Part shown: piece after piece, positions 1-33,663 of the stretch
How positions within the stretch are numbered: the first letter of the stretch is position 1
Layout of the letters: each line of letters starts with the position of its first letter
Source of the DNA: an uncultured Lysobacterales bacterium
GTDB lineage: Bacteria; Pseudomonadota; Gammaproteobacteria; Xanthomonadales; Ahniellaceae
NCBI GenBank assembly: GCA_937924195.1
Contig: CALDVP010000145.1
Span: 1 to 33,663 of the forward strand
DNA length: 33,663 nt
Direction: 5' to 3'
Made by a program: the position numbers and the translations under genes
Notes under the pieces: generated by a model
Told to the model about the DNA's origin: nothing
The model's input: the letters and a program-made list of their open reading frames with translations, nothing else
The model's database searches: none

Positions 1-1
1 C

Positions 2-268
2 GAGGCCGATGAGGCGGTCGCGATCGGACTGGTCGGCGAACTCGTCTCCGCCGAGGCGCTCGAGCCGACGATCGCTGCACACACGGCCGAGCTGCTCGCG
101 CTGTCGCCGGCGTCCATCGCCGGCATCAAGCGCGTGCTCGCGCACCTCGCCGATCCGGTGCGGGTTCCCCGGGAGGCCGCCGAGCGCGCCTTCGTCGAGG
201 CCTTCGACGGCGCCGACTTCGCCGAGGGCGCGCGCGCCTTCCTCGACAAGCGCGCGCCGAGGTACTGA
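2..268 (+). CDS. Enoyl-CoA hydratase/isomerase family protein, C-terminal part
   Basis: Only the last 88 codons are in the window; the start lies upstream. The reading frame starting at base 2 is open to a TGA at 266-268. The peptide has the look of the crotonase C-terminal helical region: an alanine-rich stretch ending in a G-L-V step, a lysine-containing helix (SIAGIKRVL), and the family ending in which a FAEGARAFLDKR segment closes the protein. Crotonase-family enzymes hydrate or isomerise acyl-CoA thioesters in the cytoplasm. The active-site glutamates are outside the window, so the reaction cannot be given. The next gene starts 3 bases after the stop, so it probably heads or belongs to the operon that continues to the aldehyde dehydrogenase. 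Confidence 0.8.
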   Translation, partial: EADEAVAIGLVGELVSAEALEPTIAAHTAELLALSPASIAGIKRVLAHLADPVRVPREAAERAFVEAFDGADFAEGARAFLDKRAPRY

Positions 269-271
269 ACG

Positions 272-577
272 ATGCCCGCCTACATGATCGTCGAGGCCGA
301 GATCACCGACCCCGTGCGCTTCCGCACGTACGCGGCGCGCAATCCGGAACTGGTCGCGCGCCACGGCGGGCGCTATCTCGCGATCCGGACCGCGACCGAG
401 CCGCTCGAGGGCGACTGGGACGGCATCAAGGTCGTGATCTCAGAATGGCCGGACATGGACGCGGCGCGGCGCTACTGGCACTCGCCCGAATATGCAGCCT
501 TGAAGGCCCAGCGCGCGGGCACCGGCCGGTTCCGCGTGATCCTCGTCGATGGCATCCAAGAGGAGCGACTCGAATGA
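272..577 (+). CDS. DUF1330 family protein
   Basis: A 101-residue protein with the DUF1330 pattern: an opening Y-M-I-V-E-A-E-I-T-D strand, an R-H-G-G-R-Y motif near residue 32, a leu-glu-gly-asp-trp turn near 47, an ISEWP strand and an S-P-E-Y-A-A-L-K helix. DUF1330 proteins are small dimeric ferredoxin-like folds of the dimeric alpha/beta-barrel type. Their role is not established, though they often sit in catabolic operons. It begins 3 bases after the enoyl-CoA hydratase stop and its own stop overlaps the next start (ATGA), so translational coupling is likely. The following gene is a paralogue with an export signal. Function unknown; family assignment is firm. Confidence 0.85.
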   Translation: MPAYMIVEAEITDPVRFRTYAARNPELVARHGGRYLAIRTATEPLEGDWDGIKVVISEWPDMDAARRYWHSPEYAALKAQRAGTGRFRVILVDGIQEERLE

Positions 578-1002
578 CCCGATCCTTCCCCGCCGTGGTC
601 CTGGCCGCGTGGCTCGGCTTCGCCGCCTTCGCGGCCCGCGCCGCCGAGCCACCGCCGAGCAACGCCGCGCCGGCATCGCCGCCGCGCCCGGCGCTGATGT
701 TGATCGAAGCCGACATCACCGACATGGATCGCTTCCGCGAGTACACGATCGCGATCATCCCGATCGTGCAGCGCTACGGGGGCCGCTACGTCGTGATGCG
801 CGGCGCGCGCGAGGACCTCGAGGGCGACTGGGGCACGACCCGCATCGTGATCTCGGAGTGGCCGAGTATGCAGGCGGCCCAGGACTTCTGGAACTCGCCC
901 GAGTACCGGCAGGCGGTCAAGCTGCGCGAGGGGACCGGCACCTTCCGCGTGACCCTGCTCGAGACCGCGCCGCCGCCCGACGCGCCGGTGAAGGCCCCAT
1001 GA
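574..1002 (+). CDS. DUF1330 family protein with N-terminal signal peptide
   Basis: A 142-residue paralogue of the preceding protein. The start is placed at the ATG overlapping the previous stop (ATGA at 574-577), because it gives a proper signal peptide: a basic MTRS end, a hydrophobic core (about residues 6-20) and an A-R-A-A-E cleavage region near residue 22. A proline/alanine-rich linker of about 20 residues follows, then a full DUF1330 domain (D-I-T-D, R-Y-G-G-R-Y, L-E-G-D-W, ISEWP, NSPEYRQ). A periplasmic copy beside a cytoplasmic one is unusual for this family. It overlaps the nitrilase start (ATGAG at 999). Function unknown. Confidence 0.82.
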   Translation: MTRSFPAVVLAAWLGFAAFAARAAEPPPSNAAPASPPRPALMLIEADITDMDRFREYTIAIIPIVQRYGGRYVVMRGAREDLEGDWGTTRIVISEWPSMQAAQDFWNSPEYRQAVKLREGTGTFRVTLLETAPPPDAPVKAP

Positions 1003-2051
1003 GCATGGCGCTTCCGGCCTACCGCGCGCTCGCACTGCAGTGCGCGTGCCACGCGGTCAATGCGGCGCGCGACGTCGCCGACGCGCGCGCACGGATCCTT
1101 GCCAACGTCGACCGGATCGGCGCTGCGATCGGCGCCTCGAAGGCCTTCATAGGTCCGGACCTGAAGCTGGTCGTGCTGCCGGAGTACTTCGCGACCAGCT
1201 ACCCGCTCGGCGAGACGATTCCCGGCTGGGCCGAGAAGGCAGCGTTCGCGATCGATGGTCCCGAGTACAACCGGCTCGGCGAGATCGCGAGACAGCACGC
1301 GGTGTTCCTCTCCGGCAACGCCTACGAGCTCGATCCGGCCTTTCCCGGGCTCTATTTCCAGGCGAGCTTCGTGATCGATCCCACGGGCGCGGTCGTGCTG
1401 CGCTATCGGCGGCTGGTCTCGCTGTTCGCGCCGTCGCCTCACGACGTCTGGGACGCTTACCTCGCAGTACATGGTGCCGACGCGATCTTTCCGGTGGCCG
1501 ACACCGAGATCGGGCGGCTCGCGTGCGTCGCCTCGGAGGAGATCCTCTATCCCGAGATCGCGCGCGCACTGGCGCTGCGCGGCGCCGAGGTGCTGCTGCA
1601 TTCGACCAGCGAGGTCGGCTCGCCGCAGCTGTCGCCGAAGGACATCGCCAAGCGCGCGCGGGCGATCGAGAATCTCTGCTACGTCGTCTCCGCGAACTCG
1701 GCCGGCATCCACGGACTGCCGTTCCCGGCCGCGAGCACCGACGGCCTGTCGAAGATCGTCGACGACCAGGGACGGGTGCTGGCCGAGGCCGGCTACGGCG
1801 AGTCGATGGTCGCGAATGCCGAGATCGACCTCGCCGGGCTGCGCCGTCGGCGGCTCCGGCCCGGCATGGGCCACACGTTGTCGCGGCTGCCGCGGGCCGC
1901 GATCGCGCTGGGCCTGTCCCCGGCGCCGCTCGCGCCGAATGGTTTTCTCGCGGACGGGCAGGCGCGGGTGCCCGAGCGCGCCGAGTTCGCGCGTCGCCAG
2001 CACGAGACGATCGCGCGGATGAAGGCTTCCGGAGTGCTCGCCGATGGCTGA
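999..2051 (+). CDS. Nitrilase-superfamily (carbon-nitrogen) hydrolase
   Basis: A 350-residue protein with the nitrilase fold pattern. The glutamate of the Glu-Lys-Cys triad is E62 in VVLPEYFATSY and the nucleophile is C176 in GRLACVASEE, followed by Y-P-E-I-A-R-A-L-A-L-R-G-A-E, the usual helix after the cysteine. The position of the catalytic lysine, normally in a Y-R-K motif, reads Y-R-R with arginine at 138. Spacing (62/138/176) is close to aliphatic amidase. The family hydrolyses nitriles, amides or carbamoyl groups; the substrate here cannot be told. The start overlaps the previous gene and the end overlaps the aldehyde dehydrogenase start by 8 bases, which indicates one operon. Confidence 0.85.
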   Translation: MSMALPAYRALALQCACHAVNAARDVADARARILANVDRIGAAIGASKAFIGPDLKLVVLPEYFATSYPLGETIPGWAEKAAFAIDGPEYNRLGEIARQHAVFLSGNAYELDPAFPGLYFQASFVIDPTGAVVLRYRRLVSLFAPSPHDVWDAYLAVHGADAIFPVADTEIGRLACVASEEILYPEIARALALRGAEVLLHSTSEVGSPQLSPKDIAKRARAIENLCYVVSANSAGIHGLPFPAASTDGLSKIVDDQGRVLAEAGYGESMVANAEIDLAGLRRRRLRPGMGHTLSRLPRAAIALGLSPAPLAPNGFLADGQARVPERAEFARRQHETIARMKASGVLADG

Positions 2052-3465
2052 GATCGCGCTGCGCGATCCGCGCACTGGCCGGATCGAGGGGCAGCTCCAC
2101 GCGGCCGACGCGGGCGAGGTCGCCGCGCTGGTGGCACGGCTCCGGGCCGCGGCGCCGGCGTGGCGCGCGATCGGGGTCGAGGGCCGCTGCGCGGCGCTCG
2201 CGCGCTTCGCCGACGCGCTTGCGCGGCATCGCGGCACACTGATCGAGACCCTGGTCGCCGACACCGGGCGCTGGCACGAGAGCGTGCTCGAGGTCGATGC
2301 GACGATCGCGACCGCGAAACGCTGGGCCGACGAGGCGCCCGCGCTGCTCGCCGAGCCGGCCCCGAAGCCCGCCAGCATTCCGTTCATCGAGAACCGACAG
2401 GCGTGGGTGCCGTACCCGCTGGTCGGCGTGATCAGCCCGTGGAACTTCCCGCTGCTGCTATCGCTGATCGACGCGGTGCCGGCGCTCGCGGCCGGCTCGA
2501 CCGTGCTGGTCAAGCCGAGCGAGGTCACGCCGCGATTCGTCGCGCCGCTCCGCACCGCGTTGGCCGAGGTGCCCGAACTCGCCGCAGTCGTCGACCTCGT
2601 GATCGGCGCGGGTTCGACCGGCGAGGCGGTCGTCGATGCGGTGGATCTGGTTTGTTTCACCGGCAGCGTGCGCACCGGCCGCCGCGTCGGCGAGCAGGCG
2701 ATGCGACGCTTCATCCCGGCCTTTCTCGAACTCGGTGGCAAGGATCCGGCGATCGTGCTCGCCGACGCCGACATCGCGCGCGCCGCGCGCGCGATCGCGT
2801 GGGCCGGCTTCGTCAACGCCGGCCAGAGCTGCATGTCGATCGAACGGGTCTACGTCGAGGCGCCGGTGGCCGAGCGCTTCATCGACGCGCTGGTGGTCGA
2901 GGCGAAGCGCCTGCGGCTCGCGTACCCCGATCCGAAGGACGGCGAGATCGGGCCGATCATCTCGGCCGCGCAGATCGAGATCGTCCGCGAGCATCTCGCC
3001 GACGCGAAGGCCAAGGGCGCGCGAGCGCTCACCGGCGGCGAGCTGGTCGAACTCGGCGGCGGCACCTGGTGCCCGCCGACGGTGCTGGTCGACGTGACGC
3101 CCGACATGAAGGTCGTCGCCGAGGAGAGTTTCGCGACGATCCTGCCAGTGCAGGTGGTCGAGGACGAGGAAGCCGCGATCCGTGCCGCGAACGATTCGAT
3201 CTACGGGCTCTCGGCGGCGGTTTTTGCGGGCCCGATCGAGCAGGCCGAACGCGCCGCGCGACGGCTCGAGGCGGGCGCCGTCAGTCTCAACGACGCCTCG
3301 TTGACCAGTCTCGTGCACTCGGGCGAGAAGCAGAGCTTCAAGTGCTCGGGCCTTGGCGGCTCGCGCATGGGGCCGGCCTCGATCCGCCGTTTCGTGCGGC
3401 CGCAGGCGCTGCTGGTGAACCCCGGCGTCGACGACCCCTGGTGGTTTTCCGCCGAGGGGTCATGA
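2044..3465 (+). CDS. NAD(P)-dependent aldehyde dehydrogenase
   Basis: A 473-residue protein, typical of the aldehyde dehydrogenase superfamily. Visible motifs: the cofactor-binding ISPWNFPLLL segment, V-L-V-K-P-S-E, F-T-G-S-V-R-T-G, the general-base glutamate E229 in LELGGKDP, and the nucleophile C263 in NAGQSCMSIERVYV. The C-terminal half carries the usual E-E-S-F and N-D-S-I-Y-G-L-S-A motifs. It should oxidise an aldehyde to its acid with NAD(P)+ in the cytoplasm. It is the last gene of the plus-strand run and is translationally coupled to the nitrilase. The substrate is not readable from the sequence. All catalytic residues are present. Confidence 0.9.
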   Translation: MAEIALRDPRTGRIEGQLHAADAGEVAALVARLRAAAPAWRAIGVEGRCAALARFADALARHRGTLIETLVADTGRWHESVLEVDATIATAKRWADEAPALLAEPAPKPASIPFIENRQAWVPYPLVGVISPWNFPLLLSLIDAVPALAAGSTVLVKPSEVTPRFVAPLRTALAEVPELAAVVDLVIGAGSTGEAVVDAVDLVCFTGSVRTGRRVGEQAMRRFIPAFLELGGKDPAIVLADADIARAARAIAWAGFVNAGQSCMSIERVYVEAPVAERFIDALVVEAKRLRLAYPDPKDGEIGPIISAAQIEIVREHLADAKAKGARALTGGELVELGGGTWCPPTVLVDVTPDMKVVAEESFATILPVQVVEDEEAAIRAANDSIYGLSAAVFAGPIEQAERAARRLEAGAVSLNDASLTSLVHSGEKQSFKCSGLGGSRMGPASIRRFVRPQALLVNPGVDDPWWFSAEGS

Positions 3466-3590
3466 ACTCCGATCAGTCGCGCGAACCGAGTCGATATCGG
3501 GTGCCAGTCGCCGAGCACGAGCTCACAGATGTCGTGCCGGCCCTGCGGTGACCCGTCATCGACCTGACCGTCAGGAGCAGCCCGGGGGCA

Positions 3591-3833
3591 CTACCTCTTG
3601 AACAGCCCCACGATCGCGAGCAGCACGATCGCGCCGACCGTGGCGCTGGCGAGCGAGCCGAAGATGCCGCCGGCGGTGATGCCGGCCAGTCCGAAGAGCC
3701 AGCCACCGATCACCGAGCCGACGATGCCGAGCAGCACGTTGATGACGATGCCAAAGCCGCCGCCCTTCATCAGCTTGCCGGCGAGCCAACCGGCGATGCC
3801 GCCGATGATGATCCAGCCGATCCAGGTTTCCAT
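3591..3833 (-). CDS. GlsB/YeaQ/YmgE family small membrane protein
   Basis: An 80-residue very hydrophobic, glycine-rich protein. It has three membrane segments (about residues 4-20, 28-48 and 54-77) and a short basic GKLMKGGG loop after the first. This is the GlsB/YeaQ/YmgE (transglycosylase-associated) pattern, including the opening WIGWIIIGGIAGWLAG and the closing basic KR. Family members are inner-membrane proteins often linked to general or acid stress; the mechanism is unknown. The ATG at 3833 is chosen because it gives the family's usual length and has a purine-rich GAGAAAAGA stretch just upstream. It stands alone, convergent with the aldehyde dehydrogenase. Confidence 0.88.
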   Translation of the reverse strand: METWIGWIIIGGIAGWLAGKLMKGGGFGIVINVLLGIVGSVIGGWLFGLAGITAGGIFGSLASATVGAIVLLAIVGLFKR

Positions 3834-3907
3834 GCGTTCTTTTCTCGGTCTGAAAGCCGGCGCTGAGTCTAGCCTACGGGCTCCGGTGGCGGCGGGCCGA
3901 TGGACCT

Positions 3908-4528
3908 TCAATCCGCGTTCGCCGCCATGGCGTCCTTGCCTCGGTCCTTCGCCGCCGCGCCGGTCCCGGCCGCCTGGCCGAGCAACTGGTTGATCTCGAT
4001 GAAGAAGCCGTCGGCATCGAAGACCGCGCTGAACATTACCGGGATCGTCGTGCCGTCCGGACCTGGGTACTCGACCCGGTACGGCTCGGTGTGGACACGG
4101 ACGTGCGGCAGCGTCTTGATCTTCTCCCAGCGCGTGTCGAGGTCCTTGGCGTTGAACACCAGGATCGGGTCGCCCGGCATCGCACGCTCGAAACGCGGCT
4201 CGGGCGAGTCGGCGACGTCGAGCCGCTGCATCAGACCGAGCACGCCGATGAAGGTGTCGTTCGCGCGCAGCAGCACGAGGCGGATCGTCGGCGGCTTCTC
4301 GCTGCCGTCGACGTCGGTGCCGCCGCCGATCAATTGGTCGTAGATCACGTTGAGGCCGAGGCCATCGCGATAGAGCGGCAGGGACTTCTCGATGTCGCGC
4401 ACGACCAGCGTGGTGCGCCGGAGGTCGACCGGGATACGCTCGGACTCGGGGACCGGCTCGGCGAGCACGGCCAGCGGCACCGTGATGAAGGTGGCGAGAA
4501 CGACGGCGAGCAGCGCGGAATGACGCAT
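3908..4528 (-). CDS. Exported VOC-family (glyoxalase/dioxygenase fold) protein
   Basis: A 206-residue protein whose first 22 residues (MRHSALLAVVLATFITVPLA, then V-L-A) look like a signal peptide. A VOC module follows: V-D-L-R-R-T-T-L-V-V-R-D-I-E-K-S-L-P-L-Y-R-D-G-L-G-L, a typical first beta-alpha-beta unit, and a C-terminal F-D-A-D-G-F-F-I-E-I-N-Q strand holding the usual metal-ligand glutamate position. VOC proteins include glyoxalases, extradiol dioxygenases and binding proteins. A periplasmic location is uncommon for the enzymes. It is the last gene of the minus-strand operon, starting 1 base after the deacetylase stop. Its job in the pathway is unknown. Confidence 0.78.
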   Translation of the reverse strand: MRHSALLAVVLATFITVPLAVLAEPVPESERIPVDLRRTTLVVRDIEKSLPLYRDGLGLNVIYDQLIGGGTDVDGSEKPPTIRLVLLRANDTFIGVLGLMQRLDVADSPEPRFERAMPGDPILVFNAKDLDTRWEKIKTLPHVRVHTEPYRVEYPGPDGTTIPVMFSAVFDADGFFIEINQLLGQAAGTGAAAKDRGKDAMAANAD

Positions 4529-4529
4529 G

Positions 4530-5465
4530 TCAGGCTCCGGGGGCGGGGGCGGCGTGGGCGAGGATCGCGGACGGCGCGGCATTCCAGATGCGGTCGCCTC
4601 GCGTGGCGAGATGCCCGAGCACCCGCTCGAGGTGGCCGATCCGATGGGGTTGTCCGATCACCCACGGATGCAGAGACAACGACAGCAGGCGCCCGGCGCC
4701 GCTGCGCTCGGCCTCGGCGAGCAGGAAGTCGGCGGCGTCGCAGCACTGGTCGGCCCACTCCGACTCGGCATGCAGGTTCTCGCCGATCACGAAGCGGTCC
4801 TCGAGTTCGTAGGACAGCGGCAGCATCGAAAGCGGCCCGTGCCGGGTCTCGAAGTGGTACGGCAGTTCGTCGTTGACCCAGTCCGCGCACCAGGTGATGC
4901 CGCGCTCGCGTAGCAGCTCCGGCGTGACCGCCGACTGCGAGCGTGCCGGCGACAGCCAGCCCGTGATCGGCGCCGGCGCGAACGGCGCGAGGGCCGCGAG
5001 CGTGTCGTCGATCCATTGCGCCTCGCGTGCGGCGTCGATCGCGCCCGAGTGCACGCGGTCCATGTTCCAGCCGTGGGCGAGGAACTCGCCGCCGGTCGCG
5101 GCGAGCCGGCGTAGCAGGGCTGGGTAGCGCACCGCGACCTCGCCGTTGATCGCGAAACTCGCGACGACACCGTGTGTTACGAGCGCCTTCAGAACGCGGA
5201 AGATACCGACGCGGTTGCCGTGGTCGCGCAACGTGTAGTGCCGGAGGTCCGGGTACGGCATCGTCATCGCGCCGTGTGCCTTCAGGCCCTCGCCAGCCGG
5301 ATCGAGCGGGAAGTGCTCGACCGAGACGTTGATCCAGACCGCGAGCGGACGCCCGCCCGGCCAGTGGATGGGCGTCCGCTCGGCCAGCATCGACCACGCG
5401 TAGCGGTCGTGGTCCATCCCATGGCGCCGCATCGGGTATTCGAGGTAGCCGCGATCGAGGCTCAT
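4530..5465 (-). CDS. Polysaccharide deacetylase-fold hydrolase (PuuE-like), copy 1
   Basis: A 311-residue NodB-fold protein. Features seen: LAVWINVSVEHF (residues 41-52), the position of motif 1 in PuuE-type enzymes; the D-H-G-N-R-V-G-I-F-R helix; and G-E-F-L-A-H-G-W-N-M-D-R with H131, the remnant of the metal-binding H-x3-H motif. A G-W-L-S-P-A-R-S segment and S-L-S-L-H-P-W near the C-terminus follow. This branch of the family contains allantoinases and cyclic imide hydrolases that act on small cyclic amides rather than polysaccharides. It overlaps the next copy by 4 bases and precedes the VOC gene by 1 base. It is probably cytoplasmic, as no signal peptide is seen. The substrate is inferred only at the class level. 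Confidence 0.8.
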   Translation of the reverse strand: MSLDRGYLEYPMRRHGMDHDRYAWSMLAERTPIHWPGGRPLAVWINVSVEHFPLDPAGEGLKAHGAMTMPYPDLRHYTLRDHGNRVGIFRVLKALVTHGVVASFAINGEVAVRYPALLRRLAATGGEFLAHGWNMDRVHSGAIDAAREAQWIDDTLAALAPFAPAPITGWLSPARSQSAVTPELLRERGITWCADWVNDELPYHFETRHGPLSMLPLSYELEDRFVIGENLHAESEWADQCCDAADFLLAEAERSGAGRLLSLSLHPWVIGQPHRIGHLERVLGHLATRGDRIWNAAPSAILAHAAPAPGA

Positions 5466-6379
5466 GCACCGGCCTCCACGTGCGCCTCGGCCGCGACGAA
5501 ATCGTCGTAGTGATGATCGAGGAAGTGCCCGGCGATCTCGCGTCCGGTCGCCTTCCAGACGCCGTCGTGGCGGCAGATGTACTCGAGCGCGCGGTCGAGC
5601 GCGTCGAGACGGTGCGGGTGACTCACCTGATAGGCGTGGAGCGGGATGCACATGACCGTGCCGCTCTCGGCGCCCTCTGCATAGAGACGGTCGAAGGCGT
5701 CACAGATCATGCGGCCATAGCGCCGCGGTTCGATCCGGTTCACGACGTAGACGATCGTGTCGTTGAGCTCGAGCGAGTAGGGCACCGAGACGAAGCGATG
5801 CCCGGATCGGGTGCGGACCGGAGTCGGCTGGTCGTCGTGGAAGAGATCGCAGGTGTACCGGCCGCCGAGTTCGGCGAACAGATCGATCGTGCGCTCGGTG
5901 TGCGACAGCGCCGGGGCGAGGTAACCATCGCAGTGCTGGCCGGTGTGGCGCTCGATCAGCGCCATCGACTCGGACAGCATCTCGCGCTCCTGCGCTTCGT
6001 CCATGCCGTAGACGTAGCGGGTGTTGTAGATGCCGTGGCTGAAAAACTCCCAGCCGCGCTCGGCCGCCATCGCGATGACCTCGGGGTGGTGAACGCACAT
6101 CGCGGTCGACAGCGAGACCGAGCCGCGCAGGCCATAGCGGTCGAGTACCGCCATCATCCGTTGGTGGCCGACGCGGTTGCCGTAGTCGCGGGTCGAGTAG
6201 CCGAGCACATCCGGGAACGGCCGTGGCCACGGCTTGCGCTTTGGATTCGGCGGCGGATCGTACTCGTAGAACTCGATGTTCGGCGCGATCCACAGCGCCA
6301 CGCGAGCCCCACCGGGCCAGACGATCCGCGGCCGCTCGTCCCAGGGTAGGTAGCGGTAGAGGCCAGGGTCGGCGCGCAT
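5462..6379 (-). CDS. Polysaccharide deacetylase-fold hydrolase (PuuE-like), copy 2
   Basis: A 305-residue paralogue of the neighbouring deacetylase-fold protein. Landmarks: ARVALWIAPNIEFYEYD (residues 25-41) at the motif-1 position, the Y-S-T-R-D-Y-G-N-R-V-G segment, W-E-F-F-S-H-G-I-Y-N-T with H115, a G-Y-L-A-P-A-L-S segment and C-I-P-L-H-A-Y-Q near the C-terminus. It has no signal peptide. It lies 3 bases downstream of the isochorismatase-type gene and overlaps copy 1. Such pairing of a ring-opening PuuE-type enzyme with an isochorismatase-type amidase is what would be needed to open a cyclic amide and then remove its nitrogen as ammonia. That role is inference. Confidence 0.82.
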   Translation of the reverse strand: MRADPGLYRYLPWDERPRIVWPGGARVALWIAPNIEFYEYDPPPNPKRKPWPRPFPDVLGYSTRDYGNRVGHQRMMAVLDRYGLRGSVSLSTAMCVHHPEVIAMAAERGWEFFSHGIYNTRYVYGMDEAQEREMLSESMALIERHTGQHCDGYLAPALSHTERTIDLFAELGGRYTCDLFHDDQPTPVRTRSGHRFVSVPYSLELNDTIVYVVNRIEPRRYGRMICDAFDRLYAEGAESGTVMCIPLHAYQVSHPHRLDALDRALEYICRHDGVWKATGREIAGHFLDHHYDDFVAAEAHVEAGA

Positions 6380-6382
6380 CGC

Positions 6383-7069
6383 TCAGCCCCGGGATTCGGC
6401 AGCAAGCCGGTCGAGCTCGGCGGCGACGAAGGCCACCGGCTCGACGTCCGCGTACTTCAGCATCATGTCGCAGAGGTTCGCGTAGTGCGGGATCTCGTGC
6501 TTGTCGGCGACACACTCCTCGGGGACGATCGTGCGGTAGCTGCGCGACAGCGCATCGACCACGCAGGCGCGCACGCAGCCGGACGTCGAGCCGCCGGTCA
6601 CGATCACGGTATCGATGGCCTTGAAGGTCAGGATCGAGCCGAGCGGGGTCTCGAAGAACGGGCTCGCCATGCGCTTGACCATCACCACGTCGCCGGGCCG
6701 GACGTCGCAGCGCGGATCGAGCATCGCCCGCTCCGAGCCGTGGCGGATGTTCTGCAGCGAGTCCGGGGTGTTCGTGCGGGTGCCCCAGACACCGGCGTCG
6801 ATCGGCGGGTCGAGGTAGGCGACGTAGGTCCAGATGACGGGCCCGCCGAGGCCGCGGACCTTCGCCGACAGCAGATTGACGTACTCGATCTGTCGTGGGT
6901 CGGTCTGGTAGGCGGTCTTGAAGGCGTCGATGTCGGTGTAGGCCCGCTGCAGGTCGACATTGACGATCGCGGGCCGCCGCCCGAAGCCGAACTTGGCGCG
7001 GTTCGGATTGGCCTTGACCTGCGCCCAGTACGCGCGGGGGGTGAGGTCCGAGGTCTCCATCGCGGGCAT
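6383..7069 (-). CDS. Isochorismatase-family amidohydrolase (N-carbamoylsarcosine amidase-like)
   Basis: A 228-residue cysteine hydrolase with a complete Asp-Lys-Cys triad: D39 in AIVNVDLQRAYTD, K132 in VMVKRMASPFFETPL, and C165 in STSGCVRACVVDALS. The T-G-G-S-T-S-G-C motif and the P-F-F segment after the lysine resemble N-carbamoylsarcosine and maleamate amidases more than true isochorismatases. Such enzymes hydrolyse an amide or carbamoyl bond and release ammonia in the cytoplasm. The ATG at 7069 is supported by an AGGAG 8-9 bases upstream; a second ATG three codons later is less well placed. It sits between the MFS transporter and the two PuuE-like genes in one operon. Confidence 0.87.
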   Translation of the reverse strand: MPAMETSDLTPRAYWAQVKANPNRAKFGFGRRPAIVNVDLQRAYTDIDAFKTAYQTDPRQIEYVNLLSAKVRGLGGPVIWTYVAYLDPPIDAGVWGTRTNTPDSLQNIRHGSERAMLDPRCDVRPGDVVMVKRMASPFFETPLGSILTFKAIDTVIVTGGSTSGCVRACVVDALSRSYRTIVPEECVADKHEIPHYANLCDMMLKYADVEPVAFVAAELDRLAAESRG

Positions 7070-7090
7070 GGCGGATTCTCCTCTCGAAGA

Positions 7091-8317
7091 TCAGGTCGCC
7101 GCAGGAACCGGCTTCGTTTCCTTACGGATGCGGGTCGAGACCAGCAAGGCTGCGAACAGCAGGCCCGCGATCACGGTGAAAGCGACCTGGTAGCTGCCGA
7201 AGCGATCGAACATCACGCCGGTCAGCCAGATGCCGAGACCGCCGCCGATCGCGTCGAGCACCGTGATCGTGCCGAGGATCTTGCCGGCGGCGGTGAGCCC
7301 GAAGCTGTTGATCGCCTGCAACTGGAGCAGGGTGTAGAGACCGCCCCAGCCGAGCCCGAACAGCGAGATCGCGATCCAGACCAGGTCGGGCTTCAGCGTC
7401 GCGAGGAACAGCGAGCCCGCGAACATCACGCCGATGTTGGCGAGGAACACGAGCTTCTGCGGCAGGTGGTCGGCGAGCAGGCCGAACAGGAACTTGCCGA
7501 TCAGCGCCATCCCGAACATCACACCGAGCGCGCGGCCGGCGGCCGCGGGCTCGAAGCCCATGTCGCGCATGTGCAGGAACAGGTGCGCGCTGGCGGCGAG
7601 CATCGAGTAGAAAGTCATCATCGCGGTGAAGGCCAGCGCCCAGAAGGTGACCGTGCGCAGCGCCTCGCCGTAGGCGAGGTCGGTCGCCGGGTTCGGCACG
7701 CCGCCGCCTTGCGGCGGCGGGTTGTCGGCGCCGAGCGCCTTGCGGCCGAAACGAGCCGGCGGATGCGCCAGAAATGCGCCGATCAGGAGCGTGACCAACG
7801 GCACGAGGGCGAGGATCCTGAAGCCCTCGCGCCAGCCGCCGTCGGCGATCAGCTCCACGATCACCGCCGGGAAGACCATGCCGCCGAGGCTGGTGCCGAC
7901 CAGCGCAATCCCGATCGCGGTACCGCGATGGCGGACGAACCACTGGCTGACCAGGATCACCGCGACGTTGAGGCCGCAGGCCACGAGCACGACCGCGAAG
8001 GCGACGTGGATCAGGTACACGTGCAGCAGCGATTGCACGTATCCGTAGGCGAAGTACATGAGGCCGAGCAGCACACTGCCGCCGATGATCAGCGGCCGGA
8101 CTCCGAGCCGGTCGATCAGGATGCCAATGAACGGGGCGGCGAGGCCGGTCAGCAGCAAGGTCAAAAGGTCCCGGAACTTGAGGGCGCCGCGTGACCAGCC
8201 GAACTCGTTCAGCAACGCCTCGTCGAAGGCGGTGATGCCGGTCAGCACCATGCCGTTCGAGACCATCAGCAGCACCAGCGCGGCCAGTGCGATCAGCCAG
8301 GGAAGGAAACGATGCAT
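7091..8317 (-). CDS. Major facilitator superfamily transporter
   Basis: A 408-residue inner-membrane transporter with about 12 hydrophobic segments in two halves, split by a hydrophilic loop near residue 205. An A-A-P-F-I-G-I-L-I-D-R-L-G-V-R-P loop follows TM2 (the classic MFS G-x-x-x-D-R motif), and Q-W-F-V-R-H-R-G-T-A-I-G-I-A sits at TM4-TM5. This subfamily includes carboxylate and dicarboxylate exchangers of the OxlT/MCT type. A GGAGAG lies about 10 bases upstream of the chosen ATG. It is encoded between the YciI-like and amidohydrolase genes, so it probably imports the substrate of the operon. The ligand is not known. Confidence 0.88.
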   Translation of the reverse strand: MHRFLPWLIALAALVLLMVSNGMVLTGITAFDEALLNEFGWSRGALKFRDLLTLLLTGLAAPFIGILIDRLGVRPLIIGGSVLLGLMYFAYGYVQSLLHVYLIHVAFAVVLVACGLNVAVILVSQWFVRHRGTAIGIALVGTSLGGMVFPAVIVELIADGGWREGFRILALVPLVTLLIGAFLAHPPARFGRKALGADNPPPQGGGVPNPATDLAYGEALRTVTFWALAFTAMMTFYSMLAASAHLFLHMRDMGFEPAAAGRALGVMFGMALIGKFLFGLLADHLPQKLVFLANIGVMFAGSLFLATLKPDLVWIAISLFGLGWGGLYTLLQLQAINSFGLTAAGKILGTITVLDAIGGGLGIWLTGVMFDRFGSYQVAFTVIAGLLFAALLVSTRIRKETKPVPAAT

Positions 8318-8358
8318 CACGGACGACTCTCCGGGCGGGTGTTCGAACCGGGTACCGC

Positions 8359-8691
8359 TCACCACGTCGTGCCGCCGACATAGGTTCCGCAGACCGCACG
8401 GAAGGGATGCACTTCGATGCGCGCCCACACTCCAGCGCGGTAGTAAGGATCGCCTTCGATCAAGGCACGTGCCGCTGCTGCGGAATCGGCCCGGACGAGC
8501 AGGATGCTGCCGTCGATAGGGTGCTGGCCGTCGCTGCGGGGACCGGCTACCGCGATCCGCTCCAGGTTCTGCTCGATGAAGCGCAGGTGGCCCTGCATCT
8601 CCCGTTCGCGCGGTTCGGCGGAGCCCGCTGCGTCGATACACAGCAGCAGCCACAAGGTCTCGCGTGGTCTCGTGGCGGTCGGTGCTGGCAT
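8359..8691 (-). CDS. YciI-like protein
   Basis: A 110-residue protein of the YCII-related type: an opening L-W-L-L-L-C-I-D-A strand, R-E-R-E-M-Q-G-H-L-R-F-I-E helix, G-P-R-S-D-G near residue 53, and the ending D-P-Y-Y-R-A-G-V-W-A-R-I-E-V-H-P-F. YciI-like proteins have a ferredoxin-like fold with a His/Asp pair and are mostly of unknown activity; a few are linked to dehalogenation or catechol metabolism. It is the first gene of the minus-strand operon. The ATG at 8691 is chosen because it brings the start next to the first conserved strand; upstream in-frame starts would add a basic tail. A palindrome at 8748-8761 precedes it. Confidence 0.8.
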   Translation of the reverse strand: MPAPTATRPRETLWLLLCIDAAGSAEPREREMQGHLRFIEQNLERIAVAGPRSDGQHPIDGSILLVRADSAAAARALIEGDPYYRAGVWARIEVHPFRAVCGTYVGGTTW

Positions 8692-8747
8692 GCTCGTCTT
8701 TCGCTCACGCTTCGTCGATTGACCCTTCGCGAGTATGCCCCGTAAAC

Positions 8748-8761
8748 TTTGTCCGGACAAA
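8748..8761. promoter_or_regulatory. Perfect 14-bp palindrome, candidate GntR-type operator
   Basis: The sequence TTTGTCCGGACAAA is a perfect inverted repeat. It lies in the 110-bp gap between the divergent YciI-like gene (start 8691, minus) and the HapK-like gene (start 8802, plus). The TTGT...ACAA core is the form bound by many GntR/FadR-type repressors. It is placed 40 bases upstream of the plus-strand start and 57 upstream of the minus-strand start, where one dimer could control both operons. The regulator itself is not in the window. The match to GntR sites is from knowledge of that family and is unproven here. Confidence 0.55.
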
Positions 8762-8801
8762 TGCGGTGGCGGACATCGCTCGAGCAGCGCCGGGGGGAAC
8801 C

Positions 8802-9110
8802 ATGAAGACGATCATCTGCCTCTTCAATCTGAAGCCGGACGCCGACCTTGACGCGTACGAGCGTTGGGCGCGTGAGCGTGACCTGCCAACCGTGAATGGA
8901 CTGGGCTCGGTCGAACGCTTCGAGGTGCTGCGCAGCGTCGGCCTGCTGGTCGGCGACGGGCAGCCGCCCTACCAGTATGTCGAGATCATCCGGGTGCCCG
9001 ACATGGAGGCCTTCTTCCGCGACGTCGGGACCCCGGCCGTCCAGCAGGGCGCTGCGGAATTCCAGGCCTTCGCGGACGCCCCGGTATTCATCGTCACCGA
9101 GTCGCTCTGA
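8802..9110 (+). CDS. HapK-like (REDY-like) small protein
   Basis: A 102-residue protein with a dimeric alpha/beta-barrel look: an opening MKTIICLFNLKPDAD strand, a Y-E-R-W-A-R-E-R-D-L-P-T-V helix, a G-L-G-S-V-E-R-F-E-V-L-R strand, the P-P-Y-Q-Y-V-E-I-I-R-V segment, and F-A-D-A-P-V-F-I-V-T-E at the end. I recognise this as the family annotated REDY-like protein HapK, named after a protein from a prodigiosin cluster; its chemistry is not settled. The ATG is preceded by a GGGGGGAAC stretch. It is the first gene of the plus-strand operon and lies 13 bases upstream of the SDR gene. Role in this operon unknown. Confidence 0.72.
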   Translation: MKTIICLFNLKPDADLDAYERWARERDLPTVNGLGSVERFEVLRSVGLLVGDGQPPYQYVEIIRVPDMEAFFRDVGTPAVQQGAAEFQAFADAPVFIVTESL

Positions 9111-9116
9111 AGGAGG
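9111..9116 (+). promoter_or_regulatory. Strong ribosome binding site of the SDR gene
   Basis: AGGAGG directly follows the HapK-like stop codon and lies 7 bases upstream of the ATG at 9124. It fixes the start of the SDR gene, which would otherwise be ambiguous because its frame is open further upstream. Confidence 0.8.
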
Positions 9117-9123
9117 CTTTCGC

Positions 9124-9969
9124 ATGGCGGCACGCTATCCGGAACTGGCAGGCAAGGTGGCGCTCGTCACCGGCGCCGGGCGCGCGAAGGGCCTCGGCGA
9201 AGCGATGGCGCGGCGGCTCGCGGCCGAAGGTGCGAAGGTGGTCATCACCGACATCGGGCACGCGCGCGGACCCGAGATGCCGGTCACCGCGGTCGGCACT
9301 GAGGAAGAGATGGCGCAGGTCGCGGCGTCGATCCGCGAGGCCGGCGGCGACTGCACCGCGATGGCGCTCGACGTGCTGGACGAGCACCAGGTCAAGGCCG
9401 TGATCGCGGCGACGGTCGAGCGCTACGGGGCGCTCGACATCCTCGTCAACAACGCCGGCATCGGCTACCTGATGAAGCCGATCCTCGAGATGAGCCTCGC
9501 CGAATGGGACGCGGTGCTCGGCGTGAACCTGCGTGGTGCCTTTTTGTGCACCAAGTACGCGGCCGAGCGCATGGTCGCGCAGGGCAGGGGCGGGCGGATC
9601 GTCAACATCGCATCGCAGGCCGCGAAGTCGGGCTTCCCGTTCGCGAGTGCCTACTGCTCGTCCAAGCACGGGATGGTGGGCCTGACCCGCGTGACCGCGA
9701 TCGAGCTCGGTCGGCACGGCATCACCTGCAACGCGATCTGCCCGAATCACGTCACCACCGGCCTCGGCGCGTGGCAGAACGAGTATTTCTCGAAGGCGCT
9801 CGGGCTGACGCTCGATGCCTACCTCGCCGCGATGAAGGGTCGGATCCCGCTCGGCCGTCCGGGTCTGCCGGAGGACACCGCCAGTGCCTGCGCCTGGTTG
9901 TGCTCGGACGAGGCGCGCTACGTCACCGGCGAGGCGATGAACGTCTCAGGCGGCGAGGAGTACCACTGA
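9124..9969 (+). CDS. Short-chain dehydrogenase/reductase
   Basis: A 281-residue classical SDR. The Rossmann motif T-G-A-G-R-A-K-G-L-G lies at residues 16-25, N-N-A-G at 109-112, and the catalytic S164, Y177 and K181 (YCSSK) are all present. The C-terminal part has the usual I-P-L-G-R-P-G-L-P-E-D and the Y-V-T-G-E-A-M-N-V-S-G-G ending. An insert of about 20 residues after the second strand (around 45-65) is longer than usual. It should catalyse an NAD(P)-dependent alcohol/ketone interconversion in the cytoplasm. The stop overlaps the next start (TGATG), coupling it to the third PuuE-like gene. Substrate unknown. Confidence 0.88.
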   Translation: MAARYPELAGKVALVTGAGRAKGLGEAMARRLAAEGAKVVITDIGHARGPEMPVTAVGTEEEMAQVAASIREAGGDCTAMALDVLDEHQVKAVIAATVERYGALDILVNNAGIGYLMKPILEMSLAEWDAVLGVNLRGAFLCTKYAAERMVAQGRGGRIVNIASQAAKSGFPFASAYCSSKHGMVGLTRVTAIELGRHGITCNAICPNHVTTGLGAWQNEYFSKALGLTLDAYLAAMKGRIPLGRPGLPEDTASACAWLCSDEARYVTGEAMNVSGGEEYH

Positions 9970-10901
9970 TGGCGGGGCGTGCAGGCGCTTCGGCACGACG
10001 TCCGCGCAAGCGACTGGCGCCGAAAGTCGACTCGGGTGCACGGGTCGGCTGGCGCTGGCCGAACCGCGCGCGAGTGGCGCTGTCGGTCGTCGTCAACGTC
10101 GAGGAAGGGTCCGAATACACGATCGCCGACGGCGATCCGATCACCGAGCCGGTCGACGAGCTCGACGTCACGCTGTCGAAGCCGATCCGCAACTTCGGCA
10201 ACGAGTCGAATTACCGCTACGGCATCAACGAAGGTCACGCGCGCATCGCGGCGCTGCTGGACCGCTTCGATGTGTCGGCGACCTACACAGCGGCAGCGCT
10301 CGCGCTCGAGCGAGCTCCGGCGATCGCCGACTACATCCGAGCGCGTCGCCACGAGCCGTGCTGTCACGGGTGGCGCTGGATCCACCAGTTCAAGCTCGAC
10401 GAGGCGGCCGAGCGGGATTTCATCCGGCGCGGCCTCGACTCGATCGAGCGCACCACCGGCACGCGGCCTGCTGGCTGGCTGTCCCGCTATCTTCACACCG
10501 CGAATACGCGTCGGCTTCTCCAGGAAGAGGGTTGCCTGTACCACATGGACGACTATTCGGCCGACGCGCCGTTCTGGGGCGTCGTCGAGGGCTCGCCCCG
10601 GCCGATGGTGATCGTGCCGTACCAGCTCGACACCAACGACATGAAGATGTGGCTGGCGCCGTCCTATCTACCGTCGCACTGGCTCGAGTACGCGATCGAC
10701 ACACTCGACCAGCTGCACCGCGAGGGTGCGCATCGTCCGGTGATGATGTCGCTCGGCCTGCACCTGCGGATCATCGGTCGGCCGGGCCGGATCGGTGCGC
10801 TCGAGCGCTTCATCGAGTACGCGGTGAAGAAGCCGGGCGTCTGGTTCGCGCGCCGGATCGAGATCGCGCGGCATTTCGCCGCGATGGTGCCGATGCCGTG
10901 A
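9969..10901 (+). CDS. Polysaccharide deacetylase-fold hydrolase (PuuE-like), copy 3
   Basis: A 310-residue NodB-fold protein. It has the PuuE-like motif 1 VALSVVVNVEEGSEY (residues 36-50), which is closer to known allantoinases than the other two copies in this window. A F-G-N-E-S-N-Y-R-Y-G-I-N-E-G-H segment lies at 76-90, and C-C-H-G-W-R-W with H133 marks the degenerate metal site. The R-P-A-G-W-L-S-R and M-M-S-L-G-L-H-L-R-I segments match motifs 3-5 of the family. Members of this branch open cyclic ureides or imides. Its first 25 residues are basic and probably disordered, with no signal peptide. It overlaps the SDR stop by one base, and its stop overlaps the CitE-like GTG start. Confidence 0.84.
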   Translation: MAGRAGASARRPRKRLAPKVDSGARVGWRWPNRARVALSVVVNVEEGSEYTIADGDPITEPVDELDVTLSKPIRNFGNESNYRYGINEGHARIAALLDRFDVSATYTAAALALERAPAIADYIRARRHEPCCHGWRWIHQFKLDEAAERDFIRRGLDSIERTTGTRPAGWLSRYLHTANTRRLLQEEGCLYHMDDYSADAPFWGVVEGSPRPMVIVPYQLDTNDMKMWLAPSYLPSHWLEYAIDTLDQLHREGAHRPVMMSLGLHLRIIGRPGRIGALERFIEYAVKKPGVWFARRIEIARHFAAMVPMP

Positions 10902-11776
10902 GAGAGCTTTCCGCAAGCGAGCCACTCGTCGACGCAAGGCCCAGGCGCTGCGTGTTGTTCGTCCCCGGTTCGCGTCCAGAGCGCTACGCCAAGGCGCTGG
11001 CCTCCGGCGCCGACCAGGTCGCGATCGACCTCGAGGACGCGGTCGGTCCGGGTGACAAGGACACGGCGCGCGATGCCGCACTGGCCTTCCTCGCGGCGCG
11101 GGCCCCGGATGCGCCGGGCGGCGAATGCGGGCTCAGGATCAATCCGCCGGCTACGGCTGACGGGATACGGGATTTGCAGGCGGTGGGCGGGTCGTCGGCA
11201 GAGCCGGCCTTCGTGATGGTGCCGAAGGCCGAGTCGGTCGCCGACATCGAGGTCGTGGACGCGGCCCTCGGCGGTCGCCGCTCGCAGATCGTGCCGTTGA
11301 TCGAGTCGCCGAAGGGTCTGCTGGCGGCCGAGGCGATCGCTGCGGCATCGGCTCGTGTCTCGGCGCTGATGTTCGGGGGCTATGACTACGCAGTCGCGCT
11401 CCGTGGTCGGCCCTGCTGGGAATCCTTTCTCGGCCCGCGGACGCATCTTGCGATCGTCGCCGCGGCCCTGGGAATCGGCTTCATCGACGTACCCTTTCTC
11501 GGCATCGACGAGGTCGAGGAGCTGTTGCGCGAGACCGATCGTGTGATCGCGCTCGGCGCGACCGCCAAGGCCGCGATCCATCCGGCCCAGGTGGCGAAGA
11601 TCCAGTCCCGCTTCCTGCCGACCGCAGCAGAGCTGGCGTGGGCGCGCCGAGTGGTCGACACGATCGAGTCGCGCGCCGGTGAGGCGGTAGCCATCGACGG
11701 CAAGCTCGTCGATCGGCCGATCGAGCTCGCTGCGCGCCGAGCCCTCGCTCTGGGCGCGCTCGGCGTGCGCGACTGA
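10898..11776 (+). CDS. CitE-like CoA-ester lyase (HpcH/HpaI family)
   Basis: A 292-residue protein of the citrate lyase beta-subunit/malyl-CoA lyase family. Seen: the R-R-C-V-L-F-V-P-G-S-R-P-E-R opening, D-Q-V-A-I-D-L-E-D-A-V (E46), M-V-P-K-A-E-S, P-L-I-E-S-P-K-G-L, M-F-G-G-Y-D-Y, and K-A-A-I-H-P-A-Q near the C-terminus. Such enzymes cleave 3-hydroxyacyl-CoA esters such as malyl- or citramalyl-CoA using a divalent metal. The GTG at 10898 overlaps the upstream stop (GTGA) and gives the family's usual length; no ATG fits. With MaoC hydratase and CoA transferases downstream, a role in splitting a branched dicarboxyl-CoA is plausible. Confidence 0.82.
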   Translation: MRELSASEPLVDARPRRCVLFVPGSRPERYAKALASGADQVAIDLEDAVGPGDKDTARDAALAFLAARAPDAPGGECGLRINPPATADGIRDLQAVGGSSAEPAFVMVPKAESVADIEVVDAALGGRRSQIVPLIESPKGLLAAEAIAAASARVSALMFGGYDYAVALRGRPCWESFLGPRTHLAIVAAALGIGFIDVPFLGIDEVEELLRETDRVIALGATAKAAIHPAQVAKIQSRFLPTAAELAWARRVVDTIESRAGEAVAIDGKLVDRPIELAARRALALGALGVRD

Positions 11777-11846
11777 CCTGCCGAGGGCGTCTCGTCACCT
11801 CCCGTTTCGCCGAACTTCCGCAGCCACACGACATCCCGGAGTCGCC

Positions 11847-12365
11847 ATGGTCCAGAACGTCAAACAGGTCGGCCCCAACCGCTACCGCGAGACCTTCGGT
11901 CGCTACTACGAGGACTTCAACGTCGGCGACGTCTACGAGCATCGACCTGGCCGCACGATCACGCAGACCGACAACATCTGGTTCACGCTCCTGACGATGA
12001 ACACCCATCCGATGCACTTCGACGAGGAGTATGCGAAGGCCTCGGAGTTCGGCCGCTGCATCGTCTGCTCGCCCTTCACGGTCGCGCTGATGGTCGGCAT
12101 GAGCGTGACCGACGTCAGCCAGAAGGCGATCGCCAACCTTGGCTGGTCGGACATCAAGCTGACCCATCCGCTCTACGCCGGCGACACGCTGACCTGCGAG
12201 TCCGAAGTCCTTGACAAGCGCGAGTCGAAGTCGCGGCCCGGCGCCGGCATCGTGACCGTCCGCACGGATGGCTACAACCAGGATCGCAAGCTCGTGTGCA
12301 CCTTCAACCGCACGATGCTGATCGCGCGGCGCGGCCACTCGGTCGAGGATCGGGTTGGTTATTGA
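11847..12365 (+). CDS. MaoC-family (hot-dog) acyl-CoA hydratase
   Basis: A 172-residue single hot-dog-fold hydratase. The Y-Y-E-D-F-N-V-G-D-V-Y-E-H opening and G-R-T-I-T-Q-T-D-N segment are followed by the active-site stretch MNTHPMHFDEEYAKASEFG, where R-hydratases have D-x-N-P-x-H; here the aspartate position reads asparagine and the histidine is kept. This N-T-H-P variant is what I recall for mesaconyl- and itaconyl-CoA hydratase-type members. A GGAG lies 6-7 bases before the ATG. It follows the CitE-like gene by 70 bases. Hydration of an unsaturated dicarboxyl-CoA to the substrate of that lyase is the most likely role, by analogy with mesaconate or itaconate degradation. Confidence 0.85.
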   Translation: MVQNVKQVGPNRYRETFGRYYEDFNVGDVYEHRPGRTITQTDNIWFTLLTMNTHPMHFDEEYAKASEFGRCIVCSPFTVALMVGMSVTDVSQKAIANLGWSDIKLTHPLYAGDTLTCESEVLDKRESKSRPGAGIVTVRTDGYNQDRKLVCTFNRTMLIARRGHSVEDRVGY

Positions 12366-12390
12366 GGGTGCAAGGCTCGACCAGCATTAG

Positions 12391-12551
12391 GCGGCGAATG
12401 GCAAATGGCGAATGGCAAATGGCCGACGGGAAACGACAGGCGCGTGCGAACGGTTGGGGGGCTGGCCTGCCTTGGATGCTCAGGATTTCCCGATGGAGCG
12501 CACCTCTCGCCCCGGTCCGCATGCCTGACCCATTCGCCCTTCGCCATTCGC
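12391..12551. mobile_element. MITE-like unit with inverted GGCGAATGGC repeats, no gene (unit A)
   Basis: This roughly 160-bp unit lies between the MaoC and acyl-CoA dehydrogenase genes. Its left arm has two perfect tandem copies of GGCGAATGGCAAAT (12393-12406 and 12407-12420). Its right arm (12529-12551), read on the minus strand, matches 20 of 23 bases of the left arm (12394-12416). The 106 bases between the arms carry no convincing gene. Just inside the left arm, ATGGCCGACGGGAAAC resembles ATGGCCAATCGGAAAC at the same place in unit B (13760-14187), suggesting a shared origin. No transposase is nearby, so mobility is inferred from structure only. Confidence 0.6.
12393..12420 (+). repeat. Two perfect 14-bp tandem repeats
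   Basis: GGCGAATGGCAAAT occurs twice in direct succession at the left end of unit A. The same motif family, in inverted orientation, forms the right end of the unit and both ends of unit B. Confidence 0.9.
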
Positions 12552-12585
12552 AATCGACTGATCCACATCAACCGAAGGCTTGCAC

Positions 12586-13758
12586 ATGAACCAACAGCCC
12601 ACGACCGCGCACTGGACCGCTGAGGACGAGGCGACCCTGCTCGACACCATCGACGCGTGGGTCGAGCGCTCGGTGCGGCCGATCGCGCGCGAGTACGACC
12701 AGGAGGACAAGTACCCGCACGAGCTCGTCGAGGAGATGAAGGAGCTCGGCCTCTTCGGTGCGACGATCTCGCCGGAGTATGGAGGCCTTGGCCTGTCGGC
12801 CAGCACTTACGCGAAGATCGTGACCAAGGTGGCTTCGGTGTGGATGGCGCCGAGCGGGATCTTCAATTCGCACCTGATCATGGCCGCTGCGATCGAGCGC
12901 TGCGGTACCGAAGACCAGAAGCGCCGATACCTGCCTCGGATGGCAGCCGGCGAGCTGCGCGGAGGCCTTGGGCTGACCGAGCCGAACGCCGGTACCGATC
13001 TCCAGGCGATCCGCACCGTTGCGAGACGCGACGGGGATCACTACGTCATCAACGGCGCCAAGACCTGGATCACGAATTCGCTCCACGGGAGCGCGATCCT
13101 GCTGCTGGTCAAGACCGATCCCGAGGCCCAGCCGCGGCACAAGGGCATGAGCATGTTCATCGCCGAGAAGGGCGAGGGGTTCATCGTCGCGAAGAAGATG
13201 AAGAAGCTCGGCTATCGGGCGATCGACACCTGCGAGCTGGTGTTCCAGGACTACCGGCTGCCGGCCGACTGTCTGCTCGGCGGCGAAGAGGGGCGCGGCT
13301 TCCAGCACGCCGTCGGCGGCCTCGAGCTCGGTCGCATCAACATCGCCGCGCGTGGCGCCGGCATCGCTGAAGGCGCGCTCAGGATGGCGGTCCGCTATGC
13401 GCAGGAGCGCAAGACCTTCGGCAAGCCGATCTGCGAGCACCAGGCGATCCAGCTGAAACTCGGCGAGATGGCGGCCAGAGTCGAGGCGGCCAAGCTCCTC
13501 GTCGAGAGTGCCGCGCGCGCCTACGACACCGGGCAGCGCTGCGACATGGAGGCCGGCATGGCGAAGTACTTCGCGACCGAGACCGGCGTCTTCTGCGCGC
13601 AGGAGGCGATGCGGATCTTCGGTGGCTACAGCTACTCGACCGAGTACGAGATCGAGCGCTTTTACCGGGACGCGATGCTGATGTGCATTGGCGAGGGCAC
13701 GAACGAGATGCAGCGGATCATCATCGCCAAGCAACTCGTCGAGCGGAACCGCATCTAA
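12586..13758 (+). CDS. Acyl-CoA dehydrogenase
   Basis: A 390-residue flavoenzyme of the acyl-CoA dehydrogenase family, full length. Landmarks: L-F-G-A-T-I-S-P-E-Y-G-G-L-G near residue 55, G-L-T-E-P-N-A-G-T-D in the FAD/substrate region, W-I-T-N-S, R-K-T-F-G-K-P-I, M-R-I-F-G-G-Y-S-Y-S, and the catalytic base E370 in IGEGTNEMQR. It oxidises an acyl-CoA to the 2-enoyl-CoA, passing electrons to ETF. The ATG at 12586 has a GAAGG 9 bases upstream. The gene is bracketed on both sides by GGCGAATGGC-type inverted-repeat units, with unit B starting at the base after the stop. In context it could make an unsaturated dicarboxyl-CoA such as mesaconyl-CoA; this is inference. Confidence 0.9.
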   Translation: MNQQPTTAHWTAEDEATLLDTIDAWVERSVRPIAREYDQEDKYPHELVEEMKELGLFGATISPEYGGLGLSASTYAKIVTKVASVWMAPSGIFNSHLIMAAAIERCGTEDQKRRYLPRMAAGELRGGLGLTEPNAGTDLQAIRTVARRDGDHYVINGAKTWITNSLHGSAILLLVKTDPEAQPRHKGMSMFIAEKGEGFIVAKKMKKLGYRAIDTCELVFQDYRLPADCLLGGEEGRGFQHAVGGLELGRINIAARGAGIAEGALRMAVRYAQERKTFGKPICEHQAIQLKLGEMAARVEAAKLLVESAARAYDTGQRCDMEAGMAKYFATETGVFCAQEAMRIFGGYSYSTEYEIERFYRDAMLMCIGEGTNEMQRIIIAKQLVERNRI

Positions 13759-13759
13759 C

Positions 13760-13774
13760 GGCGGATGGCGAATG
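13760..13774 (+). repeat. Left terminal inverted repeat of unit B
   Basis: GGCGGATGGCGAATG, matched perfectly by the reverse complement at 14165-14179. It starts one base after the TAA stop of the acyl-CoA dehydrogenase gene. Confidence 0.85.
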
Positions 13775-13778
13775 GCGT

Positions 13779-14156
13779 ATGGCCAATCGGAAACTCGAGC
13801 GGCTGTGCTTGGCCCACTACGACCTCGATACGGGGCAGGAAGCAATGCGGTTGGCTTGCGACGGGTACGTCCTCACGCAAGAGCAGCCGATGAATGAACG
13901 CTCGGGACTGGTGTCCCGGATGCGGCGGGCGGCGCTATGCGTCGTGTCGAACGTTGCCGAGGGTGTCTCTCGCGGCCGGGGTGCGGCGTTCGGGCGGTAT
14001 CGGACCGTCGCGAGAGAATCCCTGATCGAGGTCGATAGCCAAGTGTGGACGGCACCGGAGCTCGGGCTGTGCAAACCGTCGAGCGCGATGCCCGATCACA
14101 TGGCGACGTGCTTCAAGTCGATCAATGGCCTCATGACGGCACGGGGCAGACGGTGA
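13779..14156 (+). CDS. Four-helix-bundle protein (23S rRNA intervening-sequence protein family)
   Basis: A 125-residue helical protein. The family signature is clear: A-M-R-L-A-C-D-G-Y-V-L-T in helix 1, N-E-R-S-G-L-V-S-R-M-R-R-A-A at the start of helix 2, V-V-S-N-V-A-E-G in the middle, G-R-Y-R-T-V-A-R-E-S-L-I-E-V-D-S-Q in helix 3, and an I-N-G-L-M ending. Members were first seen inside intervening sequences of 23S rRNA genes and are related in fold to the Avd protein of diversity-generating retroelements; their role is unknown. This copy is free-standing between metabolic genes and lies within inverted repeats. The ATG at 13779 follows the left repeat. Its stop overlaps the GTG start of the CoA transferase. 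Confidence 0.78.
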   Translation: MANRKLERLCLAHYDLDTGQEAMRLACDGYVLTQEQPMNERSGLVSRMRRAALCVVSNVAEGVSRGRGAAFGRYRTVARESLIEVDSQVWTAPELGLCKPSSAMPDHMATCFKSINGLMTARGRR

Positions 14157-15367
14157 CCGAATCTCATTCGCCATCCGCCATTCGCGATTTGCCGCTGTCG
14201 GGCCTTCGGATCCTTGCGGTCGAGCAGTACGGCGCGGGTCCCTACGGCTCGATGTTCCTCGCGGACCTCGGTGCCGACGTCATCAAGATCGAGTCGCCAC
14301 CCGGCGGAGATGTCTCGCGCGCGACGGGTCCGTACTTTCTTGGCGGTGGCGACAGCCAGTTCTTCCAGACCTTCAATCTCAACAAACGTTCGATCCGGCT
14401 CGACCTGAAGCACCCGGACGGGCGCCGGATTCTCGAGCGCCTGGTCGCCACCGCGGACGCGGTGATGAACAACCTCCGCGGCGACCAGCCGGCCAAGCTC
14501 GGCCTCGATTACGCGGCGCTCGGGCCTATCCGGCCTGCGATCGTGTGCGCGCATCTGTCGGCCTACGGTCGGGATAATGAACGCGCGGCCTGGCCGGGCT
14601 ACGACTACCTGATGCAGGCCGAGGCCGGATTCATGTCCCTGACCGGGGAGCCGGCGGGGCCGCCTGCGCGCTTCGGGCTCAGCATGGTCGACTTTATGAC
14701 CGGAACGATCACGGCGCTGGGTCTGCTCGCTGCGGTCCTCGGCGCCCAACGCAGTGGCCGCGGCCGGGACGTCGATGTCTCGCTGTTCGACGTCGCGCTG
14801 CATCAGCTGAGTTATCCCGCCACCTGGTTCCTCAACGCCGGCCACGAGACCACGCGGCTGCCACGCTCGGCCCATCCGGGCACGGTGCCCTGCCAGCTCT
14901 ATCGCACGGCCGACGGCTGGGTCATGGTCATGTGCATGCTGGAAAAGTTCTGGCAGGCATTCGTCGAGGGCATCGACCGACCGCAGCTGGCGGCCGATCC
15001 GCGCTTCGCCGACTTCGCCGCCCGGCGCCAGCACCGCGATGCATTGACGCCGCTCGTGGACGAGGCGCTGATGGCGCGTCCCACCGGGCACTGGATCGAG
15101 CGCTTCGCAGGCCGGATCCCGATCGCTCCGGTGTTCGACATTCGCCAGGCGCTCGAGAATCCGTTCGTCGAGCGGAGCGGGATGCTGCAGACCGTCGCCC
15201 ACCCGGAGGGTCCCCAGCGCATGCTCCGAAGTCCGATCCGGCTCGACGGTCAGCGGCTCGACGGACGGGCGTGCCCGCCTTGCGGAGCCAATGGTGAGGA
15301 ACTGCTGCGCGAGGTCGGCTTCGCTCCAGCCGAGATCGCGGCCTTCCGCGCGCGCGGCGCGATCTGA
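14153..15367 (+). CDS. CaiB/BaiF-family CoA transferase, copy 1
   Basis: A 404-residue class III CoA transferase. Seen: L-P-L-S-G-L-R-I-L-A-V-E-Q-Y-G-A-G-P-Y opening, L-A-D-L-G-A-D-V-I-K-I-E, N-K-R-S-I-R-L-D-L-K, the probable catalytic aspartate in S-M-V-D-F-M-T-G, and G-R-D-V-D-V-S-L-F-D-V-A-L. These enzymes move CoA between a CoA ester and a free acid through an aspartyl-CoA anhydride. The GTG at 14153 (ACGGGGC upstream) overlaps the four-helix-bundle stop; residues 2-12 are encoded by the right inverted repeat of unit B. A TTG at 14189 is an alternative original start, since family homology begins only there. Together with copy 2 it may activate the dicarboxylate made upstream. Confidence 0.85.
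   Translation: MTESHSPSAIRDLPLSGLRILAVEQYGAGPYGSMFLADLGADVIKIESPPGGDVSRATGPYFLGGGDSQFFQTFNLNKRSIRLDLKHPDGRRILERLVATADAVMNNLRGDQPAKLGLDYAALGPIRPAIVCAHLSAYGRDNERAAWPGYDYLMQAEAGFMSLTGEPAGPPARFGLSMVDFMTGTITALGLLAAVLGAQRSGRGRDVDVSLFDVALHQLSYPATWFLNAGHETTRLPRSAHPGTVPCQLYRTADGWVMVMCMLEKFWQAFVEGIDRPQLAADPRFADFAARRQHRDALTPLVDEALMARPTGHWIERFAGRIPIAPVFDIRQALENPFVERSGMLQTVAHPEGPQRMLRSPIRLDGQRLDGRACPPCGANGEELLREVGFAPAEIAAFRARGAI
14165..14179 (-). repeat. Right terminal inverted repeat of unit B, inside the CoA transferase N-terminus
   Basis: CATTCGCCATCCGCC, the perfect reverse complement of 13760-13774. In the CoA transferase frame it encodes part of the peptide SHSPSAI, which precedes the conserved region of that enzyme. 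Confidence 0.85.
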
Positions 15368-15395
15368 TCGGCGAGGACTGAAGGGAGTGTCGGCG

Positions 15396-16514
15396 ATGAA
15401 GCTCGATGGGCTGCGCGTGCTCGATCTTTCGCTGTTCCTCCCGGGTCCTCACCTCACCATGATGATGGCCGACCACGGCGCCGACGTGATCAAGGTCGAG
15501 CCGCCGGGCGGAGAGCCGGTGCGTGAGTTGGGGCTCGAGCAGGCCGGACACACCACCTGGTTTCGGAACACGCACCGCGGCAAGCGCTGCGTGATGCTCG
15601 ACCTGAAGCGCGCCGAGGATCACGCGCTGCTGCTCGACCTGGCGCGCGAGGCCGACGTGCTGGTCGAGGCCTTCCGGCCCGGCGTCGCGAAGCGGCTCGG
15701 GATCGACTACGAGCGGATCGCGGCGATCAATCCGCGGATCGTCTACTGTTCGATCAGCGCCTTCGGCCAGACTGGCCCGAAAGCCGGGCGCCCGGCGCAT
15801 GACCTCGCCATGCAAGCCGATAGCGGCGTCGTATCGCTGAACCTCGGTCAAGACGGCGAGCCTGCGCAGCCGCACATGCCGGTGGCTGACATGGCCGGGT
15901 CGCTGATGGCGCTCGTCGGGATCCTGATGGCGCTCTATCGGCGCGAGCGGAGCGGCTGCGGGGACTACATCGACCTCTCGATGCAGGACGCGCTGATGGC
16001 GTGGTTGCCGAATGTCGTCGGTCCGCCCTTCGCCGAGCGACGCGATCCGATCGTGAAACACGAACGTTCGTGGGGCGGCAACGCGATGTACCACCTCTAC
16101 CGCTGCGCCGATGGCCGCTGGCTCGCGCTCGGCGGCGCCGAGCACAAGTTTTCCGACGCACTGTTCGCGGCCCTCGGGCGCCCCGATCTCGGCGCTCTGT
16201 GCCGGCAGCCGCCGGGGCCTGCGCAGGACCCAGCCAAAGCGTTCCTGGCCGAAACTTTCGCGACCCGGTCGCTTGCCCAGTGGTGCGCGTTTCTGGAACC
16301 GCTAGACGTGTGCTGGGCTCCCGTCAAGACCTTGACCGAAGCCTTCGCGGACCCGCACACGCACGCCCGCGGCATGATCCACACCGATGCGACCGGCGGA
16401 ATGCACCTCGGAATCCCGATCCGCTTCCGCGAGGAGCCGGGGCGCATCGATCCGACGCTCGATGCGCCGGGTGGCTCGACCGATGCGGTGCGTCGCCTGC
16501 GCTGGGGGCGCTGA
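15396..16514 (+). CDS. CaiB/BaiF-family CoA transferase, copy 2
   Basis: A 372-residue class III CoA transferase, clearly diverged from copy 1. Seen: L-D-G-L-R-V-L-D-L-S-L-F-L-P-G-P, A-D-H-G-A-D-V-I-K-V-E, R-G-K-R-C-V-M-L-D-L-K, the catalytic-site aspartate in P-V-A-D-M-A-G-S, and G-D-Y-I-D-L-S-M-Q-D-A-L. A GGGAG ends 9 bases before the chosen ATG. It lies 28 bases after copy 1. Two adjacent CaiB-type enzymes may work on different acids or form a heteromer; the sequence does not decide. It is the last plus-strand gene of the catabolic run, convergent with the minus-strand operon that follows. Confidence 0.86.
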   Translation: MKLDGLRVLDLSLFLPGPHLTMMMADHGADVIKVEPPGGEPVRELGLEQAGHTTWFRNTHRGKRCVMLDLKRAEDHALLLDLAREADVLVEAFRPGVAKRLGIDYERIAAINPRIVYCSISAFGQTGPKAGRPAHDLAMQADSGVVSLNLGQDGEPAQPHMPVADMAGSLMALVGILMALYRRERSGCGDYIDLSMQDALMAWLPNVVGPPFAERRDPIVKHERSWGGNAMYHLYRCADGRWLALGGAEHKFSDALFAALGRPDLGALCRQPPGPAQDPAKAFLAETFATRSLAQWCAFLEPLDVCWAPVKTLTEAFADPHTHARGMIHTDATGGMHLGIPIRFREEPGRIDPTLDAPGGSTDAVRRLRWGR

Positions 16515-16547
16515 TCCCCGGTAGTCCGGCAGCCGACCTGCTCGCGC

Positions 16548-17054
16548 TCAGTCGATCGGATCGCCTGCGAAGGTCGGCCCCTTGACCTTCTGCCAGTCAC
16601 GGCTGACGAAACGCTCGTCGATCAGCGTGCGTTGCACGATGCGACCGTGCTTGTACCAGTGCCAGACGCGGTGGCGATGCTGACCGCAGTCCGAGATCTG
16701 GATCATCTCGTAGAGCTCGAGCTCGGGTTCGCCCTTGCGCTGCCAGTACAGCATCACGCTGCGGTGCAGATCGTCGAGAGACTCCTCCGCGGCCCATCCG
16801 GTGATCAGGTCATTGTCGAAGACGAGGCGGCCGTAGGAATAGTCAGCCGGAAAGTCGCGGACCTCGGTGCGCCCGTCAGCCCAGCTGTAGTGATTGGTCT
16901 GGTGATAGGGATGCGGCCCCGCTTCGGGGAAGCGGCAGACGAGACGGGAACGGTGTTCGTCGAACTTGTTGCCGTCTGGATCGTAGTAGCGGTACCAGCC
17001 GTCCCAGATGCCTTCGTGGCGGGCGAGGATCGGCATGCGGCGCTTGATGTCCAT
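16548..17054 (-). CDS. DUF3598-like protein of unknown function
   Basis: A 168-residue protein rich in aromatic residues. It opens with P-I-L-A-R-H-E-G-I-W-D-G-W-Y-R-Y-Y-D-P-D-G, then H-R-S-R-L-V-C-R-F-P, H-Q-T-N-H-Y-S-W-A-D-G, and later V-M-L-Y-W-Q-R-K-G. This H-E-G-x-W-x-G pattern with repeated Y/W-x-D-G turns looks like a lipocalin-like beta-barrel of the DUF3598 kind; I am only moderately sure of the family number. There is no signal peptide. The ATG at 17054 has a GGAG 8-9 bases upstream; an earlier in-frame start at 17096 is less likely. It is the last of three genes downstream of the methyltransferase. Function unknown. Confidence 0.65.
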   Translation of the reverse strand: MDIKRRMPILARHEGIWDGWYRYYDPDGNKFDEHRSRLVCRFPEAGPHPYHQTNHYSWADGRTEVRDFPADYSYGRLVFDNDLITGWAAEESLDDLHRSVMLYWQRKGEPELELYEMIQISDCGQHRHRVWHWYKHGRIVQRTLIDERFVSRDWQKVKGPTFAGDPID

Positions 17055-17099
17055 CGAAGGACTCCGGTGGAGGTGGCGGAGAGGGTCGGAAGGCAACGC

Positions 17100-17483
17100 T
17101 CAGGAGTGGCGCAGCTCTTCCATGATCTCGGGCATCGAGCGATCGAGCTCGCGGCGCTCGGGCTTCGCTGCGTCGGCCTCCTGTTGAATGATTCGCAGCA
17201 CCCGGGCGATGTAGGCCTTCATCCATCGCGTGCGCTCGGCCTCGGCTTCGGGTCCCGGCGCGAAGGCGTCGAGTTCCTCGCGTGACATCAGCCCTTTCCG
17301 TTCGAGTACGCGTTCGAGCGCATCGAGACGCTGGCGGGTGACCGCGTGCTCCATCGCGATCGCCATCGCGATCCCCATCACGCGTTCGACGTTCGGATCC
17401 TCGAAAAACCATGGACGTTTGCCCTTGGCCTTGGCGTTGGCGAGCAGGATCGGATCGAAGTCTGGCGGCAGCGTGGCACTCAC
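17100..17483 (-). CDS. Small helical protein of unknown function
   Basis: A 127-residue protein I cannot assign to a named family. It starts with a GTG that overlaps the stop of the methyltransferase (GTGA), with no better start nearby. The sequence is mostly helical and charged: an F-D-P-I-L-L-A-N-A-K-A-K-G-K-R-P segment, W-F-F-E-D-P-N-V-E-R-V-M near residue 25, then two amphipathic helices rich in Glu, Arg and Ala (R-Q-R-L-D-A-L-E-R-V-L-E-R-K-G and the C-terminal E-A-E-R-T-R-W-M-K-A-Y). The D-P-N-V-E-R motif suggests a conserved family. It has no signal peptide or membrane segment. Gene order suggests it works with the methyltransferase, perhaps as a partner subunit. Confidence 0.65.
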   Translation of the reverse strand: MSATLPPDFDPILLANAKAKGKRPWFFEDPNVERVMGIAMAIAMEHAVTRQRLDALERVLERKGLMSREELDAFAPGPEAEAERTRWMKAYIARVLRIIQQEADAAKPERRELDRSMPEIMEELRHS

Positions 17484-18664
17484 TTGCTCGCTCCGAAGGC
17501 GGTCCAAATCGGGGCGCGACCATAGTCCTCGCTGCCGCCGTCGGCCTCGGGAAAGATCGCGCGATCGACGACGCCGCGCATCTTCGTCTCGAAGTAGCTC
17601 CCGGGGTCGAAACCGGCCTCGATCATTTTGGCCTTGAGGTCGTAGTCGTGCATCTCGCTCCAGAACGGCTCGTTGTTGTTGTAAGCGTCCCAGTCGCGGA
17701 TGAACTGCTCGTAGGGGTCCATGCCCGCGTACTGCGGTTGCTCGAGGTGGACCGTCAGGCCGCCGGGCGCCAACAGGCGGTGGATCTCGGCAAGGATCGC
17801 CGGCATCGCTCGGCTCGAGGTCTCGTGCCAGAACATCGCCGTCGTGATCAAGTCGAAGTACCCGTCCGGCCACGGCAGCGACTCGCCGTTGGCTTGCACG
17901 AAGGTGATGTTGTTCGCGCCGAGCGCACGAGCGCGGGCGTGGCCGTAGCGGAGCATGGGGGCCGCGGTGTCGACCGCGATCACCTCGGCCTCCGGGTAGG
18001 CGAGTGCGACCGGCACGATGTTGTGACCGATCGTGCAGCCGATGTCGAGGATGCGCCGCGGTCGGAAGTCGGGTCGGGTCTCACGCAGCCACTGCGCCAG
18101 CGCCTGGCCGCCACCATCGTTGTAGCGTCCGAGCATGCCGCCGGTCGTGGCGAAGATGCCGGCGTCGTAGTTGGCGCCATTGCTGACGTCGTCGTCGCAG
18201 AGCGCGCCGTGGTAGCCGCCGGGCATGCAGTGGATGTCGACGGCGTCGGCGTAGCGGGGTGGGGTGACCGTCGGGTCGAGCTTCAGCGTCGGCGCGCCGT
18301 CGTTCGCCGCGTGGGCCTTCTCGATCAGCGCGGGCAACTGCCCGAGCACCAGCGCGCGGCCGACCTGCTGGCGCATCTCCATGCTGTTGCGTCGGAGCGC
18401 GCTCCAGGTCTGGTAGACGGGATCGCCGGCCATGGCCTTGCGGACCTCGTGGCGATCCGCCGGTGGGCGTCCGTGCTCGCGTTCGAAGCGCGGCCTCACC
18501 CTGGACTCCCAGGCCTCCCGGACGCGCGGCAGCACCGTCGCCGACAGGTAGCCGTTGAGGTTGGCCAGGAAGTCGAAACGAGCCACGTCGTCGTGCGCCG
18601 CTTGCGGAAACATCGCGTGCCGCCCGACGTGGGACCAACTCGGAGGGGTTTCGCGGATGCTCAT
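17480..18664 (-). CDS. Class I SAM-dependent methyltransferase with long N-terminal region
   Basis: A 394-residue protein whose middle part is a class I methyltransferase: motif I R-R-I-L-D-I-G-C-T-I-G-H-N near residue 200, the acidic V-I-A-V-D-T-A-A-P-M-L after strand 2, and D-L-I-T-T-A-M-F-W-H-E-T-S followed by L-L-A-P-G-G-L. The first 195 residues are not a normal methyltransferase part. They hold long charged helices and end in a G-G-M-L-G-R-Y-N-D-G-G-G segment, so they may be a substrate-recognition domain. The ATG at 18664 has an AGGAG 7 bases upstream. It heads a three-gene operon and diverges from the DUF1838 lipoprotein gene across a palindrome. Substrate unknown. Confidence 0.8.
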   Translation of the reverse strand: MSIRETPPSWSHVGRHAMFPQAAHDDVARFDFLANLNGYLSATVLPRVREAWESRVRPRFEREHGRPPADRHEVRKAMAGDPVYQTWSALRRNSMEMRQQVGRALVLGQLPALIEKAHAANDGAPTLKLDPTVTPPRYADAVDIHCMPGGYHGALCDDDVSNGANYDAGIFATTGGMLGRYNDGGGQALAQWLRETRPDFRPRRILDIGCTIGHNIVPVALAYPEAEVIAVDTAAPMLRYGHARARALGANNITFVQANGESLPWPDGYFDLITTAMFWHETSSRAMPAILAEIHRLLAPGGLTVHLEQPQYAGMDPYEQFIRDWDAYNNNEPFWSEMHDYDLKAKMIEAGFDPGSYFETKMRGVVDRAIFPEADGGSEDYGRAPIWTAFGASK

Positions 18665-18764
18665 GCGCGGCTCCTGGTGGCGAGGCGGGCTGGTTCGAAC
18701 CGGTCGGAAGCGCTGACGGATGCGGGGCCCCACAAGCGAGGCGGTTGGCGCTACCGTTGGTAAA

Positions 18765-18790
18765 TGACCTATTGTTATAACGATAGGTCA
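18765..18790. promoter_or_regulatory. 26-bp near-perfect palindrome, candidate TetR-type operator
   Basis: The half sites TGACCTATTGTTA and TAACGATAGGTCA are inverted copies with one mismatched pair. The AT-rich centre (GTTATAAC) stands out in this GC-rich DNA. It lies between the divergent methyltransferase operon (start 18664) and the DUF1838 lipoprotein gene (start 18872). Size and symmetry suit a TetR-family dimer or pair of dimers; this is inferred. The centre could also serve as a -10 region. A further TGACC follows at 18793-18797. Confidence 0.6.
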
Positions 18791-18856
18791 AATGACCCGG
18801 ACCCGCAACGCAGACTGGGGCTTCCCGCGCGCGGCGTCCCGGCCCCAACGCCCACC

Positions 18857-18863
18857 AGGAGGA
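18857..18863 (+). promoter_or_regulatory. Ribosome binding site that fixes the GTG start of the DUF1838 gene
   Basis: AGGAGGA lies 8 bases upstream of the GTG at 18872. Upstream in-frame starts would add over 25 residues without a signal and would overlap the palindrome, so the GTG is preferred. Confidence 0.8.
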
Positions 18864-18871
18864 CCGTCCCC

Positions 18872-19789
18872 GTGCGTCGACCGCTTTCCCTTGCCCTCAC
18901 GATCGCTCTCATCGCCGGATGCGCGCCGGCGTCGAGCCCGACCGACGCTTCCGCCGCCGCAGCACCGCAGGCGCGTGCGCTCGATCTCACAAACGCGGAC
19001 GACAACCTCACCGCGCTGGTGAAGATGCGCTGTTCGCTCGATCCGGAGCAGGACGTCGTCACCTGGTGGAAAGGCACGATCTTCGCAAACCTGCCGGAGA
19101 AGGCGCCGCAGGCGATCCTCGGATTCGAGGGCTTCAACGTGTGCCGGACGGTGCCGCAGGAAGACGGAACCTGGCAGTTCCGTTCGCGGGAGCTCTCGTT
19201 CTACCGCGACCTTGCGACCGGCGAGCTGATCGATACCTGGGTCAACCCGTTTACCGGCCTCACCAACGAGGTGGTCCACGTTGCAAACGATCCCGTGAGC
19301 CACGTGTTCAGCAATCGCACGCGCGCTGGCGATCCGAACATCTATCCGTGGATCGAGAAGGGCGGCGATCTGATGCTGACGTTCAACGTGCCGCTGACCT
19401 ACCCGAATCCGCTCTCTCCTGACGAGTTCCCGGAGGAGTCGAGCGGGCCGATGTACACCGGATCGGAGCACTTCATGTTCTTCACGCCGCGCGCGGCGAT
19501 CGATGATCCCTCGCTCAAGAGCGCCCCGGCGAGCTATGGCTGGACCCGCATCGGGCCTTGGCTGCCGTGGATGAAGATGGGCACTGCTCCTGGGAACCTG
19601 CTCTACATCGCGCAGGGGCACAAGGTCGCGGGCATCGACGACCTGCCGGCGGACATGCGTGAGCGCATCGCACGCGACTTCCCCCAGTATGCGACCGCGC
19701 CGGATTCCTGGTACCAGCCGAACGCGACCAGCTGGACCTACTACAAGAAGATCATGGAACAGCGCAGGGCCGGTGAATCGGCCCAGTGA
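18872..19789 (+). CDS. DUF1838 family lipoprotein
   Basis: A 305-residue protein beginning with a lipoprotein signal: basic MRRP, a hydrophobic core and the lipobox L-I-A-G-C with the cysteine at residue 17. An alanine/serine linker of about 25 residues follows, then a DUF1838-type domain: D-L-T-N-A-D-D-N, K-M-R-C-S-L-D, the V-T-W-W-K-G-T-I-F-A segment, a Y-R-D-L-A-T-G-E-L-I-D-T-W-V-N-P-F-T-G region, and a late P-S-W/W-Y-Q-P-N stretch. DUF1838 has no established activity. The cysteine would be lipidated and the protein held at the outer or inner membrane. It is transcribed away from the methyltransferase operon and may share its regulator. Confidence 0.82.
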   Translation: MRRPLSLALTIALIAGCAPASSPTDASAAAAPQARALDLTNADDNLTALVKMRCSLDPEQDVVTWWKGTIFANLPEKAPQAILGFEGFNVCRTVPQEDGTWQFRSRELSFYRDLATGELIDTWVNPFTGLTNEVVHVANDPVSHVFSNRTRAGDPNIYPWIEKGGDLMLTFNVPLTYPNPLSPDEFPEESSGPMYTGSEHFMFFTPRAAIDDPSLKSAPASYGWTRIGPWLPWMKMGTAPGNLLYIAQGHKVAGIDDLPADMRERIARDFPQYATAPDSWYQPNATSWTYYKKIMEQRRAGESAQ

Positions 19790-19959
19790 CCGCGAGTGGT
19801 CGACACGCCGGGGCCTGATCGACGGGGATGCGAGCTTCACCGGCCGCGGGCTGCGCGACCCTTGGCGCTCCGGTATTGCGGAACGTCGCGAGGGTGGCCT
19901 CGCGTCCTGCAGCGGAGGCGCGCTGATTGGCCGTCGGTTGCCTGTTCGGCGAGGGTCAC

Positions 19960-19984
19960 GAGCGCGGCAAGCCGCGCTCTACAG
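19960..19984 (-). repeat. REP-like palindrome
   Basis: GAGCGCGGC and GCCGCGCTC form a perfect 9-bp inverted repeat with only AA between them. Read on the minus strand, the start is TGTAGAGCGCGGCTTGCC, which resembles the GTAG-headed REP sequences of Pseudomonas and Xanthomonas. It lies between two convergent genes, the usual place for REPs. Whether it is repeated in the genome cannot be seen here. Confidence 0.5.
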
Positions 19985-20309
19985 GACAGCGGCACGACCA
20001 AGCGTGGCGTCCGACGCGGCGCAGCCATGGCAGGAAATGGCACCAGGGCAGAAACGTCCGTGATCGCGCCCTGCGGCGACGCGGCGAGTGCGCGCTTTCC
20101 CGGACCGAGTCCTGCTGCAGACGGCCGCGACGAGGAGGTTCCGGCAGGCGAGCACGCCTCCGATAGATCCGGAGCGGTGGAGAAGAAGGCCACGAGCCCA
20201 GCCGCATTCGGGAGAACGCTAACTGCCCTGAATGGAGATCACGCCGCCGACGAAACAGGGATGTCGCGGCGGCGATCGTTCCGAGGATGGATCCGGATCG
20301 GGAGAGAAG

Positions 20310-20370
20310 AAGCCCGCCAGCCAAGCCGTAGGGGAGGGGACTATCGGCAAATTCAACGGCTGGCGGGCTT
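20310..20370 (-). terminator. Possible terminator hairpin downstream of the phasin gene
   Basis: AAGCCCGCCAGCC (20310-20322) and GGCTGGCGGGCTT (20358-20370) are perfect 13-base inverted arms with a 35-base loop. On the minus strand the second arm is followed by TCTTCTCTCC, a pyrimidine-rich tail. The loop is long for an intrinsic terminator, so confidence is modest. Confidence 0.4.
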
Positions 20371-20377
20371 GCAAGCG

Positions 20378-20400
20378 TCCGTCACGCTTTGCGCGACGGA
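20378..20400 (-). terminator. Hairpin directly after the phasin stop codon
   Basis: On the minus strand this is a 10-base-pair stem (one G-U pair) with an AAA loop, adjacent to the phasin stop at 20401. No T-run follows, so it may protect the mRNA 3' end or work together with the second hairpin rather than terminate alone. Confidence 0.45.
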
Positions 20401-21024
20401 TTAATTCGATTCCTTCGTCGCCGAGGTGCTTGTGGGGGCCGCACGCTTCGGCGTCTTCGTCTTGGCGACCGGCGCGGCGGACGTGCCATCGGCCATCGTC
20501 CCGACGTTCCGCTTGGCCTTGCGCACCTCGCTCTTGGCCGAGGGCGCAGACTTGCGCGGAGCAGCCTTCTTAGCCGTGCTCGTGCGACCGACTTGCGACT
20601 TACGCACTTCGCGATTGAGTTCCTCGACGCGCTCGAGCAGCGCTTCCATCTCCTCCCGGCCCGGCACACCGAGTTTCTTGAGGGCGTTCGAGACGCGGTC
20701 CTCGAAGACTTTCTCGAGCTTGTCCCAGGTGTCCGTGGCGCGCTCGCGCACGTTCGCGACGGTGTTCTCGACGGCGTCACGCGCACCGTCGACCTGACCG
20801 GTCGCGAAGCGGCGTGTCTTCTGCTCGAGGTTCATGCCTTCGCGGACGAGCCGCTCGAACAGCTTGCTGCCCTCTTCCTGAGCGCGGCCGAAGGCGCCGA
20901 GACCGGCCATCCAGATTTCGCGCGCGGAGTCGATCAGGGCGCGACTCTGGAACTGCGGCAGGCCCGGCATGACGGCGCTGCTTTTCGATGCGGGGGACTT
21001 CTTCTTGAGCTTCGGCTTCGACAT
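20401..21024 (-). CDS. Phasin family protein (polyhydroxyalkanoate granule-associated)
   Basis: A 207-residue protein. The core (about residues 30-120) matches the PhaI/PhaF phasin pattern: S-A-R-E-I-W-M-A-G-L-G-A-F-G-R-A-Q-E-E-G-S-K-L-F-E-R-L-V-R-E-G, followed by a heptad-like amphipathic helix and the K-K-L-G-V-P-G-R-E-E-M coiled-coil start. The last 65 residues are rich in Lys, Ala, Pro and Ser, like the histone H1-like tail of PhaF that binds DNA. Phasins coat PHA granules, and the tail may link them to the nucleoid. No PHA synthase is in the window. Two hairpins follow the stop. It lies 272 bases downstream of the patatin-like gene, on the same strand. Confidence 0.88.
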   Translation of the reverse strand: MSKPKLKKKSPASKSSAVMPGLPQFQSRALIDSAREIWMAGLGAFGRAQEEGSKLFERLVREGMNLEQKTRRFATGQVDGARDAVENTVANVRERATDTWDKLEKVFEDRVSNALKKLGVPGREEMEALLERVEELNREVRKSQVGRTSTAKKAAPRKSAPSAKSEVRKAKRNVGTMADGTSAAPVAKTKTPKRAAPTSTSATKESN

Positions 21025-21296
21025 GGCGGTCTCTATGAACTTGGATGGCGGCGCGGCTGCGCCTCACGACGTCGTCGCAGGATCGGCTCGCCGGCTAGAG
21101 CAGTCACACTATGGCGCGGGCGGCCCGCGAACGATCCACGGTGCGCCTGGTGACCATGCGGTGGACGCTTTCGGCAGCGCAGACCCGCAATCGCCGGTCG
21201 GTCGGGACACGGCACCAAAGGTCGGAAATTCGCGACGAATCCAGTGGCGGCGTGTGGCTTGCCGGGCCCCCACCAGAGCCGCGGGAAGCGACAGGC

Positions 21297-22595
21297 TCAG
21301 CGCGCGCGGCGCGATCCGGCCCGCGCCGGGGCAGCGAGCGCGAGCCCGTGCGGCTCGGTCGTGCCGGAGGGCAGACCAAGCAGGTGCTCGAGGTCGTCGA
21401 GCGCGCGGCGCAATTGCGCAGTCGGCCGCGTCATGCGGGGCGGCTGCTCGCCGAGGCTGGTCGCGACGGTGCGATTTCGGTCTTCGAGGATCTCGTCGCG
21501 CAGCCCGATGCCGTGCCGTGCGAGCACAGGGCCGATCTCGTCGCGTCGGTTTCTCAAATCGTCGAGCGTCGCCCGATAGGCATGCTCGGTCAGTTGTGTG
21601 CGGCTGTGGTAGCTGAAGATGTTGGTGAAGAACATCTCGGCGTCGTCGGCGTTCGGCTCGAACAGCACGAGGTCCGTGTTCGGATACTGCGTGCGGTACT
21701 TCTCGAGTCCCACCTGCATGCGCGACTTGAGGATCGTTCGGAAGGTCTGGGACAGGACCGTCGGCAAACCGGCGTCGACCAGCTTGCCGTTCCCGGCCCG
21801 GGCACCGACACCGAGGCTGGCATCGAAGGGCACCAGCGGGTTCAGAGCCAGGACGAGGTCCACGTCCTCGTCCATCGCGACCGACGCGTGCAGGGTTCGT
21901 CGCAGCGCACCATCGACGAAGTGGGTGCCGTCGATCTCGACCGGCGGATACAGCCCGGGCAGGGCGGCGCTGGCCTGGACGGCGCGCGAGATCGGGACGT
22001 GGTCTCGGCCCGACGCGCCGAAACGGACGACGGCGCCGGTATCGAGCTCGACCGCGATCACGTAGAGCTTCCGGTCGAGACGCCGGAAGTCGTTGCCGCG
22101 GCCGTGCATCTCGAACACCTCGCGGAGGAAGTTCCCGACCGCGTCGTTGTCGAAGATGCCGTTTGGAACGACCGCGCCGAGTCGTCCGATCAACTCCATC
22201 CATTCGGTCTCGAGCGGGCGAGTGGCCAGGTCGTACATCCAGCTCCAGACGATCCGGGGCACCGTCGCGACGCGCCGGGCGTATTCGCGCAAGGCGGGTC
22301 GCAGGAAGGTCTCCGGCCGAAATCGCACGCCGCCCGGCTCGAAGCCGAGGAAGATGCGGCACATCGATTCCGGACCGATGCCATTGGCGAGGCTGGAGGC
22401 GAGGATCGCCCCCGAGCTGACCCCGACATAGACGTCGAGCCGCGTCAGGTCGACGCCGTCCAGTGCCTCGTCGAGGGCGCGCAAGGTGCCGAGTTCGTAC
22501 ATGCCGCCGATCGGCCCGCCGCCGGCGATGGCGATGCCGACGCGCGGCTGCTTCCGGGCCTTGGATCGACGCGGGGCACGCTGGATCACGAGCAT
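21297..22595 (-). CDS. Patatin-like phospholipase family protein
   Basis: A 432-residue serine hydrolase with the patatin Ser-Asp dyad: the oxyanion loop G-G-G-P-I-G-G (residues 25-31), S60 in G-V-S-S-G, and D228 in F-V-D-G-A. The lid and the C-terminal 180 residues are longer than in minimal patatins and include an N-I-F-S-Y-H-S-R-T-Q segment near residue 330. The N-terminus is basic with no signal peptide. Patatins hydrolyse lipid esters; because the gene sits next to a phasin, a role in granule lipid or PHA turnover is possible, but this is inferred from context. The start at 22595 gives the conserved first strand about 20 residues in, as expected. Confidence 0.87.
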   Translation of the reverse strand: MLVIQRAPRRSKARKQPRVGIAIAGGGPIGGMYELGTLRALDEALDGVDLTRLDVYVGVSSGAILASSLANGIGPESMCRIFLGFEPGGVRFRPETFLRPALREYARRVATVPRIVWSWMYDLATRPLETEWMELIGRLGAVVPNGIFDNDAVGNFLREVFEMHGRGNDFRRLDRKLYVIAVELDTGAVVRFGASGRDHVPISRAVQASAALPGLYPPVEIDGTHFVDGALRRTLHASVAMDEDVDLVLALNPLVPFDASLGVGARAGNGKLVDAGLPTVLSQTFRTILKSRMQVGLEKYRTQYPNTDLVLFEPNADDAEMFFTNIFSYHSRTQLTEHAYRATLDDLRNRRDEIGPVLARHGIGLRDEILEDRNRTVATSLGEQPPRMTRPTAQLRRALDDLEHLLGLPSGTTEPHGLALAAPARAGSRRAR

Positions 22596-22812
22596 CGATA
22601 CCTCGCGAGCATGATGAGCGATCCGTCATTCTAGCCCCGTGCCTGCGGACGACCCTGAGCGGTATCAACTCGGACGGGTACTCGGCCCAGCTGGGTTGCG
22701 CTGATCGTCTGTAAAGCCCGGCTCGATGCGATCGGGGTCGGATCGGACCGCCCCCGGTCCCTGTTCGCGCACCCGGCGCGGCGTTAACCTCGCGGACCGA
22801 CTGGAGAAGCCC

Positions 22813-23271
22813 ATGACCCTCTCGCCTGGCCAGCCCGCGCCCGATTTCACGCTGATCGCAGACGACGGGCGGCCGTGGACGCTGTCCGCGGCCCGGGGGC
22901 GGCGGATCCTGCTGGTCTTCTATCCCGGTGACGACACGCCGGTCTGCACGGCGCAGCTGTGCGACTATCGTGACGGGGTCGAGGCTTTCGCCGGGCTCGG
23001 CGTCGATGTGGTCGGTATCAGCACCGACTCGAGTGACTCGCACCGTCGTTTCAAGCAGCGCCACGACTTGCCGTTTACGCTGTTGACCGACCCCGGTGGG
23101 GAAGTTGCGAAGCGCTACGGGGCATGGGGCATGCTCGGCATGAAGCGCGCGGTGTTCCTTGTCGAGGCTGACGGGCGGCTCGGCTACGCCAAGGTCGAGT
23201 CGGTCGCGCTGTTCCGGCGCACGCGCGAGGAACTGCTCGCGGCGATCGGTGGGGCGGGGCCGGTTGGCTGA
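22813..23271 (+). CDS. bcp: Peroxiredoxin, Bcp type
   Basis: A 152-residue thioredoxin-fold peroxidase. The peroxidatic cysteine is C45 in DTPVCTAQLCDYRD and a second cysteine is at C50, the spacing of E. coli Bcp. The L-L-V-F-Y-P-G-D-D strand, G-I-S-T-D-S strand and the conserved arginine region before the end are present. It reduces hydroperoxides in the cytoplasm using thioredoxin-type donors. GGAG lies 8 bases upstream of the ATG. The stop overlaps the next start (TGATG), so the two are coupled. It is transcribed away from the patatin-like gene. Confidence 0.85.
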   Translation: MTLSPGQPAPDFTLIADDGRPWTLSAARGRRILLVFYPGDDTPVCTAQLCDYRDGVEAFAGLGVDVVGISTDSSDSHRRFKQRHDLPFTLLTDPGGEVAKRYGAWGMLGMKRAVFLVEADGRLGYAKVESVALFRRTREELLAAIGGAGPVG

Positions 23272-24014
23272 TGACGCGTCGCGGGACCGTCGAGCGACTG
23301 GCCGGCATCGCCGACCGCCTGCGGGCGGCGCGCGATCCCGTTGCGTTGCCCGCCAACCGGTCGCCGTGGCTGCGGGCGCTGCGCGGCTGGCAATCGCGCC
23401 GGCTGGCCCACTCTTTTGCCGATTTCCAGGACCTGCCGCACTACCGCAAGGCAGTGGTCTTCTTTCTCGAGGACCTCTACGGAGAGGAGGACGTGAGCTG
23501 GCGCGACCGCGACCTCGCCCGGATGATGCCGACCATGGTGCGCTGGCTGCCCGAAGCGATGCTGGACACCGTGGCCGACGCACTCGAGCTCGACTGGATC
23601 AGCCACATGCTGGACCTGCGCGTTGCGACTTTGCTCGAATCCTCGGCAGGAGGCGACCGGACGATCGATGTCGGCCGCTATGCGCGGGCCTACGCCGAGG
23701 CCGGGACGCGGGCCGAGCGCAGCCGCCAGATCGACCTGCTGATGACGGTCGGTCGAGAACTCGAGTCGATCGTGCGCAAGCCCATCGTCTACGCAGTGCT
23801 GCGACTCGCGCGCGGACCTGCGGCATCGGCTGGCCTGGGCGGCCTGCAGAGCTTCCTCGAGCGCGGCTTCGCGGCTTTCAGGGATCTCGGGTCGGCGCGC
23901 CACTTCCTCGAAACGATCGAGGCGCGCGAGCGCGCGGCGATGCAGCGGCTGCTGGCGGGCAGGTCCGACGCCTTTGGCGAAGACTTCGATCTCTCGCTCC
24001 GGGTGCCGATGTGA
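23271..24014 (+). CDS. Conserved protein of unknown function with an FFLEDLYG motif
   Basis: A 247-residue, mostly helical, soluble protein. The most striking segment is H-Y-R-K-A-V-V-F-F-L-E-D-L-Y-G (about residues 57-71), followed by D-R-D-L-A-R-M-M-P. I have seen this F-F-x-x-D-L-Y-G pattern as the hallmark of a conserved proteobacterial family without known function; I do not assign a domain name with confidence. The remainder has helices with conserved Trp, Arg and Leu and no catalytic motif I recognise. It is coupled to the peroxiredoxin by a one-base overlap and is convergent with the PHA-system gene 47 bases on. A role with PHA metabolism is only a guess from position. Confidence 0.75.
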   Translation: MTRRGTVERLAGIADRLRAARDPVALPANRSPWLRALRGWQSRRLAHSFADFQDLPHYRKAVVFFLEDLYGEEDVSWRDRDLARMMPTMVRWLPEAMLDTVADALELDWISHMLDLRVATLLESSAGGDRTIDVGRYARAYAEAGTRAERSRQIDLLMTVGRELESIVRKPIVYAVLRLARGPAASAGLGGLQSFLERGFAAFRDLGSARHFLETIEARERAAMQRLLAGRSDAFGEDFDLSLRVPM

Positions 24015-24061
24015 GCCTAGCCCTGATCAGCGTCGCGACCGCCTGCGAGCGCGGTTGGGCC

Positions 24062-24337
24062 TCAGTCGAGCTCTTCCTCGAGGTAGCGACGGACCTCGCG
24101 CTCGATCGCGCCTCTGATCGCGATCAGCATGAAACCGATCTCGGCGTGCACGTGCACGCGCTTCGGCGCCAGCGTGATCCGGCCGTGGACGCCCGGTCGC
24201 TCGAAGTGACAGACGTTGCCTTCCCAGCCCCAGGTGACGCCGAAGCGTTCCGCGATGTGCTCGGCGACGCGGGTGACGGCCTTCTTCGCCGCGGCTGTGG
24301 ACTTGCTGTGGGTGTGGTCGATGTCGATCGTGGGCAT
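24062..24337 (-). CDS. Polyhydroxyalkanoic acid system family protein
   Basis: A 91-residue protein matching the PHA-system (PHA_gran_rgn) family: an I-D-I-D-H-T-H-S-K opening, a helix A-A-A-K-K-A-V-T-R-V-A-E-H-I-A, R-F-G-V-T-W-G-W-E-G-N, then R-P-G-V-H-G-R-I-T-L, a strand of alternating Val/His, and the closing I-R-G-A-I-E-R-E-V-R-R-Y-L. The ATG at 24337 puts the conserved opening at residue 1; it has GGAGGGG about 13 bases upstream. Members are encoded near PHA genes and are of unknown activity. With the phasin 3 kb away it supports a PHA-related neighbourhood. Confidence 0.83.
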   Translation of the reverse strand: MPTIDIDHTHSKSTAAAKKAVTRVAEHIAERFGVTWGWEGNVCHFERPGVHGRITLAPKRVHVHAEIGFMLIAIRGAIEREVRRYLEEELD

Positions 24338-24420
24338 GGCGCGCCGGGTCCCCTCCGTGGCGCGGCCGATGATGCCATGCGCCATGGCTGGCACCTCAGC
24401 CGCCTTGCAGGGCAGGCCTC

Positions 24421-25212
24421 ATGACGCCGGTCAGTGCGTTCGAACTCGCCCCGCCCGATGGCGTGGCGCATGCCGTCGGGATCGGACCCGAGGGGCTCGG
24501 CCTGCAGCTGGCCGCGGACGGGAGTTGCCGGATCGGCGACGCCGCGGACGCGGCAGCGGTGATCCGCGTCGATCGGCGTGGCATCGTCCTCGAAGTGCAT
24601 CCACCCGGCCTGGTGCACGTCAATGGCCGGCCCGTGCGCGAGCGCGCGCTGCTGCGGGCCGGCGACTCGATCGTTGTCGGACGGTGCGCCTTCCACTTGC
24701 GCACGGCCGCGGTTCCCCGCTCCCCGAATGACGAGACGTCTGTGCGGCGGCCCGCCGAGGGACGTCCGCTCCCGGCGCGCGCCTGGTTGCGGTGTGTCGT
24801 CGGACGCCACGCCGGCCAGGTCCGGGCCGTGGCCGATGGGGTGGAGCTGCCGTGGGGTCCGACGCCTGGCGGATGCAGGGCGCGGATCTCGATCGAAAAC
24901 GGCTGCGCGGTGGCACGTGGCATGCGTGCGGGGGCACTGTTCGTCGATGGCCACCGTCTGGAAGCGGCCGTGCTGGCTGGCGGCGAGCAAATCGTCGTCG
25001 GCGGCGAGCACTATGTCGTCGATGGCGTGGCGCTCGAGCCATCGGTCGAGACGGAGGGGCCGACAGCGTCTGTCCGTGCCGACACCGATCTCGTGATCGA
25101 GGAAGGTACGCCGACCCCGCGGGCGCCGAGCGGCGGCTTCTCGCCCTGGTGGTTGCTCACCGCGGCGCTCGCGATTGCAGGGTCCCTGGTGCTGTTGTTC
25201 GGTCGCGTCTGA
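24421..25212 (+). CDS. Membrane-anchored protein with two FHA-like modules
   Basis: A 263-residue protein. Two segments look like the second half of FHA or FHA-like beta-sandwiches: V-H-V-N-G-R-P-V-R followed by L-R-A-G-D-S-I-V-V-G (about residues 65-90), and L-F-V-D-G-H-R-L-E followed by L-A-G-G-E-Q-I-V-V-G (about 176-200). The canonical G-R and S-x-x-H phosphothreonine contacts are not clear, so binding may be lost or altered. Residues 241-261 are a single membrane segment ending in G-R-V, giving a tail-anchored protein with a cytoplasmic N-terminus. FHA-like membrane proteins occur in secretion systems and in kinase signalling. No kinase or secretion gene is near. Function unknown. Confidence 0.6.
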   Translation: MTPVSAFELAPPDGVAHAVGIGPEGLGLQLAADGSCRIGDAADAAAVIRVDRRGIVLEVHPPGLVHVNGRPVRERALLRAGDSIVVGRCAFHLRTAAVPRSPNDETSVRRPAEGRPLPARAWLRCVVGRHAGQVRAVADGVELPWGPTPGGCRARISIENGCAVARGMRAGALFVDGHRLEAAVLAGGEQIVVGGEHYVVDGVALEPSVETEGPTASVRADTDLVIEEGTPTPRAPSGGFSPWWLLTAALAIAGSLVLLFGRV

Positions 25213-25290
25213 CGGCTTCGCCCGCACCTATACTCGATCTGCGCAGGGTTGTATGGGCCTTCGGATGATGCGCGAAGCTCACCATCCACG

Positions 25291-28200
25291 ATGTGGCCTG
25301 GCGGGACCCGCTCCGCCGGACGGCGGTCGCGGGTGAACGACGGCGGTCGCCACCAGGGCGAGCCGGCCATCGAGGCGCTGGCGTCCGCTTTCGTGGCATC
25401 CGCTAGCCTGGTCACGGTAATCGACGCCGAGACCGGGCTCTTCGTCGACGTCAACCCGGCCTTCGAGCGAGAAACCGGCTGGAGTCGCGTCGAGGCGATC
25501 GGCCGGGCGCCGATCGAACTCGACCTGTGGCCGGTAGAGACCACGCGCGTACGGATCTGGTCGCAGCTGCGCGGCGCCGGGCGCGTCGCCGGCGAGCCGA
25601 TCGTCTACCAAATCCGCTCCGGCGCGCAGCGGCAGGGCCGCCTCGTGGCCGAAGTGTTGAGGGCCGGTCCGCGGACCCTCGTGCTCACGATCGTGCACCA
25701 GGTCGCAGCGGTCGCAGCCGAGAGCAGCGAGGTCATCGCCCGTGGCAGCTACCGGGCGTTGTTCAGCGAGGCCGCCGAGGGCATGTACCGACGGCTGCCG
25801 AAAGGTGGCTACATCGACGCGAACCCGGCCATGGCGCGGATCTTGGGCTACCCGTCGAGCGAGGTGCTGCTGCGTGAATCGCTGCATGCGCCGAGCCTCG
25901 TCTACGTCGATCGCGAGCAGGCGCTCCGGATCGCCGAGCGTCTTGGTCGCCTCGAGCGCATCGAGCGCGAGCGCAGCCGCGTGTACCGCCGCGATGGCAG
26001 CGTGATCTGGATCTCAGAGAACGCGCGCGCGGTGACCGGCCCGGACGGTCGCGTGCTGTTCTTCGAGGGTACGATCGTCGACATCACCGAGCAGGTCGAG
26101 GCGGTTGCGGCGCTGCGCGACTCGCAGCAGCTTTATCGGGCCGTCGTCGACTACTCGCGTGACGGCGTATTCCTGATCCAGCGCGGGGTGCTGGTGTTCG
26201 TGAATCCGGCGCTGGCGCACAGCCTCGGCTACACCGTCGAGGAGCTCACTGGCCGCGACTACATGGAGGTGGTCGCGCCGGAGGACCGTCCGCTCCAGGC
26301 GGAGCGCCGGGCCGCGCGGCAGTCGGGTTCCCGCGAGACGCAGCGATACGAGATCACGCTGCTCCATCGCGACGGGCAGCGGCGGCGTTTCGAGGTCAGC
26401 GCCTCGGCGGTGGACTATCGCGGCGAGATTGCGAGCGCCGGGGTCGCACGTGATGTGACCGAGCAGCGGCAGCAGGACGATCGTGTCCGCGAAGCCGAGC
26501 GTCGTTACCGGGAGTTGTTCGAGAACTCGCCGATCGGCCTGTTCCGGGCGCGGATCGACGGCGCCGTCGTCGAGGTCAACAACCTGCTCGCGCGCATGCT
26601 CGGCTTCGTCGACGGCGCCGCCCTGCGCCGCGAGAACCCGTCCGTCCGCCGCTTCGTCGTCGACCCGGCGGTGATCGTTGCCGCGGTCGAGCGCCTCCGG
26701 CACGAGGACGTCATCGAGCGTCTCACGGCCGAGCTCCAGGGCGTGGACGGACGTCGCTTCTGGATCGAGTCCCGCCTCGTGCTGGACGCCGCGGCCGATG
26801 GCACCGCGCTGGTCACCGGATCGGTGACGGACGTGTCCGAGCGGATCAAGGCCGAGGCGGCGCTGGCGGAGTCCGAAGCGCGCTACCGCGCGCTGGTCGA
26901 GCACAGCCAGGTCGGTGTCTTCGTCTCGCGCGGGGAGTCCTACTCTTACGTCAACCGCGCATTCGCCGAGATGCTCGGCTACGGGGAGGCCGATCTCGTC
27001 GGCCGGAGCGTCTGGGACGTCGTCGCGCGCGACCACCGCGAGGTGACCCGCCAGTACCAGGCCGCAGTGCTCGCCGGGGTCCGCCAGGCGGCGGATTTCG
27101 AGACCTGTCTGATGCGGCGCGACGGCTCACGGCTGTTCGCGACCATCAGTGTTGGTTCGGTGGTCCTCGATGGCGTGGCGCACCTTACGGGTACGGTACG
27201 CGACGTGACCGAGCAACGACAGGCGGAGATGCGGCTGCGCTTCCACGCAACCCACGATCTGCTGACGGGCCTGCCGAACCGGCTGCACTTCAACCAGCGC
27301 CTGCAGCAGGCCATCGAGTCGGCCAATCGCGCCGGGTGTCACGACTACGCCGTGCTCTTCCTCGACCTCGATGGCTTCAAGCTGATCAACGACAGTCTCG
27401 GTCACGCCGCCGGAGACCGCCTGCTGGTTGCGATCGCGGCGCGACTGACCGAGGCGCTCGGTGGCGCGGCGCTGCTTGCGCGCTACGGCGGCGACGAATT
27501 CACCGTGCTGCCTTATGGTCAGTGCGACCGGCTGCGGGCCGAGGAGATCGCCCGTCGCCTGCTCGGTGAGTTCGGCGAGGCCTTCATCGTCGACGACCAG
27601 AAGGTCTATTCGGGAGCCAGTGCCGGCGTGGTCCTGGGACGGTCCGACTACCAGCTGCCGGACCAGATCCTGCGAGATGCCGATATTGCGATGTACCGCG
27701 CGAAAGCCAGCGGCAAGGCCTCTTACGTGGTTTTCGACGAGACCATGCACGCGGTCGCCGAAGCCCGGTTCCGGCTCGAGACCGAGCTTCGACCCGCACT
27801 GAGGCGCGGCGAGTTCCGGCTCTACTTCCAGCCGATCGTCCGCATCGCGACCGGCGAACTGGCTGGCTTCGAGGCGCTGGTGCGCTGGCAGCACCCCGAG
27901 CGCGGTCTGCTGTTGCCGGGCGAGTTCCTGCCGGTGGCCGAGGAGTGTGGCCTGCTGTCCGAGATCGACTGGTGGGTGCTCGAGGAGACCTGCGCGCAGC
28001 TGGTGCACTGGCAGGATCGCTGGCCGCACGCGCACCGGCTGCGGGCCAACATCAATGTCGGCGAGCGCCAGCTCAACGACGCGCAGCTCGCTCATGACGT
28101 CGGCCGGGTCTTGCACGAGCGCGGCATCGCGCCGTCGCGAATCACCTTCGAGGTGACCGAGAACGCCTTCCGCAACGGGCGTGAGCGCGCGGCAGCGTCG

Positions 28201-28554
28201 CTCGCCGGCCTGAAGTCACTTGGAGTCGGACTCGTGCTCGACGACTTCGGCACCGGCTACTCGTCGCTGGCTTCGTTCACCGACTCGCCGTTCGATGGGA
28301 TCAAGCTCGATCGCGGGTTCGTGGTCGACATGGTGGCCAATCCCAGACACTACGCGATCGTGCGCACGATCGCCGCCTTCGCCGAGGCGCTCGGCCTCGG
28401 CTTGACGGCCGAGGGTGTCGAGACCAAGGCCCAGGCCGGCCTACTGTCGAAGCTCGGCGTCCAGTACGCCCAGGGTTTCCTCTACTCGCAGGCCCTCGAT
28501 GTCGCGGCGTTCGAGCAGTTACTCGACTCACATCGCGCTTTGATCGGGGATTGA
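25291..28554 (+). CDS. Multi-PAS diguanylate cyclase/phosphodiesterase (GGDEF-EAL)
   Basis: A protein of about 1087 residues: five PAS-type domains starting near residues 30, 154, 283, 406 and 532, then GGDEF (from about 655; motif at 733-737) and EAL (from about 830; motif E861-A862-L863). EAL metal and catalytic segments N-I-N-V, E-V-T-E-N, D-D-F-G-T-G-Y, K-L-D and A-E-G-V-E-T are intact, so phosphodiesterase activity is likely. No R-x-x-D inhibition site precedes GGDEF. No membrane segment is present, so it is cytoplasmic. The start is uncertain: ATG at 25291 or GTG at 25333; neither has a strong ribosome site. A TATACT at 25229-25234 might be a -10 element. Confidence 0.85.
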   Translation: MWPGGTRSAGRRSRVNDGGRHQGEPAIEALASAFVASASLVTVIDAETGLFVDVNPAFERETGWSRVEAIGRAPIELDLWPVETTRVRIWSQLRGAGRVAGEPIVYQIRSGAQRQGRLVAEVLRAGPRTLVLTIVHQVAAVAAESSEVIARGSYRALFSEAAEGMYRRLPKGGYIDANPAMARILGYPSSEVLLRESLHAPSLVYVDREQALRIAERLGRLERIERERSRVYRRDGSVIWISENARAVTGPDGRVLFFEGTIVDITEQVEAVAALRDSQQLYRAVVDYSRDGVFLIQRGVLVFVNPALAHSLGYTVEELTGRDYMEVVAPEDRPLQAERRAARQSGSRETQRYEITLLHRDGQRRRFEVSASAVDYRGEIASAGVARDVTEQRQQDDRVREAERRYRELFENSPIGLFRARIDGAVVEVNNLLARMLGFVDGAALRRENPSVRRFVVDPAVIVAAVERLRHEDVIERLTAELQGVDGRRFWIESRLVLDAAADGTALVTGSVTDVSERIKAEAALAESEARYRALVEHSQVGVFVSRGESYSYVNRAFAEMLGYGEADLVGRSVWDVVARDHREVTRQYQAAVLAGVRQAADFETCLMRRDGSRLFATISVGSVVLDGVAHLTGTVRDVTEQRQAEMRLRFHATHDLLTGLPNRLHFNQRLQQAIESANRAGCHDYAVLFLDLDGFKLINDSLGHAAGDRLLVAIAARLTEALGGAALLARYGGDEFTVLPYGQCDRLRAEEIARRLLGEFGEAFIVDDQKVYSGASAGVVLGRSDYQLPDQILRDADIAMYRAKASGKASYVVFDETMHAVAEARFRLETELRPALRRGEFRLYFQPIVRIATGELAGFEALVRWQHPERGLLLPGEFLPVAEECGLLSEIDWWVLEETCAQLVHWQDRWPHAHRLRANINVGERQLNDAQLAHDVGRVLHERGIAPSRITFEVTENAFRNGRERAAASLAGLKSLGVGLVLDDFGTGYSSLASFTDSPFDGIKLDRGFVVDMVANPRHYAIVRTIAAFAEALGLGLTAEGVETKAQAGLLSKLGVQYAQGFLYSQALDVAAFEQLLDSHRALIGD

Positions 28555-28604
28555 CTCGAGCCGCTTCGCGGACGGCATTCGTGATCGCGAAGCCGGCGTC
28601 GCTT

Positions 28605-28629
28605 GTATCTGCTGCGTTGCAGCAGATAC
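28605..28629. terminator. Perfect 11-bp stem hairpin between the GGDEF-EAL gene and serC
   Basis: GTATCTGCTGC and GCAGCAGATAC are exact inverted repeats with a GTT loop. It lies 51 bases after the GGDEF-EAL stop and 31 bases before serC. No T-run follows on either strand, so it may be a Rho-type or processing hairpin, or an operator. The type is uncertain. Confidence 0.45.
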
Positions 28630-28659
28630 GGTGACGGGATATCGCCCAGGGAGGTTTCG

Positions 28660-29739
28660 ATGTCGCGTGCGTTCAACTTCAGCCCCGGCCCCGGTGCGTT
28701 GCCGGAGCCGGTCCTCGAGCAGGCCCGCGACGAACTCCTCGAGTGGCGCGGCGAGCGCGCGTCGGTGATCGAGGTCAGCCATCGCGGCAAGGCCTTCCTG
28801 GCGATCGCCGAGGAGGCCGAACGCGATCTGCGCGATTTGATGGCGATCCCGGCAAACTACCGGGTCCTTTTCCTGCAGGGCGGCGCGACCCAGCACTTCG
28901 CCCAGATCCCGATGAACATCGCGCGCGGTCGCAAGGCGGACTACGTGCTGACCGGGGCGTGGGGCGAGAAGGCGGCGAAGGAGGCGAAGTCGCTGGTCGA
29001 GGTGCGCATCGCCGCGAGCAGCGCCGCCGACGGGTACTTCGGCATCCCGGCGCGGGATGGGTGGGTTCTCGATCCGGAGGCCGCCTACGTGCATGTGACG
29101 CCAAACGAGACGATCGGCGGGGTCGAGTTCCACGACACACCCGACGTCGGCGAAGTGCCGCTGATCGCGGACATGTCCTCGAACATCCTCTCGCGCCCGG
29201 TCGACGTCTCGCGCTACGGGATCATCTATGCCGGCGCCCAGAAGAACATCGGGCCCTCGGGGCTCGTGATCGTGATCATTCGGGACGACCTGCTCGAGCG
29301 GATCCCGAAGGACCTGCCGACGATCCTCAGCTACGCGGCCCATGCCAAGGAGGGTTCGATGCTGAACACGCCGAACACCTTCGCTTGGTACCTGGCCGGC
29401 CTCGTGTTCAAGTGGCTGAAGGCCGAGGGCGGGGTCGAGGCGATGGCGGTCCGCAATGAGGCGAAGGCTGCGCTGCTCTACGACTACATCGACGCTTCGG
29501 GCTGGTATACGAATCCCGTCGAACGCGCCTCCCGCTCGCGGATGAACGTGCCGTTCCGGCTTGCCGACGCGGCGCTCGACGACCTCTTCGTCAAGGAAGC
29601 CACGGCTGCCGGCCTGCTCGCGCTGAAGGGTCACCGTTCGGTCGGCGGAATGCGTGCCTCGATCTACAACGCGATGCCGCTCGCCGGTGTCGAGGCGCTG
29701 GTGGCGTTCATGCGTGACTTCGCCGCGCGTCACGGTTGA
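28660..29739 (+). CDS. serC: Phosphoserine aminotransferase
   Basis: A 359-residue PLP enzyme of the SerC family. The F-N-F-S-P-G-P-G opening, the Q-G-G-A-T-Q-H-F segment, A-D-M-S-S-N-I-L and the PLP lysine K195 in A-G-A-Q-K-N-I-G are all present; R-S-V-G-G-M-R-A-S near the end holds the substrate arginine. It transfers an amino group from glutamate to 3-phosphohydroxypyruvate in serine synthesis and also acts in pyridoxine synthesis. AGGGAGG ends 5 bases before the ATG. It heads the run serC-serA-pheA-hisC-aroA, with a hairpin just upstream. Length is normal. Confidence 0.96.
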   Translation: MSRAFNFSPGPGALPEPVLEQARDELLEWRGERASVIEVSHRGKAFLAIAEEAERDLRDLMAIPANYRVLFLQGGATQHFAQIPMNIARGRKADYVLTGAWGEKAAKEAKSLVEVRIAASSAADGYFGIPARDGWVLDPEAAYVHVTPNETIGGVEFHDTPDVGEVPLIADMSSNILSRPVDVSRYGIIYAGAQKNIGPSGLVIVIIRDDLLERIPKDLPTILSYAAHAKEGSMLNTPNTFAWYLAGLVFKWLKAEGGVEAMAVRNEAKAALLYDYIDASGWYTNPVERASRSRMNVPFRLADAALDDLFVKEATAAGLLALKGHRSVGGMRASIYNAMPLAGVEALVAFMRDFAARHG

Positions 29740-29799
29740 CGTTGCGTCTCTCGTCGAGCGCTCGTCCCGCGTATTCCATCCTCCCCAGTCGAGCTTGCC

Positions 29800-30960
29800 G
29801 TGTACAAGATCCAGACCCTCAACAACATCTCGAAGACCGGGCTATCCCGTTTCCCGCACGGCACCTACACCGTAGCCAATGACTTGAAGGACCCGGACGT
29901 ATTGCTCGTCCGCTCGGCCGATCTACACCAGCTGGCGATCCCGGAGTCGCTGAAGGCCGTCGGCCGAGCCGGTGCCGGCGTCAACAACATTCCCGTCGCC
30001 GAGATGTCGAAACGAGGCATTCCGGTGTTCAACGCGCCCGGGGCCAATGCGAACGCGGTCAAGGAACTGGTGATCGCGGGCATGCTGATGGCCGCGCGCA
30101 ACCTGGCCGAAGCCTTCGAGTTCACCGAGACCTTGAAGGACGCTCCGGACGCGGAGAAGGCGATGGAGCGCGAGAAGGCGCGCTTCGCGGGGACCGAACT
30201 CGCCGGTCGCGTGCTCGGCGTCGTCGGGCTCGGTGCGATCGGGGTCAAGGTCGCGAACGCGGGCCGCGCGCTCGGCATGCGCGTCTTCGGTTTCGATCCG
30301 CACATGACCGTCGAGGGCGCTTGGCAGCTGTCTTCGGACGTGGTCAAGGCCGGCAGCCTTGCCGAACTCTATGCGGCGGCCGACTACATCACCTTCCATG
30401 TGCCGCTCAACGACCAGACCCGAAATCTCTTCGGCGATTCGGCGCTGGCGGTCGTCAAGCACGGTGTCGTGGTGCTCAATTTCGCGCGCGACGGGATCGT
30501 CGATGGCGAGGCGCTGAAGCGCGGTCTCGTCGACGGCCGAATTGCGCGCTACGTATCGGACTTTCCGAAGCCCGAACTGCTCGGCGATGACCGCGTGATC
30601 GGGTTTCCGCACCTCGGCGCGTCCACGGCCGAGGCCGAAGAGAACTGCGCGGTGATGGTGGTCGACCAGATCCGCGACTACCTCGAGCACGGCCAGGTCA
30701 CGAACTCGGTCAACTTTCCGACCACGCGCATGGCCCGCGCCGGCGAATGGCGGATCTGTCTGGCCAACCGCAACGTGCCGAACATGATCGGCCAGATCTC
30801 GCAGGTGCTCGGTAACGCCGGCATCAACATTGCCCAGATGCACAACGCCTCGCGCGGGGAACTCGCTTACAACCTGGTCGACGTCGAGGCCGCGGTCGGC
30901 GACGCGGTGGTGGCGGAATTGCGCGCGATCGAAGGCGTGCTCTCGGTCCGTGTGATCTGA
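29800..30960 (+). CDS. serA: D-3-phosphoglycerate dehydrogenase, short ACT-containing form
   Basis: A 386-residue NAD-dependent dehydrogenase. The nucleotide-binding V-V-G-L-G-A-I-G is at about 141-148; V-L-N-F-A-R-D-G supplies the catalytic arginine and F-P-H-L-G-A-S-T the histidine. The Y-V-S-D-F-P segment is typical of the short 3-PGDH type that lacks the extra domain of the long form. From about residue 318 there is an ACT domain (N-M-I-G-Q-I-S-Q-V-L, N-I-A-Q-M-H), the usual serine-feedback site. The start is a GTG, with a weak GAG upstream. It makes the substrate of SerC, and the two genes are adjacent. The next gene begins 7 bases later. Confidence 0.92.
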   Translation: MYKIQTLNNISKTGLSRFPHGTYTVANDLKDPDVLLVRSADLHQLAIPESLKAVGRAGAGVNNIPVAEMSKRGIPVFNAPGANANAVKELVIAGMLMAARNLAEAFEFTETLKDAPDAEKAMEREKARFAGTELAGRVLGVVGLGAIGVKVANAGRALGMRVFGFDPHMTVEGAWQLSSDVVKAGSLAELYAAADYITFHVPLNDQTRNLFGDSALAVVKHGVVVLNFARDGIVDGEALKRGLVDGRIARYVSDFPKPELLGDDRVIGFPHLGASTAEAEENCAVMVVDQIRDYLEHGQVTNSVNFPTTRMARAGEWRICLANRNVPNMIGQISQVLGNAGINIAQMHNASRGELAYNLVDVEAAVGDAVVAELRAIEGVLSVRVI

Positions 30961-30967
30961 GGCGGCG

Positions 30968-32080
30968 ATGGCGAAGCGCCCGTCCCGCGGCCGCGAGGGC
31001 AAGACGCCGGCGCTCGCCGACGTGCGTGGCCGCATCGACGCGATAGATGTCGAACTGCAGCGCCTGATCCAGGAACGGGCCGGGCTCGCGCGCCTCGTCG
31101 GTAAGGCCAAGGGCCGTTTGCCTCGGGCGATCGACTACTACCGCCCCGAGCGCGAGGCTCAGGTCCTGCGCGGCGTCGTCGAACGCAACGACGGCCCGCT
31201 GTCGGCCGAGGAGATGCTGCGGTTGTTCCGCGAGATCATGTCCTCGTGCCTCGCGCAGCAGGAGCCGCTCAAGATCGGCTTCCTCGGGCCCGAGGGCACC
31301 TTCACCGAACAGGCGGTGCTGAAGCACTTCGGGCACGCCGCGCGGCGGCTGCCGCTCGCGAGCATCGAGGAGGTCTTCCAGGAGGTCGAGGCCGGCGCTG
31401 CCGACTTCGGCGTGGTGCCGATCGAGAACTCGAGCGAGGGCGCCGTGCACTCGACGCTCGACCTGTTCTTCGGCTCGGAGCTCCGGATCTGCGGCGAGAT
31501 CGAGCTGCGCATCCACCACCACCTGCTGGCGCTCGGCCGCAAGCTCGGGGAGATCGAGCGCGTGCTGGCGCACCCGCAGGCGCTCGCGCAGTGCAAGGGC
31601 TGGCTGCGCGAGCACCTGCCGAAGGCCGAGCGCGTCGCGGTGGCGAGCAACGCCGAGGCCGCGCGCCGCGCCGCGAGAGCGGGTGATGCCGCCGCGATCG
31701 CGAGCCAGGCGGCGGCCGAGATGTACGGCCTCCACGTCCTGGCCGGCCCGATCGAGGATCGCAGCGACAACACCACGCGCTTCGTCGTGGTCGGGACCGA
31801 GATCCTCGCCCCTTCGGGGCGCGACAAGACCTCGCTGCTGGTCGCGGCAGGCGACCGCCCCGGCACGCTGTTCGAGATCCTGGCTCCGCTGGCGCGGCAC
31901 GGCGTCAACCTCACGAAGATCGAGTCGCGCCCGAGTCGTCAGGGCCGTTGGCAGAACGCTTTTTTCATCGACGTCGAGGGCCACGTCGAGGATCCAGCGC
32001 TCGAGGCCGCGCTCGGCGATCTCGGCCCGCTCGCGGCGCGCGTCCGCGTGCTTGGCAGCTACCCGGCGGCGATCCTCTAG
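30968..32080 (+). CDS. pheA: Bifunctional chorismate mutase/prephenate dehydratase (P-protein)
   Basis: A 370-residue fused enzyme. The AroQ chorismate mutase part spans about residues 15-100 (L-A-D-V-R-G-R-I-D-A-I-D, Y-Y-R-P-E-R-E, L-F-R-E-I-M-S-S-C). Prephenate dehydratase follows (I-G-F-L-G-P-E-G-T-F, V-V-P-I-E-N-S-S-E-G, and the D-N-T-T-R-F motif at 267-272). The C-terminal ACT domain contains G-V-N-L-T-K-I-E-S-R-P, the phenylalanine feedback motif. It converts chorismate to phenylpyruvate. GAGG lies 5 bases upstream of the ATG. The next gene, hisC, follows after 2 bases. Confidence 0.95.
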   Translation: MAKRPSRGREGKTPALADVRGRIDAIDVELQRLIQERAGLARLVGKAKGRLPRAIDYYRPEREAQVLRGVVERNDGPLSAEEMLRLFREIMSSCLAQQEPLKIGFLGPEGTFTEQAVLKHFGHAARRLPLASIEEVFQEVEAGAADFGVVPIENSSEGAVHSTLDLFFGSELRICGEIELRIHHHLLALGRKLGEIERVLAHPQALAQCKGWLREHLPKAERVAVASNAEAARRAARAGDAAAIASQAAAEMYGLHVLAGPIEDRSDNTTRFVVVGTEILAPSGRDKTSLLVAAGDRPGTLFEILAPLARHGVNLTKIESRPSRQGRWQNAFFIDVEGHVEDPALEAALGDLGPLAARVRVLGSYPAAIL

Positions 32081-32082
32081 CG

Positions 32083-33204
32083 ATGGCGAACGGCTTCATT
32101 CCGCGGCCGGTTTCGGCGATTGCCGGCCTGCGCGCCTACGACCCCGGGCACGATCTGCCTGCGCTTCGCGCCCGCTTTGGTGACGTCGGCCTTGCCGAGC
32201 TCGGCTCGAACGAGAGCCCGTTCGGACCCTCGCCGCGCGTGCTCGAGGCCCTCACACGGGTCGATGCGACCACGTTGCTGCGCTATCCCGATCCCATGGG
32301 GCTCGGCCTGCGCACCGCGATCGCGGCAACGACCGGGGTCGCGCCCGACGAGGTCGTGCTCGGCAATGGCTCGCACGAACTGCTGATGCTGCTCGGGCAG
32401 TGCTTCGCCGGGCCCGGCGACGAGGTCGTGTTCAGCGAGTTCGGATTCGCGGTGTTCGCGATCGCCACCGCCGCTGTCGGCGCGATGCCGGTGCGGGTAC
32501 CGGCGCTGTCGCGCGCGGCGACGATGCCGCGCGGCCACGATCTGGAGGCCCTCGCCGCTGCGGTGGGACCTCGCACGCGCCTCGTCTACCTCGCCAATCC
32601 GAACAATCCGACCGGGACCACCTTTCCCCTTGCCGACCTCGAGCGATTCCTGGCCCGGGTGCCCACCGGGATCCCGGTCGTAGTCGACGAGGCCTATGTC
32701 GAATATCTCCACGATCCGGTGGTCGGCGGCGCGCTCGCGCTGCGCGATCGCTACCCGAACCTCGTAGTCACCCGGACCTTCTCGAAGGCGCACGGGTTGG
32801 CGGGGCTTCGGGTCGGCTACGCGATTGCGGATCGGGCCGTGGTGGACGTGGTCAACCGGTTACGGGAGTCCTTCAACGTCAACGCGGTGGCGCTGATGCT
32901 GGCCGAGGCGGCACTTGCCGATCCGGATCACGTCGCGCGCGTGCGCGAGGCCACACGGCAGGACCGCGAGGCGCTCGCGGGCGCCCTCGAGGCGATGGGC
33001 CTCTTCGTGCATCCGTCCGCCACGAATTTCCTGCTGGTCGATTTCGACCGCGACGCAGCGCCGATCGAGGCCGCACTGTTGGCCCGCGGCGTGGTCGTTC
33101 GCCCGATGGGCGGCTACGGGCTTCCGACCTGCCTGCGCATCAACACCGGCACCGGACGCGACCATGAACGGCTGCTCGCCGCGCTGGCGGAGGCGCTGGC
33201 GTGA
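32083..33204 (+). CDS. hisC: Histidinol-phosphate/aromatic aminotransferase
   Basis: A 373-residue fold-type I PLP aminotransferase of the HisC family: L-G-S-N-E-S-P-F-G-P-S-P near residue 45, L-A-N-P-N-N-P-T-G-T, V-V-D-E-A-Y-V-E-Y, the PLP lysine K235 in T-F-S-K-A-H-G-L-A-G-L-R-V-G-Y, and C-L-R-I-N-T-G-T near the end. In this place between pheA and aroA the enzyme is usually the second HisC copy, which can also transaminate phenylpyruvate and related keto acids; which substrate it prefers is not shown by the sequence. It lies 2 bases after pheA, and its stop overlaps the aroA start (GTGA). Confidence 0.92.
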   Translation: MANGFIPRPVSAIAGLRAYDPGHDLPALRARFGDVGLAELGSNESPFGPSPRVLEALTRVDATTLLRYPDPMGLGLRTAIAATTGVAPDEVVLGNGSHELLMLLGQCFAGPGDEVVFSEFGFAVFAIATAAVGAMPVRVPALSRAATMPRGHDLEALAAAVGPRTRLVYLANPNNPTGTTFPLADLERFLARVPTGIPVVVDEAYVEYLHDPVVGGALALRDRYPNLVVTRTFSKAHGLAGLRVGYAIADRAVVDVVNRLRESFNVNAVALMLAEAALADPDHVARVREATRQDREALAGALEAMGLFVHPSATNFLLVDFDRDAAPIEAALLARGVVVRPMGGYGLPTCLRINTGTGRDHERLLAALAEALA

Positions 33205-33663
33205 GCGGCGCGGGGCCCCGGCTCGACTGGGTGGCACGGCCGGGGGCGCCGTTGCGCGGTCGCATCCGCGTGCCTGGCGACAAGTCGATTTCGCACCGCG
33301 CGATCATGCTCGGCAGCCTGGCCGACGGCACGACGCGGATCAGCGGCTTCCTCGAGGGCGAGGACACGCGCGCGACCGCGGCCGCGTTCCGGGCGATGGG
33401 CGTGCGCATCGAGACGCCAGCCGAGGGCCTGCGGATCGTCCACGGCGTCGGTATCGACGGCCTCTCGGCGCCTGCGGCGCCACTCGATTGCGGGAATGCG
33501 GGCACGGCGATGCGGCTGCTTGCGGGTGTGCTCGCCGGACAGACCTTCGCGTCGACCCTGGTCGGCGACGCCTCGCTGTCGCGCCGGCCGATGAGACGAG
33601 TGCTCGATCCGCTCGACCGGATGGGCGCTCGGATCCGCGCGCGCGGCGACGCCTACGCGCCGC
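33201..33663 (+). CDS. aroA: 3-phosphoshikimate 1-carboxyvinyltransferase (EPSP synthase), N-terminal part
   Basis: Only the first 154 codons are in the window; the gene runs off the right edge. The GTG start overlaps the hisC stop. The substrate-binding motif V-P-G-D-K-S-I-S-H-R-A-I-M-L-G holds K28. F-L-E-G-E-D-T-R-A-T follows, then the D-C-G-N-A-G-T-A-M-R-L-L-A-G motif near residue 95 and L-S-R-R-P-M-R-R-V. The enzyme joins shikimate 3-phosphate and phosphoenolpyruvate in aromatic amino acid synthesis. The protein begins directly with the EPSP synthase domain, with no prephenate dehydrogenase fusion at the N-terminus as in Pseudomonas. Confidence 0.93.
   Translation, partial: MSGAGPRLDWVARPGAPLRGRIRVPGDKSISHRAIMLGSLADGTTRISGFLEGEDTRATAAAFRAMGVRIETPAEGLRIVHGVGIDGLSAPAAPLDCGNAGTAMRLLAGVLAGQTFASTLVGDASLSRRPMRRVLDPLDRMGARIRARGDAYAP

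Follow-up and report, generated by a model that had tools for sequence, protein, structure and literature searches.

The closest described relatives of the elements reported here are the intervening sequences (IVS) of 23S rRNA in Coxiella and Leptospira, which likewise carry an open reading frame (ORF) of the S23 family between inverted repeats in about 430 nt (PMC4990558). In Coxiella, heptamers adjoin the S23 ORF (PMC4990558), and mobility of ORF-bearing IVS was proposed by Ralph and McClelland, as cited in PMC4990558. Tandem heptamers have also been described separately, as the G-rich repeats GGGAATC and GGGGA(C/T)T of Xanthomonas and Nostoc; those of Xanthomonas, intergenic like the tandem heptamers considered below, form 70-75 inverted pairs per genome (PMC4692102), and these pairs are probably the same hairpins as ours. 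That study differs in reading the Xanthomonas and Nostoc heptamers as quadruplex-forming and describes no general connection with mobile elements, and a text search of it retrieved no mention of “four-helix” or of Xcc0516. Xcc0516 (PDB 2gsc), a homopentamer (PMC4990558), matches the profile of the 23S rRNA intervening-sequence protein family (PF05635, “S23/IVP”, hereafter IVP) with E=3e-40.

Two further systems deserve comparison. Avd of diversity-generating retroelements is homologous to PF05635 (PMC10053308), but it works beside a reverse transcriptase, whereas several heptamer-rich genomes in our set have none; the reverse transcriptase that would mark a diversity-generating retroelement is wanting, there being no PF00078 match in seven of the genomes. 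REP/RAYT elements and MITEs are also short intergenic hairpins with coding and non-coding members; unlike REP/RAYT, the present elements show neither linkage nor co-occurrence with Y1 transposases, and their arms are tandem heptamers that vary by element. The Xanthomonas heptamers with their inverted pairs, the Coxiella S23-ORF heptamers and the proposal of IVS mobility are already known. Among the open-access papers searched we found none linking IVP to heptamers, nor one that ties non-rRNA IVP genes to matched heptamer arms, or the word of a resident IVP element to the word of the hairpins around the genome; both ties are described here.

Two heptamer-armed units in one operon

The window, that is the whole 33,663-nt stretch analysed, is contig C145 of a draft genome (G000; 2.56 Mb, 87% complete), and it was compared mainly with a genome of the same genus (G001) and one of the same family but another genus (G005). 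By Pfam/NCBIfam assignment, its operon encodes a RipC-like lyase, a RipB-like hydratase, an acyl-CoA dehydrogenase and two family III CoA-transferases, with unit A in the gap between hydratase and dehydrogenase and unit B in the gap between dehydrogenase and first CoA-transferase (Table 1); an Rfam search of the region gave 0 matching families. The original prediction of two inverted-repeat units of one family at these places is borne out, yet their ends, thought to be a motif of 14-15 bp, are tandem heptamers GGCGAAT/GGCAAAT repeated in inverse on the opposite arm. Both period-7 tracts of the window have an inverted partner. In 300 shuffles of second-order Markov type, the mean was 0.02 such tracts per window, and none of them had an inverted partner.

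Table 1. Positions in the window of the two units, the dehydrogenase gene and the sites of further hairpins in relatives
Feature	Position	Strand	Basis or comparison
Site D	9967..10046	+	hairpin in G001 and G005; in the window, 72 nt of different sequence instead
Unit A, left arm, tandem heptamers GGCGAAT/GGCAAAT	12393..12423	+	period-7 tract
Unit A, interior, non-coding	12424..12529	+	alignment with G001 and G005 hairpins
Unit A, right arm, inverted heptamers	about 12530..12552	-	inverted-repeat detection
Acyl-CoA dehydrogenase gene, ordinary operon member	12586..13758	+	Pfam/NCBIfam; same position in G001 (98%) and G005 (91%)
Unit B, left arm, degenerate heptamers GGCGGAT GGCGAAT GGCGTAT GGCCAAT	about 13759..13790	+	inverted repeat, period-7 tract
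PF05635 / TIGR02436 four-helix-bundle gene (S23/IVP), 125 aa	13779..14156	+	profile search
Unit B, right arm, inverted heptamers	about 14164..14194	-	inverted repeat
Site C	15365..15395	+	G005 has a perfect GGCGAAT hairpin of 99 nt; none in window or G001

As had been proposed, a short non-coding unit is accompanied by a long gene-bearing one, the gene of which belongs to PF05635 (E=4e-17, 62.7 bits against a cut-off of 33.8; TIGR02436, 56.5 bits against 24). Unit B also starts, as first described, directly 3′ of the dehydrogenase stop codon TAA (13756-13758). The unit covers about 13760-14193, and its arms pair over 29 nt (13759-13787 with 14166-14194) at 83%, the left one containing the ATG of the IVP gene, and in G001 and G005 the unit keeps its position with perfect heptamers. 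Like an IVS, it is an inverted-repeat stem around an S23 ORF; it differs in lying between protein genes (dehydrogenase and CoA-transferase) outside 23S rRNA, in bearing heptamers on both arms, and in being accompanied genome-wide by non-coding hairpins with the same word. The IVP stop codon overlaps the GTG start of the downstream CoA-transferase (GTGA, 14153-14156), and therefore the right arm codes for the N-terminus of that enzyme (14153-14193); the layout is equal in G001, and G005 has an ATG instead.

The arms of unit A are complementary over 22 nt at 91%. Alignment with G001 and G005 showed that its inner motifs GGGAAACG... and ...CCTGACCC are common to hairpins at other sites, with a variable centre. 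G001 has the heptamers of the window, one fewer in the left arm and two more (14 nt) in the right, and at the same site G005 carries a hairpin with a different heptamer (AGGGCCC type) on both arms.

Could A and B together have moved the dehydrogenase with the help of an unseen transposase, as a composite transposon would? That A and B have the same heptamer, both in the window and in G001, favoured this, and the original prediction placed the dehydrogenase inside such an element and took the block for an insertion interrupting the operon. Neither idea is confirmed by the comparison: the gene is syntenic in the three genomes, keeping its place in both G001 and G005, and is therefore not cargo, and in G005 the words of A and B differ. 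Moreover, many further units exist, no association with Y1 transposases was seen and reverse transcriptase is absent from seven heptamer-family genomes, so that we give a composite transposon hardly any credence. Two units flanking one gene need no special event, since G005 has five units around the same operon (A to E), while GGCGAAT is found at about 21 places in its genome, with one IVP. Dispersed copies with related ends and a coding member are what a MITE-like family presents. What did hold from that reading is that the locus has no transposase and that something may act in trans.

Matched arms around IVP genes

The gene of unit B is far from isolated. Profile searches located PF05635 in 52 of 151 relatives and, beyond these, at least 570 loci in more than 20 phyla as well as 35 viral contigs. 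Arms were surveyed at 178 IVP loci after duplicate removal, drawn from Lysobacterales, from other genomes of more than 20 phyla and from viral contigs, with shifted windows of the same loci as control: inverted arms scored 16 or more at 141 of the 178, and 138 exceeded the 99th percentile of the shifted windows (16.06). The best period of strong arms was 7 in 146 of 172 and 8 in 15. The words themselves are diverse, the 103 elements whose heptamer is clear having 84 distinct ones, yet both arms of an element match, and the left arm is G-rich on the strand of the gene. No IVP locus contained 23S signature words.

Several loci depart from the simple plan. Arms of period 8 occur at L209, L251, L260, L272 and L289, for example CAGCGAGT in Granulicella; those of L058 (G012:C117) are compound, with GGGGAACG repeats followed by small palindromes; and at L066 (G054:C50:23500-27900) three PF05635 genes, one with an internal stop, form a nest of elements within 3 kb. 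Elements with matched heptamer arms were also seen on contigs classed as viral (L285-L319, IMG/VR).

Such arms could act in RNA, as a stem cut by RNase III, as in the IVS of 23S rRNA, that separates or stabilises cistrons, the protein being incidental. Unit B does fold well at the RNA level (z -3.1), and the IVPs of the carA/carB and accB/accC sites lie on the strand of the operon in all cases found. However, both neighbours are on the IVP strand in just 83 of 180 loci (longest-ORF method), and a stem alone needs neither a period of 7 nor a word common to a whole genome. Arm mismatches have no G.U bias (171 vs 203, a test that strand-biased mutation could distort), which makes the matching of the arms unlike RNA-stem selection and favours matching at the DNA level. 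We therefore consider an element acting as RNA unlikely, while granting it a real minority chance.

The word shared by resident IVPs and hairpins

Genome-wide, where counts are based on pattern searches and samples, the word of the resident IVP usually recurs in hairpins. Within family f1, GGCGAAT arrays (up to 2 mismatches in 21) number 85 in G005, 21 in G001 and 7 in the window's genome, with none in seven members that have no IVP; allowing one mismatch, they were found, among 151 genomes, only in these three, which are those with this IVP. Related interior motifs are present in a subset of the hairpins only. In the same manner, GTGACGC is confined to G015 (169 hits among the 151 genomes), the IVP of which has that word, and GTGTGAA to G035, G060 and G083, with IVPs of that word in G035 and G060; G083 has five hits and no IVP of that word. 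GGGATTC follows the IVP less strictly: it gave 59-126 hits in the five genomes with an accB/accC IVP and matches in 12 further genomes. In six of these 12 (G090, G104, G109, G068, G114 and G105) no IVP was detected, and G022 has 92 hits while its only detected IVP has GGGGACC arms. Of the six, G068 has a single very long GGGATTC array of more than 25 heptamers (C1:130033-130221).

The idea of words specific to a genome was dropped, as the six IVP copies of G060 carry different words; the word is specific to the element. Of the 35 period-7 tracts in 400 kb of G060, 25 are within one mismatch of one of these six words (the word of L035 and, probably, the one of L095 were set by hand from arm sequences), as against 3.8 (sd 1.8) expected from random sets of words of other genomes, with 0 of 2000 sets as high. 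Words resemble each other more where the IVPs are related (Mantel r -0.19, 0 of 1000 permutations); this comes mostly from pairs with more than 70% identity, a part for which common descent is explanation enough, and related genomes are not independent in the comparison of words and IVPs.

Heptamers might instead be passive microsatellites, made and matched by slippage and hairpin-templated repair, with IVP as a hitch-hiker. A polymerase-footprint idea exists in the literature (PMC4679880, PMC4692102), and copy number does differ between the window's genome and G001 by whole heptamers. But the 400 kb of G060 hold 35 tracts of period 7 against 0-2 of periods 5, 6 and 8-12; the IVP-free genomes G003, G013, G026, G002 and G010 have 0-1 period-7 tracts in 60-400 kb; and the word follows the resident IVP. 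Other IVP genomes have 0-3 tracts in 40-80 kb, and in 80 kb sampled from three of the IVP genomes there were none. Passive origin seems quite improbable to us.

The reading that we favour, with fair though far from complete confidence, is a family of coding and non-coding hairpin elements that depends on IVP, the protein keeping and spreading its own word in trans. Unit B would be related to the 23S rRNA intervening-sequence element but non-ribosomal, with inverted arms of tandem heptamers enclosing its S23/IVP gene, and each genome would hold such an IVP element together with a set of mostly intergenic non-coding hairpins with one common heptamer word. As part of the same proposal, unit A would be the non-coding counterpart of unit B, comparable to a MITE. 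The IVP protein would probably recognise the word of its own element and, acting in trans, maintain and spread the arms that carry it, aided by host replication or repair; it is probably a multimer reading successive heptamers, a proposal made because Xcc0516 is a homopentamer. Sharing of a word between IVP and hairpins does not prove action of the protein in trans; we infer that the protein is responsible, that DNA is what it acts upon and that hairpins reach new places by copying.

That IVP itself spreads the word is proposed because other candidates for the role are wanting. No reverse transcriptase (PF00078) was detected in G000, G001, G015, G035, G038, G079 and G140, all of them IVP genomes with heptamer families. 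Y1 transposases showed no association with IVP (40 of 52 IVP genomes vs 68 of 99 others), and around 20 Y1 genes no heptamer tract was found out to about 1 kb. As obligatory helpers, both enzymes were accordingly rejected. As a separate matter, a 29-kb stretch of G060 (C1:3792391-3820990) matches reverse transcriptase nine times, several of these matches having identical scores.

Perhaps the proposal can be carried further, to a class of bacterial mobile element that needs neither transposase nor reverse transcriptase. A four-helix-bundle protein would specify the heptamer and write or copy it into inverted arms genome-wide; the word would drift from lineage to lineage yet remain uniform per element family, and most prokaryotic heptanucleotide repeats would originate in this class. 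We offer this extension tentatively and rather doubt it in its full breadth. The subject joins two old puzzles, the role of the widespread S23/IVP protein and the standing of heptamers as the commonest longer microsatellites in many bacteria, and the element family may help to explain the abundance of seven-base repeats in some of these. If the protein does maintain its own word in trans, an unexplained class of repeats would become a protein-linked element family spanning more than 20 phyla and viral contigs.

Persistence at sites, gain and loss between relatives, and decay

IVP elements persist vertically at their sites, and close relatives differ by gain or loss of units. By a quick maximum-likelihood tree, the IVPs of the window's site, three in number, group together (support 96), as do seven from accB/accC (support 92), and 10 of 11 from carA/carB fall in one region, the Chryseobacterium IVP standing apart. 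Arm similarity is 0.76 within elements vs 0.49 between orthologues at carA/carB, and 0.70 vs 0.58 at accB/accC. As IVPs group by site and arms are closer within an element than between orthologues, elements are long-lived at their sites and words change on both arms. As for the repeats around the operon, random sequence does not stand in their place at sites A and B, where all three genomes have units, but some genomes lack the unit at C, D and E, the hairpin at site E occurring, among these three, in G005 only. No target-site duplication was readable at C, D or E, and where copies are missing at C and D the sites are not clean empty ones.

Outside the window's genome, IVP is under purifying selection (dN/dS 0.07-0.13, with dS near saturation in these pairs), as a regulator would be, and one may picture a regulon in which IVP is the regulator and the intergenic heptamer hairpins are binding sites that change together with its specificity. 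The common word within a genome and the position of hairpins next to stop codons would agree with it. Yet dozens of sites would need to change their word in step, most IVP genes are themselves inside the same structure, and units are gained and lost between close relatives; we hold a regulon to be decidedly improbable.

In the window's genome, the IVP has changes at five invariant alignment columns (W5G, Q33R, S40C, I45V and G66E), and dN/dS between the window and G001 is 0.68 vs 0.09 between G001 and G005, which points to a protein that is probably inactive. The heptamer and IVP system as a whole is decaying in this genome, with the gene and the hairpins eroding in concert. No intact GGCGAAT x3 array remains in it (0 found). 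The motif does occur elsewhere in the genome, as the original prediction required, in a degraded hairpin at C52:22158-22239 and in a lone arm at C236:3686-3709. The guaB/guaA hairpin is eroded as well, and its G001 orthologue is better preserved.
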